A program made the position numbers and the translations under genes. From Pseudomonadota bacterium (GTDB lineage: Bacteria > Desulfobacterota > Binatia > Binatales > Binataceae), in the NCBI GenBank assembly GCA_021323945.1, contig JAJPKA010000020.1, forward strand, positions 248,001 through 312,000: a stretch of 64,000 nucleotides of DNA, given 5' to 3'. The notes below the pieces were generated by a model. It saw nothing but the letters and a program-made list of their open reading frames with translations, did not search any database and had not been told where the DNA came from. The stretch's first letter is position 1. The number at the start of each line of letters is the position of its first letter. Shown piece after piece: positions 1 to 64,000 of the stretch.

Positions 1-546
1 TACCTTTAACGCTCCCGCTCCGACCCCCAGCAAACCGGACATTAGGCCCGCCAAGACCATCAAACCTGCTCCCCACGGAAGCCGGATCACCCCATAATGC
101 GACCTGGTTCCGTCGGGATTGATAATCTCACCATCCAATCGAAGTCTTGAACACCATTTGTCCCCAGCAGGCACGGGATCATCGGATTGCCGGGTGACCG
201 AGAAATAGGCCGACTGCAACATCATTGCAGCGAACAACAACTCCAAAACCGGGGGCCGAATTACGCCTGCCAGGTAGGCGCCAGCCAATGCGCCTGTAAC
301 GGTGGCACATTCCAAGATCATCGCAACACGCAAGTTAGTCCATCCGTCCCGTACGAACGCCACGCTCGCTCCCGCACTTGTGGCAACAACAGAAATTAAG
401 CTGGCGCCGATAGCAACCTGCATGGGCATGTGGCCCAAGAGCACCAGGCCCGGAACGATGAAGACACCGCCCCCCAGACCCGACAGGGACCCAATAAAGC
501 CGGCCAGGAGGGCTAAACCCAGCAAACCGCCGACGATGGTCAGCAC
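1..546 (-). CDS. TauE/SafE-family membrane permease, 3' end cut off by the window edge
   Basis: An open minus-strand frame runs off the left edge. It begins with GTG at 546, two codons after an in-frame TAA, so this start is the only reasonable one. The protein is hydrophobic and contains the paired glycine-rich motifs typical of TauE/SafE (sulfite exporter-like) permeases: GSLSGLGGG near residue 18 and GLLGVGAGALKV at the visible end. The family moves sulfonates, sulfite or other small anions across the inner membrane; the substrate cannot be read here. It lies 45 bases downstream of cinA on the same strand. About 182 residues are visible. The start region lacks a strong Shine-Dalgarno sequence. 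Confidence 0.85.
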   Translation of the reverse strand, partial: MLTIVGGLLGLALLAGFIGSLSGLGGGVFIVPGLVLLGHMPMQVAIGASLISVVATSAGASVAFVRDGWTNLRVAMILECATVTGALAGAYLAGVIRPPVLELLFAAMMLQSAYFSVTRQSDDPVPAGDKWCSRLRLDGEIINPDGTRSHYGVIRLPWGAGLMVLAGLMSGLLGVGAGALKV

Positions 547-591
547 TGGTTAGCCGCAGGAATCAGCATGCTGGCTTTCACAGGAGAACAG

Positions 592-1875
592 CTAGCGACG
601 GAAGAGGACCGATTCACCCAAGGGCAGACCGAGGGCATAGCGCCGCAGCCAATCAAGCGCGACCTGCGAAGTGAGCAGTTTGATCCAGTCTCGCGTCCCG
701 CGCATTTGATGTCGACGCGCAGTACTGACACCTTCAGCGACCAAACCGATGCATACGGTGCCTACAGGGTGTTCGGGAGTGCCGCCGTCCGGTCCAGCCA
801 CACCTGAAGTCGCGACTGCGACGTCAGCCTGTGTCCGGGCGCGTGCACCTGCAGCCATTTCGAGCACGCATTGTTCACTTACCGCCCCATGCTCACGTAA
901 GGTGTCAGGGCTGACTCCCAGCAAGTCGATTTTCATTTGGTTGGAGTAGGTAACCAGGTCCCCGATGAGAAAGGCGGAACTCCCTGGAACGTTGGTCAAA
1001 CGATGGCCAATAAGCCCACCGGTACATGACTCGGCAATGGCTAGCCGCAGCCGGTTTCGGGTCAGTAGCTCAGCCACGACTTCTTCCATGGTCGAGTCGC
1101 CTTCGGCATATATGTAAGGGCCGATGCGGTTGCGCACCCGTTCACTGAGCTCGGCCAGGCGCTTTTCAGCGACTCCGGGATAATCCTCTACCATCAGCTT
1201 GAGCGAAATCTGGGGAAAGCTCGCGCGAAAACCCACCTTCGCTTCATCGGGTCGAATCAGCCCAGCGACGGCTTCGTCCAGTCCGGATTCACTAATCCCG
1301 AATGTCTGGAAAACCTGGGTCGCAAAGATCTTTTCGCTTCCTCGATTAGCGCGAAGCCAAGGAATCACCTGCTGATCCAGCATCGGTTTCATCTCTCTTG
1401 GCACGCCGGGCAAGACAACCAGGTGGGAGGTGTGACCGGCCTGTTGCACCATCATTCGGAACCCCGGAGCGGTACCGAGCGGATTTTGAATGATCTCAGC
1501 CGTTTCGGGGAAAAGCGCCTGCTTTAGGTTGTTCTCGGGCATGGGGCGTCCCAGCGCGGCAAAAAGGCGCTTCATATGCTCCACTGAAGGTTCATGACGC
1601 CACAATGACTTGCCGGTTATCCGCGCAATGGTTTCCGTGGTCAGATCATCCGCGGTCGGACCTATACCGCCTGTAGAGATGACGACGTCCGCCATCTGCA
1701 TGGCGGTCCGCCATGCCCATTCCAGTCGCTCCGGTACATCGCCGACCGTGATTACGCCGACGAGATCGATCCCGATTTCGTTCAGCCTGTCGGCGATGTA
1801 GTTGGAGTTGCTATCAAGGACCTTACCGCTGGTAATCTCATCGCCCGTCGAGAGAACCACGGCCCGCTGAATCAT
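592..1875 (-). CDS. cinA: CinA-like protein: nicotinamide-nucleotide amidase with molybdopterin-binding-like N-domain
   Basis: This 427-residue protein has the full CinA architecture. The N-terminal half is the MoCF/COG1058 domain, with STGDEI near residue 9 and STGGIGPTADDLT near residue 67; in the family it hydrolyses ADP-ribose or NMN-related pyrophosphates. The C-terminal domain, from about residue 275, carries AESCTGGLIGHRLT and TSGVAGPDGGTPEHPVGTV, the nicotinamide-nucleotide amidase (PncC) signature used in pyridine-nucleotide salvage. Length matches the usual 410-430 residues. AAGGAG lies just upstream of the ATG. The gene is between pgpA and the permease, all on the minus strand, and pgpA-cinA is a common bacterial pair. 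Confidence 0.95.
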   Translation of the reverse strand: MIQRAVVLSTGDEITSGKVLDSNSNYIADRLNEIGIDLVGVITVGDVPERLEWAWRTAMQMADVVISTGGIGPTADDLTTETIARITGKSLWRHEPSVEHMKRLFAALGRPMPENNLKQALFPETAEIIQNPLGTAPGFRMMVQQAGHTSHLVVLPGVPREMKPMLDQQVIPWLRANRGSEKIFATQVFQTFGISESGLDEAVAGLIRPDEAKVGFRASFPQISLKLMVEDYPGVAEKRLAELSERVRNRIGPYIYAEGDSTMEEVVAELLTRNRLRLAIAESCTGGLIGHRLTNVPGSSAFLIGDLVTYSNQMKIDLLGVSPDTLREHGAVSEQCVLEMAAGARARTQADVAVATSGVAGPDGGTPEHPVGTVCIGLVAEGVSTARRHQMRGTRDWIKLLTSQVALDWLRRYALGLPLGESVLFRR

Positions 1876-1931
1876 CGCTGACTCCTTATATAAACCGACC
1901 TGTACTCCCCGGTATCGCGATCAGCCGCTCC

Positions 1932-2507
1932 TTACAAGGCGGAATCCCGCACCAGCCTTTGCAAGACCTTTAGGGTGAGATTGGCGTAACATGCCGCCGC
2001 CAAATCATCGAGCATGACGCCACTGCCACTCTGCATCTGATCGAACCAAGAGGCTGGCCACGGCTTGATAATATCGAAAAGCCGAAACGCCGTGAAACCA
2101 GCCAGCAACCAGGGCCAGCTGCGACGATTACCAAGCATCGTCGCAACCATGCCCAAGACCTCATCGAGGACGATTAGAGGAGAATCCGCTTCGCCCAGAA
2201 GCCTCCCCGCGTACGTAGCCACAACGCATGCAGCGCTAAAGCTCGCTGCGAACAGCCCCAGGCAAATTAGGGGTGCGCTGTCCCAAACCGAACCAAGCCC
2301 GTAACGCACCAGCAGCAGTCCCAGGAGCGAGCCAACCGTCCCCGGAAACAGTGGTGTATAGCCCACACCGGCTCCACTGGCAATGAAAACGACGGCTAAA
2401 CGGAAGATGTGGGCCAGCGACACTCCCTGCTGGGACCAGGACGGATGTTGAGCGCGTTCGCTCACCTGCTTCGCCGGGCGGTGGTTAAGTGGGGGCTCAT
2501 AGCACAT
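1932..2507 (-). CDS. pgpA: Phosphatidylglycerophosphatase A
   Basis: The protein dephosphorylates phosphatidylglycerol phosphate to phosphatidylglycerol in the inner membrane. It shows the PgpA signatures YTPLFPGTVGSLLGL (near residue 50) and VLDEVLGM (near residue 115), with several hydrophobic helices. At 191 residues it is slightly longer than E. coli PgpA. The first 30 residues are polar and not conserved-looking, so a GTG at the QGVSLAHIF junction could be the true start. It is the first gene of a minus-strand run with cinA and is divergent from the acyl-CoA carboxylase operon. Confidence 0.9.
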   Translation of the reverse strand: MCYEPPLNHRPAKQVSERAQHPSWSQQGVSLAHIFRLAVVFIASGAGVGYTPLFPGTVGSLLGLLLVRYGLGSVWDSAPLICLGLFAASFSAACVVATYAGRLLGEADSPLIVLDEVLGMVATMLGNRRSWPWLLAGFTAFRLFDIIKPWPASWFDQMQSGSGVMLDDLAAACYANLTLKVLQRLVRDSAL

Positions 2508-2589
2508 TGCGGCAAACGACGAGATTTTAGCTTGTCCACTCGAAATTGATATAGTTCAAATACGCCTCGTATCCCCGATTGGCTGCGTG

Positions 2590-2618
2590 TTGACCCGAAC
2601 CAAGCCGGGCCTTAAAGA
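2590..2618 (+). promoter_or_regulatory. Candidate sigma-70-type promoter for the propionyl-CoA carboxylase operon
   Basis: TTGACC at 2590-2595 and TAAAGA at 2613-2618 are 17 bases apart and lie in the divergent gap between pgpA and the carboxyltransferase gene. The -35 is good and the -10 is weak. A short GGTGA/TCACC inverted repeat follows at 2619-2632. This is a pattern match only. Confidence 0.3.
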
Positions 2619-2672
2619 GGTGACTCTTCACCGTGATTGTGTACGGGAAATTGAATTACCGAGACTGTTACC

Positions 2673-4223
2673 ATGGGGCTGAAAGAAAACCTGGAGCGAA
2701 TTAGGTCACTATCTCAACAAGCCGAAATGGGCGGCGGCGAAGCGCGCCTGAGGCGTCAACGCGAAGGTGGTCGTCTGACCGCGCGCGAGCGCATCGACTT
2801 TTTGCTCGATCCAGGAACTTTCGTTGAACTGGATAAGTTCAAGACGCATCGATGCACCGATTTCGGAATGGCCGACCGTAAGATTCCGGGCGATGGTGTG
2901 GTCACCGGCTACGGCACCGTTGACGGCCGCCAGGTGTGCATTTTTTCGCAGGACTTCACGGTATTTGGTGGCAGCCTCTCGGGCGCTTTCGCGGAGAAGG
3001 TTTGCAAAATCATGGACCTCGCAACCAAAATTGGTTGCCCAGTGATTGGGCTCAATGATTCAGGCGGTGCGCGGATACAAGAGGGTGTAGTGTCGCTCGC
3101 CGGTTATGCTGACATTTTCTTGCGTAACGTCCTCTCCTCGGGAGTGGTGCCCCAGATATCAGCGATCATGGGTCCGTGCGCAGGCGGCGCGGTTTATTCG
3201 CCGGCGATGACGGACTTTATCGTGATGGTGCGCGATACCTCATACATGTTCATCACTGGTCCCGACGTAATCAAGGCCACCACCCATGAAGAAGTGACCA
3301 TGCAGGCGCTCGGTGGTGCAGACACCCACTCGAGCAAATCGGGAGTGTGTCATTTGGAAGCACCAAACGATGAAGCGGCGCTCCTGACGATTCGTGAATT
3401 ACTCTCCTACATGCCATCGAATAATCTGGACGATCCGCCTTTTCGACCGACCAACGATCCGGTCGATCGCGAGGACGAATCCCTCGACTCCATAGTTCCG
3501 GAGAATCCTAACCGGCCCTACGACATGCGTGACATCATCACGCGCGTGGTGGATGACGGGCATTGGCTCGAAATTCAGCCCGAGTATGCCCAAAATATCT
3601 TGATCGGCTTTGCCCGTCTGGGTGGTTTTTCGGTTGGTATTGTTGCTAACCAGCCGGCCTATCTGGCCGGATGCCTGGACATCGACGCTTCAGTGAAAGC
3701 CGCTCGCTTTGTTCGATTCTGCGACTGCTTCAATATACCAATAATCACTTTTGTTGATGTTCCCGGTTTCCTTCCCGGGACGGCGCAGGAGTTCGGCGGT
3801 ATTATTCGGCATGGGGCGAAACTTCTCTATGCCTATTGTGAGGCAACCGTGCCTAAAGTTACGGTAATCACCCGTAAAGCGTACGGTGGGGCCTATGACG
3901 TGATGTCGTCCAAGCACATCCGAGGAGATTTTAATTTTGCTTACCCGACGGCCGAGATCGCGGTTATGGGCCCTGAAGGCGCGGTTAATATAGTGTTTCG
4001 GAATGAGCTTGAGCGTGCGGCGGATCCGATCGCCGAACGAAACCGCCTGGTCGAGGATTATCGTCAGACCTTCGCGAATCCGTTCAAAGCTGCTGAGTTG
4101 GGCTATATCGATGAGGTGCTGCTGCCACGGATGACGCGGCCGCGTCTTATAAGCTCATTGAAGGTTTTGCAGAACAAGCGCGAAAAGAATCCGCCTCGAA
4201 AGCACGGTAACATCCCTCTTTAG
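2673..4223 (+). CDS. pccB: Propionyl-CoA carboxylase carboxyltransferase (beta) subunit
   Basis: The 516-residue protein moves carboxylate from biotin to an acyl-CoA; with this neighbourhood propionyl-CoA is the likely substrate, giving (S)-methylmalonyl-CoA. It has the PccB/MmdA double crotonase fold. Visible motifs are [14 protein letters not shown] near residue 33, [12 protein letters not shown] near 91, [11 protein letters not shown] near 128, the oxyanion region [12 protein letters not shown] near 168, and [11 protein letters not shown] plus [11 protein letters not shown] in the C-terminal half. Length is normal for the family. It heads an operon with separate biotin carboxylase and biotin carrier genes. 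Acetyl-CoA or another short acyl-CoA as substrate cannot be excluded by sequence alone. Confidence 0.93.
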
Positions 4224-4294
4224 TGGCCTTCGATGGTGCTTGGTTTCTCCGATAAAGCTCACTGTCAGCTCGTTAGCTGCTGACTACGTGGTCA

Positions 4295-5818
4295 ATGACA
4301 CGCATGTTCAAACGTATTTTGATTGCGAATCGCGGTGAGATAGCAGTTCGTGTCATCCGTGCCTGCCGCGAGATGGGTATCGAATCGGTCGCGGTTTTCT
4401 CGGACGCAGATCGAGCCTCGCTCCATGTGCGCGAAGCTGATTTCGCGGTGCACGTCGGGCCGGCACCGGCTGCCGAGAGCTATCTAAAGACCGAACGCAT
4501 CATAGACGCCGCTCTGCGGACCGGCGCTGAAGCGATCCATCCGGGTTACGGATTTTTCTCTGAAAATGCCAATTTCGCCCGCGCTGTCAAAGATGCTGGT
4601 TTGACTTTCATCGGTCCGCCGGCTTCAGCCGTCGAGCGGATGGGGGATAAGGTGGAAGCCCGCAAGCTGATGGCGGCGGCCGGTGTGCCAGTGGTTCCGG
4701 GTTCGCCTGGCACCTTGGAAAGCGAAGAGGAGGTTCGGGCGGTTGCCAACCGCATCGGTTATCCAATCATGCTCAAGGCGGCGGCCGGCGGCGGAGGTAA
4801 AGGCATGAGGCTGGTCGAAAACGATCACGACCTCACAGCGCTGGTCCGTTCGGTCGCCAGCGAAGCCAAATCATCCTTTGGTGACGGCCGCTTTTATGTG
4901 GAGAAGTTCGTGCCGGGTCCGCGGCACATTGAAGTGCAAGTCTTTGCGGATAATTTCGGCAATACTGTCCATTTGTTCGAGCGCGAGTGTTCTCTCCAGC
5001 GGCGCCATCAGAAGGTGATAGAAGAATCGCCCTCGCCCTTCGTCACTGCGGCGATGCGCCAAGCGATGGGAGAGGTAGCAGTTAAAGCCGCCCGAGCCGT
5101 AGATTATGTCGGTGCCGGGACGGTCGAGTTCCTCGCTGATGAGAACCGCAATTTCTACTTCCTGGAGATGAATACACGCATCCAGGTGGAGCACCCCGTG
5201 ACTGAGCTGGTCACCGGAATCGACCTGGTTAAATTGCAGATTGCTGTTGCGGCCGGCCAGCCACTGCCTTTCACCCAAGCCGAACTTCAGCAGCGCGGAT
5301 GGGCGCTGGAGTGCCGCGTTTATGCCGAGGATCCGACCGCCGGATTTTCGCCGGCTCCTGGCAAGATTCAGACTATGCGGTTGCCTGACGGCCCAGGGAT
5401 TCGAATCGATGCCGGAGTGTACGAGGGAGCGGAAGTGCCAATTTTTTACGACCCGATGATCTGTAAGCTGATTGCCTGGGGACGGGATCGTGACGAAGCT
5501 ATCGCACGCATGCGCCGCGCTCTGGATGAGTTCAGCATCAGCGGGGACTTGGTAACCAATCTTGATTTTCACCGCTGGGTCATGCGCCAGCCACTCTTTT
5601 TGAAGGGAGAATTTGACACTGGCTTCATCGGCCAGCATTATTCGGGCGCAGACGGGCGGGTCGAGCAGGATCCTGCCCGACTGGCTGCGATTCTCGCGGC
5701 TGCATTCCTCGTATCACGAGACGGCACTCAAGCTAGACCTCCGGTGGCTTCAAGCGCACCGACGACTCAGACTTCGGCGTGGAAGACACTGGGCCGAATC
5801 GATAGTTTGCGCCGTTAA
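4295..5818 (+). CDS. accC: Biotin carboxylase subunit of the acyl-CoA carboxylase
   Basis: ATP-grasp enzyme that carboxylates the biotin of the carrier subunit using bicarbonate. Seen are the N-terminal FKRILIANRGEIAVRVIRA, HPGYGFFSENANFA near residue 84, the ATP-lid glycines AAAGGGGKGMR near 162, the ECSLQRRHQKVIEE block and EMNTRIQVEHPVTE near residue 292. It has 507 residues and stops before a biotinyl domain, so it is an AccC-type single-domain subunit rather than a PccA fusion; the last 50 residues are a poorly conserved tail. ATG at 4304 (MFKRIL) is an alternative start. The gene follows the carboxyltransferase by 71 bases. Confidence 0.94.
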   Translation: MTRMFKRILIANRGEIAVRVIRACREMGIESVAVFSDADRASLHVREADFAVHVGPAPAAESYLKTERIIDAALRTGAEAIHPGYGFFSENANFARAVKDAGLTFIGPPASAVERMGDKVEARKLMAAAGVPVVPGSPGTLESEEEVRAVANRIGYPIMLKAAAGGGGKGMRLVENDHDLTALVRSVASEAKSSFGDGRFYVEKFVPGPRHIEVQVFADNFGNTVHLFERECSLQRRHQKVIEESPSPFVTAAMRQAMGEVAVKAARAVDYVGAGTVEFLADENRNFYFLEMNTRIQVEHPVTELVTGIDLVKLQIAVAAGQPLPFTQAELQQRGWALECRVYAEDPTAGFSPAPGKIQTMRLPDGPGIRIDAGVYEGAEVPIFYDPMICKLIAWGRDRDEAIARMRRALDEFSISGDLVTNLDFHRWVMRQPLFLKGEFDTGFIGQHYSGADGRVEQDPARLAAILAAAFLVSRDGTQARPPVASSAPTTQTSAWKTLGRIDSLRR

Positions 5819-5829
5819 GGTGAGGCGCT

Positions 5830-5849
5830 CTCCGCCGACTTTTGCGGAG
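5830..5849 (+). repeat. Intercistronic hairpin between biotin carboxylase and biotin carrier genes
   Basis: CTCCGC (5830-5835) and GCGGAG (5844-5849) are perfect 6-bp arms around an 8-base loop. No T-run follows, so it is more likely an mRNA-processing or stability element than a terminator, if it is functional at all. Confidence 0.35.
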
Positions 5850-5915
5850 GTGGTGATCCCCGGCGTGAGCCGAGGTTGATCCAGACCTAACTAAGGAAGG
5901 CCACGATAAAGAACG

Positions 5916-6428
5916 ATGCCGATCCGGTACCGAACGACGCTCGATGGCATCGAGCACGAAGTGGAAATCGAGGAACTTAGGCCTCGCTTATATCGAATCA
6001 AGCTGGCCGATACCGCACATGACGTCGATGTTCAGCCGGTGGGTTCAAGTTCATTTTCTGTCTTGGTGCGCGACCGTTCGTTTGATTTTGACGTAATCCG
6101 CAACGGCGATGAGATGCTAGTCGTGTCTCGCGGTGGCGCCGTGCGCGTAACCCTGGTCGATCCTCGGCGGCAAAGTCGTCGTGCTGGAGCCGGCAACCAC
6201 GTACAGCTGGCCGGTCCGATTGAGGTTAAGGCGATGATGCCCGGACGCATAGTCAACGTTCTGGTGAAAGAGGGTGATCAGGTAGCGCATCAGCAGGGCG
6301 TGCTGGTCGTCGAAGCAATGAAGATGGAAAACGAGATCAAGTCGCCCAAAGCCGGCAGGATAGTAAAAGTACGGGTCGCTCCAGGACAGACGGTCGAGCG
6401 GGGCGAGGCGCTCATCATAATCGAATAG
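5916..6428 (+). CDS. Biotin carboxyl carrier protein of the acyl-CoA carboxylase
   Basis: A 170-residue carrier whose C-terminal 70 residues form a biotinyl-lipoyl domain. The biotinylated lysine is K136 in EAMKMEN, the canonical AMKM motif. The N-terminal 95 residues are beta-rich and resemble the region that links carrier to partner subunits in PccA-type carboxylases. A purine-rich AAGGAAGG lies about 15 bases upstream of the ATG. Together with the two preceding genes it makes a complete three-part carboxylase. Confidence 0.92.
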   Translation: MPIRYRTTLDGIEHEVEIEELRPRLYRIKLADTAHDVDVQPVGSSSFSVLVRDRSFDFDVIRNGDEMLVVSRGGAVRVTLVDPRRQSRRAGAGNHVQLAGPIEVKAMMPGRIVNVLVKEGDQVAHQQGVLVVEAMKMENEIKSPKAGRIVKVRVAPGQTVERGEALIIIE

Positions 6429-6443
6429 CTAGGGGTCGCTCCA

Positions 6444-8117
6444 ATGCTGAATGACGAACGCACGATCGCTGCAGCCCGCGCACAGTGGGAGCAGAAACGA
6501 GTGGCGCCAGCACTTAAGCGTGGACCAGAACGGCGTGAATGTTTCACGACCACCTCTGGAATAGAGATCAAACGCGAGTACGATCCGACCGATCTCACCG
6601 ACTTCGACTTTCTCGGTGACCTGGGATTCCCCGGCGAATACCCGTTCACGCGCGGCGTGCAGCCGACCATGTATCGGGGTCGTTTTTGGACTATGCGCCA
6701 ATACGCCGGTTTCGGTGATGCGTATGAGTCAAATCGCCGCTACCGGTACTTGTTCGCCAACGGTCAAACCGGTCTGTCGGTCGCCTTTGATCTGCCGACT
6801 CAGATGGGACGTGATCCCGATCATCCGCTGGCGCGTGGAGAGGTTGGGCGGGTAGGAGTATCGATTAGCTCGCTCGAAGACATGGAGATATTGCTGGCCG
6901 AGCTGCCCTTGGATCGTATTTCAACCTCGATGACGATTAATGCCACGGCATCGATCCTGCTGGCGTTATATCTCGCGGTCGCCCGCAAGCGCGGCATTGA
7001 TTGGAAAAAGCTCAATGGCACGATTCAGAACGATATTCTGAAGGAGTATGTCGCCCGCGGAACCTATATTTATCCGCCTCGGGGGTCGATGCGGATCATA
7101 ACCGATATATTTGAGTTCGCGGGGCGTGAAGTTCCCAACTGGAATACCATTTCCATTTCCGGGTATCACATTCGCGAGGCCGGCTCGACGGCTGTGCAGG
7201 AACTCGCCTTCACTCTGGCCGATGGAATTGCTTATGTGGAGGCGGCTTTAAAAGCCGGGCTTAAGGTTGACGAGTTCGCCGGCCGACTATCATTTTTCTT
7301 CAATGTTCACAATAATTTCTTCGAGGAGATCGCCAAATTTCGTGCGGCGCGGCGGTTGTGGGCGCGAATCATGAAAGAGCGTTTCAAGGCCACAGACGAA
7401 CGCTCGATGATGATGCGGTTTCACGCACAGACGGCCGGGTCGACTCTTACCGCACAACAAGTAGATAACAACGTCGTCCGGGTTACGCTGCAAGCGCTGG
7501 CGGCGGTACTGGGTGGCGCCCAATCACTCCATACTAACGCCAAGGACGAAGCGCTCGCGTTGCCGAGCGAAAGCTCTGCCCTGCTCGCCCTGCGCACTCA
7601 GCAACTGATCGCCTATGAATCCGATGTCGCCGATACGGTCGATCCGCTCGGCGGTTCTTATTATGTGGAGACCTTGACCAATGAACTCGAGCGGCGAGCG
7701 CGGGAGTATCTCGATAGAATCGATGACATGGGAGGAGCCATCGCCGCGATCGAGCGCGGCTTTATGCAGCGCGAAATACACAATGCGGCTTTCGCCTATC
7801 AACGCGCGATTGAGTCCAAGGAGCGGATTGTGGTCGGGGTCAACAGTTTCGTTGGCGATTACCAGCCTCCCGGTGAAATTCTTCGGGTCAACCCAGCCGT
7901 TGAGGAAAAACAACGCGCCCGAGTCGCTGCTATCCGTCGTGAGCGGGACCAGCAAGCGGCGCAGGACAGCCTGGCTAGGATCGAACAGGCGGCTCGCGAC
8001 GGTTCGAACCTGATGCCGCCCATTATCGATGCGGTGTGTGCCTACGCGACGTTGGGAGAAATCTCCGACGCGATGCGACGGGTGTTCGGTGAATATCGTC
8101 CTGCCAATGAGCTGTAG
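6444..8117 (+). CDS. Methylmalonyl-CoA mutase, large (catalytic) subunit of the split type
   Basis: The 557-residue protein is the TIM-barrel part of methylmalonyl-CoA mutase, which turns (R)-methylmalonyl-CoA into succinyl-CoA by adenosylcobalamin radical chemistry. It has [43 protein letters not shown] and the [15 protein letters not shown] block. Two residues that in the family separate methylmalonyl- from isobutyryl- or hydroxyisobutyryl-mutases match the methylmalonyl type: Y77 in TMYRGR and R217 in GSMRII. The protein ends before any B12-binding DxHxxG domain, so a separate small subunit is required; none is encoded in this window. It follows the biotin carrier by 15 bases. Confidence 0.93.
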
Positions 8118-8259
8118 TGGCAGTGCTCAATGGTCAGCGCAAATCGGGGATGAACTCCAGCCGTCGAGGCTGCCGTTGAAGAATTTGGTTTTGCTGTCGA
8201 GGCGAAAGCGCTGGCTTAGGTCACCTCACGAAGTTATCTACGAGGAGATTCGAAGATAA

Positions 8260-8823
8260 ATGGGGCCAATTCCCAAGGGAGTTTTCCTTACTAAAGGAGT
8301 CGGCAAGCATCGCGAAAAGCTCAATTCTTTCGAGTTGGCATTGCGGTCAGCCGGCATTGCGGAATTCAATCTGGTCCGGGTCAAATCGATTTTTCCTCCC
8401 AACTGTCGACTCATAACGCCACAGGAAGGCCTGCGCTATCTCTCCCCTGGACAACTCGTGTTTGCGGTGATGAGCGATAATGCTACGGACGAACCGCACC
8501 GGCTGGTGGCCGCGTCTGTCGGCGTTGCGATTCCAGCCAACCCCAGCCATTACGGCTACCTGTCGGAGCATCACAGTTTTGGCGAGACCGAGCAGAAGGC
8601 GGGAGACTACGCCGAAGACATGGCCGCGATGATGCTTGCCACAATACTGGGCGTCGACTTCGACCCCAATGCCAGTTACGACGAGCGCAAAGATATCTGG
8701 CGCGTTTCGGATAAGATCGTTACAACCCGCAACGTGACGCAATCGGCCATCGGCGATCGCGACGGGCTTTGGACGTCAGTAGTGGCGGCGGCAGTCTTTG
8801 TCGACCTGCCCAATGGGCGTTAG
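8260..8823 (+). CDS. pdaD: Pyruvoyl-dependent arginine decarboxylase
   Basis: A 187-residue member of the PdaD/PvlArgDC family, which decarboxylates arginine to agmatine, a polyamine precursor, after self-cleavage creates a pyruvoyl group. Family blocks seen: FLTKGVGKHREKLNSFE, LRSAGIAEFNLVRV, SIFPPNC, GLRYLSPGQLVFAVMS, SEHHSFGETEQKAGDYAED. The serine expected to become pyruvoyl is S43. The residue before it is lysine (K42), whereas known enzymes of this family usually have Ser or Thr there. GAGGAG lies 12 bases before the ATG. It follows the mutase by 142 bases and may be cotranscribed with it. Confidence 0.92.
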   Translation: MGPIPKGVFLTKGVGKHREKLNSFELALRSAGIAEFNLVRVKSIFPPNCRLITPQEGLRYLSPGQLVFAVMSDNATDEPHRLVAASVGVAIPANPSHYGYLSEHHSFGETEQKAGDYAEDMAAMMLATILGVDFDPNASYDERKDIWRVSDKIVTTRNVTQSAIGDRDGLWTSVVAAAVFVDLPNGR

Positions 8824-8907
8824 CAAGCGTGCGGATCCGGTGCCAGTAGCCTCTTTAAAAAAGCGCGGCTGTTGAGACCGGCGGAGGCGCGCGCTACCCT
8901 TCCCATT

Positions 8908-9138
8908 ATGGCAACGGAAATTTTCTACTGTGAGGTCTGAGGATATAAGCCACGCGCGACCAGTTTGGCCGCGTCTCTGAACTCCCGCTTCGGCGAGCAG
9001 GTGCAGGTCAAGCCGGGTAAGACCGGCCAATTCGATGTGGTGGTCGATGGTCGGGTAATCTTTTCGAAGGCCCAGGCGGGTCGTTTTCCGCTCGACAACG
9101 AAGTTGAAGAGCTCTTTGCAAAAGAGCGAACTGGGTGA
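8908..9138 (+). CDS. SelW/Rdx-family selenoprotein with in-frame TGA (selenocysteine)
   Basis: An ATG at 8908 opens a 76-residue frame that is interrupted only by TGA at 8938-8940 and ends at TGA 9136-9138. Read with selenocysteine (U), the start is MATEIFYCEVUGYKPRA, the CxxU form of the CxxC redox motif of the thioredoxin-like Rdx/SelW/SelT family. After the TGA the frame goes on with family features: LAASLNSRFGEQVQV, PGKTGQFDVVVDG, RVIFSKAQAGRFP and a C-terminal EVEELF helix. C8 and U11 would form the active pair. Homology on both sides of the TGA argues strongly against a pseudogene. A SECIS-like hairpin sits at the expected distance. The partner and substrate are unknown; the family is thought to act in thiol redox. 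Standard gene calling would miss it. Confidence 0.88.
8954..8974 (+). promoter_or_regulatory. Putative bacterial SECIS hairpin for selenocysteine insertion
   Basis: Pairs G8954-U8974, C8955-G8973, G8956-C8972, C8957-G8971, G8958-C8970, an A-C mismatch, C8960-G8968, C8961-G8967 and A8962-U8966 close a small apical loop starting with G8963 and U8964. The loop G is 22 bases beyond the UGA, within the range accepted for SelB-dependent bacterial SECIS elements, which need an apical-loop G. Folding was done by eye. Confidence 0.6.
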
Positions 9139-9231
9139 ACCGGGCGATTGACAATTTGGAAGTTGCATCCATGGGCTGCTCGCCTTAACTTTAACTGTGC
9201 CTGGTGATCATGTCGTCTTGTCGAGTCTTTT

Positions 9232-9590
9232 GGGGGCGAAATGGGTTCGACGGGGATGTGAGGGTTTTGGTCGCACGCCGGGGTGCTGTTGGCCCGTTAA
9301 ACAAACAGCACTGCGAAATTTATCCGCAGACGATAACGGTTACGCTCTAGCGGCCTAAGTGCCGCTAGCGTCCCGCCGCTGTTCGCCCGTGACAGCGGAT
9401 CGGGGCGTCATCTAGCGGGCTAGGATACCGTCATTTGCCGATTGGGCGGTATCCGAAATCACAACCGGCTGGCCATGTGGCAGCGCGTCCGCGGGCGGCC
9501 ATATGGCGAGCTCCAAAGCGCGGAACAAGCGTGTAGTGGCCGATTCCTGAGCATCTTCGGACGGGGGTTCAATTCCCCCCGCCTCCACCA
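9232..9590 (+). ncRNA. ssrA: Transfer-messenger RNA (tmRNA), one-piece
   Basis: The 5' end (GGGGGCGAAATGGGTTCGAC) and the 3' end (CGGGGGTTCAATTCCCCCCG, then CCTCCACCA) are the tRNA-like halves of ssrA. The 7-bp acceptor stem GGGGGCG/CGCCTCC pairs fully with one G-U, and CCA is encoded at 9588-9590. The tag frame is GCA at 9326 to TAA at 9356-9358, giving ADDNGYALAA, clearly matching the ANDENYALAA-type proteolysis tag. The RNA is 359 nt, a normal size. It works with SmpB to rescue stalled ribosomes. It begins 93 bases after the selenoprotein gene. Confidence 0.97.
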
Positions 9591-9818
9591 AAATTCCGGA
9601 GGAAATTCGACTTCTTCCTAACACCCCTTCGGGTCGGCTCAGGGGGTCCGGTTTTCCTCTCCTCCATCCGCTGCCTGAATCATTCGTTCTCCAAGCCAGA
9701 TCAAATTTGCGCAAGTCCCTCGTAATGGGATAAATGTTGACAGTCCGGATTCTCTGGCCGTACCAATTCGTCATATTTCCGGCGACTGCAAATCTTATCC
9801 GAGCAGAGGAGGAAAAAC

Positions 9819-10673
9819 GTGGCGCGGGCATTCGATATAAAACCTCTCAACGCCACGTTCGGCGCCGTCGCGACGGGCCTTAAACTTGCGGCGCTCGACG
9901 ACACGACGTGGCGCGATCTTTACGCCGCTTGGCTCCAGTACGCCCTACTGATCTTTCCCGGACAACATCTCAGCCGGGAGGAGCAAATCGCCTTCGCCCG
10001 ACGTTTTGGGCCGCTCGAGTTCGAACTGGCGCCCATCAGCAATGTTAGATCCGACGGCACGCTGATCCTCGATCCTGAAAACGACATTCTCAAGGTGCTC
10101 AAAGGCAACATGGGTTGGCATTGCGATAGCACCTACATGCCAGTGCAGGCCAAGGGCGCCGTGTTCAGCGCGCGCGTGACGCCACGCTCCGGCGGGGCAA
10201 CCGGATGGGCTGACATGCGGGCCGCTTATGACGCGCTGCCAGATGACCTCAGGGCAAAAGTCGAAAAGCTGTCCGCATATCATTCGCTCTACTACAGCCA
10301 AGCTAAGCTCGGGCATTTCCCCAGACCGGGGAGCGCTTACAGCGGTTACGGCTTCCACGACGGGCCTGTGCCATTGCGTCCGCTCGTAAAAATTCATCCG
10401 GAAACCGGCCGCAAATCGTTGCTAATCGGCCGCCACGCGCACAATATTCCAGGCATGGATGAGGTCGAATCGGAGCGGTTTTTGCAGGAGCTGGTCGATT
10501 TTTCCTGCCGCCCGCCGCGCGTATACTACCATGACTGGTCTCCGGGAGACGTGGTGGTCTGGGACAACCGCTGCCTGCTCCATCGCGCCTCGCCATGGGA
10601 CATGAACGAACCGCGGGTGATGTGGCATAGCCGTATCGCAGGCGATCCGGCAAGCGAGTCCGCGCTTACCTGA
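9819..10673 (+). CDS. TauD/TfdA-family Fe(II)/2-oxoglutarate dioxygenase
   Basis: A 284-residue dioxygenase with the iron-binding HxD (WHCDSTYMP, near residue 106) and distal His (LLHRAS, near 251), followed by the 2-oxoglutarate-binding Arg (in RVMWHSRIAG near 267). The family hydroxylates sulfonates, aryloxyacids and similar substrates; the specific one is not evident, and taurine is not assumed because no Tau transporter adjoins it. The start is GTG at 9819, preceded by GAGGAGG at ideal spacing. A TTGACA at 9737 with TACCAA at 9761 could be its promoter. It stands alone, between ssrA and a 1-kb gap. Confidence 0.88.
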   Translation: MARAFDIKPLNATFGAVATGLKLAALDDTTWRDLYAAWLQYALLIFPGQHLSREEQIAFARRFGPLEFELAPISNVRSDGTLILDPENDILKVLKGNMGWHCDSTYMPVQAKGAVFSARVTPRSGGATGWADMRAAYDALPDDLRAKVEKLSAYHSLYYSQAKLGHFPRPGSAYSGYGFHDGPVPLRPLVKIHPETGRKSLLIGRHAHNIPGMDEVESERFLQELVDFSCRPPRVYYHDWSPGDVVVWDNRCLLHRASPWDMNEPRVMWHSRIAGDPASESALT

Positions 10674-11369
10674 GCCGACGGTCGTTCCAGCAGGCGGCAC
10701 AAAGCATCACACCCCAAGCTTGATTGCTGACCTTGGCCACGGCGGCTCCGGCGTGCCCATGGATAAGTCCAATCCAAATCCCGACCTAGGCCGCGAATGA
10801 CGTGCGCCGTTACCTTTACCTGCCAGTTAACTGCGGAGCGCCGGAATCCAGATCCCAATCCGGCGCGAACCTAAGCGTGGTTTTCGGCTCTGAGATTGGT
10901 ACGTGCCGGACATGACCCAGGTGGGGGAGTAAGCTTGCTAACGGGTTGGTCGGGTGAGGCGCGATGAGGATTTTTGGGACTTTATATTTGTCAATCCGCC
11001 CCATCTTTCCACCGACATGAATGCTGACTTCTTCAATAATAAATGGTCGAATCGCAGGCGCGAAAAGTGCTGAAAAAAATGCGGCAAGCACTTGGAGGAG
11101 AGCGACATACTGCACTCGGCGCGACAAAGGGCACGGTGTGGAACCAATTGATGTCTCTCGCTCAGGCTACCAATCAGTAATCGCGAGAAATCCTGTGAAG
11201 CCATAAGGCAGGAGCGCCAAGTGGGAGCTCAAGTATTTGGGTTGGGATTGCAAGCAGACCTGAGCTGTTCGCCCAAAGACGTAGGGCGGCACCGAGTCCA
11301 ACGACTTTCAACGCTGCTCAGGTAGGGATAACTTTTGTCTCTATGACGTCGAAGCAAGTAAGCGACAGT

Positions 11370-11388
11370 CAATGACAGCCTGTCATTG
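11370..11388. repeat. Perfect 9-bp inverted repeat, possible operator
   Basis: CAATGACAG, one base, CTGTCATTG: every base of the arms pairs. It lies 100 bases upstream of the candidate promoter of the polysaccharide locus. A one-base spacer suits a dimeric regulator binding DNA better than an RNA hairpin. Confidence 0.5.
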
Positions 11389-11487
11389 CCCAAAATATTT
11401 ATTTTGTCACATGACTAAAGGTAACGTGCGACCACGATCTTCGCTAATCGGTTAGAAGTTTTTACGACTTTTGATATACAAATCTCC

Positions 11488-11516
11488 TTGACTCGTTAGC
11501 AGGGCTAACCTAAACT
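11488..11516 (+). promoter_or_regulatory. Candidate promoter of the polysaccharide locus with a palindrome inside the spacer
   Basis: TTGACT (11488-11493) and TAAACT (11511-11516) are exactly 17 bases apart. The spacer contains GTTAGC-AGG-GCTAAC (11495-11509), a perfect 6-bp inverted repeat placed where a bound regulator could block or reshape the promoter. The first gene starts about 135 bases downstream, leaving room for a leader on which a NusG-like protein could act. Confidence 0.5.
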
Positions 11517-11651
11517 ACGCAACCAGAACCTCTAACGTGTGATTTCTTTCTCTCGGCCGTTAATGATTGCAGGGCGAACGGTCGGGAACACGTCGGAGGA
11601 AATTAAAGACCCGCCAACCCAGATTGTGCGAGGTGGCGGAGCTTTGGGCCC

Positions 11652-12260
11652 GTGTCAGCACTGTTCGAATCGTCCGCTCTGACGATTTTGAACCGTGAGT
11701 TTAAGGTTGTATCAGGGGGGGAAGTGGCTGCTATCAAATTTCAAAGCGTTACTGGACGAGAGCGTTGGTACCTCATTCGAACCAAGCAACAGAAAGAGGC
11801 CCTGGTTCAGTGCAAACTGAGCGACATTGTTCGCGCCACCTTCTTGCCGCAAATGCGAACGCGCCGCATTCGCAATGGCGTGCTCAGTCCGGCAATAGTG
11901 CCTTTATTTCCCTGTTATTTGTTTGCTCTGTTTGACCTCGAATCCAGCTTGTACCGCGTTTTGCACACCGTGGGCGTTACCGGGATTGTTTGCGCAGGAT
12001 CCACTCCATCAGAGGTCGACCCCTCCATTATCTGCGAGATCAAGGCACGTGGCTGTGACGGAATAATCGAGATTCCGCATAGGACGTTCAGCCCGGGAGA
12101 CCGCCTACGCGTAACCGAAGGCCCGATGGAGGGTTTCGCCGGCATCTTCGAACACTATCGGTCCGGATCCAAGCGCGTGGCATTGTTACTGAACGTGGTC
12201 GGCGCCAGCATGAAAGTGGTCGTCCCTGTAACCAGCATCGCTGCGGTCGTCGCTGACTGA
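11652..12260 (+). CDS. NusG-family specialised transcription antiterminator (RfaH/LoaP/UpxY-like)
   Basis: The protein has an N-terminal NGN domain (RERWYLIRTKQQKEAL from about residue 36; LFPCYLFALFDL near 88) and a C-terminal KOW-type domain (FSPGDRLRVTEGPMEGFAGIFEH near 143). Such NusG paralogues at the head of polysaccharide operons ride with RNA polymerase and stop early termination in the long operon. It is the first gene of about 32 kb of plus-strand genes, which fits. The start is GTG at 11652 (GGAG 10 bases upstream); GTG at 11724, behind a G-rich run, would give 178 residues, closer to the NusG length. It is not the housekeeping NusG, which normally adjoins secE and rplK. Confidence 0.85.
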   Translation: MSALFESSALTILNREFKVVSGGEVAAIKFQSVTGRERWYLIRTKQQKEALVQCKLSDIVRATFLPQMRTRRIRNGVLSPAIVPLFPCYLFALFDLESSLYRVLHTVGVTGIVCAGSTPSEVDPSIICEIKARGCDGIIEIPHRTFSPGDRLRVTEGPMEGFAGIFEHYRSGSKRVALLLNVVGASMKVVVPVTSIAAVVAD

Positions 12261-12338
12261 CGGGGTATGCAGCCGGTGCTTCATCGCGAGTTTGGCAACT
12301 GAGTTAAAACATCGCCCGCGCAACCACTATTTTCAACG

Positions 12339-13487
12339 GTGAACAACAAGTCTCTATATCTGCTTTTGGTCGCGGTCATCGCGGTCGGATGCTCCAATCA
12401 AAACTATTCGGCGGCGACCACCCAAGATTCAGCGCCGACACCGGAGCTTGCGGCTTCTTCTCGCACCACGCTGGAGAACTCGAGTACCGTCGACCAGGAT
12501 TCGACTGCCGCGCTCGAGGCCATATGGCGCGAAAGGACCACCGGTCCTGACTCTTCGGCTACCGGCTTCGCACTGGGACCAGGCGACGTACTGCGAATTT
12601 CGGTACCGATGATCAAAGAATTGACAGATCGGACCGTGCGAGTATCGGAGGACAACACCATCGCCTTGCCGCTGCTCGGGACGATAAAGGTCGCGGGAAT
12701 GACGGAACAAGATCTTCGTCAGGAGCTCGCCAGTCGGCTTGCGCGATACATGTATAATCCTCAGGTTGAGGTCTACCTACAGACTCCCGAAAACCGGGTG
12801 GTCTCGGTTCTGGGTAGTGTCAAGGCACCTGGTCGCTATCTCGTGGCGAGCCGCTCTGATACGGTCATGACACTGCTGAGCCGGGCGGGCGGCACCACGG
12901 ATACGGCTGGGTCCCAAATCCTTTTCTTTCCCGCGCCAAAACGTGTAGGACCTGGAGGCGGGCTTGGCAATTCACGGCATCGTGTTCCGACCGACCAAGG
13001 GACGGCGCAAGGTCGTCCGGGGAGTTCCGGCGCTAATGAAGGGGACCTGCCGGCGTACGCAATGGTGCAGTCGAGCCAGGACTTGCCCTTGGTGATCAGT
13101 ACAGCAGGGCCCGAACGGTACATGGAAATGCCCGTCCATCCAGGCGACGTGTTGTTCGTCCCCGCCGCAGGCAGTGTTTCGGTTCAGGGCTGGGTTGACA
13201 AGCCGGGCATCTTTCCGATCACACCGGGCATGACCGCATTGGGCAGCGTAGCTGCGGCGGGTGGTGCGCTGTTCAGCTCATCTGCAACTTTGGTACGTGC
13301 CGAGCCGGGCGGCCACCGGGAGCAGATTGCCCTCAATCTCGCCCGGATCAAACGTGGACAGGAGCCTGACGTTCCAGTACGCGGTGGTGATGTAATTATC
13401 GTCGAGCGTTCGGCGGCCGGCGCTATTCCTTATTCTCTGTATTTTTTGGCCAGCAAGATTGGCCTTGGCGTGCCGATAATTCCCTAA
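12339..13487 (+). CDS. Wza-like polysaccharide export outer-membrane lipoprotein
   Basis: A 382-residue secreted lipoprotein: signal peptide with lipobox ending AVGC (Cys 18), then a linker, a Poly_export domain (ALGPGDVLRISVP near residue 77; PLLGTIKVAGMTEQDLRQEL near 110) and two SLBB-type beta-grasp segments (SVLGSVKAPGRY near 154; VQGWVDKPGIFPITPG near 284). A Gly/Pro-rich insertion at about residues 200-240 separates them and is unusual in size. It would form the outer-membrane channel for the polysaccharide. The start is GTG. It precedes the Wzc-like gene, the normal pairing. Confidence 0.9.
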   Translation: MNNKSLYLLLVAVIAVGCSNQNYSAATTQDSAPTPELAASSRTTLENSSTVDQDSTAALEAIWRERTTGPDSSATGFALGPGDVLRISVPMIKELTDRTVRVSEDNTIALPLLGTIKVAGMTEQDLRQELASRLARYMYNPQVEVYLQTPENRVVSVLGSVKAPGRYLVASRSDTVMTLLSRAGGTTDTAGSQILFFPAPKRVGPGGGLGNSRHRVPTDQGTAQGRPGSSGANEGDLPAYAMVQSSQDLPLVISTAGPERYMEMPVHPGDVLFVPAAGSVSVQGWVDKPGIFPITPGMTALGSVAAAGGALFSSSATLVRAEPGGHREQIALNLARIKRGQEPDVPVRGGDVIIVERSAAGAIPYSLYFLASKIGLGVPIIP

Positions 13488-13569
13488 CCCGCGAGGTTTT
13501 CCGACTACGCCCTCGAACTGAACCGCTGCGTTGGGTCCTGGAGGTATTAAGCGTTTAATCGCGGCATCA

Positions 13570-15858
13570 ATGAACGAACCCAGCACTTACTTTATCCGCC
13601 GAGAAATACCTGAGCCTGAATATCTGGAGCCATTCGCTCCGCGAGCCAACGAAGAGCCTAACCCGCAAAATTACTGGCGGGCTATCGTCAGGCGGAAGCG
13701 ACTGATCTTGGCGCTCGTGACGATCGCGCTGGTGGTTGCCGTGGCGCTGGTTTGTCTGATGCCGCCCACTTACGTTGCGAGCAGCACAATTCTAATTGAC
13801 CACCGCGCCCCCAAGATCGATGTCAAGCCGACCGGGTCGGCGACTGACACTTTGTCTGACGAAGAGGCTGACAATTACTACGCCACTCAGAACAAGATAC
13901 TGCAGAGCCGAAGTCTTGCCCTGCGCGTAATTCAGGATTTGCATTTGCAAGACAGTGCGCTGTTGAACCAAACATCGCTTCTGGCATCGCTGGGATTGGT
14001 GAAGGACACACAAACCAAGGCGCAAATCCGAGAGAAACAGATCGACGCCTATCTGGCGCGCCTCGGCGTTAAAGCGCAGACCGGAACGCGGCTGGTGGTC
14101 GTTTCTTTTAGCGCCTCTGACCCATTGTTGGCTGCTCGGATAGCCAACGCCCATGTGCGTGCGTATGTGACGCATAGCGTTGAGTTGCGCGACCAGGCAA
14201 CGACCACCGGCAGACAGTTCCTGGAGAGGAAGCTTCAAGAGATCAAGGAGCGGGTTGAAAGGTCGGAAGCCGAGCTTAACGAGTATCGGCGACAGCGCGG
14301 GATCGTGGCCGGACCGTCTGACGACAAGACTCGAGTGCTGACACAACGACTGGCCGACCTGGAGAAGGCGCTAACCGCAGCTGAAACCGAACGTATTGCC
14401 CTCGAGAGCGAGACCCACCTGATTCGAGCCGGAGATTATGATTCATTACCGGCGGTTATCAACAGTACGCTGATTCAAGATCTCAAGCAGGACTACGCCA
14501 AGGCGGAAGCGGACTATGCCAGCCTCGCGAGTCAGTTCAAGCCGGATTATCCCGAGCTCGAAGAGATTAATGCTCATCGCCAAGAGTTGCGCAACCGGCT
14601 CGACCGGGAGATGAAGCAGGTAGCTGCCGGAATCGAGTGGAGCTACAAGGCAGCGGTCGCACGTGAAAATGAATTGCGGCAGAAAGTCGAAGCGGAAAAG
14701 GCCGAGGCCGCCGCACTGAATGACGCTTCTTTGCGTGATGCCTTGCTGGCCCACGAGGTGGAGGGGGACCAGACCCTTTACCGCAACGTACTGGCCAAGA
14801 TTAACGAAATGGGAGTGGTCGGCGGAGCGCCTTCCAATGAGGTTTCGATTATCGACCAGGCTGAGCCGCCGACAGAGCCGGCTAGCCCGCAGAAATTGCT
14901 GATCATTACCAGCAGCGTTGCGGCCTCACTTCTACTCGGTATTTGCCTTGCTGTGGTGCTCGACCGACTAGATGACACATTCAAGGAACCGGAAGAACTC
15001 GAACGTTCCCTCGCACTTCCCTGCCTCGGCCTGGTCCCGGATTTCACCAAGCTCGGGCCGAGCCGAAGGCTGCTGGGGCGCTCCAGTACAGCCACAGTCC
15101 CTGCTTCGATCCCAAAAGATCTGCCTGCAGTCAAGGCGGGGACCGAGATCAACGAAACCTTTAGGGCCATCCGAATCGGCATAGTGGCGTCACGCCTCGC
15201 GCCATCACCGAAAACCGTGCTGTTCACCAGCGGCTCGGTTGGCGAAGGTAAGACGATGATTGCAGTTAACAGTGCCTTGGCATTCGCCCAGATGGGTGAC
15301 CGAGTGCTGCTGATCGATGCGGACCTGCGCCGAGGCCGATGCCACACTGTACTCGACGTTCCCAATGACGCCGGTTTGAGCGAGGTGCTCAGCGGGCGAC
15401 GAAGGGCTGAAGACGTGGTCCGCTCAACTCAAATCTCGGGATTGGCGTGCATCACAGCGGGCGGACGCGATCCCAACCCGGGTGCGCTATTGGGCTCCAA
15501 AAAGATGGCCGATCTGCTCGCCTATCTGCGAGACTTTTACGACTGCATCCTGATCGACAGCGCCCCACTTATGCAGATTTCTGACACTCTGCTGTTGGCC
15601 ACAATGGTTGACGGGGTGCTGTTGGTGGCGGGACCCGAGACCCCGCAGCGAATCGTACGCACAGCGTGCTCCCGACTTCACCTGGTGAGTGCCAAGATCA
15701 TCGGTGTGGTGTTCAATCGGCTGGATATCAAACTTGGCGAAAACGGCTACTACTACTCCCCCGATGGCGCACCGGTTTATCATCCAGTCGTGGTCCCCGG
15801 GGTTTCAGCTTCTTTGGGCGGCCATAGTCTGCGGTTCGCGCCGGGCGAAAATAACTGA
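13570..15858 (+). CDS. Wzc-like chain-length regulator fused to a BY-type tyrosine kinase
   Basis: This inner-membrane protein controls polymer length and export. It has an N-terminal membrane segment (LILALVTIALVVAVALV), a long periplasmic coiled coil (about 200-420), a second membrane segment (LLIITSSVAASLLLGICLAV) and a cytoplasmic kinase. The kinase has Walker A GSVGEGKTM, Walker A' VLLIDADLRRGR and Walker B CILIDSAPL, and a short tyrosine tail (NGYYYSPDG) likely to be autophosphorylated. The ATG at 13570 gives 762 residues. An in-frame TTG at 13531 exists, but the GGAGG at 13540 lies inside that extension and is too far from the ATG to decide. It follows the Wza-like gene. Confidence 0.9.
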   Translation: MNEPSTYFIRREIPEPEYLEPFAPRANEEPNPQNYWRAIVRRKRLILALVTIALVVAVALVCLMPPTYVASSTILIDHRAPKIDVKPTGSATDTLSDEEADNYYATQNKILQSRSLALRVIQDLHLQDSALLNQTSLLASLGLVKDTQTKAQIREKQIDAYLARLGVKAQTGTRLVVVSFSASDPLLAARIANAHVRAYVTHSVELRDQATTTGRQFLERKLQEIKERVERSEAELNEYRRQRGIVAGPSDDKTRVLTQRLADLEKALTAAETERIALESETHLIRAGDYDSLPAVINSTLIQDLKQDYAKAEADYASLASQFKPDYPELEEINAHRQELRNRLDREMKQVAAGIEWSYKAAVARENELRQKVEAEKAEAAALNDASLRDALLAHEVEGDQTLYRNVLAKINEMGVVGGAPSNEVSIIDQAEPPTEPASPQKLLIITSSVAASLLLGICLAVVLDRLDDTFKEPEELERSLALPCLGLVPDFTKLGPSRRLLGRSSTATVPASIPKDLPAVKAGTEINETFRAIRIGIVASRLAPSPKTVLFTSGSVGEGKTMIAVNSALAFAQMGDRVLLIDADLRRGRCHTVLDVPNDAGLSEVLSGRRRAEDVVRSTQISGLACITAGGRDPNPGALLGSKKMADLLAYLRDFYDCILIDSAPLMQISDTLLLATMVDGVLLVAGPETPQRIVRTACSRLHLVSAKIIGVVFNRLDIKLGENGYYYSPDGAPVYHPVVVPGVSASLGGHSLRFAPGENN

Positions 15859-15975
15859 TCAAGACCCGAGCTTCAGCAACTTTTAGAGTCGTTGGTCGGG
15901 CTGCGACTCGCGTCTGACCACGCTTGCCGTGTTATCCGACGGTATCTCGTAGGGTTTCATAACGATGGAGGAATA

Positions 15976-16941
15976 ATGACGAAAGCACTAGTGACCGGGG
16001 CTGGAGGCTTCATCGGCCATCATTTGGTTAGTTATTTGAAGCGGCAAGGCTACTGGGTGCGAGGCGCTGATTTGAAGTTGCCTGAATACGAGCCGACTGC
16101 GGCCGATGATTTCGTTCAACTTGACCTGCGCCGCTGGGAGAATTGTCTACGCGCCACTGAGGGCATGGATGAAGTTTACGCGCTGGGTGCAGACATGGGG
16201 GGCATGGGGTTCATTTCTGCGAATCACGCGCAAATACTACACAACAATTCACTAATCAATATTCATACACTGGAGGCTGCCCGGACCAATGGCGTGAAGC
16301 GCTATCTGTATAGTTCCTCAGCCTGCGTATATCCCGAGTACCGCCAGAGCGAAACCGACGTAACGCCACTGAAGGAAGAAGATGCCTACCCCGCACAGCC
16401 GCAAGACGCTTACGGATGGGAGAAGCTGATCTCCGAGCGGCTTTGCATGCACTATCAGGAAGATTACGGCTTCGAGACGCGGATAGTCCGCTTTCACAAT
16501 ATCTTCGGACCATTGGGCTCCTGGCAGGGAGGACGTGAAAAAGCCCCAGCAGCGCTGTGCCGTAAAATAGCGACCGCAAAGCTCAGCGGTCGTCACGAAA
16601 TTGAGATCTGGGGTGACGGCCAACAGACGCGCTCGTTCTGCTACATCGACGATTGTGTAACCGGCATCTATAAGCTGATGCGCTCCGACTATCGCAAACC
16701 GCTCAATCTGGGACAGGACCGAATGGTCACGATCGACGAGCTGGCGGATATGATCGCCGCTATCGCCGGCATCGAGATCACCAAGAAGCACGTTCCCGGT
16801 CCGCAGGGAGTGCGCGGCCGAAATTCGGATAATACCCGACTTCGCGAAGTGCTTCACTGGGTGCCCGAGATCAGCCTGGAAGAAGGTTTGCGCCGTACTT
16901 ATGTCTGGATCGAGGAGCAAGTCCGGCGCTCCGGCTGGTGA
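15976..16941 (+). CDS. GDP-mannose 3,5-epimerase-like extended SDR enzyme
   Basis: The 321-residue protein is very similar to GDP-mannose 3,5-epimerase, which makes GDP-L-galactose and GDP-L-gulose. Seen: the NAD site TGAGGFIGHH, the family-specific ADMGGMGFI near residue 72, SSSACVYPE with the catalytic Cys (C117), the Tyr/Lys pair Y146 and K150 in YGWEK, K189 in GGREKAP, and VRGRNSDN near the end. All catalytic residues known for the plant enzyme are kept. The start at 15976 has GGAGGA just upstream. In a locus that also makes GDP-heptose, that sugar is an alternative substrate; this is inference. Confidence 0.88.
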   Translation: MTKALVTGAGGFIGHHLVSYLKRQGYWVRGADLKLPEYEPTAADDFVQLDLRRWENCLRATEGMDEVYALGADMGGMGFISANHAQILHNNSLINIHTLEAARTNGVKRYLYSSSACVYPEYRQSETDVTPLKEEDAYPAQPQDAYGWEKLISERLCMHYQEDYGFETRIVRFHNIFGPLGSWQGGREKAPAALCRKIATAKLSGRHEIEIWGDGQQTRSFCYIDDCVTGIYKLMRSDYRKPLNLGQDRMVTIDELADMIAAIAGIEITKKHVPGPQGVRGRNSDNTRLREVLHWVPEISLEEGLRRTYVWIEEQVRRSGW

Positions 16942-16970
16942 CATGCTCGCCTGCGGTTTCTGAATAACTC

Positions 16971-17930
16971 ATGACCACCAAAAAGTTACGGATCGTTTTG
17001 ATCTCGGGATGCATCCGCAGTGGCACTACCCTGTTGGATAACCTTCTGGGGCAGACCCCCGGGTTCTTTTCAGGCGGCGAATTGGTCGATTTCTGGCAGG
17101 TAGCTCAGTTGCCAGAGCGACTCTGCGCCTGCGGCACGCTGTTGCGGGAATGTCGAGTCTGGAAAGGGGTATTGCAAGCACTGCATCGAGAGCCGCGGTT
17201 CAGTCGTTGGCAGGGAGACGGCCATCAGTACCAATATTTGCGCCTCAGGCACCTCTGGCGGCTGATAACCCCTACCGGGAGAGAGCGATTTCTCCAGCTG
17301 GCCGCGCCCTACGCTCGCGCGACAATCGATCTCTATGAGGCAATTGCCCAGGAAAACAACGTCCACACTATCGTGGATTCAAGCAAAAGCGTGGAGAGGA
17401 CATACCTGCTTAGTCACACTCAGGACCTCGACGCTTACGTGATTCACTTGGTGCGAGACGCTCGTGCGGTGGCATTCTCCTGTCGGCGGAAAAAGTCCGA
17501 TCCGAGTGCCCCCAACTCGTACATGCAGACATACAGTCCGGCCGGTAGCGCGCTCAGATGGATGCTCAGTCAGCAGGTGAGTCGCCTCTGCAACATATCG
17601 GATCGTTATCTGCTGCTCCGTTATGAGGACTTCATTACTGCCCCCGATCAAGAGCTGCGGCGGATCTTCGCCATGATTGGCGAACCGACAGAGCGGCGAC
17701 CCAAGGTTAGCGACAATACAATACGCCTTGAGCGGGTTCACAGCATAAACGGCAACGCAAATCGGTTTAAGCAAGGGCCGGTGAGGCTTCGGCTCGACGA
17801 CGAGTGGCAATCGCAGATGAGCGCGCGTGATCGAGCCTTGGTAACAACGCTTACCTGGCCTCTATTAAAACACTACGGTTACGACCTGAGCAGAAAGACA
17901 AGCCTGAATACAGCCGAAATGGTGCACTGA
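16971..17930 (+). CDS. Sulfotransferase-family protein
   Basis: A 319-residue PAPS-dependent sulfotransferase-like protein. The 5'-phosphosulfate loop is ISGCIRSGTTLLDNLLG near residues 11-27, and the 3'-phosphate-binding area is around VDSSKSVERT and HLVRDARAVAFSC (near 160). YEDF near residue 224 is also typical. It would add sulfate to a sugar hydroxyl of the repeat unit in the cytoplasm, or to a lipid or protein acceptor. It lies 29 bases after the epimerase and reads as part of the same operon. Acceptor unknown. Confidence 0.82.
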   Translation: MTTKKLRIVLISGCIRSGTTLLDNLLGQTPGFFSGGELVDFWQVAQLPERLCACGTLLRECRVWKGVLQALHREPRFSRWQGDGHQYQYLRLRHLWRLITPTGRERFLQLAAPYARATIDLYEAIAQENNVHTIVDSSKSVERTYLLSHTQDLDAYVIHLVRDARAVAFSCRRKKSDPSAPNSYMQTYSPAGSALRWMLSQQVSRLCNISDRYLLLRYEDFITAPDQELRRIFAMIGEPTERRPKVSDNTIRLERVHSINGNANRFKQGPVRLRLDDEWQSQMSARDRALVTTLTWPLLKHYGYDLSRKTSLNTAEMVH

Positions 17931-17943
17931 TCACGCAGGTTTT

Positions 17944-17958
17944 GGGAGGCTGCCTCCC
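17944..17958. repeat. Short GC-rich palindrome in the gap before the initiating transferase
   Basis: GGGAGGC-T-GCCTCCC: 7-bp perfect arms around one base, 13 bases after the sulfotransferase stop. As RNA it could form a 5-bp stem with a 5-base loop, without a following T-run. It may be an intercistronic stability element. Confidence 0.35.
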
Positions 17959-18046
17959 CTGTATGGTTGGAGGCCGTCCCAAGGAGCTGCCGGTTTCAGG
18001 CCAGGAGTCGGCCTTCGCTTTTCAAATCCGGCTTCGGAGATCGCTC

Positions 18047-19549
18047 GTGCAGCATATCTCGTTAGAGCACGCTGGTGCAGAATCATCTTCCTACGAGACG
18101 ATGTCGGGCAGGCCGCTGGAGCGTCTTGGCGCGTCTTCCGGGCGATGGTGGGCTCAGAGGCTGCACTTGAAGCTGGCACGGCTGAGCCTGCTCGGATTTT
18201 CTGATCTCTTGGCCTTATTTGTTGCGTGGTCGTTTGCATACTTGGCGTGGGCTCGCGCGGTTCTTCACCAGCCGGCAGCCCTTTACATACCGCTGCTACC
18301 ACTAGTCGTCATCTTTCCATTGGCGTATGCGGCAAGCGGCCTCTATCCCGGCTTTGGTTTAGGTGCGGTCGAAACGTTGAGACGAGTTTCGTACTCAACC
18401 ACGCTCTCCTTTCTGGCGATGGCGGCTTGCAGCTTCGCCTTTAAAGCTGCGGAAGTTTACTCTCGGATGACGTTGGTGGTCGCCTGGTTCGTCAGCCTTT
18501 TAACTGTACCGCTGTTTCGCTTTACGCTGCTATCGGCCGTATCTGGGATGAGCTGGTGGGGCGAGCCAACCGTGATCTTTGGTACCGCGCGGCAGGCGCG
18601 CCTGACCATTAAATTAACCAACCGGGCTTTTTCGCTTGGTTACCGCATCATCGGCATTCTGACCCCTGATTTGAGTCTGGCCGGTGGGCGACTTGAGCAT
18701 TTGCCGGTTCTGGGCGGCCTCGAACAAGCCGAGGCGCTCGCCCGCGCTGGAGTATCGACAGTACTGGTCTGGAACGGTCTACGATTAACGAGGATCAGGG
18801 CGCGACTGCAAGATTATTTCCGGCATGTGGTCCTGATTCATGATGCCGAAGAGTTGCCGACTGAATATGCCTGCGTCCGCAATCTCGGAGGCCTGCTCGG
18901 CATTGAATTTACCAGCCAGTTATTGCGGCGGAGAAATCAGGCAATCAAGCGGTCGCTCGATGTTTTGGGTGCAGCGCTCGTTCTAGCTCTCACCGCGCCG
19001 CTCATTGGGCTCGCGATAATTTTGATAAAGCTTGTAAGTCCTGGGCCCGCATTTTTCGCCCAGGAACGGGAAGGACTCGGCGCCAAAAAATTCAAGGTGT
19101 GGAAACTACGCACGATGTACCCCAACGCCGAGGCCTTGTTGGCTGAGCGACTGGCGGCTGACGACGGGCTGCGTCAGGAATGGCATCGCAACATGAAGTT
19201 GGTTCGCGATCCGCGCATTATCCCGGTGATTGGAACCCTTCTGCGCCGGCTAAGCATCGACGAGCTGCCCCAGCTGTGGAATGTTATCCGGGGACAGATG
19301 AGTCTGGTCGGTCCTCGCCCTTTTCCTGAGTACCACCTCGCGCGATTCTCGCCAGCGTTTCGGGCCATGCGTGCGACCGTGCGGCCGGGTCTGTCTGGGA
19401 TGTGGCAGGTTATGATTCGCAACGCTGGTGGTTTGGAAGAGCAGGAACTGTTCGACCGTTTTTATATCCAGAATTGGTCGCTCTGGCTGGACTTTTACAT
19501 CCTGGTGCGGACGGTGCTGGCGGCACTGAGCACGCGAGGTGCACGATGA
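18047..19549 (+). CDS. WbaP/WcaJ-like undecaprenyl-phosphate sugar-1-phosphate transferase
   Basis: This initiating enzyme transfers a sugar 1-phosphate from a nucleotide sugar to undecaprenyl phosphate. The N-terminal half has several membrane helices and a Rossmann-like CoA-binding-type domain (EPTVIFGTARQARLTIKL). The C-terminal catalytic domain starts at the helix-break-helix RSLDVLGAALVLALTAPLIG and contains SPGPAFFAQEREG, KFKVWKLRTM, RRLSIDELPQLWNVIRGQMS, LVGPRPFPEYH and VRPGLSGMWQV, all family hallmarks. GTG at 18047, with GGAG seven bases upstream, gives 500 residues, close to the usual 470-480. An ATG at 18101 is possible. Its last bases overlap the next gene (ATGA). Confidence 0.92.
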   Translation: MQHISLEHAGAESSSYETMSGRPLERLGASSGRWWAQRLHLKLARLSLLGFSDLLALFVAWSFAYLAWARAVLHQPAALYIPLLPLVVIFPLAYAASGLYPGFGLGAVETLRRVSYSTTLSFLAMAACSFAFKAAEVYSRMTLVVAWFVSLLTVPLFRFTLLSAVSGMSWWGEPTVIFGTARQARLTIKLTNRAFSLGYRIIGILTPDLSLAGGRLEHLPVLGGLEQAEALARAGVSTVLVWNGLRLTRIRARLQDYFRHVVLIHDAEELPTEYACVRNLGGLLGIEFTSQLLRRRNQAIKRSLDVLGAALVLALTAPLIGLAIILIKLVSPGPAFFAQEREGLGAKKFKVWKLRTMYPNAEALLAERLAADDGLRQEWHRNMKLVRDPRIIPVIGTLLRRLSIDELPQLWNVIRGQMSLVGPRPFPEYHLARFSPAFRAMRATVRPGLSGMWQVMIRNAGGLEEQELFDRFYIQNWSLWLDFYILVRTVLAALSTRGAR

Positions 19550-21087
19550 CGCAAAGCTTGACGCGCCGGGATAGCTACTGGGGCGTGTCCAGGGATTTCC
19601 CAACTCGAACCTCGTGGACGGCTAAGCGGGTAAGAGCAGTTCGCGCACCGCGCGTGCGGGAACTATTGTCGGTGCGAGGACTGTCAGCGGATCTGCTCCT
19701 GGTAGTGGGGTACGTCTTGCTCAGCAGAGCTTTTATCGGCGACGAAGCTAAACTGGGAATAAAGTTAGGGCCGGTTCCTCTGTTTGTGACTGACGGCGTT
19801 CTGTTGATTTTGGTGGCGCTGAGCCTGCACAGAAGAGCGGGTCGCGTGCTGCAGTGGACGTTTGGCGGAGCAGGCGCCGGAGAACCCGGCCGTGCGCTGT
19901 GGGTACTGTTTGTGATCTCGGTACTTTATTGCGCACTTGCCATCGATCGGTACGGCATCATGGCAGTGCACGACCTCGCTATGTTCGGCTACTGTATTTT
20001 CTTTCCTCTGGTCTATTTTGCCCTCTCAACTCGCGCCATGGCAGTGAAAGTGATTCGTTACTTCATTTATGGGGCCTGCCTTGGAGCAATATGGTTTGAG
20101 TTTCAGACGCTTTCCGGAATACAGCTTGTCGATCTGTATGAAATCGATTTGAGCGTGGCCGGTCATGGTCTGGTCACGCGTCTAAGCGCTGGCAACCTCG
20201 GGGCAGATCTCGGGCCCGCCTTGGCGGGGCTGTTCGCCTATTTTGTGACTGAACGTGAACATTATTGGTTTCATGGTGCTGCTCTACTGTTGGGCCTGAT
20301 TACTCTTCTTCAGTTGATGGACAGGACCTCGCTTCTGGGTTTTACCGCAGCGGCAGGGGTTATGTTTATTTTAGGTGTGGGAAAAGCCCGTCCTTACTCG
20401 CTGGTAATGTTTTTGGGCCTGGTTCTTCTACTCCTGCTTAGTGTTGAAACCGATCTTCCGATTCCCGGGGCCACGAGACTTCAGAGTGTTTGGCAGGGCC
20501 TCTCGAGCGGTGCCAATTACGAAAATGATCCGGACGCTCAGTTTCGACTGCGACGATGGCGTTCTACCATCAGTGTCTGGATGACCAACCCGGTGTTCGG
20601 TGTCGGCTTCGGTGCGCCAATCCAGCTTGATACCTGGGGAACAGCAAATGGGGCCAAAGGGGCCGCCATGAGAGGGGGGCTGGGCGCCTTCAATGTGGGA
20701 ATGCCTCACAACTCCTTTCTGGTCGTGTTGGCGCGCACGGGCGTTATCGGTCTGAGCCTTATCTGTTATGCCTGGTTCGGCGGGATACTCAGGATTGTAA
20801 GACGCATACGACGCCGAGCAGCTGACGCGGATCAGATCGCAAGTGCGGTGGCCTTGATCGCGATGATTTTGACCGCCGCTCTAAATCTTTTCTTCGAGCG
20901 GCCGATGCTTTGCGCGCCGTTTTGGATACTTCTCGCTGCCAGCTACAAGCTGTCGCACAGCACTGGGCGACCAGTTGCTGCTCGAGCGAATCCAGCGTTT
21001 GCCCGGAACGGACAATTCTCAACGAACCAACCTATGGTTGGACCACAGGCTCGGTTGGGCGGAGCGTGGCAGGCGCGATGGAAGTGA
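19546..21087 (+). CDS. O-antigen ligase / Wzy-like polysaccharide polymerase
   Basis: A 513-residue polytopic membrane protein with about ten to twelve hydrophobic segments. The large periplasmic loop contains the sequence typical of the Wzy_C/WaaL family: FRLRRWRSTISVWMTNPVFG-VGFG, then MPHNSFLVVLARTGVIGL. In a locus with Wzx, Wza and Wzc it most likely joins lipid-linked repeat units in the periplasm. The start ATG overlaps the transferase stop by four bases, indicating translational coupling. Polymerase versus ligase cannot be settled from sequence. Confidence 0.85.
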   Translation: MTQSLTRRDSYWGVSRDFPTRTSWTAKRVRAVRAPRVRELLSVRGLSADLLLVVGYVLLSRAFIGDEAKLGIKLGPVPLFVTDGVLLILVALSLHRRAGRVLQWTFGGAGAGEPGRALWVLFVISVLYCALAIDRYGIMAVHDLAMFGYCIFFPLVYFALSTRAMAVKVIRYFIYGACLGAIWFEFQTLSGIQLVDLYEIDLSVAGHGLVTRLSAGNLGADLGPALAGLFAYFVTEREHYWFHGAALLLGLITLLQLMDRTSLLGFTAAAGVMFILGVGKARPYSLVMFLGLVLLLLLSVETDLPIPGATRLQSVWQGLSSGANYENDPDAQFRLRRWRSTISVWMTNPVFGVGFGAPIQLDTWGTANGAKGAAMRGGLGAFNVGMPHNSFLVVLARTGVIGLSLICYAWFGGILRIVRRIRRRAADADQIASAVALIAMILTAALNLFFERPMLCAPFWILLAASYKLSHSTGRPVAARANPAFARNGQFSTNQPMVGPQARLGGAWQARWK

Positions 21088-22670
21088 ACCCGAATTCAGA
21101 ACCGCTCGCTACCCCAGCGAGTGACTCAACTCCGGGCGGAAGCGGTCCGGGCCTTGAAACAGAAAGGGGAGTTGACCCTCGTGCGATCGACCACGCAGAT
21201 GCTGCCTGGCTTGCAAAAGGTTCAGCGATCGTGCTTGCCGGCGGCTTCATTGGACAAGCGTTCCAATTTGCCTGTCAGATAGCTTTGGCTCGATTGCTCG
21301 GACCTGCTCAATTTGGCCTGTACGGAATTGGTTGGACCTTGTTTCGACTGGTTGGTCCCTTCGCAGCTATGGGACTCAACGCCGGCGTCATTTATGGTGC
21401 TTCGGTCGCTGGCGCGTCAGACACGGGACGCCGAAGGGATGTGTTAGTACAATCACTCGCGCTCGGGCTGCTAGCCGGCGGGGTGGTTGGTTTGATCGCT
21501 TATGTTGCGGCGCCGAGTCTCTCAACCGAGGTATTCGGTAAAAACGAGCTCACTGTAGTCCTGCGCGGTTTCGCCCTGGGTTTACCGCTCCTTACCGCAA
21601 TGACGGTGGCATCAGCGTCAACCAAGCTTACACTTTCGATGGTCTATAGCACCATCACAGAGGCGCTGATTCAGCCAGGCCTCAACCTGCTTCTTATTGT
21701 AGTGGCAGTGCATTTCATGTCGGAAGGGCTTGTCGGTGCAATTGTAGCTACTGTGCTTTCCTACGCGGTGGCCCTGATGGCTGGACTGGCTTTCGTGTTT
21801 ACACTGTTCGGTCCCGTGCTTCGCTCAGGGCACAAAATGAAGTGGCGCGTGAATGAGCTGCTAGCCTTTTCCTTGCCCGCTTCGATCGCGGCGGCATTTA
21901 TCAATTTAATCAATCGTGTGGATCGGCTTGTAATCGGTGCTTTCCTATCTGCGAGTCAGGTCGGCATCTACCAGGCGGCGTCTCAGACATCGACACTATT
22001 TGATATCGTGCCGAATGTCTTTAATAACGTGATCGGTACCCGGGTGGCTGATCTTCATGCGTCGCGGGATCGGGAACGGCTGGAAAGTCTCTACAAGCTG
22101 GGAGCAAAGTGGTCCTTTTATTTAACCATGCCGGCATTCCTGGTGGTCTGTGCCGCGCCGGGCGCGGTCATGGAGGTCCTTTATGGTGAGCATTACCGGG
22201 CTGGGGCGTGGCCGCTGGTCATCATGTGTCTGGGCCTGATGTCGGACGCCGTGGTGGGCGCTGCTTCCCCAATCCTGATCTTTTCGGGTAATCAGAGGCT
22301 GGCAGGTACCATTTCCACGGGCGCGCTGATCAGCGCGGTAGTGCTGAATTTTGTTCTGGTTCCCAGACTGGGGTTGATTGGCGGTGCGATTTCGACCGCG
22401 CTCGCAGAGGGCGGCATGCTTGGCGGCCTGCTGCTCGCGGTCAAGCTGCGCCTCGATCTTTGGCCCTATGACCGAAGATGGCTCAAGGGGCTGATAGCGG
22501 CGGGATGCACGGCTCTGGCGTTAGGCCTTTTGAGGAGCGGTTTCGGATCAATAGTGCGGTCGGAATTGCTACCCAACCTATTGCTGGCCGGTGGAACCTT
22601 TTGGGCAGTGCTCTTCTTGCTTGGCTTCGATCCCGAAGATACGAGATTCTTCTTTCCCGGCTCTCGCTAA
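21078..22670 (+). CDS. Wzx-like polysaccharide flippase (MOP/MATE superfamily)
   Basis: A 530-residue membrane protein with roughly 14 hydrophobic segments. The first membrane part, KGSAIVLAGGFIGQAFQFA followed by ALARLLGPAQFGLYGIGWT, is the classic start of the polysaccharide-biosynthesis flippase family, and the middle contains RVDRLVIGAFLSASQVGIYQAA. It would flip the undecaprenyl-linked repeat unit to the periplasm. ATG at 21078 overlaps the end of the polymerase gene by ten bases. A Thr/Ser/Pro/Gly-rich cytoplasmic N-terminus of about 45 residues precedes the first helix. Confidence 0.9.
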   Translation: MEVNPNSEPLATPASDSTPGGSGPGLETERGVDPRAIDHADAAWLAKGSAIVLAGGFIGQAFQFACQIALARLLGPAQFGLYGIGWTLFRLVGPFAAMGLNAGVIYGASVAGASDTGRRRDVLVQSLALGLLAGGVVGLIAYVAAPSLSTEVFGKNELTVVLRGFALGLPLLTAMTVASASTKLTLSMVYSTITEALIQPGLNLLLIVVAVHFMSEGLVGAIVATVLSYAVALMAGLAFVFTLFGPVLRSGHKMKWRVNELLAFSLPASIAAAFINLINRVDRLVIGAFLSASQVGIYQAASQTSTLFDIVPNVFNNVIGTRVADLHASRDRERLESLYKLGAKWSFYLTMPAFLVVCAAPGAVMEVLYGEHYRAGAWPLVIMCLGLMSDAVVGAASPILIFSGNQRLAGTISTGALISAVVLNFVLVPRLGLIGGAISTALAEGGMLGGLLLAVKLRLDLWPYDRRWLKGLIAAGCTALALGLLRSGFGSIVRSELLPNLLLAGGTFWAVLFLLGFDPEDTRFFFPGSR

Positions 22671-22768
22671 ATCGGATTTACGCAGCTCCTTTCTTGGTTG
22701 ACCCTAACGGTCGACTTGAACGCGAGGTAGTTCAGTATGAGCAGGCGCACAGGGGCGTGTCAGGCACG

Positions 22769-23566
22769 ATGATACTTTTGCAACGGCGCAAGTTGGGTTT
22801 ATTCCGTTATTGGGGTGCATATTTCGCTTGCGAGGATCGGTTGGCCCAGTTGGTTAAAAGCCTCGGTCCGCTCGATCGGCTCTACGCGTTTTCTTACTCG
22901 CCGATGGTGGCTGGTTGGAGCCGCCTGTTATTGAAGGAAAAGAGGAAAACCACATTCGTCGATCTGTCTAAGGGTGAGGAAGCGATTTGGGCAGGCATGC
23001 ATTCCAGTTGCAGGTACAAGGTGCGGCGGGCGGAAAAGATGCGCGATCGGTTCGAGGTCGTGATGAACAGCGACGCGGCGTGGGCGGATTTCCGCCGCCT
23101 TTACAATTCCTTTGCCCGAGCCAAGGGAAATCTGCGATTGCTGACCGGCAGGTGGATCCGAGAATACATCGGGCAAGGCGACGTGTTCGTACTTTATTTC
23201 GACGGCAGACCAACCTGTGGGCGACTAGTGCTTCGCGATGACGAAAACCGGATCGCTCTAATGATGCATTCGGCGACTCGGCGGCTTGAACCAGGGTCCG
23301 ATCCGATAACGATCGGGCTACTCAATCGATATCTACACTGGTACGAGATGAAAACTTATCAAACTGCTGGCATGCAGAAGTATGACTTTGGCGGGGCCGA
23401 CGACTCGTATCGCACAGTAACTCAGTTCAAGCTTTCGTTTGGCGGCCAGATCAGCGATCTCAACTGTTCGGTTTATACCGGCAGCGCGGCGCTGATGTGG
23501 AGGACTCTGGAGCTTTTGAGAAATCTTCAGCGGCAGCGTCTAAGAATGAAGCAGGTTCCGGCTTGA
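22769..23566 (+). CDS. FemAB/GNAT-like acyl- or aminoacyltransferase, first of a tandem pair
   Basis: The 265-residue protein resembles the FemAB/Acetyltransf_6 type GNAT proteins found in polysaccharide loci. Characteristic stretches are VDLSKGEEAIWAGMHSSCRY-KVRRAEK near residue 65, FYxF-type helix RRLYNSFARAKG, CGRLVLRDDENRIALMMHSATRR, and the C-terminal YDFGGADDSY. It is clearly homologous over its whole length to the next gene. ATG at 22769 aligns with the conserved start of that paralogue (MVVF); the frame is open 98 bases further upstream, so a TTG start there is possible. Its likely job is adding an acyl or amino-acyl group to the glycan or lipid. Confidence 0.75.
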   Translation: MILLQRRKLGLFRYWGAYFACEDRLAQLVKSLGPLDRLYAFSYSPMVAGWSRLLLKEKRKTTFVDLSKGEEAIWAGMHSSCRYKVRRAEKMRDRFEVVMNSDAAWADFRRLYNSFARAKGNLRLLTGRWIREYIGQGDVFVLYFDGRPTCGRLVLRDDENRIALMMHSATRRLEPGSDPITIGLLNRYLHWYEMKTYQTAGMQKYDFGGADDSYRTVTQFKLSFGGQISDLNCSVYTGSAALMWRTLELLRNLQRQRLRMKQVPA

Positions 23567-24432
23567 TGGGAGATGAGGTCCACAACATGGTAGTTTTTGA
23601 GCGGCCGATCGGTGTGGCGTTGCGGTACTTCAAAGTATTCATGCCGACTGAGGAGCAGTTAATCAAGTTAGCCTCGAGTATCGGCAGGCGGGATATCTTG
23701 CGGGTCTTCTCCGCGCCGCCGACGCTGCCGGACAATAGAGGTCCAATAGCGCGCGGCTGGTCTCGCACGACGGTAGTCGACCTATCGAAGGGGCAGGATG
23801 CGATCTATGCGGGCATGCACACCAACTGTCGCTATAAGGTGCGGCGCGCGCATAAGATGCGAGAGCGGTTCGAGATCGCTGTAAATACCGACGCGGCGCG
23901 AGCCGATTTCTTCGGCTTTTACAACAGCTTTGCCAAAAGCAAAGGGTTGCCGCAGCTGAAGCGGCACAGATTCACCGAGTATTTACCGCATGCCGACGTA
24001 TTTATGCTCTATTTCGAGGGGCAGCCGACTTGCGGTCGCCTCGTGCTGCGCGATGAAGAGACGCGAACGGCGTTGATGTTGTATTCGGGAACGCGACGCT
24101 TCGAGAAAGACGCAGACACGATTACGGTCGGCTTGCTGAACCGCTACCTGCATTGGCACGAGATGAAGACCTATCAGGCTGCGGGAATGCAGCAGTACGA
24201 TTTTGGGGGTCTCGGACAGGAGACAGCATCGGTCAACAACTTCAAACTGTCCTTCGGTGGAAAGCTGAAGTCCGTTAATTCCTACCTGTATGTCGGGTCC
24301 GGACGGCCACTCTGGAAACTCGCCTACTCCTTGTACACGAGATGGACGGGCGAGTCGGTGAGGTATACGAAGGCAGCGGCGCAGTTCTCGACAGAGGTTG
24401 AGGACGCGCTGGTAAATAACGGTGGCAACTGA
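23566..24432 (+). CDS. FemAB/GNAT-like acyl- or aminoacyltransferase, second of a tandem pair
   Basis: A 288-residue paralogue of the preceding gene. It shares VDLSKGQDAIYAGMHTNCRY-KVRRAHKMRERFE, FYNSFAKSKG, QPTCGRLVLRDEETRTALML, NRYLHWHEMKTYQAAGMQQYDFGG and FKLSFGGKL. The ATG overlaps the previous stop (TGATG), so the two are translationally coupled. About half of the residues are identical by eye, enough divergence to suggest different acceptors or donors. The FemAB-like protein family also occurs in exosortase-A type exopolysaccharide loci. No secretion signal is seen, so action is cytoplasmic, presumably on lipid-linked intermediates. Confidence 0.75.
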   Translation: MGDEVHNMVVFERPIGVALRYFKVFMPTEEQLIKLASSIGRRDILRVFSAPPTLPDNRGPIARGWSRTTVVDLSKGQDAIYAGMHTNCRYKVRRAHKMRERFEIAVNTDAARADFFGFYNSFAKSKGLPQLKRHRFTEYLPHADVFMLYFEGQPTCGRLVLRDEETRTALMLYSGTRRFEKDADTITVGLLNRYLHWHEMKTYQAAGMQQYDFGGLGQETASVNNFKLSFGGKLKSVNSYLYVGSGRPLWKLAYSLYTRWTGESVRYTKAAAQFSTEVEDALVNNGGN

Positions 24433-24547
24433 AGCAGACTGCCGCGGTCGTGCCGAGAATCCGGGAAAATTCTGCTGAAATCAGCGAGGGTACTGCACAT
24501 ATTGCCAAGCGCAATGGTTAGTTAGTTCGAGCGAAAGGCCTTTGACT

Positions 24548-25435
24548 ATGCCCGAAGTTGTGACCGATAAATCGGTTATAAGACCAGCCAAAGCCACAGG
24601 AGAATATGCGTTTTTTTTCTCTTCGGGCGGACGGCCCCTTTATGCTGCTTTCCATCCCGCTTTTGGCACTGACAGAGACTACGTCCTCGTCATTTGTCAT
24701 GCGATTGGAACCGAGCACATGTTGACTCAGCGGATCGAAGCGCTGGCTGCCCGCCAGACCGCGGCCATCGGTGTTCCAGCGCTGCGGTACAACGCAAGGG
24801 CCCATGGTGACTCTGCAGGGGAAGAGTGTGAGTTGAGGTTTGAGGATCTGGTCGAGGACGCTATTGCCGCAGCGGAATTGGCGCGTCAACTATCTGGTAA
24901 AAGGCGAATCATTTGGCTGGGAATTCGACTCGGATGCGCCGTCGTAGCCGAGGCGGTAAGGAGGCGCCACGACACTGGTGCCGTGGCCCTGTGGGCCCCT
25001 GTCCATCGGGGAGACGATTACGTTCGCTCGATGCTTCGCGCCACCTTTTTTGCACAGATGGTAAAGGGCAGGCGTCCGAGTATAACCGTCGATGGCATGC
25101 TCGAGCAGCTGGAGCAAAAAGGTGAGTTTCCAGTAGTAGCCGGGTACGTTTACAGGGCTTTTTATCGCAGTGTCAAAGACCTTGAACTGCGCCGAACGCT
25201 CAACTGGAATGGCCCAACTTTAATCGCACAGGTTCAACCCAGGCCTACGCTCTCGCCCGACAATGAGTGCATGCGAGCCGAGATTGAACAGCGGGGAGGC
25301 TCGGTAAAGTTTATTTGCATTCGCGAAGAGCCTCCCTGGACGATGCTGACCGTTGCTAAACCCCAGTGGGCTAATGGGGAACTGTTGTTTGCCACAAAGG
25401 AGTGGTTGGATGGATTGGAACGAAACGCCGGCTGA
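24548..25435 (+). CDS. Alpha/beta-hydrolase-fold protein like exosortase-A-associated hydrolase 2, copy A
   Basis: A 295-residue alpha/beta-hydrolase with HG-type loop (VICHAIGTEHMLTQR) and RYNARAHGDSAG near residue 81. The position of the nucleophile elbow, normally GxSxG, reads G-I-R-L-G (R127), so the usual serine is absent. The overall pattern fits the family named exosortase-A system-associated hydrolase 2. ATG at 24548 (AAAGG upstream) is preferred over TTG at 24542. It overlaps the next gene by 26 bases. The same two-gene unit recurs directly downstream. Catalysis with Arg at the elbow is doubtful; a binding or altered-chemistry role is possible. Confidence 0.72.
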   Translation: MPEVVTDKSVIRPAKATGEYAFFFSSGGRPLYAAFHPAFGTDRDYVLVICHAIGTEHMLTQRIEALAARQTAAIGVPALRYNARAHGDSAGEECELRFEDLVEDAIAAAELARQLSGKRRIIWLGIRLGCAVVAEAVRRRHDTGAVALWAPVHRGDDYVRSMLRATFFAQMVKGRRPSITVDGMLEQLEQKGEFPVVAGYVYRAFYRSVKDLELRRTLNWNGPTLIAQVQPRPTLSPDNECMRAEIEQRGGSVKFICIREEPPWTMLTVAKPQWANGELLFATKEWLDGLERNAG

Positions 25436-26369
25436 GCTGGCGCGTGCATGGTCGGAGCAACCCGTGATCATCCCGAGCCAATCTGGAGAGCTTCACGGAA
25501 TATTCACTCCGCCGGCGGCCGAGGTCTCGCCAACGGGCATATGTGCGATTCTGTTTAGCCGCAATCGATGGTGGTGCGATCGGCTCTCGGTTAAGGCTGC
25601 AAGATGGCTAGCTTCGCGGGGGTTTTCATGCTTGCGGTTCGACTACCATGGTTTTGGCGAGAGCGAGGGAGTCTGTAGCGAAATCCATGGTGATCGACCC
25701 TTTACCGAAGACGGGCTTGCAGCAGTGCAATGGATGCGCAAAGCCTTTGCCCAGCGCCGTTTTGTATTGTCTGGATTCTGTTTGGACGGACGGACTGCTT
25801 TGTCAATTATCAAACACGAAGGCGACACCATAGAAGCAGTAGTCTGTAGTTCACCGGAAGTGACCAGCTATCCGGGCGATGTGCTCAATCGTGTTATAAC
25901 GTTGGAGAAGACGCGGGCTTTCCTTCTGGGCCCCGTTACTTTCAAGAAAGTTACTCTGCAGCGGGCTGTGCGACGTTGCTTTAACCTGCTGAGGCTATTC
26001 TTGGAAAAACGTGCCGGTGAGGATTTGATAGAGCGACAGATATCGGCCAACTTCAAGCGGGACTTCCAGGCTTTGGTTCGCTCCAAGACACGCTGCCTAT
26101 TCTTACAAGGGCGCGACGATCCTCAGTATTACGCTTTTCAGCTCGTCGAGCGCACTCTGTTGGCAAGACTGAACGCTGAACAAAGGGCCAGAATCACGGT
26201 CGAGGTCTGGCCCGGTAGAATCCATCCACTCGACAATCCTGGAACGCTGCGCAAAGTGATAGCGCGGACTATAGCGTGGATCGACGACTGTGTCCGGTCA
26301 CCACACTCCGTGAGACACAGTCAGTACACATCGGCAATGACGGAAATTGCCGGCGGCGCTTCGGCTTAG
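25410..26369 (+). CDS. Alpha/beta-hydrolase like exosortase-A-associated hydrolase 1, copy A
   Basis: A 319-residue alpha/beta-hydrolase. It has FSRNRWWCDRLS, FDYHGFGESEG near residue 78, a nucleophile elbow SGFCLDGRTA with Cys (C124) instead of Ser, an acid region LFLQGRDDPQYY and a late His in WPGRIHPLDNP. Cys, Asp and His could form a dienelactone-hydrolase-like triad. AAGGAG lies just upstream of the ATG at 25410. Compared with the second copy it has an insertion of about 40 residues (around 155-200). Its partner gene overlaps it upstream. A likely role is thioester or ester hydrolysis or transfer linked to the carrier proteins downstream; this is inference. Confidence 0.75.
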   Translation: MDWNETPAELARAWSEQPVIIPSQSGELHGIFTPPAAEVSPTGICAILFSRNRWWCDRLSVKAARWLASRGFSCLRFDYHGFGESEGVCSEIHGDRPFTEDGLAAVQWMRKAFAQRRFVLSGFCLDGRTALSIIKHEGDTIEAVVCSSPEVTSYPGDVLNRVITLEKTRAFLLGPVTFKKVTLQRAVRRCFNLLRLFLEKRAGEDLIERQISANFKRDFQALVRSKTRCLFLQGRDDPQYYAFQLVERTLLARLNAEQRARITVEVWPGRIHPLDNPGTLRKVIARTIAWIDDCVRSPHSVRHSQYTSAMTEIAGGASA

Positions 26370-26445
26370 GGGTTGGCGTTTTTACGACCAATCGAGTTCG
26401 ACAGTCCAGGCCGGCCTAACCGTCAAATCGGGTTTGCAAATCACA

Positions 26446-27324
26446 ATGTCGCAAGCTGTCCTGATAAGTAACCGTGATGCCGCCGATTTGTGTCAAGAAC
26501 AGCGCGGTTATTTTCCCTCTGCATCTGCCGCCTTATATGGCGTGTACTGTGTACCCCAAAAATACTTGGGTCGGGACCGCGTCGTTGTGTTCTGCCATGC
26601 CAGCGGAATCGAACACATGGTCACCCAGCGGATGCAGGTACTCGCAAGCAGGAAAGCCGCAGGCACCGGCTTCCCAGCTTTTCGTTACGATTCCAGGGGA
26701 CATGGTGATTCTACCGGGGACCCGAATGACCTAACGTTTGAGGACCTGGTTGATGACGCATGTGCCGCGGCTGATCATGCGAAAGCCGTTTCACGTGCCA
26801 GCGAAGTTATATGGGTTGCGGTTCGGTTTGGATGTTTGGTTGCCGCCGCTGCCATCGGCCGGCGCAATGACGGAGCGGCACTGGCCTTGTGGGAGCCAGT
26901 TCACCAGGCCAGAGAATATTTCCGCACCGCGATTCGGACCAAGCTGTTTTGTGAGGTGGCGCAGGGGAGGCGATCAGGGGCAACAGTAGAGGACTGCCTG
27001 AGCGAGCTTGAGGCCCGTGGAGTCCTACCAGTAGTTGGAAGCTATCTCTACGGCGCGCTGTGGCATTCATCGCGTGACGCCGATCTAGGCAGTTTGCTGG
27101 CGACCTGGAAGAGAAACACCCTAATCGCACAGGTGCAGCGCAGGCCGGGATTGTCCGTCAATAACCAGAACCTGCTTTCGACGATAGAGGGGCGGGGGGG
27201 GGAAGTTGCGGTGACCCTGATTGGTCAAGAACCGTCATGGGGTATGCTGCCCGTCGTCCGGCCTCAATGGGTCAGCCAGGAGCTGCTGACCGCCACAACG
27301 GAGTGGTTGCATGGAATGGAATGA
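26446..27324 (+). CDS. Alpha/beta-hydrolase-fold protein like exosortase-A-associated hydrolase 2, copy B
   Basis: A 292-residue paralogue of the protein at 24548, aligned nearly end to end: VVFCHASGIEHMVTQRM, FRYDSRGHGDSTGDP, LTFEDLVDDACAAADHA, and the C-terminal LIAQVQRRPGLSVNNQ. The elbow reads A-V-R-F-G, so Arg (R127) again replaces the serine, at the same residue number as in copy A. ATG at 26446 aligns with the start of copy A. It overlaps the following gene by 14 bases. Confidence 0.72.
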   Translation: MSQAVLISNRDAADLCQEQRGYFPSASAALYGVYCVPQKYLGRDRVVVFCHASGIEHMVTQRMQVLASRKAAGTGFPAFRYDSRGHGDSTGDPNDLTFEDLVDDACAAADHAKAVSRASEVIWVAVRFGCLVAAAAIGRRNDGAALALWEPVHQAREYFRTAIRTKLFCEVAQGRRSGATVEDCLSELEARGVLPVVGSYLYGALWHSSRDADLGSLLATWKRNTLIAQVQRRPGLSVNNQNLLSTIEGRGGEVAVTLIGQEPSWGMLPVVRPQWVSQELLTATTEWLHGME

Positions 27325-28147
27325 AACAGCGGATGAACGAACCTGTGCGTTGGCCGAGCAGCCAGTCGTTGTCGCAGGAAAGCACGGCAAACTTTACGGG
27401 ATAGTAACGCTTCCCAGCCCGCACAGCTCGGCGGCAGGATTATGCGTGGTTTTGTTCGGGCGTAATCGCTGGTTCGGTGATCGGTTGTCGGTCAAAGGTG
27501 CAAGGTGGCTGGCTGCCCGAGGCTTCTATTGTCTGCGTTTTGATTACCACGGCTACGGTGAAAGCGAGGGAGAATGCGAGATTATTGACGGTGACAAACC
27601 GTACACAGAAGATGCCCTGGCGGCAATTGGCCATATGCGACATGAGTTTGGGCAGCAACGTTTCGCCCTGGCCGGTTTCTGTTTCGACGGCAGAACTGCG
27701 CTTTCCGCGGTTGAGCAAGAGGGTGAATCAATCGCGACGGTGGTCGCGATAGCGCCGTTACCAGGTGAAATGGCCAGCTTGAACGCTCATCCGGAGAAAG
27801 CCGGACGCGGAATAACTGACCCGAATCTGGTCGTGCGAGTATCGGAGAATTTCAAGCGGGAAATCCGATCACTCGTGCGCTGGCGGGTGCCATGTCTGTT
27901 TCTGTATGGGGCAGACGATACTGAATATCATAACTTTCAAATTGCCGAACGAACAGTGTTGGCGGAGCTCGAACCGGCCGAGCGCGCCCTGTTCACGGTA
28001 GAGGTATGGCCCGGGCGTGTCCACATTCCAGAAGATCCGGATCGCATGCGCGCGATCACCGAGCGCCAGTTGTCCTGGCTCGACGGGTATAGGCAAAAAC
28101 CCTTCGTTGGCGCTCAGGCAGGAGTAGTCGATGGATTTCGCGCTTAG
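27311..28147 (+). CDS. Alpha/beta-hydrolase like exosortase-A-associated hydrolase 1, copy B
   Basis: A 278-residue paralogue of the protein at 25410. It keeps FGRNRWFGDRLSVKGARWLA, FDYHGYGESEG, the elbow AGFCFDGRTA with Cys at residue 124, LFLYGADDTEYHNFQ and WPGRVHIPEDP. It lacks the 40-residue insertion of copy A. It overlaps the hydrolase-2-like partner upstream and the acyl-CoA dehydrogenase downstream (17 bases), so the module is tightly coupled to acyl chemistry. Confidence 0.76.
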   Translation: MEWNETADERTCALAEQPVVVAGKHGKLYGIVTLPSPHSSAAGLCVVLFGRNRWFGDRLSVKGARWLAARGFYCLRFDYHGYGESEGECEIIDGDKPYTEDALAAIGHMRHEFGQQRFALAGFCFDGRTALSAVEQEGESIATVVAIAPLPGEMASLNAHPEKAGRGITDPNLVVRVSENFKREIRSLVRWRVPCLFLYGADDTEYHNFQIAERTVLAELEPAERALFTVEVWPGRVHIPEDPDRMRAITERQLSWLDGYRQKPFVGAQAGVVDGFRA

Positions 28148-29282
28148 TAGCGAACAGCAGGAGCTATCGCGGGCCGTATTTGACTTCGCTCGCGAACATC
28201 TAAGTGACGACCTGGCGACGCGCGACGACAGCGGCTCATTTTCCCGGGAGCTGTGGAACAAATGCGCGCAGTTCGGGTTGCTCGGTCTGCCAATACCAGT
28301 CGAATACGGCGGGCAAGGCCAGGATCTGCTTACCACCATCATCGCGATGGAAGCGCTTGGCCGCGGATGCCGGGATAACGGCTTAATATTCAGCCTGAAT
28401 GCCCAGATGTGGGCGTGCCAGATGCCGCTTCTGCGTTATGGTACTGACGCGCAGAAACGGGAATGGCTGCCTAAACTGGTCTCAGGCGAGGCAATCGGCG
28501 CTCACGCAATTACAGAGCCGGGTGCAGGGTCAGACGTTTTCTCTCTCACCTCACGAGCCGAACCGATCAACGGCGGCTACCGGCTAAACGGGGTCAAGAC
28601 ATTTTCCACCAATGCCCCGGTTGCCGATCTTGTGCTGGCTTTTGCCTATGTCGACCGCAGTGCTGCGGGCAAACCAAAGTTGTTGTCGAGTTTCCTGTTG
28701 CCCCGCGGAACGGCGGGAATGAGTTTCGGGCGGCCGCTGAGCAAGATGGGCTTGCGGACTTCGCCTATGAGCGAAGTCATTCTTCAAGACTGCTGTGTGC
28801 CGGAAACGGCGCGTCTTGGCCCTGAGGGAGTTGGCGCCGCGATCTTCAACTCCGCGATGGAATGGGAGCGCGCCTGCATCTTTGCCAGTCACGTCGGCGC
28901 AATGGAGCGATTGCTCGACGATTGTATAAACTACGCGCGCAGCCGCCGCCAGTTCGGTCAACCGATCGCGAAATTCGAGTCAGTCGCCAATAAGATTTCC
29001 GACATGAAAGTTGCTTTGGAGGCGTCGCGCCTCCTACTTTATTACGCCGGATGGCTGCACGGCCAGGGCAAGAGCACCGTGATGGAGTCGGCCATCGCCA
29101 AGCTGTTTGTGAGTGAGAACCACGTGCGTTCGGCCTTGTCCGCGCTGCAACTGTTCGGCGGGTACGGCTATATGAAGGAGTATCCGATAGAGCGCGAAGT
29201 GCGCGATGCACTCTCGGGTACGTTGTACTCCGGCACTTCGGAGATGCAACGGAAAATAATCGCACGCTGCCTGAGGCTGTAG
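28131..29282 (+). CDS. Acyl-CoA dehydrogenase-family flavoprotein
   Basis: A 383-residue FAD enzyme of the acyl-CoA dehydrogenase superfamily. Seen: AITEPGAGSDVFSLTS near residue 126, TFSTNAPVADLVL, and the FAD/tetramer block ARSRRQFGQPIAKFE, then LFGGYGYMKEYPIEREVRDA. The usual catalytic Glu near the C-terminus is replaced (LYSGTSEMQ has Ser-Gly-Thr), but E246 in MEWERA sits where isovaleryl-type dehydrogenases carry their base. Located between hydrolases and an AMP-ligase with carrier proteins, it probably oxidises a carrier-bound acyl or aminoacyl group rather than working in fatty-acid degradation; that is inference. Confidence 0.88.
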   Translation: MDFALSSEQQELSRAVFDFAREHLSDDLATRDDSGSFSRELWNKCAQFGLLGLPIPVEYGGQGQDLLTTIIAMEALGRGCRDNGLIFSLNAQMWACQMPLLRYGTDAQKREWLPKLVSGEAIGAHAITEPGAGSDVFSLTSRAEPINGGYRLNGVKTFSTNAPVADLVLAFAYVDRSAAGKPKLLSSFLLPRGTAGMSFGRPLSKMGLRTSPMSEVILQDCCVPETARLGPEGVGAAIFNSAMEWERACIFASHVGAMERLLDDCINYARSRRQFGQPIAKFESVANKISDMKVALEASRLLLYYAGWLHGQGKSTVMESAIAKLFVSENHVRSALSALQLFGGYGYMKEYPIEREVRDALSGTLYSGTSEMQRKIIARCLRL

Positions 29283-29406
29283 TGAAAGTCGCGGGTCTAG
29301 TAACCGAGCCACCAACATATCTCGCAGTTCAGTCCGCCTGATTATTGTCGTTGTTACAAGGCGCAGAGAGAGCTTTTAGGGATTCAAATCCGCTGAGGAT
29401 TGCAGC

Positions 29407-31026
29407 ATGATTCATTGTTTACCGCAAATCCTGACCGAGACCGCCGAGCGCCACGCCTCGCACCCTGCATTGGTGCTGAACGGCCACAGCATCACTTACG
29501 GAGAGCTGGAATCGGAATCGAATCGATTTGCACGCTCTCTGCTGCATCACGGTGTTACCCGAGGCGACCGCGTCGCCTTGTGGCTTCCCAAATCGATCCA
29601 AGCAGTGGTTGCGATCTACGGCATAATGAAAGCGGGCGCGGCTTACGTTCCGATCGATCTGGCAGCCCCCGCAGCGCGGATGGCCTACATCACACGCGAT
29701 TGCAAAGTGGCTGGTCTGGTGACCGTGAAAGATCGGGCGAATGCGCTCGACGCAACTTTCCCCGGCGAGCGGCCCATAAAAAGCATTTGGTTCGTGGACG
29801 GTTCATCGCCAAGTGGTCCAGCCAGCCATGGTACAGGTATAGGCTGGGAGACGGTAGCGGCGGAGCCGAACCATAGCATCGAGTGTCGAGCGCGCGAAGA
29901 TGATCTTGCTTACATTCTGTATACCTCCGGTTCCACTGGCACCCCAAAGGGAGTGATGCTTTCTCATCGCAACGCCCTTTCATTTGTCAACTGGGCAGTG
30001 CAGACCTTTGCCATCTCGAATGAAGATCGTTTGGCCAACCATGCCCCTTTTCACTTTGACCTTTCGGTGTTCGACCTGTACGCAGGTGCGCTTGCTGGGG
30101 CAACGGTGTTTCCAGTACCGACACACATGGCGGCGTTTCCAGCGGCAATCGCGAGGCAATGGAGCGCGCAAAGACTGACCGTCTGGTATACGACGCCGAG
30201 CACCCTGGTGTTGATGATCACCAGAGGAGGTCTGGCCTCGCTTGACCTGTCTGCCCTTCGGTTACTGCTGTTCGCTGGAGAAGTTTTTCCGGTTAAGTAT
30301 CTGCGCACCTTGATGCAGCTTGCGCCGCAGACGCGGTTCGCCAATCTGTACGGACCAACCGAAACCAACGTCTGCACGTGGTACGAAGTGTCGTCGATTC
30401 CGGCAGACGACACTCCAGTGCCGATAGGACGCCCGTGCTCGAATTGCGACGTGTTTATCCTGGACGAGAAACTCAAGCCGGTCGCTGACGGAGAAATCGG
30501 CGAATTGTGGGTTAGCGGATCGACCGTGATGCAAGGATATTGGGGCCGCCCGGAACGCACTGGCCAGACCCTTAAGGATGTCGAAGTCCGCCCTGGATTA
30601 ACAGTGCGTGCCTACAACACCGGGGACCTGGTGCGAAAACGGAACGATGGCAATCTGGAGTTCGTCGGTCGGAGAGACCATCAGATCAAAACGCGCGGTT
30701 ATCGGGTTGAACTGGGTGAGATAGAGTCAGTCTTACATAACCATCCGGCGGTTGACGAGGCGGTTGTGCTCGGCATCCCGGATGAGACGATCGGCCATCG
30801 GTTGGCGGCCGTTATCGTGCCAAAGCAAAACATGCGGGTCGGAAAAGCGGCAATCCAGCAACATTGTGCAGCAGCGCTGCCTCGCTACATGGTGCCGGCT
30901 GTAATTGAGTTCCGCTCCGAGCTGCCACGCACCAGCAGCGGCAAGGTGGATCGGCAGACGCTCGCCGGGCTGTTCTGTGCTGACAGCCAGCTTTCGGCTC
31001 CGGAGGAAGTATGGCAAGAAGTCTAA
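29407..31026 (+). CDS. AMP-forming acyl/aminoacyl ligase (NRPS adenylation-like)
   Basis: A 539-residue ANL-superfamily enzyme that adenylates a carboxylic acid and loads it on a carrier protein. Core motifs: ILYTSGSTGTPKGVMLSH (A3, near 177), HFDLSVFDLYAGALAG (near 216), NLYGPTETNVCTWYE (A5), YNTGDLVRKRNDGNLEFVGR (A7/A8) and the C-terminal lysine in SSGKVDRQTL (A10). It is a stand-alone A domain without condensation or carrier domains, and resembles the acyl-CoA ligases of exosortase-A loci. It overlaps the first acyl carrier gene by 16 bases, which identifies its probable partner. The substrate cannot be named with confidence. Confidence 0.9.
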   Translation: MIHCLPQILTETAERHASHPALVLNGHSITYGELESESNRFARSLLHHGVTRGDRVALWLPKSIQAVVAIYGIMKAGAAYVPIDLAAPAARMAYITRDCKVAGLVTVKDRANALDATFPGERPIKSIWFVDGSSPSGPASHGTGIGWETVAAEPNHSIECRAREDDLAYILYTSGSTGTPKGVMLSHRNALSFVNWAVQTFAISNEDRLANHAPFHFDLSVFDLYAGALAGATVFPVPTHMAAFPAAIARQWSAQRLTVWYTTPSTLVLMITRGGLASLDLSALRLLLFAGEVFPVKYLRTLMQLAPQTRFANLYGPTETNVCTWYEVSSIPADDTPVPIGRPCSNCDVFILDEKLKPVADGEIGELWVSGSTVMQGYWGRPERTGQTLKDVEVRPGLTVRAYNTGDLVRKRNDGNLEFVGRRDHQIKTRGYRVELGEIESVLHNHPAVDEAVVLGIPDETIGHRLAAVIVPKQNMRVGKAAIQQHCAAALPRYMVPAVIEFRSELPRTSSGKVDRQTLAGLFCADSQLSAPEEVWQEV

Positions 31027-31316
31027 CAAGAAACGAAAGCGATGCTCCCCTGAGTTCGGTTGAGACCGTCCTCCGGGACTTCCTGATGCAGGACGTGCTC
31101 TATGACAAGCAGATACCGCTTCTAGGCCCCAGGGACTCGCTGCTGGAATCGGAGTTGTTGGACTCTATCGCAATCATGCAAATAGTCGCTTTTTGCGAGC
31201 AGGCATTCGAAATCACCATTCCTGAGGAAGAGCTTCTCCCGCAAAACTTTGAAAACATTGAGGCGATCGGCCAGCTAGTCGAACGACAGCTGGCGGAAAA
31301 GGCAGCCGAGCGCTAG
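31011..31316 (+). CDS. Acyl carrier protein 1
   Basis: A 101-residue carrier. The phosphopantetheine-bearing serine is S52 in LLDSIAIMQ, followed by the typical helix III region FCEQAFEITIPEEELLPQNF. GGAGG lies just before the ATG, inside the end of the ligase gene. It is likely loaded by that ligase and read by the neighbouring dehydrogenase, hydrolases or transferases. Confidence 0.88.
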   Translation: MARSLTRNESDAPLSSVETVLRDFLMQDVLYDKQIPLLGPRDSLLESELLDSIAIMQIVAFCEQAFEITIPEEELLPQNFENIEAIGQLVERQLAEKAAER

Positions 31317-31505
31317 GCATCGAGTAGCGACACGAGAAAAAATCGAACATGCGAAGACGAACCGATCGAGGCCTCTCGCAGGACGCTGCTTCCGTCTTGC
31401 CCTGGGGCAAACCGAAGCGCAGCTCATCGATGCTATGGCTATAGCCAATGCCTGCGGCGAGCTGGCGGTGAACAGAAGACGATTGAACTCAAAGGGAAAA
31501 GATAA

Positions 31506-31793
31506 GTGACAGAGTTGACCACCACGGAACGAACAATTCGCGACTTTCTGCTCAAGGAGTTACTTTACGACAAGCAGTTAAGTGACCTTGGGCCGGAAGA
31601 CATGCTGCTCAACGATGGACTTTTGGACTCAATTGGGATCCTGCAGACGGTGACGTTCTGCGAGCAGACTTTCGAAATCGCTATCCCAGATGACGAACTT
31701 CTGCCCGAACATTTCGAGAGTCTCCGTGCGATCGGACAACTGGTAGATCGGCGACTTGCTGACGCTCACGTGCTAGGACGTCAGGCGCAATGA
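31506..31793 (+). CDS. Acyl carrier protein 2
   Basis: A 95-residue paralogue of the preceding carrier, with serine S42 in LLDSIGILQ and FCEQTFEIAIPDDELLPEHF. The start is GTG, with AAAGGGAAAAG upstream. The 189-base gap between the two carrier genes has no recognised gene. It overlaps the WecG-like transferase by four bases. Two carriers suggest two acyl substrates or a relay. Confidence 0.86.
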   Translation: MTELTTTERTIRDFLLKELLYDKQLSDLGPEDMLLNDGLLDSIGILQTVTFCEQTFEIAIPDDELLPEHFESLRAIGQLVDRRLADAHVLGRQAQ

Positions 31794-32662
31794 ACTTCCG
31801 AAGTTCTGCGGTCGAATCGGAATATTCCGCGAACTCGAGTGCCGCTGATGTAGGGGACGAGTCAAGACGCCGCGCGGATCTTCATATGCCACGAGTCAAT
31901 ATTCTTGGTGTTGGTGTCAGCCCGGTTAATATGAATCGTGCGGTACGTTTAATTGACGAGTGGATATCGCGGCGCGAGCGACATTATGTCTGCGTGACTT
32001 CCGTTCACGGAGTCATCGAAAGCCAGCGCGATGATAACCTGCGTCGCATCCACAATGAGGCCGGAATGGTAACGCCTGACGGCATGCCTCTGGTGCTGGT
32101 GAGCAGGCTGATGGGATTTCACCAGACCGAGCGAGTCTATGGGCCTGACCTGATGCTCGCAGTTTGCGACCACTCGCAGCATCGAGGTTTCTCGCACTTC
32201 TTTTATGGAGGTGCGCCAGGAGTGCCCGAACGCCTGATACAAAGGCTGAGCGGCCGCTATCCAGAGCTCAAGATAGCAGGCAGTTACTCACCTCCGTTCC
32301 GTGCGCTGACACCAGCCGAAGATCAAGCGGTCATCGACCAGATCAATTCGAGCAAAGCCGATATTGTCTGGGTGGGATTGAGCACCCCAAAGCAAGAGCG
32401 ATGGATGGCGGCACACCGCGACAAGCTCGAGGCACCTGTCATGATCGGGGTTGGCGCGGCTTTCGATTTCAATGCCGGACTTAAAAAGCAGGCGCCGCGA
32501 TGGATGAGAAAAATCGCGCTTGAGTGGACCTTTCGGCTGGCGACTGAGCCACGTAGACTCTGGTTACGCTACCTGAAATGTAACCCGGCATTCCTCGCAT
32601 TGATTGCGATGCAGCTCCTCCATCTCAAGCGTTACCGACTGGACCCGGCACTTAGTGGCTAG
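31790..32662 (+). CDS. WecG/TagA/CpsF-family glycosyltransferase (GT26)
   Basis: A 290-residue GT26 enzyme that adds a second sugar (for example an N-acetylmannosamine-type residue) to the lipid-linked first sugar. Motifs: VTSVHGVIESQRD, GMVTPDGMPLVLVSRLMG near residue 85, ERVYGPDLM, FFYGGAPGVPERL, WVGLSTPKQERWMA near 195 and MIGVGAAFDFNAG. The C-terminal LEWTFRLATEPRRLWLRYL is the family end. The first 35 residues are not conserved; the ATG at MPRVNILGVG could be used instead. It is the last gene before a 0.65 kb gap. Confidence 0.92.
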   Translation: MNFRSSAVESEYSANSSAADVGDESRRRADLHMPRVNILGVGVSPVNMNRAVRLIDEWISRRERHYVCVTSVHGVIESQRDDNLRRIHNEAGMVTPDGMPLVLVSRLMGFHQTERVYGPDLMLAVCDHSQHRGFSHFFYGGAPGVPERLIQRLSGRYPELKIAGSYSPPFRALTPAEDQAVIDQINSSKADIVWVGLSTPKQERWMAAHRDKLEAPVMIGVGAAFDFNAGLKKQAPRWMRKIALEWTFRLATEPRRLWLRYLKCNPAFLALIAMQLLHLKRYRLDPALSG

Positions 32663-32951
32663 ATCGGCTCGTTAATGGCAAGCTTCTTTGCCACCTAGAT
32701 TAGCCGCAATTGTTTCATGTCAAGACACTCACGAAAAACTGGGTTCAGCTGAGTGTGACAGTTGGTTGGAATAGCGCGAGGACGGCCTTCTTGAATTGCG
32801 TACCTCGTCGGTCAGCGGTAATCGCAGAATACTTTCTCACGAGCAGGCAAACCAGACTGGTAAAGTGAGTTCGACTGACGCTCCAACAATCTGGCTCACC
32901 GCAAATCGGTGTTGAGAGCCACGCTGAGCCCATTTCCGGTCTAAGGTGTAA

Positions 32952-32977
32952 GGGTGTTACCCCGGCACGGAAGTGCC
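32952..32977. repeat. Two adjacent small hairpins in the intergenic region
   Basis: GGGT-GTT-ACCC (32952-32962) is followed directly by GGCAC-GGAA-GTGCC (32964-32977), the latter a perfect 5-bp stem closed by a GGAA tetraloop. No T-run follows, so it is not a simple terminator. It lies 290 bases after the WecG-like gene. Confidence 0.4.
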
Positions 32978-33203
32978 AGAGTCGCCTCGAATCCGGGACT
33001 TCGACTAGCGAAATTGAGCCGGTTGGTCGCCCATTTCGCGCCGATTCCGTAAGCCCCACACAATAGCAGGTTGTTGCAAACACCGTTTCTGTTAGCTTAA
33101 TCATCGCTTAATATTCCAAGCGACGCTTACGATTGTTGATAATTTTTGACCGCTGTTACCGGCGATGACTGGAGATTCAAATTCATTTATTGTGTTTTAG
33201 GTA

Positions 33204-33232
33204 TTGACGCGTTAATGCTCTCATAGTTAACT
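33204..33232 (+). promoter_or_regulatory. Weak promoter candidate ahead of the radical SAM gene
   Basis: TTGACG (33204-33209) and TTAACT (33227-33232) are 17 bases apart in an AT-rich stretch about 105 bases before the radical SAM start. The -10 match is poor (3 of 6). Confidence 0.25.
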
Positions 33233-33337
33233 GATTTTTAGCTCAATCTGGCTTTCAGGAATCACTAATCTCTGAGCTTACCTAATGTACCGTTAGATTC
33301 AGAGTTCCGATAATTGAGCGCACCAAGGAGAACCCAC

Positions 33338-35110
33338 TTGCAAGAGCCACTTTCGACTACGGCGAGGGACGGTCAGGTTATGGCCACTGTCGCGACTGGT
33401 GGGTCTGTACTTAAGGCCGATCTATTCTTTTTACACGCACCGAGCATCTACGATTTTCGCGAGCGCGACGATCTGCTTTTCGCGCATCTAAGCGATTCCG
33501 ACAGCGTTAACACCACAACTATCTACGAAATCTATCCGCTGGGTCTGCTCTCGCTGAAGCAGCGTCTGCGCGAAGAGGGTTTAACCGCCGAGATCGTAAA
33601 CATCGCATCACTGATGTTGATTCATCCCTCCCTGGACGTCCCAGGTCTTATCTCGCGTTTGGAGGCGCCGGTCTTTGGTTTTGACCTTCACTGGCTGATC
33701 CACTGCCACGGTGCGCTCGAACTGGCGAAACTGGTTAAGGCTATCCATCCGGACTCGCTGGTCATCTTCGGAGGGATTTCATCCACATACTTTGCCGAAG
33801 AACTGATTCGCTACCAACCGGTCGACGTCGTGGTTCAGGGCTACGATACGCTTGAAGTAGTGGCTGAGCTGATGAAGGCGGTGACTCGTGGTACGCGTGA
33901 TTTCTCGAAGATCCCCAACCTGCTTTACAAGTCGGCCGGAGAAGTTTTTGCGAGTGGCTTTATCCACAAACCGATGAGAGATTACAACGACGTTACTGTC
34001 GACTGGTCGTACTACCAGAAGGTCCGCCAACAGAAACTGTTTGGTGGCCGTCTCATCATGACGTTACCCAACACTGGATGCGCGCATGACTGTGGTTGGT
34101 GCGGCGGCTCCCGCTCGGCATACCGAAAGATAATGGGGGTGCGCAAGACGCTAATCACCAAGCCCATGGAGCATATCGCTGAAGAGCTGAGGTCGATGGG
34201 TGATGCCGCCAAAAAGACCGGAATCTACGCGTTGCAATGTTATTCGGAGTCAAAAGCCCGTCTTCACGCATATCTCGATGTCGTCAAGGAGATGGGTTAC
34301 AAAACGGTCAACTTTGAACAGTTCACCTTACCTGATGCGGCAACCCTGCGAAAAATGGTGGAGTCAACCCGCACGTTTATCAATCTCTCTCCGGAATCGC
34401 ACGATCCGATCATCAGTAAACTTGCCGGCCGCGGCACTTACACCATGGAGCAAATGGAGGATTGGATCGAGCGCGCGCTCGACATCGGCGTGGCGGGCGT
34501 AATGGTATGGTTCTTTATCGGCATGCCGAGGCAGACGCGACAGTCGGTAATGGATACGGTTGACTATTGTAAGTCTTTGTTGAAAAGGTTCCGCGGCAAG
34601 AATGTGGTCCCGCTGTTGTGCCCGATGGTCCCTTTTCTCGACCCAGGCTCACGCTTTTTTGAGAACCCCGGCGCGCACGGTTACTCCATTTTTCACCGTA
34701 CGCTCGAACAACATCGTCAGGCCCTGGTGGCACCAATCTGGCACGAGCGCCTGAATTACAGCACCAAATGGCTAAGCCGGCGAGAAATCGAACAGGTCTC
34801 CTACGATGCTGTGTCCAAGCTGATTAACATCAAGGGCGAACTCGGAGTGCTGCCCGGCTCATGGTGCGAGGCGGTGCTGGCCACTATCGATGAGACCAGA
34901 TGGCTACTTGCAGAAATTGAGTGTAGCGTTCGTAGCGGTGGACTGAGCAGTGACCTGCGTCAGCAGATTCTGAAGTACAATCGGAAAATTCTGGCTTATT
35001 CAAGCGATCAGATAATTCCAGTTCCTCGTCCATTTGGGGGAAGATGGTTTGACGACAACACGGTTCCCGCTGCGATGCTGTCCGAGCTGACCGGCAGCCA
35101 GCCACAGTAA
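33338..35110 (+). CDS. Radical SAM protein with an N-terminal cobalamin-binding-type domain
   Basis: A 590-residue class-B-like radical SAM enzyme. The N-terminal 200 residues form a B12-binding-type Rossmann domain (PLGLLSLKQRLREEG, FGFDLHWLIHCHGALELAKL, LVIFGGISSTYFAEELI). The Fe-S cluster cysteines are C248, C252 and C255 in GCAHDCGWCGG, and NLSPESHDPII and WFFIGMPRQTRQSV belong to the barrel. Such enzymes methylate unactivated carbons or make difficult rearrangements. TTG at 33338, preceded by AAGGAG at 7 bases, is the preferred start; the in-frame TTG at 33314 has no such site. It lies with a P450 and sugar genes; its substrate is unknown. Confidence 0.85.
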   Translation: MQEPLSTTARDGQVMATVATGGSVLKADLFFLHAPSIYDFRERDDLLFAHLSDSDSVNTTTIYEIYPLGLLSLKQRLREEGLTAEIVNIASLMLIHPSLDVPGLISRLEAPVFGFDLHWLIHCHGALELAKLVKAIHPDSLVIFGGISSTYFAEELIRYQPVDVVVQGYDTLEVVAELMKAVTRGTRDFSKIPNLLYKSAGEVFASGFIHKPMRDYNDVTVDWSYYQKVRQQKLFGGRLIMTLPNTGCAHDCGWCGGSRSAYRKIMGVRKTLITKPMEHIAEELRSMGDAAKKTGIYALQCYSESKARLHAYLDVVKEMGYKTVNFEQFTLPDAATLRKMVESTRTFINLSPESHDPIISKLAGRGTYTMEQMEDWIERALDIGVAGVMVWFFIGMPRQTRQSVMDTVDYCKSLLKRFRGKNVVPLLCPMVPFLDPGSRFFENPGAHGYSIFHRTLEQHRQALVAPIWHERLNYSTKWLSRREIEQVSYDAVSKLINIKGELGVLPGSWCEAVLATIDETRWLLAEIECSVRSGGLSSDLRQQILKYNRKILAYSSDQIIPVPRPFGGRWFDDNTVPAAMLSELTGSQPQ

Positions 35111-35213
35111 GACTTCTGACCCACTGGGCAGACTTCTCTCGCACTAACCGAGATCACTAATCATTTGAACGCCCGCGAACAGAGCGGGTCGCGGGCGTAA
35201 CAGCTCCCAAGAG

Positions 35214-36470
35214 ATGAAGCACGCTAATTCGCAAGAGGCGGAAATCCCGACGACCGTGGCAGCTAATATCAATCCGCTTTTGCCTGCTGTTGTAGAGTGC
35301 CCCTTCGGCTACTTTGCACAATTGCGCCGTCAGCCACCGGTCTTCGTCAGTCACGGGCGATTCTTTCTAATTAGTCGCTACGATGATGTGCGGCAAGTGT
35401 TGTTGCATCCCGAAGTCTTTTCCTCCGCAGGGTCTCCTGGCGTACGCCGCAAATTGCCAGCCGAGGTCGTACGTGTCATGGCGAGGGGATTCCGACCGGT
35501 TCCCACGGTTCAGACCATCGACCCGCCTGCTCATCAACGTTACCGGAGTCTGCTTAGCAAGGCGTTCTCATCGCGCAGGGTAGCGCGGCTCGAACCCGAT
35601 ATCCGCCGTTTGGCGCACGACCTGGTTGATAAATTCATCGACGAGGGAAGGGTCGACTTGGTCGCGCAATTCGCGGTGCCGTTTCCGCTAACTGTGATTG
35701 CCATGTGGCTCGGTCTGCCAGTGGCTGATTTGCCCCGTCTCAAACGGTGGTCGGATGCTGCAGCAGCCCCTTTGGGCGGCATGTTGAATCGGGAGGAGGA
35801 GATCGAGTGCGCGGAAATTGAACTTGAGGCCCAGGAGTACTTCGCGGCTAGATTAGAGGAACGGCGACGAGAACCGCGCGACGATATTCTGACCGATCTG
35901 TGCCGGGCCCATCTAGATGGTAACGAACCGCTGGACAACGGCGAAATTTACTATTTATTGATTCAGTTGCTGGTTGCCGGCAACGAGAGCGTCCGTAACC
36001 TAATCTCCAGCGCGATGCTGCTGCTCTTACAGCATCCAGCACATATGGCAGTCGTGCGTGCCCAACCGGCCTTGATTCCAAAATTTGTTGAAGAAGCGCT
36101 CCGCATCGAATCGCCGATCAAGGCATTTTTTCGGGTCGCCAAGTCAGATACTCGGGTCGGAGGGGTGGAAATTCCTGCCGGTTCACGCGTCGCGGTGTTG
36201 TTTGCTTCGGCGAATCGTGACGAGAGTCACTTTTCGAATCCGGATTCCTTAGATATCGACCGCGATAACCTCAGTGACCATCTCGCCTTCGGGCTTGGCA
36301 TTCATTACTGCCTGGGCGCAGCGCTTGCCCGCACCGAAGCGCGGATTGCTTTTGAAGTATTGTTGAGTCGACTTGCTGATATCCGCCTGGCTCCAGGAAA
36401 CGAACTGACCCATACGCCCAGCTTTATTTTCAGAGGACTGAAGGCGCTGCATTTGGAATTTTCAACCTAA
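35214..36470 (+). CDS. Cytochrome P450
   Basis: A 418-residue soluble bacterial P450. Heme ligation is by C366 in FGLGIHYCLGAALAR. The K-helix ExxR is EALR, the I-helix oxygen-activating region is LLVAGNESVRNL (the usual acidic-Thr pair AGxET appears as AGNES), and PPAHQRYRSLLSKAFS is the conserved C-helix part. It would hydroxylate or desaturate a small or carrier-bound molecule and needs a ferredoxin and reductase, not seen here. It is 103 bases after the radical SAM gene. The 289 bases after it have no recognised gene. Confidence 0.92.
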   Translation: MKHANSQEAEIPTTVAANINPLLPAVVECPFGYFAQLRRQPPVFVSHGRFFLISRYDDVRQVLLHPEVFSSAGSPGVRRKLPAEVVRVMARGFRPVPTVQTIDPPAHQRYRSLLSKAFSSRRVARLEPDIRRLAHDLVDKFIDEGRVDLVAQFAVPFPLTVIAMWLGLPVADLPRLKRWSDAAAAPLGGMLNREEEIECAEIELEAQEYFAARLEERRREPRDDILTDLCRAHLDGNEPLDNGEIYYLLIQLLVAGNESVRNLISSAMLLLLQHPAHMAVVRAQPALIPKFVEEALRIESPIKAFFRVAKSDTRVGGVEIPAGSRVAVLFASANRDESHFSNPDSLDIDRDNLSDHLAFGLGIHYCLGAALARTEARIAFEVLLSRLADIRLAPGNELTHTPSFIFRGLKALHLEFST

Positions 36471-36759
36471 GGCAGTCGCAGCATTCACATTTTCCCCGGT
36501 GGCGCGGCGATAAAACCAAGCACAAGCTGCCTTTATTCGGAGCGAATGTGAAGCACGCCTCTGCGGAGCGAAGTAAAAGGTTCTTCGGCGCATGCGATCC
36601 CGCTTGAATATGGAGAAGTTGCCAAAGTGCCGGATGCCTCTGGGGTTGCGCGGCAGTCAAATAGAGCAAATCGCTCAACGCGGTTAGATTAGATCGAACG
36701 CAAATTTAAACACGCTGCAGCCAACCGTTTACGTTGCTCCTCGCTCGGCCTTCTATAGC

Positions 36760-37989
36760 ATGAAGATACTTTACATTTACAACCTGTACCAACAGTCAGG
36801 AGGAGAAAATCTCTGGTTCGATAGTGAACCCACTCTTTTCCGAAACCATGGTCATCAAGTTGCGGTATACAAGCGCGACAACCGAGAGATTGAGCAATAC
36901 TCAATGCGCCAAAAGATTTCTCTCTTTTGGCAGGCTGCCTGGTCCTCGCGGTCGTATGCTGAGGTCAGCGAAATAATTCGCGCTGAACGTCCTCATCTGG
37001 CCCATGTGTATAATACCCTGGCTCTGATCACACCCTCTGTTTATTACGCCTGTCAGCAAGCGGGCGTACCTGTCGTGCAGACGCTGTACAATTACCGACT
37101 GCTTTGCCCGGGTGGAAGTTTGACTCGCGACGAGCATATCTGCGAAGACTGCCTAGAGCATTCGTTGTGGCGTGCGGTGCGTCACGGCTGCTATCGGAAT
37201 TCACGAATTCAGTCAGCCGCGGCCGCTTGGATGATCTACTCGCATGAGCGGCGAGGAACATGGAGCAGAGCAATCGATGCCTATTTGGTTCCCACCGAGT
37301 TCATGCGAAAGAAGTTGAGCAGACGCATCCCTGCTGAGAAGATCTTCGTCAAACCCAATTGGCATGAACCCGATCCCGGACCACGGGAGAAGCACGACGG
37401 CTTCGGCTTATATATCGGTCGGCTCGCGCTAGAGAAAGGTGTGCGAACGCTACTGAGGGCGTGGTCAACTCTACAGGAATCGCTGCGCTTGAAGATCATC
37501 GGCGACGGCCCGTTGCGAAGCGAAATTGAGGCTACCGCCGACAGCCACCCAGGTAAGTCGCTGGAGTACCTCGGACCGCTACCACACGATCAGGTGATCG
37601 AGCAACTAAAGCGAGCAGCATTTCTGATTGTGCCCTCGGAATGGTATGAGGGCTTTCCTCACGTGATTTTGGAGGCGTACGCATGTGGTGTGCCGGTTGT
37701 TGCCAGCCGACTCGGGACTCTTGCGGACATAGTGTCCGACCACTGTACTGGTCTGCTTTACCGGCCGGGAGATGCGGCGGACCTTTGTGCGAAGGCTGAA
37801 TGGTTAATGCGTCATCCCGAAGAGACTGTGAAGATGGGGGCTCTCGCGCGGAAAGAGTACGAAGCGAAGTATACAGGTGAGCAGAATTATGAGTTGCTAC
37901 TCAAGATCTATTCAACGGTCGTGGCAAATCGACAGAATGGCTCACTTAGTGCAGCTCAAGACGGCTATCCTCAAGTACTCGGGCGTTGA
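36760..37989 (+). CDS. GT4-family glycosyltransferase
   Basis: A 409-residue GT-B glycosyltransferase. The N-terminal acceptor domain starts MKILYIYNLYQQSGGENLW; the C-terminal donor domain has GLYIGRLALEKGVRTLLRAW near residue 213, IIGDGPLRSEIE and the family motif EWYEGFPHVILEAYACGVPVVAS near 296, followed by GLLYRPGDAADL. A Cys-containing segment near residues 120-145 (CPGGS, CEDC, CYRN) is common in GT4 enzymes of capsule loci. It would add one residue of the repeat unit in the cytoplasm, retaining configuration. Confidence 0.9.
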   Translation: MKILYIYNLYQQSGGENLWFDSEPTLFRNHGHQVAVYKRDNREIEQYSMRQKISLFWQAAWSSRSYAEVSEIIRAERPHLAHVYNTLALITPSVYYACQQAGVPVVQTLYNYRLLCPGGSLTRDEHICEDCLEHSLWRAVRHGCYRNSRIQSAAAAWMIYSHERRGTWSRAIDAYLVPTEFMRKKLSRRIPAEKIFVKPNWHEPDPGPREKHDGFGLYIGRLALEKGVRTLLRAWSTLQESLRLKIIGDGPLRSEIEATADSHPGKSLEYLGPLPHDQVIEQLKRAAFLIVPSEWYEGFPHVILEAYACGVPVVASRLGTLADIVSDHCTGLLYRPGDAADLCAKAEWLMRHPEETVKMGALARKEYEAKYTGEQNYELLLKIYSTVVANRQNGSLSAAQDGYPQVLGR

Positions 37990-38030
37990 TTGGCAGAGTC
38001 GGTAAAAACGGAAGCAAGGACGGAAACTGA

Positions 38031-38963
38031 ATGGCAAAGCGAATCGTAGTGACCGGTGTAGCCGGATTTGTAGCCAGTAACCTGGCACGTCATCTGCTCG
38101 ACCGGGGATATCTAGTAATCGGAATCGACAATTTAAGTGCTGGAACGCTGGAAAATGTCGATCCGCGGGTTGAGTTCCACCGAGCAGACATCTGCGACCC
38201 ATCAATTCGCACACTGCTGACGGGAGCCGATGCAGTTTTTCATCTGGCCGCCAAGAGCTCGCTGACCGACTGTCTGGAGAAGCCACTTGAGGCCGCCAGG
38301 ATCAACGTTCTGGGAACGCTCAATCTGCTTGAGGCATCTCGTCAGCTGAAGATCGGCAAGTTCATTTATGCCGATACCTCCGCCGAATACGAAGGGATAA
38401 CTGAGTTTCCCACCCGCGAGGACAAAATCAAACCAATCGGGGTATACGCCGCTAGCAAACACGGTGGAGCAGCCTTTTGTGACAGCTATCGTGAACTTTA
38501 CGGCATGAACATCACGATAATGCGCTATTTCAACGTCTATGGTCCGGCGCAGGACTGGAGACGAGTCATTCCACCGGTGATGAGCTCGTTTATCATCCGG
38601 ATGCTGCGTGGCGAGAGGCCGGTAATCTATGGCAGCGGCGAAAAGCGCCGAGATTTTATTTATGTGGATGATGTGAACGATCTTCACATGGCCGTACTGG
38701 AGAATCCGAAATCCAACGGGCGGGTGTTTAACGCAGGTACGGGAACCAATTTCTCGGTTAACGAGGTGTACAGGATGATCGAGGAACTGCTGGGGACCGG
38801 TTTGAAGCCCATTTACAAGCCCGATTTGCCGGGCGAGGCCCAGATCACGCTTGCTGACACCACGGCTGCCAGAGAGTTGGGATGGTCTCCCAAGGTGGAG
38901 ATTCGCGACGGTCTGCTGCGCACAATCCAGTATATCCAAGAGCGAGTGCTGAAGGCGGCCTGA
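38031..38963 (+). CDS. Extended-SDR NAD-dependent nucleotide-sugar epimerase/dehydratase
   Basis: A 310-residue UDP-glucose 4-epimerase-like enzyme. It has the NAD site TGVAGFVASNLARHL, FHLAAKSS near residue 72, the catalytic Tyr-Lys in YAASKHGG (near 141-145), RYFNVYGPAQ and the C-terminal ELGWSPKVEIRDGL. Subclass (4-epimerase, 4,6-dehydratase or a GDP-heptose-specific enzyme) is not resolved. It lies directly upstream of the GDP-heptose genes, so a GDP-sugar substrate is plausible. Confidence 0.85.
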   Translation: MAKRIVVTGVAGFVASNLARHLLDRGYLVIGIDNLSAGTLENVDPRVEFHRADICDPSIRTLLTGADAVFHLAAKSSLTDCLEKPLEAARINVLGTLNLLEASRQLKIGKFIYADTSAEYEGITEFPTREDKIKPIGVYAASKHGGAAFCDSYRELYGMNITIMRYFNVYGPAQDWRRVIPPVMSSFIIRMLRGERPVIYGSGEKRRDFIYVDDVNDLHMAVLENPKSNGRVFNAGTGTNFSVNEVYRMIEELLGTGLKPIYKPDLPGEAQITLADTTAARELGWSPKVEIRDGLLRTIQYIQERVLKAA

Positions 38964-39003
38964 GCAATTGGATTCTATATAAGAAATTGCAGGATCGCAT
39001 GGA

Positions 39004-39735
39004 ATGAACCGGTCTAAAGCAATAGTGCTGGCCGCAGGCAAAAGCACTCGGATTGCCCAGCTCGCCGGCGGCAGACCGAAGCCGCTGCTGGAGATCTGTG
39101 GACAGGCGGTTTTGACGCGCAATTTGCGATGGCTCGCCGAGAGTGGCATCGAAGAAGTCTGGATTAATCTGCACTATCGCCCACAGGCCATTCGTGAGTC
39201 GATCGGAGACGGGCGCGGCCTGGGACTGAGAGTGTATTACTCTTTCGAGCCCGTAATCCTAGGTACGGCCGGCGGAGTACGGCGGATTGCTGCTGACTGG
39301 AGAGAAGCTTTCCTGGTGCTTTACGGGGACAGCCTGATCCGTACGGACCTCTGCCGGATGGAGCAGGTCCATCGTGCCAGCAGGGCGCCTTTGACCATCG
39401 CACTGTTCGACAAATCGCGGCAAGCGCACAGCGGCATCGCTGGTGGCACAGTCGCACTAGCTTGTAATGGACGAATAGCTAGGTTCGCGGAGGGAGACGC
39501 GAGTTCGACCGCGACACTGGTGAACGCAGGTCTTTATTTCATCGAGCCCGAAATAGTAAGTCGGATTCCCCCAGGGTCACACTATGATTTCGGCCGGGAT
39601 CTATTTCCGCAGTTACTGAGATCGGGAGTGCCGATCAATAGCTATATCATCGATGGTTACTGTCTCGGGCTCGACACGCCCGAGGCTTACCGGCGCGCTC
39701 TGGACCTGATCCATCAAGGTGTGGTGAGGCTTTAG
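39004..39735 (+). CDS. hddC: HddC-like sugar-1-phosphate guanylyltransferase (GDP-heptose pathway)
   Basis: A 243-residue nucleotidyltransferase. The N-terminal nucleotide loop is VLAAGKSTRIAQLAGGRPKP, a variant of the GxGTRL signature, followed by PLLEICG and LGTAGGVRRI. FLVLYGDSLIRTDL carries the metal-binding Asp, and NAGLYFIEPEIV and DFGRDLFPQLL complete the fold. In the neighbourhood of hddA, gmhB and gmhA it most likely makes GDP-D-glycero-alpha-D-manno-heptose. It abuts hddA with no gap. Base specificity is inferred from context. Confidence 0.82.
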   Translation: MNRSKAIVLAAGKSTRIAQLAGGRPKPLLEICGQAVLTRNLRWLAESGIEEVWINLHYRPQAIRESIGDGRGLGLRVYYSFEPVILGTAGGVRRIAADWREAFLVLYGDSLIRTDLCRMEQVHRASRAPLTIALFDKSRQAHSGIAGGTVALACNGRIARFAEGDASSTATLVNAGLYFIEPEIVSRIPPGSHYDFGRDLFPQLLRSGVPINSYIIDGYCLGLDTPEAYRRALDLIHQGVVRL

Positions 39736-40815
39736 ATGATCCTAACACGAACTCCTTTTCGCGTAACACTCGGTGGCGGAGGTACAGATCTACCGTCGTA
39801 CTATCGCGAGCATGGCGGTTTCATTTTCGCGATGGGTATCGATAAGCACATGTACATCATGATTAACCCGCCAACGATCGACCGCAAAATACGACTGCAC
39901 TACAGCAATAGCGAAACCACGGATCATGTCAGCCAGGTGCGTCACGAACTTGCGCGCGAAGCACTGCGCTTGCAAGGGATCGAGGACAAGATGGAAGTCT
40001 CGTCGATGGCCGATTTGCCGGCCGGTACGGGTTTGGGGTCGTCGAGCTGCTATTTGGTGGGTCTGCTGAACGCACTACATCATTATCGTCGCGATTACAT
40101 AAGTCTCGACAAACTTGCTGAGGAAGCTTGTTTCATCGAGTTGGAAGTGTTGCGCAAGCCAATTGGCAAGCAGGATCAATATATGGCCGCATTCGGCGGG
40201 CTGACCGTGCTTGAGATCGAAAAGGACGGGACGGTTGATGTACGTTCGATCGAATTGGGAACCAGCTCGATTGCAGCCCTAATCGCAAATACACATATTT
40301 ACTACACCGGGGTCGAGCGCGACGCACTCTGGGTCTTATCTGAACAAAACCAGGCGATGTCCAGCAAGAACCGGCCGGAGCATGCCAGGGTTGAGGATAA
40401 TCTGCATCAAATCAAGGAGTTGGGGCGTCGAATCTTGCGAGCAATTGAAAGCGAGGACTTCGACGAGTGGGGCAGGCTGCTGGACGAACATTGGCGGCAC
40501 AAGAAACAACTGTCCCCGAAGATCAGCTTCGGCAAAGTCGATCGCCTGTATGAGCGAGTAAAAAAAGACTTTTCGGTGCTTGGTGGCAAGGTAATCGGTG
40601 CCGGAGGAGGCGGGTTTCTAATGTTGTACTGTCCTACGCAGCATAAACGCTTGGAGGCGTTTATGCAGGCCAATGGGATGCCTCGCCTTCATTACAACCT
40701 TGAACGCGAAGGGAGCAAAGTGTTGGCTAACTCCAATAACGGAGAGGCTGCCAGTTGCCATCCGCAAGTAACCTTCGGGCTACAACCCCGGCCGCGCCTC
40801 GCCGCGTCACTTTAA
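39736..40815 (+). CDS. hddA: HddA-like D-glycero-alpha-D-manno-heptose 7-phosphate kinase (GHMP kinase)
   Basis: A 359-residue GHMP kinase that phosphorylates heptose 7-phosphate at C1 in the GDP-heptose pathway. Motif 1 is TPFRVTLGGGGTDLP at the start, motif 2 LPAGTGLGSSSCYLVGLL near residue 95, and motif 3 VIGAGGGGFLMLYC near 283, with KQDQYMAAFGG near 148, all as in HddA. The ATG follows the hddC stop directly. The last 25 residues are a low-conservation tail. Confidence 0.9.
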   Translation: MILTRTPFRVTLGGGGTDLPSYYREHGGFIFAMGIDKHMYIMINPPTIDRKIRLHYSNSETTDHVSQVRHELAREALRLQGIEDKMEVSSMADLPAGTGLGSSSCYLVGLLNALHHYRRDYISLDKLAEEACFIELEVLRKPIGKQDQYMAAFGGLTVLEIEKDGTVDVRSIELGTSSIAALIANTHIYYTGVERDALWVLSEQNQAMSSKNRPEHARVEDNLHQIKELGRRILRAIESEDFDEWGRLLDEHWRHKKQLSPKISFGKVDRLYERVKKDFSVLGGKVIGAGGGGFLMLYCPTQHKRLEAFMQANGMPRLHYNLEREGSKVLANSNNGEAASCHPQVTFGLQPRPRLAASL

Positions 40816-40821
40816 CGGGGA

Positions 40822-41349
40822 ATGGCGCGAGCGATTTTTCTGGACCGAGATGGCGTAATCAACCGGGTCGTTTGGCGAAGGGGCAAGCCGGGATCCCCGC
40901 GGTTGGTAGAAGAATTTCGTATCGATCCCGCCGTTCTCGAACCAATCCGCGCTCTCCACAATGCCGGCCTCAGGCTTTTTGTGATCACCAATCAACCTGA
41001 TCTCGCACGCGGGCTACTCAGTTGGGCCAGTTTGCAACGAATGAATTCCCTGTTGTCTGCGCAACTACCGGTCGAGGCGATCGTGGTTTGTCCACACGAC
41101 GACCGAGACGATTGCGACTGTCGCAAACCGCGTCCCGGAATGCTTAAGCGAATCGCAGCGGAGCGACAAGTTGAGTTGAGCGGTGCCTTCGTAATCGGTG
41201 ATACCTGGCGGGACACAGGGGCCGCACGTGCCGCCGGCTGCACTTCGATAATTCTCGACCGTTGCTACAACCGCTCGGATGAGGCCGACTATCGCGTCAA
41301 AAATTTCAGTGAGGCAGTGCAACTAGTGATCGAGCGTACACGACTATGA
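40822..41349 (+). CDS. gmhB: GmhB-like D,D-heptose 1,7-bisphosphate phosphatase (HAD)
   Basis: A 175-residue HAD phosphatase removing the 7-phosphate. HAD motif I is IFLDRDGVINR, motif II FVITNQPDLARG, motif III region CRKPRPGMLKRI, and motif IV VIGDTWRDTGAARAAGC. The zinc loop typical of GmhB is present: CPHDDRDDCDC. It starts six bases after hddA and overlaps gmhA by four bases. Confidence 0.9.
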   Translation: MARAIFLDRDGVINRVVWRRGKPGSPRLVEEFRIDPAVLEPIRALHNAGLRLFVITNQPDLARGLLSWASLQRMNSLLSAQLPVEAIVVCPHDDRDDCDCRKPRPGMLKRIAAERQVELSGAFVIGDTWRDTGAARAAGCTSIILDRCYNRSDEADYRVKNFSEAVQLVIERTRL

Positions 41350-41957
41350 ACAAAGAAGCGGAGCAATACGTCGAAGCCTATCTTCAAGAAGCCGCTCAGA
41401 TCTGCCAGACGATTGCGCGGCCGGCGATTGTAAAACTGGTCGAAGAGTTGATCAGCTTGCGTGATGGAGGTGGAAGGCTGTTTATCCTTGGCGTGGGCGG
41501 GAGTGCTGCCAATGCCTCACATGCTGTCAACGATTTTCGGAAAATCGTCGGCATCGAAAGTTATGCACCAACTGACAATGTCGCGGAACTGACTGCTCGT
41601 ATCAACGATGATGGTTGGGATTCGTCGTATGCGAGCTGGCTGCGGGCAAGCCGAATCAGCGCGAAAGATGCGTTGCTGGTGTTCTCGGTCGGCGGTGGCA
41701 ATGAGGAAAAACGGATCAGTGTGAATCTGATCGAAGCCATCCGGATGGGGCGACGCGTCGGCGCCAAGGTGCTCGGAATCGTGGGCCGCGACGGCGGTTA
41801 CACTGCAGCAGTTGCCGATGCGTGCGTCGTTATTCCGACGGTGAATGAACACAACGTGACGCCGCATGCCGAGGCGTTCCAGACGGTGGTCTGGCACCTG
41901 CTCGTTTCTCATCCCGCGCTGCGCGCCCACGAAATGAAATGGGAGACTGTGCGCTGA
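41346..41957 (+). CDS. gmhA: GmhA-like sedoheptulose 7-phosphate isomerase (SIS domain)
   Basis: A 203-residue SIS-domain protein. The phosphate-binding segment is FILGVGGSAANASHAVNDF near residue 43, with VFSVGGGNEEKRIS near 117 and AEAFQTVVWHLL near the C-terminus. Position and partners (gmhB, hddA, hddC) point to conversion of sedoheptulose 7-phosphate into D-glycero-D-manno-heptose 7-phosphate. Some zinc-site residues of E. coli GmhA appear changed (Glu65-type to Asp; Gln172-type to Glu), so it is a divergent subgroup. Confidence 0.82.
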   Translation: MNKEAEQYVEAYLQEAAQICQTIARPAIVKLVEELISLRDGGGRLFILGVGGSAANASHAVNDFRKIVGIESYAPTDNVAELTARINDDGWDSSYASWLRASRISAKDALLVFSVGGGNEEKRISVNLIEAIRMGRRVGAKVLGIVGRDGGYTAAVADACVVIPTVNEHNVTPHAEAFQTVVWHLLVSHPALRAHEMKWETVR

Positions 41958-41997
41958 TCCCGAGCTGCCTTGATTCAGGAACTGAAGGAGCCTTGTG

Positions 41998-42672
41998 ATG
42001 CAAATATTTATAGATAGCGCCAATCTAGAGGAGATTGAGGAGGCACTTAAGCGGGGGTTCACCGCTGGTGTCACTACCAACCCTTCGATTATGTCGAAGG
42101 AAAAGCGCACCGACTTCGTTCTGCACATCAGACGAATTATCGAGTTGCTTCAGCGCTATGAACAGGCGATTCCTTTAAGCGTCGAGGTATTCTCGCTCGA
42201 GCCACGCGAGATGATTCGCCAAGCTCTGGAATTCCGTGAACAGTTTGGCGACTATCCAGGCCTCAATATCAAGGTACCAATTGGTTGGAACGAACTTGCC
42301 GTCATTCGCGAACTCAAAAAACAAGGGATGAGCGTAAACTGTACTTGCTGCATGTCACTGAATCAGGCGGTGATGGCGGCGGCAGCGGGTGCGGATTTCG
42401 TAAGCCTGTTCTATGGGCGGATCCGGGATATTGGCTATGATGCGTTCTCGGTTGTCGAGCGCACACATCGCATCTTCGCCAGCGCCGGCATCTCGTCGAG
42501 AATTATCGTGGGGAGCATCCGGCACATTCACGATGTCAACGATGCCTTTCTGGCAGGTGCCGATATTGTAACCATTCCGCCTAAATTTTTCCCTCAACTG
42601 GTAAGCCACCCCAAGACCGACGAGGCGGTCAACCAATTCCTCACTGATTTTCGTAACTGGCAAGAGCGCTGA
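41998..42672 (+). CDS. Transaldolase / fructose-6-phosphate aldolase-like protein
   Basis: A 224-residue member of the short transaldolase family. It begins MQIFIDSANLEEIEEA, has GVTTNPSIM near residue 24, and the Schiff-base lysine in NIKVPIG near residue 85; FVSLFYGRIRDIGYDA and ISSRIIVGSIRHIHDV follow. AAGGAG is 7 bases before the ATG at 41998, which is preferred over GTG at 41995. Next to gmhA it may produce sedoheptulose 7-phosphate for the heptose pathway, or another ketose phosphate; this is inference from position. Confidence 0.85.
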   Translation: MQIFIDSANLEEIEEALKRGFTAGVTTNPSIMSKEKRTDFVLHIRRIIELLQRYEQAIPLSVEVFSLEPREMIRQALEFREQFGDYPGLNIKVPIGWNELAVIRELKKQGMSVNCTCCMSLNQAVMAAAAGADFVSLFYGRIRDIGYDAFSVVERTHRIFASAGISSRIIVGSIRHIHDVNDAFLAGADIVTIPPKFFPQLVSHPKTDEAVNQFLTDFRNWQER

Positions 42673-42740
42673 GCCGCGTTTCAAAAGCTTTTTCGTGCGC
42701 TTATTCGATAACTATTTGCCTGTGGGAAAGTAATTGGCCT

Positions 42741-43436
42741 ATGGGGTCCCTAATCGATCGACTTACTTTAAACGCGCCGCTTCGTCTTCTGCGCTACAAA
42801 GACGAGATTTATCCAAGTGAGTTTGGAAAGCTTTACAAGCAATTGGGGTCATTTTCAATGATGACCCACGGCCGCCTGAGGGGTCTTTATCGCGCGGTGC
42901 GAGAAACTTCTCTTAAAAATATACCAGGCGATATAGTTGAGTGTGGCTGTGCTAAGGGTGGCAGCGCAGCCTTGATGGGTTTAACGGCCCAACAAAGCGG
43001 AACCAGCCGCAAGGTGTGGGTGTTTGATACATTCGAGGGTCTTCCGCCACCAACCGATGGCGACGGTCCTGACTACGAAGCCGCGTTGGCAGCAGTGGGC
43101 CAGTGCCGAGGTAGTCTGGAAGAGGTCGATGGCCTTTTCAGACAGGTTGGAATCAGAGACTATCAATTGGTGAAAGGGCTGGTTCAGGACACTCTTCGAG
43201 AGCCACCGGTCAGGCAGATCGCCGTACTGCATTTGGACGTTGACTGGTACGAACCTATCAAGACTTGTCTGACTAAATTGTGGGATCTGATGGCTCCGGG
43301 CGGGATCGTGCAAATTGATGATTATGGGTTTTGGGCCGGTGCGCGCAGAGCGACTGATGAGTTTATCAACGAGCGCGGATTACGTGCTCATTTCAGCAAG
43401 GTGGATGCGATTGCTTGCCAGCTGAAAAAGGTTTAA
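42741..43436 (+). CDS. TylF-family SAM-dependent O-methyltransferase
   Basis: A 231-residue macrocin O-methyltransferase-like (TylF) enzyme. SAM site: DIVECGCAKGGSAALMG near residue 57, with VWVFDTFEGLPPPTDGDG near 93. Metal-binding acidic residues lie in LHLDVDWYEP (near 165) and IVQIDDYGFWAG (near 192). It would methylate a sugar hydroxyl, probably the heptose or another residue of the glycan. It is the last plus-strand gene of the locus and converges with the beta-helix gene 90 bases away. Confidence 0.9.
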   Translation: MGSLIDRLTLNAPLRLLRYKDEIYPSEFGKLYKQLGSFSMMTHGRLRGLYRAVRETSLKNIPGDIVECGCAKGGSAALMGLTAQQSGTSRKVWVFDTFEGLPPPTDGDGPDYEAALAAVGQCRGSLEEVDGLFRQVGIRDYQLVKGLVQDTLREPPVRQIAVLHLDVDWYEPIKTCLTKLWDLMAPGGIVQIDDYGFWAGARRATDEFINERGLRAHFSKVDAIACQLKKV

Positions 43437-43526
43437 GGCCTGCGTGTGTCTGAATTCGCATTCCTCTGCGTCGGCTGCCGGCTTTCACAAAGGTTCGTCG
43501 CGCTTCTCAGGCGAGGATGTCTCGAC

Positions 43527-45407
43527 TCACGGTATTACTGAGCCGTGCAAGTCTTGTCCATGTTCCTGCCAAGCGGACCAATTGCAGGCCTGATTTGTCG
43601 ATCCATCGGACCCTTTCCATTGCCATTGCTTATTGACCCGCGAAGCGACCCTGGTATCAAATCTGTAGCTGTTATGCTCGAAAGAATTCGCCGACGAAGG
43701 CGCGTACATGTCGAAGCCAAACCCGAAAGTCTGATCATAACCTCCCAGTGGAGTATTGATGACACCTGAGCCGGTATGAAGTATGAGCGTATTGTAGGAA
43801 ACCGTGTTGCCGTGGACCCGAAGCCGTCCATCCTGGTTTATCTGGATGCCAGCACAGTTGCTCGTAATGACGTTGCCGTTGCGGGCGCTGCCGCCCACAG
43901 TAGTGGTATCGCTCGTGTGTATATAAATTTCGTTTTTGCCATCAGTACAGAGCGAGCAATCGCTACCTGAACAGGTTTGGAAACCGGTGCAGACGTCGTG
44001 GCCGTTTAAAACCGGTAGATGAGCCGCGATACACTGACAAGCATTGGACTGGGCGTTGTCGGTCAGAATATTACGAACGATGGCGCCGTGATGGCTGATC
44101 TCGTAGGTGATCCCATTATACAAGTTGTGAGCCACCCGATTATCCGCATAGATCGCCCCCTCCTCACCGGCGTCACCCCACAGACCGTTACCGTTGTTAC
44201 ACGAGACAATGTTTCCGCGAACTAGAGTGTTTGAATCATTGGCGAACTTTGTCCCGCCCGCCTCGTAACCGTAGGCTGTTCCGTCCTCGTTGTTGCGTTC
44301 TATTCTATTGTTAATGACACGTGTGGCCCTCCCGTCGCCGGTGTTTATTCCGCTCTCCCCCATTTCAACCACCTCGTTTGAATCGATGGTTACATCCACC
44401 GCAGACGGGAGGTGTAACTCAATACCCTCTCCATGGCTGTGAGTGATCCAATTGTTTGCAACAATATCATTCATTCCCTCTGGCTCTACCGAACCGTGGA
44501 GATTGGGAGTCGCGAACTTCTCGATCGTCAGGTTCAAGATCCTTACATTTGGGCCTCGAACGACGAAAGCCTGGGGCACCAGGGTAAGCTCTACACGGTA
44601 GTGAGCCGGATTCTCCGCTACGTAGATCACGAAGTTGCCGTGCCCACCCACGTTTTCGAAATCAATGTACCAGTCACGTGGACCCAGATTGCCGCCGTTC
44701 CAGGCAAGGACGTGATTCTTGACGACCGAGTGACGAACGTCGTTATCGTTAGCAGGAGTGAAGAACAAGTCCTGCGGGTATGAACAACCAGCTGCCGAAT
44801 TCAAGGCAGTGAGTTTCCAAGTGATGCCATTGTCGGTAGTTAACCCGCCGAGCTGTCTCGTCCAGAGCGGCCCGCTGCCAGAGGCGGTAATTCCTGCGTT
44901 TTCTGCAGTCTCAGTATTGCCGTTCGCGTCTATGACGCTGTCTCCGGCCGATATTGGAGTGGCCGGTGTCCACATTAAATACGCGTTGCCACTCACCCCG
45001 CCCCCTTGAAGCATGCAGTTGACCTGCAGACCGGTGCGAATATTCAGAATTCTGGACCGGCCAACCCTGCTGTACCAAAGATGATGAGAACCAACGTTGG
45101 TATGTGTCCAGTCATGAATAACTACGGCTCCGCTGATTGTCGCGCAGGGCGGTGAACTCGGGAGCCCATTAATTGCTCCTGCACCGATGAAAGTGTCCCC
45201 TGGCAAAGGCCGAATGGGAGTTTTGAGCCTATAAGTGCCGCAGGAAAAAAGAAACGTTGTGCCGGGCGGCTCACCGGCAACAATCCGGCTAACGTCGCCA
45301 CTGGCTGGGCTGAGAGATAAAGTTGCACCACAGGCGGACGATTGCGACCAGGCTGAGAGAAAGGCTGCAGCGAGAAATAATGGTGTCAGTCGGCGATTCG
45401 GGTTCAT
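43527..45407 (-). CDS. Secreted right-handed parallel beta-helix protein
   Basis: A 626-residue protein with a signal peptide (LTPLFLAAAFLSAWSQSSACGA). From about residue 290 it consists of repeated beta-helix (PbH1-like) turns rich in Asn, Gly and Val, such as IVANNWITHSHGEGIEL, VTIDSNEVVEMGESGINTG, VINNRIERNNEDGTA and LVRGNIVSCNNGNGLW. A Cys-rich insertion lies near residues 455-490. The fold is used by pectate lyases, alginate epimerases and polysaccharide lyases; catalytic residues were not identified. It converges with the polysaccharide locus and is downstream of a type II secretion operon, so it may be a secreted polysaccharide-processing enzyme. Confidence 0.8.
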   Translation of the reverse strand: MNPNRRLTPLFLAAAFLSAWSQSSACGATLSLSPASGDVSRIVAGEPPGTTFLFSCGTYRLKTPIRPLPGDTFIGAGAINGLPSSPPCATISGAVVIHDWTHTNVGSHHLWYSRVGRSRILNIRTGLQVNCMLQGGGVSGNAYLMWTPATPISAGDSVIDANGNTETAENAGITASGSGPLWTRQLGGLTTDNGITWKLTALNSAAGCSYPQDLFFTPANDNDVRHSVVKNHVLAWNGGNLGPRDWYIDFENVGGHGNFVIYVAENPAHYRVELTLVPQAFVVRGPNVRILNLTIEKFATPNLHGSVEPEGMNDIVANNWITHSHGEGIELHLPSAVDVTIDSNEVVEMGESGINTGDGRATRVINNRIERNNEDGTAYGYEAGGTKFANDSNTLVRGNIVSCNNGNGLWGDAGEEGAIYADNRVAHNLYNGITYEISHHGAIVRNILTDNAQSNACQCIAAHLPVLNGHDVCTGFQTCSGSDCSLCTDGKNEIYIHTSDTTTVGGSARNGNVITSNCAGIQINQDGRLRVHGNTVSYNTLILHTGSGVINTPLGGYDQTFGFGFDMYAPSSANSFEHNSYRFDTRVASRVNKQWQWKGSDGSTNQACNWSAWQEHGQDLHGSVIP

Positions 45408-45500
45408 CCTGGAGCGAAACGCTGCGAGTTCATCGCGCCTCCGTGCGATCAGACAAGTCCCCTCGCAAGATTACCTCTGCAAATTGTCTGTTCTTTAAGT

Positions 45501-45908
45501 TCAGCGTTCCTCGCGAGGTTGGGCATATTCGACCAGGACGCCTCGCGTCGCTTTTGGGTGTAGGAAGCAAATCATTCCGGCCAGGCCGGGTCGCGGCTGT
45601 TGATCGATCAGTTGAAGACCCTTCGTTCGCGCGCGGTCCAGCTCAGCGACAATATTGTCTGTTTCAAAGCAAATGTGATGCAATCCTCCGCCGCGACGAG
45701 CTAAAAAGCGGCTGACCCCGCTTTCAGCTGCAATCGGCTCGAGCAACTCGATCTCCGTTCCTCCGGCGCTCAGTAGTGCGGCTTTGACTCCCTGATCCTG
45801 AACGACAGCTGATTTCAGCAGGCTTAGACCCAGCAGCTCACGCCAAAACAGCATCGCTTGGTCCAAGTTCGGCACTACAATCCCGACATGATGTATTTTC
45901 TTGAGCAT
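45501..45908 (-). CDS. mce: Methylmalonyl-CoA epimerase
   Basis: A 135-residue VOC-fold metalloenzyme that interconverts (S)- and (R)-methylmalonyl-CoA. It starts MLKKIHHVGIVVPNLDQAM with the metal-binding His, has EIELLEP near residue 54, GGLHHICFETDN near 75 (second His) and GVLVEYAQP near the end (Glu). Size and motifs fit the epimerase rather than lactoylglutathione lyase. It completes the propionyl-CoA pathway whose other genes are at 2.7-8.1 kb, and follows the TPR gene by three bases. Confidence 0.9.
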   Translation of the reverse strand: MLKKIHHVGIVVPNLDQAMLFWRELLGLSLLKSAVVQDQGVKAALLSAGGTEIELLEPIAAESGVSRFLARRGGGLHHICFETDNIVAELDRARTKGLQLIDQQPRPGLAGMICFLHPKATRGVLVEYAQPREER

Positions 45909-45911
45909 GGG

Positions 45912-48332
45912 TTAACCCTGCATCTCAGAATGGCTAACGCAGATACGGCGCTGAAGGCGACCCCATTGCTCCTTCATTGATGGTGAACCCAGACTTGGGT
46001 GCTGAGCTCGGGTCACGGCCAATTTATTGCAGGCACCGTTCAAGTTGCCCTCCTCGGCAAAGATCTCGGCCATATGATACTTGGCCTCGTAAAATAAAGG
46101 ATCCGATTCCGCAGCGACAGACTCGACGCGGCTCCAGAGGTCGAGGGCATCGCGATAATCTTTGCGCATCTGAGCGATGCGTGCGAGTCCCGCGTTGGCA
46201 TCGGGAGAAGCCGGATCGGCTTTGGCAACCTGCAAAAAGACCGCCTGCGCTCGATCAACCTGTCCCTGGGCAAGATATGCCTCGCCCAGAATCGAGAGTG
46301 TGCCCGTGAGATCCTTCGGTGCCATTTTCTGTTCACGGACCATTCGCTCGAAATACTCGTAAGTCATTGCTGTCAGACGTGCATCCTCTATTGAGTTGTC
46401 ATATGTGCCCGCCCGGCGCTTCACGATATAGCGTTTCCAGAAGTCCAAACCAATTCCCTTGATGTAGTCACTGCGAGCCGGCCCGGCATCATTTGCAACC
46501 AGGGTCCTGACCTCGCGTTCGAGTTCGCCATATTGAGCGGTTTCCCGAAGCGCTCGGATGCGCCAGAGGAAAACTTGATCGAAATGCTGACGCATAGAAG
46601 GGTACTGCGTTTCGTAGCCCGCTAGTAGGCTGGCTATCTCCCGATAGTCAACCGCTGGTTCATTTTGCAGCAAACCCACCAGCATCAAAATAGCGCGTCC
46701 CCGGCTATCCCTAAGGGCCTGACGCTGGGCGGCAGGCACAGAGCGCTCAGCCGCGGGCTCCAGCTTTATGGCTTCACGGAGAGCTTGTATTGCGGCAGTG
46801 CGGTTTGCTGCCGACAGATTTGTCGGAGCCATCGAACCGGCTGGGCGCTGCGGGTCAGGTGCACGATAGTAGCACTGGGCAGCGTTGAATCGTGCTGTGA
46901 ACTCGTAGTCGGGATTTCCGGAAACCTGTTGGTATTCTCGCGCAGCACTTAGATACTGCTTTTCGGCTTGAAGGTGTTCGGCGATCCTGAAGCGCGGTTC
47001 AAAAGCGTATTTGCCAGTCGGATAGTGCTTAAGGTAATCCCGCGCTGCTTCGAGCCATCGTGCTTGCAGTGACGCGCTCCGTTGACCCCCGTGCTCCCAT
47101 TGGATTCGTGGGATTTTGAAACGCATATAGAACGCCCATTGCGCGTCTGGACTGTCTTGATTGGCGGCTATTTCATCAACGACTTTCTCGGCGGTATCGA
47201 GCTGTCCATGCACGTAGTACAGGTCGGCAGCGTATTTGTAGGCTTTGGGATATTTTCCGCTCCGACCCGCAGTCCAATAATACTTGGCCGCCTCGAGGGG
47301 CTGATGTTTGTAATAGAGCAAATTAGCCAGAAGCCAGTTCTGAAAACCATCGTTGGTACCGCCAAACTCGGCGATCGGATTACTCACATATTGCGCAGCA
47401 GCTGCTACGGCAACTGCCCAACCGTCCCTGTCGTCCTGACGGGCGCGGATAAAATCGATAATCTGCCGATGCAGTTGTTCGCGCTTGGTCGGGTCCTCTT
47501 CAACCGCTTCGGCGCGGATTAACTCCCTGAGGTGCAGCATCTCCAAGCCAAGTTGTTGAGGGCCATTGGCGGCTTCCGCCAGCCGCGCCGTTATGCCCTG
47601 AGCTTCGTTCAGACGGCCCATCGCGGCATATGTTGTGGCGAGTCCTTGCTGGGCGGCTCGATATTGGCGAGTCGATGGTCCATCTCTAATGATTCGTTTA
47701 AAGTCAGCGATCGCCTTTCCATACTCGTTATGATCGAACTTCCCAAGTTCGCGTTCCGCAAAAGCTCGACCGAGTAGATTTTCGCGCACTAGTTCCGGAG
47801 TAAGTATTACGAGAGTACTGTTCGTAAAGCCATCGATTGCCTCGTTTAGGAGGCGCCGCGCCTCATACGGCTCACTTTTGTAAAGCAGTGCCCCTTCGAA
47901 TTTGAGCCATGAAAGGGGATAGAGGGCGCGCAGGGCGAGCTCTTCCGGCTGCTCGTAATCACAATTGCCGCCATGGTCGATAATGTTAATGCAATCGTCC
48001 TTTCGTTTCTGATAGGTTTGGTACATCCGGTCGAGCATTCGCTCAAGCCTTTGGTACGTTGTCAGCAGTTGCTCTGGGTCCTCGCGTCCTTGCTCGGCGA
48101 GACGGGCGAAATCCGCTTCAGCCTGGTCAAGGCGATCTATCGCGTCGCTCGCTACGCCCGAGTTGCTGAGTCCTTGGGTTACGGCGGGCTCAATCTGATC
48201 CAGAGTCTCATTCAGAGCTCGCAGGGTTTGAGCCGCTCCCACGCCGCTGCTGGCGAGAATGAAGCTAAGAGAAATCAGGAACAACCAGGCATATCGACAG
48301 CTCTCTTTAGTGACGTCGCAAGATTCGGACAT
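45912..48332 (-). CDS. Secreted or membrane-anchored tetratricopeptide-repeat protein
   Basis: An 806-residue protein with an N-terminal hydrophobic segment (AWLFLISLSFILASSGVGAA), probably a signal peptide, followed by TPR-like helical pairs through most of its length, for example KYAFEPRFRIAEHLQAEKQY-LSAAREYQQV and LGEAYLAQGQVDRAQAVFLQ. It is probably a periplasmic scaffold. Located just downstream of gspN, it might assist secretion or surface assembly, but no specific family is recognised. It is tightly followed by mce. Confidence 0.75.
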   Translation of the reverse strand: MSESCDVTKESCRYAWLFLISLSFILASSGVGAAQTLRALNETLDQIEPAVTQGLSNSGVASDAIDRLDQAEADFARLAEQGREDPEQLLTTYQRLERMLDRMYQTYQKRKDDCINIIDHGGNCDYEQPEELALRALYPLSWLKFEGALLYKSEPYEARRLLNEAIDGFTNSTLVILTPELVRENLLGRAFAERELGKFDHNEYGKAIADFKRIIRDGPSTRQYRAAQQGLATTYAAMGRLNEAQGITARLAEAANGPQQLGLEMLHLRELIRAEAVEEDPTKREQLHRQIIDFIRARQDDRDGWAVAVAAAAQYVSNPIAEFGGTNDGFQNWLLANLLYYKHQPLEAAKYYWTAGRSGKYPKAYKYAADLYYVHGQLDTAEKVVDEIAANQDSPDAQWAFYMRFKIPRIQWEHGGQRSASLQARWLEAARDYLKHYPTGKYAFEPRFRIAEHLQAEKQYLSAAREYQQVSGNPDYEFTARFNAAQCYYRAPDPQRPAGSMAPTNLSAANRTAAIQALREAIKLEPAAERSVPAAQRQALRDSRGRAILMLVGLLQNEPAVDYREIASLLAGYETQYPSMRQHFDQVFLWRIRALRETAQYGELEREVRTLVANDAGPARSDYIKGIGLDFWKRYIVKRRAGTYDNSIEDARLTAMTYEYFERMVREQKMAPKDLTGTLSILGEAYLAQGQVDRAQAVFLQVAKADPASPDANAGLARIAQMRKDYRDALDLWSRVESVAAESDPLFYEAKYHMAEIFAEEGNLNGACNKLAVTRAQHPSLGSPSMKEQWGRLQRRICVSHSEMQG

Positions 48333-48488
48333 AAGATTCTACCCGCCTGATTCCGGCGTCAGTTAAAAACGGTCCGCGTTCGTAGTCAAGCGACTAAAAG
48401 CCCCGTGCCTGGCAGCCGGCTAGACATAGCCTGCCCGGGAGCGAAGGAGTGGAGCCAATATTGCTCTCTAAGACAGCGACGTTAATCG

Positions 48489-49463
48489 CTAACTCACCGT
48501 TGGGGATCTTATCGGGCCGTCGATGTGATAAGGCCCGGCATCGGGTGGATGAGGTAGTATGTTGAGAAACATGCCGAAGCTCGCAACGCCTCGGGCCGCC
48601 GGCTTCAACACCAGAGCGAGATGAGTCACACTATCAAGAACATCGTACCCCAAGCGAATCTCGCCGCTGGCCGCGAGGGCGCCATCGGGTCCTTCAGCTG
48701 TGACATCATTCAGGGTAAGGATGCGCCCGTCGACCGAAATCCGAGCATGTGCGATGCCAAATTCCAGCGGTGGCATTCCCCGAACGAGGTCCGCTCGCAG
48801 GTCGCGGACCGTGACAGTGATCTTCCCGTTCATGGTAACGAGCTCCGGCCCATTGATTTGTATCCAGCCGTGACCCGACAGATGACCATCTAGATTGTGT
48901 CTTGTTAGAGTTTGAGGAGGTTCAGTCCGGTGTTGGGGAGCTCGGAGGAGAAGCTCTATGGTCTTCTCACTTGAGCTAACCTCTGCGAGATTTAGAGAAG
49001 CAAATTCAAAATTTACGACCGTGTTCTGAACTTTTCGGCGAACCGCGGCGTCCAAGATCCCGCCGAACACATTGGCGTGAAATCGGACACAAAGCTGGCC
49101 GAGAAGAAGCCAAACGATCTCAGGTGACACCGTAACTTTGGGAGCGCAGAGCAAGGACTGGCCATCGCTAGCAGAAACTAAGTTTACATTGTGCAGTTCC
49201 GCACCGAAGGGAAACGCAATTGTCTGTCGTTCAGAGATAATTTCCAAGTCAATCGGCGCGAGAAATGCCGAGATGGTCTCTGTGTAGGGGAACGTGGCCA
49301 AAACCATTACCAGCAACAGAGCCCCGGCAAGAATGGTGTACCTTAGCACCGGCGAAGACGCTTTTTTCAGACACCACAGGCTAAAGCCATGCCAGCCAGC
49401 CGAAGCGTCTGAATGGAAGGCACCGGAAGATAGTCTGGCGCCCGCCATTTCAAATTTCTTCAC
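48489..49463 (-). CDS. gspN: Type II secretion system protein N
   Basis: A 324-residue protein with one N-terminal membrane segment (YTILAGALLLVMVLATFPYT) and a long periplasmic domain. The features LAPIDLEIISERQTIAFPFG, LHGWIQINGPEL-type beta strands and LEFGIAHARISVDGRILTLN-DVTAEGPDG resemble GspN of deltaproteobacterial type II systems. The call leans on its place after gspM and gspL. It starts 12 bases after gspM ends. Confidence 0.75.
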   Translation of the reverse strand: MKKFEMAGARLSSGAFHSDASAGWHGFSLWCLKKASSPVLRYTILAGALLLVMVLATFPYTETISAFLAPIDLEIISERQTIAFPFGAELHNVNLVSASDGQSLLCAPKVTVSPEIVWLLLGQLCVRFHANVFGGILDAAVRRKVQNTVVNFEFASLNLAEVSSSEKTIELLLRAPQHRTEPPQTLTRHNLDGHLSGHGWIQINGPELVTMNGKITVTVRDLRADLVRGMPPLEFGIAHARISVDGRILTLNDVTAEGPDGALAASGEIRLGYDVLDSVTHLALVLKPAARGVASFGMFLNILPHPPDAGPYHIDGPIRSPTVS

Positions 49464-49475
49464 AAGCGCAAGACA

Positions 49476-50135
49476 CTATCCCGCCTTGCCCAAGGCCATA
49501 CAGGTCAAATCCACGTCAAAGGTATGAGAATCTCTCGCATGTTGACGCATCTGAAAGTTCGAGATGGTGATAGGCACGCTCAATGATTGCAAGCTGTAGA
49601 GCGTGTCCACTATCTGAGCCAAGCCGACGTCGTTGAGCTTGACATCGACCGTATACTGCTGGAGGCCGCCGGCAACTTGACGCGTGTTGGGTGTTATGGA
49701 GCCAATCTTCGTTCGTCCCACGCTGTTCGCAAGCGTCACTTGCAATACAGAAAACAGCCCCGGATCCTTGCCGCCAGGGATAGTCCGTTGCTGGACCGAA
49801 GCCAATTCCAGCCGCAATCGCTCGAAATTCCGCATCATGGCCCGCAGACGGATGACTTGATGCTGGCGAGCAGTCACGCGTTCGGCCAAATCATTGCGCC
49901 ACTCATTTGCTGGGAGATAGATGCAGTCATATGCAAAGAGAGTAACGAGTAAACCGCCCAACACGTGCAATAGCCACTTCTCGCGCGGTTCACGTTTATC
50001 GTACCAATCGGCGACTACCTCCCAGTATGGTGCTATAGTGGCGCGTGCCCGTACCAAATGCGGTTCGCAAAATGACTTCACTCGGGCGATTGCAGCTGAC
50101 GGACGCAGAGCAATTTGTCGAAGACTGCTGCGCAT
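49476..50135 (-). CDS. gspM: Type II secretion system protein M
   Basis: A 219-residue bitopic inner-membrane protein: a cytoplasmic segment, DKREPREKWLLHVLGGLLVTLFAYDCIYLPANEWRNDL split around one transmembrane helix, a coiled-coil stretch (ARQHQVIRLRAMMRNFERLR) and a ferredoxin-like periplasmic domain. GspM binds GspL and helps anchor the assembly platform. The DKREPREKxxL motif before the helix is characteristic. Neighbours gspL and gspN confirm the role. Confidence 0.82.
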   Translation of the reverse strand: MRSSLRQIALRPSAAIARVKSFCEPHLVRARATIAPYWEVVADWYDKREPREKWLLHVLGGLLVTLFAYDCIYLPANEWRNDLAERVTARQHQVIRLRAMMRNFERLRLELASVQQRTIPGGKDPGLFSVLQVTLANSVGRTKIGSITPNTRQVAGGLQQYTVDVKLNDVGLAQIVDTLYSLQSLSVPITISNFQMRQHARDSHTFDVDLTCMALGKAG

Positions 50136-50146
50136 GGCGGCCCTTG

Positions 50147-51583
50147 TTAATCAAGTGTGGCAGTCAGATGAAAATCCACTTTGCCACCATCAGAATTGGC
50201 CGCTGCGTGCTCGAGTTGTACCACACCGAACTCACCGTCACGCTCCAGCGCCCGCTTGACTTGGTCGACAGTGGCAAAGGAGTCAGCCTCGCCGTCGAGC
50301 TTGATCCCAGCCTCGTCGATCTGAAGCATCTGCACCTCTGCAGGTAAGCCGGGCGGCAAGGCTTGCGAAAGTGCCTGAAGAAGGTTCAGTGCAGACTGAT
50401 GTGCAGGATTGCCGCCCAGCAGACGAAGTTGGGTGTTCATGTCGGCCAATTTTGCCTTCAATCTTGCCTGGGCGGTGGCTGGATCGACATTTCCCAGGGC
50501 GGGTGCGGCGATCTTTCGAATCTGTTTATCCAACAGATGGACGCGACGCATGTTTACAGCGATGTCGAGTGAAAACTGCAGCAGTCCCGCCCCCAGTGCC
50601 GCACCCAGCAGCAGCGCTGGAGTCCGCACTGAAGCAGCTCTGCCGCTAGAGCCGCGGAAGGCAAACTCATTCTGTCGAAAATTCAGCAATTCAAGTGGGT
50701 TCGACGGCGCCTCGGCGAGTAACATGGCTAGGCAACCAGCGAACCGCTGCGCAATATTTGAACTGCCCCGAATCAGGCTGGAATAGTCAAACTCACCAAT
50801 GTCACGAACAGGCATCTGCAGGGTACGTGCCGCCAGCTCGGGAATGTCGGGGTTTTCCGCGGCCACGCCTGCAAGGATGAGCTCGGGTTGTTGCTGTTCA
50901 CGGTGTGCGAGTATGGTTTGCCGAGCGGCGGCAAAAATCGCATTGGTAGCGCGAGGGGCCAGCGCCCCGTTAAGCTGCAAATCCAATCCATGACCTACAG
51001 TGCGCATGGCGCGCGGCATTCCCTCGGAGTCCACCAGGACTATTGAGGTGCACGCACTTTCGATGTCGATTACCAGATGCGCTGCCGAGTTTCCGTTATG
51101 AACGCGATTCAGCATTCCGGCTAAAGCGAGAGCAGCCAAAGTTACGATCTTTGGATCGAGTCCGGCACGACTCAGCAACTCGAGGTGCTGGCGCACGATC
51201 TCACGTCGAACCGCGGCCGCCATCACCAGGGTATTACTCGACTCTCGACCAACGCGAGCGAACGCGACCACTGCATCGTCCACTGCGAAGGGCAGGTGCT
51301 CCTCGAGCGCAAAAGCGACCACCTGCTGAAGGCGTCGGCGATCAGTGAAAGGCAACGCCAACAATCGTTTGGCAACATATTCCCCCGGTAGAGCGGAAAT
51401 TACGACGTCGCAGCGACCGGCCTCAGTGACGACTCGGCCGAGAGCATCGGCCAGGTCGGGCTCACCCGAGGTTCGTTCCTGTTCGAATACTGCCAGCAAC
51501 TCGTAGTATTTGTAGGAACGCTCGGCCAAAGCTGCACGAACGCAGTCCCCGCTAAAATCCACTGCCAGAATTCGCTGCCGCAT
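50147..51583 (-). CDS. gspL: Type II secretion system protein L (PilM/actin-like plus PilN-like parts)
   Basis: A 478-residue protein. The N-terminal 320 residues form an actin-like PilM domain (ILAVDFSGDCVRAALAE, VVISALPGEYVAKRLLALPF, HLVIDIESACTSIVLV, PELILAGVAAENPDI). A membrane helix (LLLGAALGAGLLQFSLDIAV, near 325) leads to a coiled coil and a ferredoxin-like periplasmic domain. It links the cytoplasmic ATPase GspE to GspM and the pseudopilus platform. GspE is not in the window. Confidence 0.85.
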   Translation of the reverse strand: MRQRILAVDFSGDCVRAALAERSYKYYELLAVFEQERTSGEPDLADALGRVVTEAGRCDVVISALPGEYVAKRLLALPFTDRRRLQQVVAFALEEHLPFAVDDAVVAFARVGRESSNTLVMAAAVRREIVRQHLELLSRAGLDPKIVTLAALALAGMLNRVHNGNSAAHLVIDIESACTSIVLVDSEGMPRAMRTVGHGLDLQLNGALAPRATNAIFAAARQTILAHREQQQPELILAGVAAENPDIPELAARTLQMPVRDIGEFDYSSLIRGSSNIAQRFAGCLAMLLAEAPSNPLELLNFRQNEFAFRGSSGRAASVRTPALLLGAALGAGLLQFSLDIAVNMRRVHLLDKQIRKIAAPALGNVDPATAQARLKAKLADMNTQLRLLGGNPAHQSALNLLQALSQALPPGLPAEVQMLQIDEAGIKLDGEADSFATVDQVKRALERDGEFGVVQLEHAAANSDGGKVDFHLTATLD

Positions 51584-51702
51584 TTTGCCGTTGGTTCACT
51601 GATTCAGCAGACTTCAGTCTGCGTTCGCAGACTTTCGCTTCGCGAAGTTATAAAGACACCGCGTCCACTACGCCGACCCGCCCCAATCGCCATGCCAGTT
51701 AC

Positions 51703-52665
51703 CTAATCCTCGTGCCAGTCCATGAGCAGAGTCGTCCCGTTAAGGTTGCGGCGAAAAGTGGCGTAAACGCGTTTGCGTGCTCCGGCGAAGTCTCCCTGCG
51801 CCGTAATCAAGAAGTAGTCGCTGCTTACCGTGACAAGACGCTTTATATTCTCGCCAGCAAAGCCGATGCCCGGCAAATTCAGTAGATCGGTGATCTGGGT
51901 GAAGGGACGAATACTGCGTGCGTTAACGATCTGCCGTACCAAATCCGGATTGTTTTCGAACTCAGGGGTCAACGCAGCCAAAAGTTCGGGCGGAGCCGTG
52001 TTTACGTTGATACAACACGGGCCCATCCCCGCCTGCATGGTGGTCAAATAGGGACGCAGGCGCAAAAAGGTGAGATCGTCGACGTCCTTGAGCATGCGCA
52101 AATCCCCGAGGGTGGGCATTGGACCGTTGCGAGGTTCGTACGGCGGTGTCAACTGTAGATAATAGTTCGCTTCAGCACCTCCGTCCGATTCGATACTGTC
52201 AGGATCCAGCCAGTCGATCAAAATCGGAACCAGTGCGGGCGACAGTCCCAGGTTTGACAGCAGTCGAGTGAAAATGGCGGCGTACTGGGGGTCAGGCTGG
52301 CGTTTCTGTTGATCAAAGAGCTTATTGATATCGAGCTTACGTTCTTCATCGACGATTGACAACGAAATAGTACCGCCATCAACTGGAACAGGCGGAATTG
52401 GCTGCGCCCAGATTTGATCCAGACTGGTATATTGACTTCTTGCCTGGCTCTTGAGCAGCGAATCCCGCACCAGTATTGACAGGCCGATCTGCACACCGGA
52501 ACGAGCCAGGTAATAGGCTTTTAGTTCATCCGCGCGGTTTGCCGCGGCTCGATACCCCAGCGCCGATGAAGTACTGAACTCCACAACCAGCAGAGTCAGG
52601 AGCGAGATCGCGAGCAAAGTGGCGAGCAACGCGATACCGCGGTCATTATTGCTTTGCTGCTTCAC
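51703..52665 (-). CDS. gspK: Type II secretion system minor pseudopilin K
   Basis: A 320-residue minor pseudopilin. Its short prepilin leader ends before GIALLATLLAISLLTLLVVEF, with the conserved start of the hydrophobic helix. SIVDEERKLDINKLFD and later NVNTAPPELLAAL and PFTQITDLLNLPGI are signature GspK sequences (helix-hairpin-helix-like insertion). It caps the pseudopilus tip with GspI and GspJ. It lies between gspJ and gspL. Confidence 0.9.
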   Translation of the reverse strand: MKQQSNNDRGIALLATLLAISLLTLLVVEFSTSSALGYRAAANRADELKAYYLARSGVQIGLSILVRDSLLKSQARSQYTSLDQIWAQPIPPVPVDGGTISLSIVDEERKLDINKLFDQQKRQPDPQYAAIFTRLLSNLGLSPALVPILIDWLDPDSIESDGGAEANYYLQLTPPYEPRNGPMPTLGDLRMLKDVDDLTFLRLRPYLTTMQAGMGPCCINVNTAPPELLAALTPEFENNPDLVRQIVNARSIRPFTQITDLLNLPGIGFAGENIKRLVTVSSDYFLITAQGDFAGARKRVYATFRRNLNGTTLLMDWHED

Positions 52666-52689
52666 TTGACGGCTGTGGTCTAAATCTTC

Positions 52690-53367
52690 TCACCATTGTA
52701 AATAGGACATCGGTACGCTGACCATTGTAGCGAGCCTGAACGGTGGTCCGGAAGGTGCCGCCATCGTCAACTCGATCGCAACTTCATTCGGAAGCTGGCG
52801 CCCGGGAGGCATACTTTGTGAGCTCCAGCTCTCGCTCCAGTTGTTGCCATCGAAATACCGGATCCGAAGTGAAAGGAGATTTCCGGCCAGGACAGCGTGC
52901 TGCGCGGTCTTGTCCGAACTGGCATTTTCGAGCAGGCTACTCGATTGATCCCGGAGCAGCAGGAACCATCCCGGATGATCTGGGTTAGGCGTTAGTCTAT
53001 AGCTGACGGTGTCTTCTGCGCCGAAATCCTCGAGCGCTCGCCGGTGACCCGGGCTTAGAGTGGAGATACTGATTGAGTCAAGTCGTCGAGCTCCGTCCGC
53101 ATGCGCTTCACCTACCAGCAGGACGCGGCTGGGAAGCGCCGCAGTCTGGACAGCGCCGCGAATCTCCCTCGCCATTTGACCCATGATCTCGCGTGCCGCC
53201 GAGTCCACTGCAATGTGATTTTCAGCTTGGACCTTACTGGTTGCGACAGCGTGAAAGGAACCCGCCAGCATTATGAGTATGATCGCCAAGACCGCGAGTG
53301 CCAGCATGATCTCGATCAACGTAAATCCTGCTGCAATGCAGCGGTCAGGGCGCTTTAACCGCAGCAC
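52690..53367 (-). CDS. gspJ: Type II secretion system minor pseudopilin J
   Basis: A 225-residue pseudopilin with a short basic leader (MLRLKRPDRCIAAG) and cleavage before FTLIEIMLALAVLAIILIM; Glu at +5 is present. The C-terminal part is beta-rich and of GspJ length. The GTG start overlaps the gspI stop by one base (TAGTG), so translation is coupled. Confidence 0.88.
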   Translation of the reverse strand: MLRLKRPDRCIAAGFTLIEIMLALAVLAIILIMLAGSFHAVATSKVQAENHIAVDSAAREIMGQMAREIRGAVQTAALPSRVLLVGEAHADGARRLDSISISTLSPGHRRALEDFGAEDTVSYRLTPNPDHPGWFLLLRDQSSSLLENASSDKTAQHAVLAGNLLSLRIRYFDGNNWSESWSSQSMPPGRQLPNEVAIELTMAAPSGPPFRLATMVSVPMSYLQW

Positions 53368-53930
53368 TAATCGCCACCCCCCTGTTGCTGATTGGGTGTG
53401 GACACCGGACCTTTCTGACTTCCGTTGCCGCCCGGAAGCATGATCTGAGGAAGGGGATTATGCATAAGTTCAGTCAGCTCAAAGCGGCGATGGAAGCCGG
53501 GACCGTAGAACACGGTAATGCGCACCCTCCGTACGTCGGGGAACGCCTGTAAAGACTCAACCACGCGCTCCCAACGAAAGTTGGAGTATTGACCCTGATA
53601 CATTCCCTGAAAATCGCCGCTGAGGCGGCCAAGCTCAGGAAAGCGCGCCTGCTCCGCATTTGTCATCAGCCCTTGGGCTAGCATGGTCGCCTGGGTCAGC
53701 TCACGCGCCCGAGCCACGGATTCCATGCTGGTATGGTGGAGAGACAGAAGCGCCAACATGGCAAAGCCGAGGCAGGCGATAGCAATCATAACTTCAAGCA
53801 GCGTAAAGCCTGCGATGGAACGCGAAGTGGCTCTGCGTGAACGGTTCGCAGCGAGTCCGGCTTCCAAGCGCGATCGGCGCCGGTTAGGTCGACGCTTCAG
53901 ACCTGTCACAGAGTGGGTTGCAAAATTCAT
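53367..53930 (-). CDS. gspI: Type II secretion system minor pseudopilin I
   Basis: A 187-residue pseudopilin. The prepilin site is G|FTLLEVMIAIACLGFAMLAL near residue 42, after a long Arg-rich leader (RRPNRRRSRLEAG). The body is followed by a Gln/Gly-rich tail. It overlaps gspH by four bases (ATGA). An internal start nearer the cleavage site is possible, since most GspI leaders are much shorter. Confidence 0.83.
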   Translation of the reverse strand: MNFATHSVTGLKRRPNRRRSRLEAGLAANRSRRATSRSIAGFTLLEVMIAIACLGFAMLALLSLHHTSMESVARARELTQATMLAQGLMTNAEQARFPELGRLSGDFQGMYQGQYSNFRWERVVESLQAFPDVRRVRITVFYGPGFHRRFELTELMHNPLPQIMLPGGNGSQKGPVSTPNQQQGGGD

Positions 53931-54589
53931 GGTTGCACCAGCCTCTGAACGAGCGTCGGATCAACGTCACCGCGAAGTATAGCTGCGACTCCGTCGAACG
54001 GCTTGATGGCGACGGTCATTACGTCGCCATTGCGATCAATCAGGTGGACCACTGCGGCATCTGCAGCACCGTCGGGGTAGAATTGGCATCCGGCGATTCC
54101 ACGTCGAAACAATCCGGCTCCCTCCACCCATGCGTCACGGAGACGAACATCGGCGGGCAATCTCACAACTCCACCAGCCAGGCCGCGCTCCGGCGCAAAC
54201 GCGGGCCTGCTGGAGAACGGATCGAGGCGCGTGACGAAATAGGCGTTATGGTTTAGGTCCAGGTTCAAACGGAGTAACACCTTGTGCGCTTCGGCCTCTT
54301 CGAAAAGGTAATGACTCCAGGTTGCCAATCGATGGCTTTCGCTGCGAAGCCGAGTAGCCTGCATCGCACCAAAGTGAGGCATGGCAATCGCCATGATGAG
54401 TCCAATGAGTAAGAGCACCACTGCCAATTCCAGCAAAGTAAAGCCGGCGGGCGTCGCACGCTCCGGAGGAATCAGTTGAAAGCGATGCGAAGTCGGCGCA
54501 AGTGGCACAGCTGTCGACTGCATGCCAGGCGGAAACGCCTCGGTTCGTTCATTGCTTCTGGCTGGCGCTATCGAGAAACCAGGGATCAT
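53927..54589 (-). CDS. gspH: Type II secretion system minor pseudopilin H
   Basis: A 220-residue pseudopilin with the GspH/FimT type prepilin site G|FTLLELAVVLLLIGLIMAIA. From ATG 54589, which has GAGGGG upstream and lies just after the ABC transporter stop, the leader is 49 residues, unusually long; ATG at MQSTAVPLA would give 27. The beta-rich body contains LPADVRLRDAWVEG, typical of GspH. It is the first pseudopilin gene of the operon; gspG is missing. Confidence 0.82.
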   Translation of the reverse strand: MIPGFSIAPARSNERTEAFPPGMQSTAVPLAPTSHRFQLIPPERATPAGFTLLELAVVLLLIGLIMAIAMPHFGAMQATRLRSESHRLATWSHYLFEEAEAHKVLLRLNLDLNHNAYFVTRLDPFSSRPAFAPERGLAGGVVRLPADVRLRDAWVEGAGLFRRGIAGCQFYPDGAADAAVVHLIDRNGDVMTVAIKPFDGVAAILRGDVDPTLVQRLVQP

Positions 54590-54597
54590 AACACCCC

Positions 54598-56379
54598 TCA
54601 GGCTTGTAGCTGGCTTTTGCTCCACGCCTGCAGATTGTACAAGTGATTGAAGAAGCCCTGATGTGCGATTAGTTCTTTGAATAGGCCGCGTTCGATGATT
54701 TTGCCATCCCGGAGCACCAGAATTTGGTCGGCATTCTGAATTGTTGAAAGCCGATGCGCGATCACAATGGTAGTTCGTCCGCGCATGACCTCCTGAACCG
54801 CGGCCATTACCAATGACTCGGTTTCCGCATCAAGTGCACTGGTGGGCTCATCCATGATGAGGATGGGCGCGTCTTTCAGCAAGGCCCGCGCGATCGTCAG
54901 CCGCTGTGCCTCGCCTTCCGATAGGCTATATCCGCCTTGACCCACTATTTCGTCCAGGCCACGCGGCAGTTTCCGGAGCAATGCGCTAAGCCGCGCCGCT
55001 TCGACAGCATTGTAGATCTCGCGCTCGGTTGCCGTGGGTTTGCCGAGGGCAACATTGGCTCGTATTGTTGCCCCCATTATCAAAGGCGGTTGTAAAACAG
55101 CCGCAATTGAAGCTCTTAGCGAACGGAGCGTGGCGATGCGCGTGTCGTGGCCATCAATTCGAATCGTTCCTTGCTGCGGCTCGTAGAAACGCATCAAGAG
55201 ACTGGCCATTGTCGTCTTGCCGGCACCGCTCGGACCAACTATGGCAACCTGTTGACCAGCATCGGCATGGAAAGTCACGCCCTTCAAAACGGGTTGAGCT
55301 GGGTTGTATCCGAACACGACATCTTCGAAATCGATCTCCCCGCGCACCGAAGTCAGGGCTTGAGCGTTGGGCCGATCGGTAATCTCAGGTTCGATCTCAA
55401 GCAGTTCAAGGCAGCGCCGCAAACCCGCTTTGGCATTCTCGACGAGGCCGTAAGTCTGAAAAATTTGATTTACGGGCTGGTAGAGTGAAGCCAGATATGT
55501 GGTAAAGACGATTAGGCCACCGACCGTCAGAGCTCCGCTCATAACATGCTTTGCGCCGAGAAAAATGACGATGGCGGTTCCGCCGGCGATGAGAAGGCTA
55601 ACCCCGCCTCCGTATAGGGTTTGAAATACGTAAACCTTCAAGGTCTGATCGAGACTCTCGCGACTCGATTGAACGAATTGTTCGAAAGATTCCGCTTCGC
55701 GCGTGAATGCCTGAACTACATGGATCGCCGCCAGGGCTTGATGCGCAATTGTATATAGACGACCCTCTTTAACTCTCGCGTTGGTCGAGAGACGGTCGAT
55801 CGTGCCGCTCACGGTCCAGATGAGAAGGGACAGTAACGGGATGATCGCGACCGCGACCAAGCACAAAACCAGGTCGACCCGCACCATCACGCACAACATT
55901 GCCGCCAGCATTGTTCCCGCCGACAGCATTTGAAACAGCCCGTTCATCGCAATAGTCTGCACGGACATGGTGTCATACGCGATGCGAACCATGAGATCTC
56001 CGATCTCCCGCCGTCGGTGGAAGGCAAGTGACAGCCGCTGCAAATGATCAAAGAGTTGAGCGCGCAAATCGTTCACCATCCGCTGCCCTATCGAAATCGT
56101 GACGTAGTTGCTGGCCAGGTTGATCGCGCCCACAAGAAAATACAGCAGGACCAGGACGATGCATGAGCCGACTAAGAGTTGCCTTCGTGAGAGGGGCGGG
56201 AGCCAATTAAATGCAAGAGGTTGAGCACGCAGCACGTTATCGATGACGACCTTCAGAGGCCAAGGTTTGGCGGTCTCGATGAGGCTCGAAAATATTAGCG
56301 CGGCGACGACACCAAGCAGCTGAAGGCTGTATCTGCGCATTCGGCGAAACACTTCGCCGTACAAATGGAATCGCTTCAT
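54598..56379 (-). CDS. MsbA-like ABC exporter (fused permease and ATPase)
   Basis: A 593-residue half-transporter: six membrane helices (about 15-310) then an ATPase. Walker A is VGPSGAGKTT, Q-loop SIAAVLQPP, Walker B ILIMDEPTSALD, and H-loop IVIAHRLST. The signature motif reads LSEGEAQRL instead of LSGGQ. The ATG at 56379 overlaps the stop of the upstream GH/GT2 gene (TGATG), so the transporter is coupled to that enzyme and may export its product, such as a glycolipid or oligosaccharide. It is immediately followed by gspH. Confidence 0.88.
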   Translation of the reverse strand: MKRFHLYGEVFRRMRRYSLQLLGVVAALIFSSLIETAKPWPLKVVIDNVLRAQPLAFNWLPPLSRRQLLVGSCIVLVLLYFLVGAINLASNYVTISIGQRMVNDLRAQLFDHLQRLSLAFHRRREIGDLMVRIAYDTMSVQTIAMNGLFQMLSAGTMLAAMLCVMVRVDLVLCLVAVAIIPLLSLLIWTVSGTIDRLSTNARVKEGRLYTIAHQALAAIHVVQAFTREAESFEQFVQSSRESLDQTLKVYVFQTLYGGGVSLLIAGGTAIVIFLGAKHVMSGALTVGGLIVFTTYLASLYQPVNQIFQTYGLVENAKAGLRRCLELLEIEPEITDRPNAQALTSVRGEIDFEDVVFGYNPAQPVLKGVTFHADAGQQVAIVGPSGAGKTTMASLLMRFYEPQQGTIRIDGHDTRIATLRSLRASIAAVLQPPLIMGATIRANVALGKPTATEREIYNAVEAARLSALLRKLPRGLDEIVGQGGYSLSEGEAQRLTIARALLKDAPILIMDEPTSALDAETESLVMAAVQEVMRGRTTIVIAHRLSTIQNADQILVLRDGKIIERGLFKELIAHQGFFNHLYNLQAWSKSQLQA

Positions 56380-58892
56380 CAGACGTGCGGGTCGGAGGTC
56401 CGCAGGCCAGAATATGCAGGTTCTGCGGAATCGGCCGCCAACAGTTCCATCGATGCCGCTCTGATTACTGCAGGGATCCTCCGCACGCGCGAGAACGCTG
56501 CCGTTGCCATAGCGGCGCCGATCAACGCGCAGATCGTCAACGAGCCTTTTAGCGAAAAGTTTCCCACCGCCAACAAGGCTAGCACGACGACAAGGGTCGC
56601 GCTGATCCGCCAGCCCGCGAGGCCTATCCGCCAAGCCAAGAAAAGGCTTCGGAGGTTATTTAAAAATAATACTGCAACACGGACGAAGGGTGCCACGATG
56701 ATCTGCAAGTCGAAGGAGTCATATCTAGTGCCCTTGGCCGCGGCTACTCCCCGGCGAACCAGCGCCAGGTGCAGGTGTTCAATTAGGAGTTGGAGCTGGC
56801 GTTGATCGAGCGGCTGGTTCTGCGCGGCGCGGGACCGCAGTGGCTCTAGAGAGATTGTGCCCCGCAAGGCCATCTCGACCGGCCCTATTTGACCTGAGCT
56901 ATCGGGTCTAAAACTCCACTTCACCAACTCACGTTGACAACTTCTCAGGAGCGAACCTAGCAGCCATAGCCCAGTCAGGAGCATACCACCGATTAAGCCG
57001 CCAACGTTCTTGCCTGAGCTTATCGCTCCCGCAATCGAGCATCCCAATGTAAGGCACAATCCCAGTCCGCCGAGGATACCCCAAGCTTTATCGTAAATGC
57101 CGCCCGCGAGCAGCAGGATCGCGGCGGCGACCCAGGGAAAGGTCAACGGCAAGAGGGCAGCGGATGGCAATGACGTGACCGGGTAGAGGCTTTGAAACAA
57201 GCCCCGGCCAAACTCTCCGTAATAGATTCGAGAGCCTCCGCGAAACCAGTCTTTGAACCAATGCGCGTCCTGGTAAACCCGATCACGGCGCCAAGGATAT
57301 TTGCGGAACAGAAGAGCTTCGGCGTACCCATAACCCATCTGTTGTTTCAAGTAAGCCCCAATTGACGAGCGAGGCTTATGAAACACGATTGCTCCTGGCG
57401 CATAAGCTATCGTTTTGTTCAGGTCGCGCAGACGCCAAGAGAGATCCACGTCATCCCCTGCCTGCGCAAAGGTGCAATCGAATGTGGGACAGGGACCAAT
57501 TGCTGCCTTGTCCACCGCCATATTGCAGCCGCATAGCTGAGCAAGATCCTGATCACCTGACCTGACCTCATGGGCTTGGCCTGGTGCCACGTTCAAAACA
57601 GAAGCTAGCAACGTGACGGGCTCTGGTGGGAAGTTCTGCCCACCTGCGGCCGCAGCGCCGCGGCGGGTGACAGTTTCGACGAGGTGATACAACCAATCGG
57701 GATCGGCCTCGGCGTCAGCATCAATAAATGCGACCAAGCGGCCTGTGGCCTGCGCCAGTCCAGCATTGCGCGCCGCGGCGAGACCGCGATGCGGCAGTCG
57801 GAGAGTCAGCACTCTGGCAGACTCAGCGATTGTCGCAGTCGAGTCCTGCGATCCATCGTCTACCACAATGATTTCGTAATCCGGGTAATTGAGCCGCTTG
57901 AGAGATTCAATACAGGATGCGATGGTAGGCGCCGCATTGTAGGCTGCGACAACGACGGACGCTTTTGGCGGACAAAGTAGAGGTGGCGGCAGCGGGCCGC
58001 GGAAGAGTCGTGAGACGACCCCAAAGGAGGGCTTAGGAGAGCGTTCGTCGGTAGTTAGCCCAAAAGCCCAATCCCTAATTTGAGTACCTCCGCGAAACCA
58101 TTCATCGGTAAATGCAAAGATCACCGCTCCGGAAAGTCCTAGCTCAAAAGCAGCTTTCAACTGCCAGCCAAGCATCTCCGCCTGCTTCTGCTCACCCTCG
58201 CGGATGGTGTCGATGCCGGTTTCGCTCAATAGGAGTGGTCGTTGACCTGTGATGGCCATTAGATGGGTGAGATAGCGTCGGAAATCAGTCTCACGATGGA
58301 TGTAAACGTTGAAGCTAATCAGATCGAGGAAGCTGAGATCTAAGTATTCGGCTGAAGGATAGTTCGAATAGGTGAAGAGTCCCTCCGGATCGCACTGCTT
58401 GCCGATATCGTACAGCTCCGCCAGAAAACCGCTGACCGCTCGTGCGCCGTGCCAGCGAACAATATCGGATCGGATCTCATTGCCGATGCTATAGGCGAAA
58501 ATTGTTTCCTTGAACTGTCGCAGTTCGCGCATTTCCCGCCGGATCGTATTGCGGATCTCGCGCGCCATCTCTGCGGAGTCGAGAAAAGTCAGGTGGTGAG
58601 GCCACGAGATCCCTGGCATCAGCATCAGTCCGTGCTGTGCCGCGAGCTCGAAAATCCAGCGAGGTGGTTTAACATAGGTCCTCACCAAGTTGGCGCCCAG
58701 TTCCCTCATCAAGGCAAAGTCACCAGCAGCTCGGTGAGGTTCGGGATAGGCTTCGCCTTGGGAGTTGGGTGGGAAGGGTCCATAGGAGACGCCCCGCGCA
58801 AAGAACTTGCTCCCATCCAGGTAAATATACTTACCTCTCACCCACAGGCGGCCCATTCTGATGAGCAAAGCGCAAATGCGCAGTTGAGGCAA
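56379..58892 (-). CDS. Glycoside-hydrolase (clan A TIM barrel) fused to a GT2 glycosyltransferase
   Basis: An 837-residue two-enzyme protein. Residues about 15-300 resemble the GH2/GH5-type catalytic barrel: YLDGSKFFARGVSYGPFPPN, FALMRELGANLVRTY, the acid/base Glu in YSIGNEI (E139), NVYIHRE, and the nucleophile Glu in LLSETGID (E224). Residues about 305-560 are a GT2 domain: VVVAAYNAAPTIAS, EIIVVDDGSQDST, AFIDADAEADPDW, with GDDVDLSWRLRD as the acceptor-binding motif. The last 280 residues hold several membrane helices. The ATG at 58856 (MGRLWVRG) is an alternative start. It probably makes a surface glycan or glycolipid exported by the coupled ABC transporter. Confidence 0.85.
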   Translation of the reverse strand: MPQLRICALLIRMGRLWVRGKYIYLDGSKFFARGVSYGPFPPNSQGEAYPEPHRAAGDFALMRELGANLVRTYVKPPRWIFELAAQHGLMLMPGISWPHHLTFLDSAEMAREIRNTIRREMRELRQFKETIFAYSIGNEIRSDIVRWHGARAVSGFLAELYDIGKQCDPEGLFTYSNYPSAEYLDLSFLDLISFNVYIHRETDFRRYLTHLMAITGQRPLLLSETGIDTIREGEQKQAEMLGWQLKAAFELGLSGAVIFAFTDEWFRGGTQIRDWAFGLTTDERSPKPSFGVVSRLFRGPLPPPLLCPPKASVVVAAYNAAPTIASCIESLKRLNYPDYEIIVVDDGSQDSTATIAESARVLTLRLPHRGLAAARNAGLAQATGRLVAFIDADAEADPDWLYHLVETVTRRGAAAAGGQNFPPEPVTLLASVLNVAPGQAHEVRSGDQDLAQLCGCNMAVDKAAIGPCPTFDCTFAQAGDDVDLSWRLRDLNKTIAYAPGAIVFHKPRSSIGAYLKQQMGYGYAEALLFRKYPWRRDRVYQDAHWFKDWFRGGSRIYYGEFGRGLFQSLYPVTSLPSAALLPLTFPWVAAAILLLAGGIYDKAWGILGGLGLCLTLGCSIAGAISSGKNVGGLIGGMLLTGLWLLGSLLRSCQRELVKWSFRPDSSGQIGPVEMALRGTISLEPLRSRAAQNQPLDQRQLQLLIEHLHLALVRRGVAAAKGTRYDSFDLQIIVAPFVRVAVLFLNNLRSLFLAWRIGLAGWRISATLVVVLALLAVGNFSLKGSLTICALIGAAMATAAFSRVRRIPAVIRAASMELLAADSAEPAYSGLRTSDPHV

Positions 58893-58962
58893 CGGCGCGT
58901 CGGTCGAGCTCAGCCGTTAGATTCAGCGAGCGTTCGGCAGTCTGAGCTTCGATAAATTCTGG

Positions 58963-58983
58963 CCTTAAGTTTCCTGCTTAAGG
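58963..58983 (-). terminator. Inverted repeat overlapping the DnaJ-like stop codon
   Basis: CCTTAAG (58963-58969) and CTTAAGG (58977-58983) are perfect 7-bp arms around a 7-base loop. It straddles the stop of the minus-strand DnaJ-like gene. The stem is AT-rich and no clear T-run follows on the minus strand, so a terminator function is only possible. Confidence 0.3.
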
Positions 58984-59628
58984 AACCGTAATCCTCACGT
59001 CGAGCACGAGATCCTCGATACCCATCCCGCTCAGGCGAAACTCGTAACGGTCGCCGTTCCGTGCGCCTGCTGGGATCTGGATGGTCGTACTGCTGACTGT
59101 TTCAACCATACCTCTGCCGCGACAGCTTGGGCATAAATACCATCTCCAGATCTCTCCAGCGCCGTTGCACTCGGAGCATTCAACGTAACAAGGTAGGCGG
59201 ATGGGTAGTCGGCAGCCGAAACGCGCCTCGTGGGGCTCAAGGATTGCCTCGATTCCTAATCGCCGGTGGAATCCACGGCTCCTCGATCCGTAACCGGGGA
59301 AATTCTGCGAGAAAGGATAAAGTCGTTCGGCGGTAGGTGGCGGCGCTGTCCGGTGACGGACAACGATGTTTATCGGTTGGCTCGTGTAAAGAGGTTCGGG
59401 CGAAGTCGCTCGATATTGACTCGCGGTAGAAAGGTCATAAGCACGGCGCTGCTCAGGGTCGCTGAGAACCTCGTACGCTTCATGGATTTCGCGAAACCGC
59501 TCGGGATCCGGGTTTGGGCCCACGTCTGGGTGATGAGCAAAGGCAAGGCGACGATAAGCCTGTTTGATTTCAGTAGGTCCCGCACTCTCTGAGATACCCA
59601 AAATGGCGTAAAGATTACGTTTGGCCAT
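58978..59628 (-). CDS. Short DnaJ-like co-chaperone with one zinc centre
   Basis: A 216-residue protein. The N-terminal J domain (MAKRNLYAILGISESAG, HPD at residues 33-35, EVLSDPEQRRAYD) would stimulate a DnaK ATPase. A linker without the usual Gly/Phe region leads to two CxxCxGxG repeats (CSECNGAG and CPSCRGRG) instead of the four of DnaJ, then a shortened C-terminal domain I (IPAGARNGDRYEFRLSGMG). Domain II and the dimerisation end are absent. ATG at 59628 is preferred over GTG at 59634. It is probably a specialised J protein; its client is unknown. Confidence 0.85.
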   Translation of the reverse strand: MAKRNLYAILGISESAGPTEIKQAYRRLAFAHHPDVGPNPDPERFREIHEAYEVLSDPEQRRAYDLSTASQYRATSPEPLYTSQPINIVVRHRTAPPPTAERLYPFSQNFPGYGSRSRGFHRRLGIEAILEPHEARFGCRLPIRLPCYVECSECNGAGEIWRWYLCPSCRGRGMVETVSSTTIQIPAGARNGDRYEFRLSGMGIEDLVLDVRITVP

Positions 59629-59795
59629 CACCACACGCCCTCTGCCCCGCTGTGACAGGGATGATGCACGTCAAATGGCGCAGACTTGAGCAGTCGAAAG
59701 ATCGACCGCCCAGGCGCGGCTCCGTAGCTTTAGCTAATCATGATTTTGGCTATTTCCACTACCGGGGTTTACCCTCGCCTCTGCGACCAAGAGGT

Positions 59796-60746
59796 TCAGG
59801 CAGTGAGGCTAGGGATAGGCAGTTTTGGCTGCACTTGCTGCATCGTGATCTGTTCTGCCGCGACCAACGTATTGCGCAAAAGCATCGCAACGGTCATCGG
59901 TCCGACACCACCAGGAACTGGGGTAATAAATGCCGCTCGCTCGCGCGCAGTCGCAAAATCGACATCCCCATGGATGCCTGTCGAATCGCGGCTAATACCG
60001 ACGTCAATAACGATTGCCCCCGGCTGAATCCATTCTCCTCGGATCAAACCGGGACGGCCCACGGCTGACACTAAAATTTCAGCAGTTGACACCTCTTTGG
60101 GTAAATCACGCGTAAATTCGTGGCATAGCACCACGGTCGCATTACGTTCCAACAGCATCAAAGCGAGCGGTTTCCCAACCAAGGCACTTGCGCCGACAAT
60201 CACCGCGCGCTTGCCATCGGGGTCGATACCAGTCCGATTTATTAACTCAATCACCCCTAGAGGCGTACATGGCCGCAAGCCCCGCTCTCCGGCGACCAGA
60301 CGCGCCTGATTGAGGGGACTGAGGCCGTCAACATCCTTCTCTGGCGCAAGCTCAGCCAGGCCAGCGCTCTCCAGTGCCCGTTCAGGTAGGGGCAATTGCA
60401 GCAGAATGCCATGACATCGAGGGTCACGATTCAGCCGATAAACAAGATGTACCAACTCGTCCTCACTGAGGTCGGACGAGAACGAATGAACTCGGCAATC
60501 AATGCCCACCTCCTTGCACGCGCGCTGTTTGGTGGCGACGTAGGTTTTGGAAGCCGGATCTTCCCCTACCATCACCACGTCAAGACCGGGTCTTACCCGA
60601 CGCTCGCGCAGCAACTGCTGAACTCGCTGGCGCACCGCCCCCCTGATCTCGCTGGCTATGGCCTTGCCGTCGAGAATTCGCGCGAGCTGAGTACTATGGC
60701 TGGACGGTTCGGGCGGATTAATCGAACACAACGGTCTTGTTGGCAT
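59796..60746 (-). CDS. folD: Methylenetetrahydrofolate dehydrogenase / methenyl-THF cyclohydrolase
   Basis: A 316-residue bifunctional enzyme that interconverts methylene-, methenyl- and 10-formyl-THF. Visible are YVATKQRACKEVGI with the catalytic Lys, GILLQLPLP, EKDVDGLSPLNQARL, the NADP site VIVGASALVGKPLALML, and TPVPGGVGPMTVAMLL near the end. ATG at 60746 overlaps the purU end by 29 bases; TTG at 60734 is another option. The first 20 residues are extra compared with most FolD proteins. Confidence 0.93.
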   Translation of the reverse strand: MPTRPLCSINPPEPSSHSTQLARILDGKAIASEIRGAVRQRVQQLLRERRVRPGLDVVMVGEDPASKTYVATKQRACKEVGIDCRVHSFSSDLSEDELVHLVYRLNRDPRCHGILLQLPLPERALESAGLAELAPEKDVDGLSPLNQARLVAGERGLRPCTPLGVIELINRTGIDPDGKRAVIVGASALVGKPLALMLLERNATVVLCHEFTRDLPKEVSTAEILVSAVGRPGLIRGEWIQPGAIVIDVGISRDSTGIHGDVDFATARERAAFITPVPGGVGPMTVAMLLRNTLVAAEQITMQQVQPKLPIPSLTA

Positions 60747-61584
60747 AAAGCAGCACTCGTCTTTCCAGATGAAGTCGGACACTACGGGCGAGAACGACCC
60801 GCTCGAGGTCACGACCTTTTCTGATTAGATCGCTCAGGCTGTCGCGATGTGTTACCCGCACTACGTCCTGATCGATTATTGGACCGGCTCCGGGGATAGT
60901 AGTCACATAGTGACTGGTCGCGCCAATGAGTTTAACCCCGCGCTCATACGCTCGCGCATAAGGACTACTGCCAATGAAGGCAGGGAGGAAAGAGTGATGA
61001 ATGTTTATGATGCGGTTCGGAAACGAGCTGACAAACTCATCCGAGAGAATCTGCATATAGCGGGCAAGAATCAGCAGATCAACCCGTAGCGAGCGCAGCA
61101 GCGCCAATTGCTCGGCTTCTTGACGTCGCTTGTTTTGGGGCCTGATGGGGAAATGGTAGTAGGCGATGCCATGTCGCTGGACAGCGCTTCTCAACTCCGG
61201 ATGATTGCTAATCACCGCAACGACGTTGCCGCGTAACTCTCCCAGCTCCCATCGATGGAGCAGGTCAACGAGACAGTGGTCGAGACGGGAGACGAAAATG
61301 GCAACCGCGGGCTGCTCGTCAGAAAATCGCAGTTCCCACTGCATCGCAAAACGCTCGGCAATGGGTTGAAACCTGCTGCCGATTTCCGCTTGAGCAATCG
61401 AAAAATCCGTGAGGTCCCATTCAACCCGCGAGAAGAACTGTTGAGTTTCAAAGTCAATGTGATGATCGGCGTGCAGGATGTTGCCGCCATGACGCGAAAT
61501 GAAATCAGCAATGTCGCGAACCAGGCACTTACGGTCTGGACACTTTATGAGTAAAGTGGCGGTTTTCCCTTTTACCTCTCCCAT
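60718..61584 (-). CDS. purU: Formyltetrahydrofolate deformylase-like protein with altered catalytic residue
   Basis: A 288-residue PurU: N-terminal ACT domain (TATLLIKCPDRKCLVRDIAD) and a C-terminal formyl-transferase-like domain (LILARYMQILSDEFV, NRIINIHHSFLPAFIG, GATSHYVTTIPGAGPIIDQD). The enzyme hydrolyses 10-formyl-THF to formate and THF. The catalytic Asn and His (N194, H196) are kept. The Asp of the usual LDxGPII motif (D144 in PurN) is replaced by Gly (G232 in IPGAGPII), so activity may be reduced or changed. It overlaps folD, which supplies 10-formyl-THF. Confidence 0.87.
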   Translation of the reverse strand: MGEVKGKTATLLIKCPDRKCLVRDIADFISRHGGNILHADHHIDFETQQFFSRVEWDLTDFSIAQAEIGSRFQPIAERFAMQWELRFSDEQPAVAIFVSRLDHCLVDLLHRWELGELRGNVVAVISNHPELRSAVQRHGIAYYHFPIRPQNKRRQEAEQLALLRSLRVDLLILARYMQILSDEFVSSFPNRIINIHHSFLPAFIGSSPYARAYERGVKLIGATSHYVTTIPGAGPIIDQDVVRVTHRDSLSDLIRKGRDLERVVLARSVRLHLERRVLLYANKTVVFD

Positions 61585-61734
61585 GGTGAGAGTTTAAGCA
61601 TAGCGGCGAAACGCAATTACTGGTACCTGGAAATCAGTCAAGCGCGAACCCCTGTCAGTTGAAATCGGGCGGGCCTGTGCTTCCAAGAATGTTGTTGGTG
61701 GATTGACGAGCAATTAGCAGAATTAAGCTTCGCT

Positions 61735-62904
61735 TCAATCTGAAGCGCCGAAGACTTCGCGATTGTGCTCACCGAGTCGAGGTGCCGGCCGACGGATTGC
61801 CCAGCACGACTTGCCAAAACGCGATGGCATGCCGGGCAGTCTAATCCGGCCTATCCCCGGTTGCTCCAACTCGACGAAGAAACCGCGTTCATGCAGGTGC
61901 TGGTTGCCGTAGAGACTGCCCATGGTGTTGATGGGCGCGAACGGAATCCGGTGTTGCTGGGCAGCCTCGTAAAGATCCTGCACCTTCCAACCCGCAATCC
62001 ATTCCGACATTAAAGCCTTTAGTGCGTCATTGTTTTGGGCTCTCGACAGTCGATCCTTGAACAATTCCTCCTGCGCCCATTCGGGATTTCCCATCAGCTG
62101 GACTAAGCGTTGCCATTGGTCCTCCTCGACTGCGATGACGAAGATCTGTCCGTCTTGACAATCCGCAATGAACCAAGGACCAATCACTCTGCTGCCGAGG
62201 CGGGAGGCGACGCGACCCGCATAGGTGTAGTGGACGAGGTTGTTTTCGATTAGGCTGGTAACCACCTCTCGTTCGGATACTTCGATAATTTGTCCTGCAC
62301 CCGTCTTGCGCTTGTGCAAATAAGCTGCGAGCGCCGCCATTGCAGTATGAACCCCTGCTTGGAAATCGCATTGGTCACCAAAGCATCGCAAGGGTGGCAA
62401 TTCGACGTAGGGTGAGGCTCCGGGGCTCACAAAGGCCCAGCCACTCGCATTGGCGGCGGTCAAGTCATAACCCTTGTAATTGGCGAACGGGCCGACGTCA
62501 CCGAAAATCGAAATGGCGCCGATGACCAGGTGTGGATACCGGGCATGCAACTCGGCGCTGGTCAGGCCCAGGTGCGAGCGCTCGGCTACCGGCACGTTAT
62601 GGATCAGGAGGTCCGCGTCCTCCAACAAACCCCTGAAACGACGTTGCACCGAGGATTGCGTCAAATCGGCTACAACGCCGCGCTTATTCATATTGAGATA
62701 GACAAAGAGCCCGCTTTTCTCTGGATCTGCCACCGACCGTGGGAACGGGCCGCGCCAGCGCGTCGAATCACCCTGCGGAGGTTCTACTTTAGTTACGTCG
62801 GCTCCTAGGTCCGCCAGTAACTTGGTTGCGAAAGCAGCGGGAATTCCGTCGCCGTATTCAATAACTTTTATCGCTGCAAATGGTGACTGGCTAATCGCAT
62901 CCAT
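61735..62904 (-). CDS. CaiB/BaiF-family (class III) CoA transferase
   Basis: A 389-residue class III CoA transferase that moves CoA between carboxylic acids. It has VIEYGDGIPAAFATKLLADLG-ADVTKVEPPQGDS, NMNKRGVVADL, the conserved Asp of the catalytic region in FGDQCDFQAGVHTAMAALAA (near 165), and the C-terminal RIPFAPINTMGSL. The substrates are not predictable; in this genome type such proteins are numerous. It stands 150 bases from purU and 55 bases from the next gene upstream. Confidence 0.9.
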   Translation of the reverse strand: MDAISQSPFAAIKVIEYGDGIPAAFATKLLADLGADVTKVEPPQGDSTRWRGPFPRSVADPEKSGLFVYLNMNKRGVVADLTQSSVQRRFRGLLEDADLLIHNVPVAERSHLGLTSAELHARYPHLVIGAISIFGDVGPFANYKGYDLTAANASGWAFVSPGASPYVELPPLRCFGDQCDFQAGVHTAMAALAAYLHKRKTGAGQIIEVSEREVVTSLIENNLVHYTYAGRVASRLGSRVIGPWFIADCQDGQIFVIAVEEDQWQRLVQLMGNPEWAQEELFKDRLSRAQNNDALKALMSEWIAGWKVQDLYEAAQQHRIPFAPINTMGSLYGNQHLHERGFFVELEQPGIGRIRLPGMPSRFGKSCWAIRRPAPRLGEHNREVFGASD

Positions 62905-62960
62905 TGTTATTTTTCCCCAGTGGTCGCGGGCTCTGTTTGGCGCTTTGGAGTCAATTCAAG

Positions 62961-63617
62961 TCAATACAAATAATCATTGACAAAATCGCGAACGCCTCGA
63001 ATCAAGGACTGGGCTTTGCTGAGCGTCGCAGGAGAGAGTTCGCCAGCTTCGGCGCGGTTACGCATTTCTGCCCACTCCTCGATGCGTTTGGACCAGGTTG
63101 CTCCATATACGCCCGCGGCATTCATGGTAGCGTTTAGCGTGGGCAGGTCATCAACATTCTCCCGCACCGGGAGACCGCGAAAGCGCGAACTGCGCCGCAT
63201 TACGTCTTCAAGAACTGAGCAGGCGAGAACGACCGCAGCGGAAATACGCTGCTGGCGTAATAAGCGCTCCGCGATGCCTAACAGGTCAGAGAAGATTTCA
63301 GCTGCAACTAATTCCTCGACGCGGGCAACAGGCCCGAAATCGACATACTCGCGTACGGCCCGCAGCACTGCCAGCCCGCGGGCGACTGCAGTTAGATAAG
63401 GACTATCACAATTAAAGTCGAATTCCTTCGTATACGGGCTTTCCGCACCTAATGCCTCTTTCAGGAACACGATGGACGCGACTCGCCATTGTCGGAATGC
63501 AGCAGCATCAACGAATTCCTGATTTGACACGTCCGACTTAAAGCGTGTTTCCAGCAATTCCGCCCCGCGATCCAGAAGATGCGTGAGGCGATTCCTGACT
63601 ACGTCTATGTTTAACAA
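62961..63617 (-). CDS. Helical protein with a HEPN/DUF4145-like C-terminal domain
   Basis: A 218-residue, mainly helical protein, no signal or membrane segments. The C-terminal part (about residue 100-215) resembles a common HEPN-like domain: VAAEIFSDLLGIAERLLRQQ, SAAVVLACSVLEDVMRR, LPTLNATMNAAGVYGATWSK, MRNRAEAGELSP. In relatives the last motif normally reads RNxxAHG; here the His is replaced by Ala (A191), so the RNase-type RxxxxH motif is not intact. Function unknown. Such proteins often occur with restriction or toxin-antitoxin genes, but no partner is visible. Confidence 0.6.
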   Translation of the reverse strand: MLNIDVVRNRLTHLLDRGAELLETRFKSDVSNQEFVDAAAFRQWRVASIVFLKEALGAESPYTKEFDFNCDSPYLTAVARGLAVLRAVREYVDFGPVARVEELVAAEIFSDLLGIAERLLRQQRISAAVVLACSVLEDVMRRSSRFRGLPVRENVDDLPTLNATMNAAGVYGATWSKRIEEWAEMRNRAEAGELSPATLSKAQSLIRGVRDFVNDYLY

Positions 63618-64000
63618 GGCAGTTATCGACCAATTAACTATCGTTTATAAGCCATTTGGAGCTCGCTTCGCGATATCGCTATGGTCTTCGAGCGACGCAG
63701 TCAAGGTATCCAAGGCGTTGGCATCGTCCTCCAGCACAAGGAGACACAGTTGGCGTGGTTGAAAGCAGCTAGGGTCATTACCAGACACCACCCAAAAGAT
63801 CAGACTGGGGGCTGAGATAACTCGGCAGCGGCTCGTAAGTCAGTGGGACTTTGTCTTAGCGCGCTAGGTTAGCGACGGTCTTAAAAAAGGTCAAAGGAGT
63901 TCAGATCCTCAAACCCCCTAAATTAAGTCTTTGTCAAGCGAATCATAAAATAATTTAATATCCGGGTCAGGGCACTAGATGGGATGGTGCTCTTCTTGCC
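63618..64000. other. Right-edge stretch without recognised genes
   Basis: About 380 bases to the window end with no convincing reading frame. The first part is upstream of the HEPN-like gene and may hold its promoter (minus strand). A 10-bp palindrome GCGATATCGC lies at 63670-63679. The last 60 bases are AT-rich. Confidence 0.4.

Follow-up and report, generated by a model that had tools for sequence, protein, structure and literature searches.

A SelW-like selenoprotein gene of the Rdx family predicted in a Binataceae bacterium

The 64 000 nt stretch of Binataceae DNA analysed here (the window) contains a short frame, lying between pdaD and ssrA, that is interrupted by a single in-frame TGA (Table 1), raising the question of whether this codon is read as selenocysteine (Sec), is read as something else, or is simply an error. 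An earlier note had placed the frame between these two neighbours, as was found here, and had proposed that it encodes a selenoprotein of the SelW/Rdx family in which the TGA occupies the position of the second Cys of a CxxC motif and is followed by a SECIS-like hairpin. That reading is supported by the Rdx match, the sel genes, the conservation of the TGA and a covarying hairpin, though the hairpin as first argued needed further evidence.

Table 1. Features of the rdx locus (window coordinates) and Sec genes of the same genome (contig:coordinates)
Feature	Location	Strand	Details
pdaD, pyruvoyl-dependent arginine decarboxylase	8260..8823	+	PF01862, E 3.6e-59
rdx/selW-like selenoprotein gene (predicted)	8908..9138	+	76 residues, Sec = residue 11; terminal stop TGA 9136-9138
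In-frame TGA, predicted Sec codon (CxxU)	8938..8940	+	Conserved in family; Cys codon in four homologues
Predicted bacterial SECIS hairpin	8956..8972	+	Arms 8956-8961 and 8967-8972; loop 8962-8966 (AGTTT), G8963; covariation, codon constraint
ssrA (tmRNA)	9232..9590	+	Downstream neighbour; outside the selenoprotein system
selB	C8:862117-864006		360 bits, cut-off 242.25
selA	C8:142673-144001		572.3 bits, cut-off 267.9
selD	C1:158949-159872		379.4 bits, cut-off 125; one in-frame TGA
tRNA-Sec (selC)	C8:776080-776171		74.2 bits, cut-off 47; ARAGORN tRNA-SeC, anticodon tca

With the internal TGA written as U, the frame translates as MATEIFYCEVUGYKPRATSLAASLNSRFGEQVQVKPGKTGQFDVVVDGRVIFSKAQAGRFPLDNEVEELFAKERTG, followed by TGA, and the U falls at the second position of the CxxC pair (CEVU, residues 8–11). 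Rdx sequence is present on both sides of it. The Rdx profile search of the genome from which the window derives gave a match that spans the TGA, with 1 TGA inside (E 5.3e-15), and hmmscan of the read-through translation matched PF10262 (Rdx) over residues 4–69 (E 4.9e-18, 65.5 bits against a cut-off of 22.6). The NCBIfam model TIGR02174 (CXXU_selWTH) was passed with 54.7 bits (cut-off 34.2), and the narrower NF041051, of Campylobacter type, was not reached (82.5 bits, cut-off 88). In an alignment of 36 sequences picked for spread, both columns of the CxxU pair near the N-terminus are invariant when U is read as C, and I5, Y7 and C8, which precede the TGA, are likewise invariant. Downstream of the TGA, 60 codons are free of stops in all 26 family genes compared, and the median dN/dS is 0.25 over the 276 pairs with dS <2 (of 308 with finite dS); for the pair formed by the window and its genus-mate G001, dS was not computable and hence there is no ratio.

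The AlphaFold2 model obtained with the 36-sequence alignment, again with U read as C, has a pLDDT of 90.7 and a pTM of 0.77, and its top Foldseek matches are solved structures related to SelW (E 1.5e-5), mouse SelW being at rank 23. Measured by query length, TM-scores range from 0.66, for mouse SelW (2npb), to 0.90 in a set that includes the bacterial structures 2fa8, 2p0g, 3dex, 2obk and 2ojl, whereas sequence identity to the window protein is 24–35 %. The predicted product is a thioredoxin-like fold of the SelW kind and, by analogy with the family, its role is most likely thiol/selenol redox chemistry.

The TGA is not peculiar to this genome. In 57 genomes (this one and relatives) Rdx was found in 37, at 38 places, 34 of which have one internal TGA and four none. 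Within the Binataceae, 31 of 35 genomes have Rdx and every one of the 31 genes, all of which were read, has TGA at the CxxU codon. Among 395 genomes drawn from the phylum, Rdx was found in 56 (57 places), with an internal TGA in 52 places and, at one of these, a TAG as well. Family members account for five of the 52 (G000, G006, G007, G014 and G015); of the other 47, 29 were read and all have the TGA at CxxU together with the hairpin geometry described below. The earlier note had suggested alignment with Cys-containing homologues, and at the four stop-free Rdx places, which are from the same class (L021, L022, L119 and L120), the Sec codon is replaced by TGT or TGC, in agreement with its placing of the TGA at the second Cys. 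A public scan (20 loci) gave a best match of 79 % identity, to a contig of a Candidatus Binataceae MAG (L050), and also found TGA at CxxU in sequences labelled Nitrospirae, Thermodesulfovibrionia, delta proteobacterium, Betaproteobacteria, Gemmatimonadetes, Desulfobulbaceae, Acidobacteria/Acidobacteriota (three) and Polarisedimenticola, as well as in L068 (Acidobacteria). One Acidobacteria homologue (L069) has Gly in place of Sec or Cys (CPAG). In two genomes the TGA form and a second, stop-free Rdx copy lie within a few kb of each other (G044:C2 68991/73434 and G367:C134 8334/8898).

The genome itself, a 3.74 Mb draft in 22 contigs that is 95.5 % complete, was searched for the Sec machinery. 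The earlier note had named selA, selB, selC and selD as the genes to look for, and the absence of selB and selC as evidence against its proposal; all four genes were found (Table 1). The next Rfam tRNA-Sec match in this genome, at 50.5 bits, is also above the Rfam cut-off, yet was identified by ARAGORN as a tRNA-Ser. The in-frame TGA of selD (KAAGU; L011:1531-1533, contig C1) is followed downstream by a hairpin, GGGUCC-GGC-GGACCU, and lies at what we take to be the active-site position. The alpha subunit of formate dehydrogenase was considered as a further selenoprotein and rejected, as none of its six matches in the genome has an internal stop. The two strongest of these (C14:49592-51619 and C8:494503-496539) are, on that basis, not selenoproteins here.

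Across the 57 genomes, selB was over its cut-off in 50, and a tRNA-Sec match of at least 66 bits was present in 43, the next best score being 54.9. The Rfam cut-off for tRNA-Sec is also passed by tRNA-Ser, so the 50 of 57 genomes that exceed it do not represent a count of tRNA-Sec, and ARAGORN read the best matches in G026, G032, G011, G001, G029, G033, G005, G040 and G042 as tRNA-Ser, -Leu or -Cys. Where the TGA form of Rdx is present, selB was over the cut-off in 33 of 34 genomes (G005, with a completeness of 53 %, is the exception) and tRNA-Sec reached at least 66 bits in 30 of 34; selB was found in 17 of the 23 genomes without it. The four TGA-Rdx genomes with no clear tRNA-Sec (G001, G005, G029 and G033, with best matches to tRNA-Ser or tRNA-Cys) are assemblies of about 380, 420, 560 and 100 contigs, respectively.

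Rdx was not found in four Binataceae genomes, and two of these (G026 and G032) also had no selB over the cut-off and no recognized tRNA-Sec, their best matches being tRNA-Ser and tRNA-Leu, whereas their genus-mates G015 and G034 have rdx, selB and tRNA-Sec. All genomes are drafts and single absences are therefore weak evidence. Downstream of pdaD, rdx is present in G015 and G034 and neatly missing in G026 (L108) and G032 (L110), and the sequence further downstream is recognizable in all four. This amounts to a natural experiment, in which two members are without rdx, selB and recognized tRNA-Sec together while their genus-mates keep all three. The other two genomes that were found without Rdx, G003 and G011, have selB, and hence loss of rdx does not require loss of selB. 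G003 also has tRNA-Sec, with other sequence after pdaD; G011 gave no match to pdaD, and its highest-scoring tRNA-Sec hit is a tRNA-Ser.

The claim that a hairpin with a G in its loop stands 22 bases past the TGA held in so far as the hairpin is present, its three-base loop core starting 22 nt past the TGA, but taken alone it was weak evidence. One of the six pairs (8959/8969) is an A/C mismatch in the window genome, a mismatch that is not found in the genus-mate G001. The fold of a 61 nt stretch is no more stable than that of shuffled sequences (z 0.45), and loosely SECIS-like hairpins follow 918 of the 2038 TGAs on both strands of the window, which rules out stability of the hairpin as evidence. 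Loose hairpins also follow 97 of the 235 TGAs that lie in an open frame (8 codons before, 50 after). The exact geometry is much rarer, following 17 of the 2038 TGAs, and the rdx TGA is the sole one that has it among the 235; it is also one of 12 among them with CxxU or UxxC. A scan of positions 8800–9300 with Rfam picked up the beginning of the tmRNA; its three other matches were weak and fell short of their gathering scores, and the hairpin was not recognized.

Comparison between species turns this into what we consider strong evidence. With the geometry fixed (six pairs and a five-base loop), at least five pairs and a G as the second loop base were present in all 26 family genes, in all of five further family genes (six pairs each) and in all 29 phylum loci. 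When codons were resampled in a manner that preserved the protein, such hairpins arose on average in 6.2 of the 26 family genes, with a maximum of 16 in 1000 trials, and the 153 of 156 pairs observed compare with 125±3.6 (maximum 136 in 1000). The codon that supplies the loop G is AGT in 28 of 31 family genes and GGT in three, though only one of the 109 other Ser codons further downstream in the 26 family genes is AGT; in a wider control comprising four window genes and the family genes it was less rare, at 6 of 145.

Covariation was examined in a second alignment (62 sequences), which omits the Binataceae loci from the public scan (L050–L057), the later family loci L115–L118 and L121, the Betaproteobacterium L061, the loci L064–L068, in which the hairpin is 3 nt further on, L069 and the Cys forms. 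Over 60 distinct sequences, 92.2 % of cells are paired against 77.4 % in shuffles. Both sides have changed in 51 cells; the corresponding number is 16.1±4.3 in shuffles and 3 to 15 with a slid partner, and sliding the partner by 1–3 bases destroyed the covariation signal. Changes on both sides occur at four of the six pairs, a number reached by 14 of 500 shuffles, and no shuffle reached the observed covariation score, number of paired cells or number of double-change cells. The sequences are related, and neither these counts nor those given above are therefore of independent events. RNAalifold, applied to the 60-sequence alignment, returned the same hairpin with an additional A/U pair at the loop; it left out the outermost G/C pair, which fails to form in 19 of the 60 sequences. 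On these comparisons the hairpin is constrained at the RNA level, and the covarying alignment gives a description of an element missed by the Rfam scan.

In L064–L068 (Acidobacteria and Polarisedimenticola) an extra codon separates the U from the hairpin, which sits 3 nt further along with its form and its loop G unchanged. The Cys-containing Rdx genes of the same class (G042, G044, G040 and G053) share the domain and the position of the CxxC pair with the window gene but have TGT or TGC for TGA; of the six pairs in the hairpin they have 3, 2, 3 and 1, respectively. The Cys copy in G042 has another strong hairpin (−17.9 kcal/mol, loop CUG).

The constraint on a hairpin beside the UGA and the complete set of sel genes also bear on the possibility that the UGA is decoded as Trp or Cys, or passed by plain near-cognate read-through, rather than as Sec. 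In general, UGA is known to be misread at a low level, and read-through at this site is a prediction, but the TGA aligns with Cys and not with Trp, the gene is missing together with selB and tRNA-Sec in two relatives, and its own stop is also TGA, so that we regard decoding as another residue as very improbable. Still less credible is a true product of 57 residues that starts at the internal TTG at 8965, lacks the redox site and leaves the upstream codons as a leader peptide; a frame with this start (8965–9138) does exist, but its TTG falls within the hairpin, the short form would be without strand 1 of the predicted fold, and the conserved residues upstream of the TGA, among them the three that are invariant in the 36 sequences, match Rdx. 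Single-base errors do occur, and the window derives from a draft assembly in 22 contigs; even so, the idea that the TGA arose by missequencing or misassembly, or that it is a nonsense mutation marking the decay of a Cys gene, is in effect already refuted. The downstream frame is open and conserved, and the TGA recurs at this codon in the 29 further phylum loci and in each of the 31 Binataceae genomes with Rdx; its recurrence within the family makes a base-calling error very unlikely.

On the combined sequence evidence we judge it almost certain that this Binataceae bacterium has, at this locus, a functional selenoprotein gene of the SelW-like kind (Rdx family). If Sec insertion follows the known pathway, a ribosome arriving at the UGA at codon 11 would meet SelB bound to the hairpin, whose apical loop carries a G and which starts approximately 15 nt downstream. 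SelB would deliver Sec-tRNA(UCA), which SelA would have made using selenophosphate supplied by SelD. Translation would then continue to the terminal TGA, 66 codons on, and the product would have a thioredoxin fold, its Cys-x-x-Sec redox site coming immediately after the first strand.

Selenoproteins of this type are not new. SelW-like CxxU selenoproteins were reported from Sargasso Sea data in 2005 (PMC1088965) and from bacterial genomes in 2006 (PMC1794560); together with SelD, they are reported as the most widespread selenoproteins in ocean samples in 2008 (PMC2398784), and a 2022 review lists SelW-like proteins under PF10262 with CxxU (PMC9312934). The window gene resembles the known bacterial SelW-like (SELENOW-like) selenoproteins in its PF10262 domain, its CxxU and a hairpin straight past the UGA with a G in a small loop, and differs from them in its host, a member of the Binataceae (candidate phylum Binatota), and in its conserved place behind pdaD. 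Eukaryotic SECIS elements are located in the 3′ untranslated region (PMC1088965). Within the part of the literature covered, no paper on selenoproteins, selB or selenocysteine in Binatota or Binatia was found, the one mention being in a reference list, and a text search of a 2025 method paper found no mention of SelW, Desulfobacterota or Binat.

The place behind pdaD is shared by 22 of 26 Binataceae loci. The pair is conserved, and we read no more than co-location into it. It seems unlikely, if conceivable, that the Binataceae SelW-like selenoprotein is tied to PdaD, as a Cys-Sec protein that would tune or protect agmatine/polyamine synthesis, and that rdx is one of several clients whose loss allowed some members to drop the whole Sec trait. 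The adjacency of ssrA was found in 1 of the 26 loci, most of which extend for approximately 1.7 kb on the downstream side (369 nt in L030), and was discarded as meaningful; ssrA is an incidental neighbour.

The SelW-like family has been known in bacteria for some twenty years, and the Binataceae gene is a well-supported further example of it, and otherwise a case that annotators should expect to deal with. For the family itself, the gene indicates that UGA is decoded as selenocysteine in the Binataceae.
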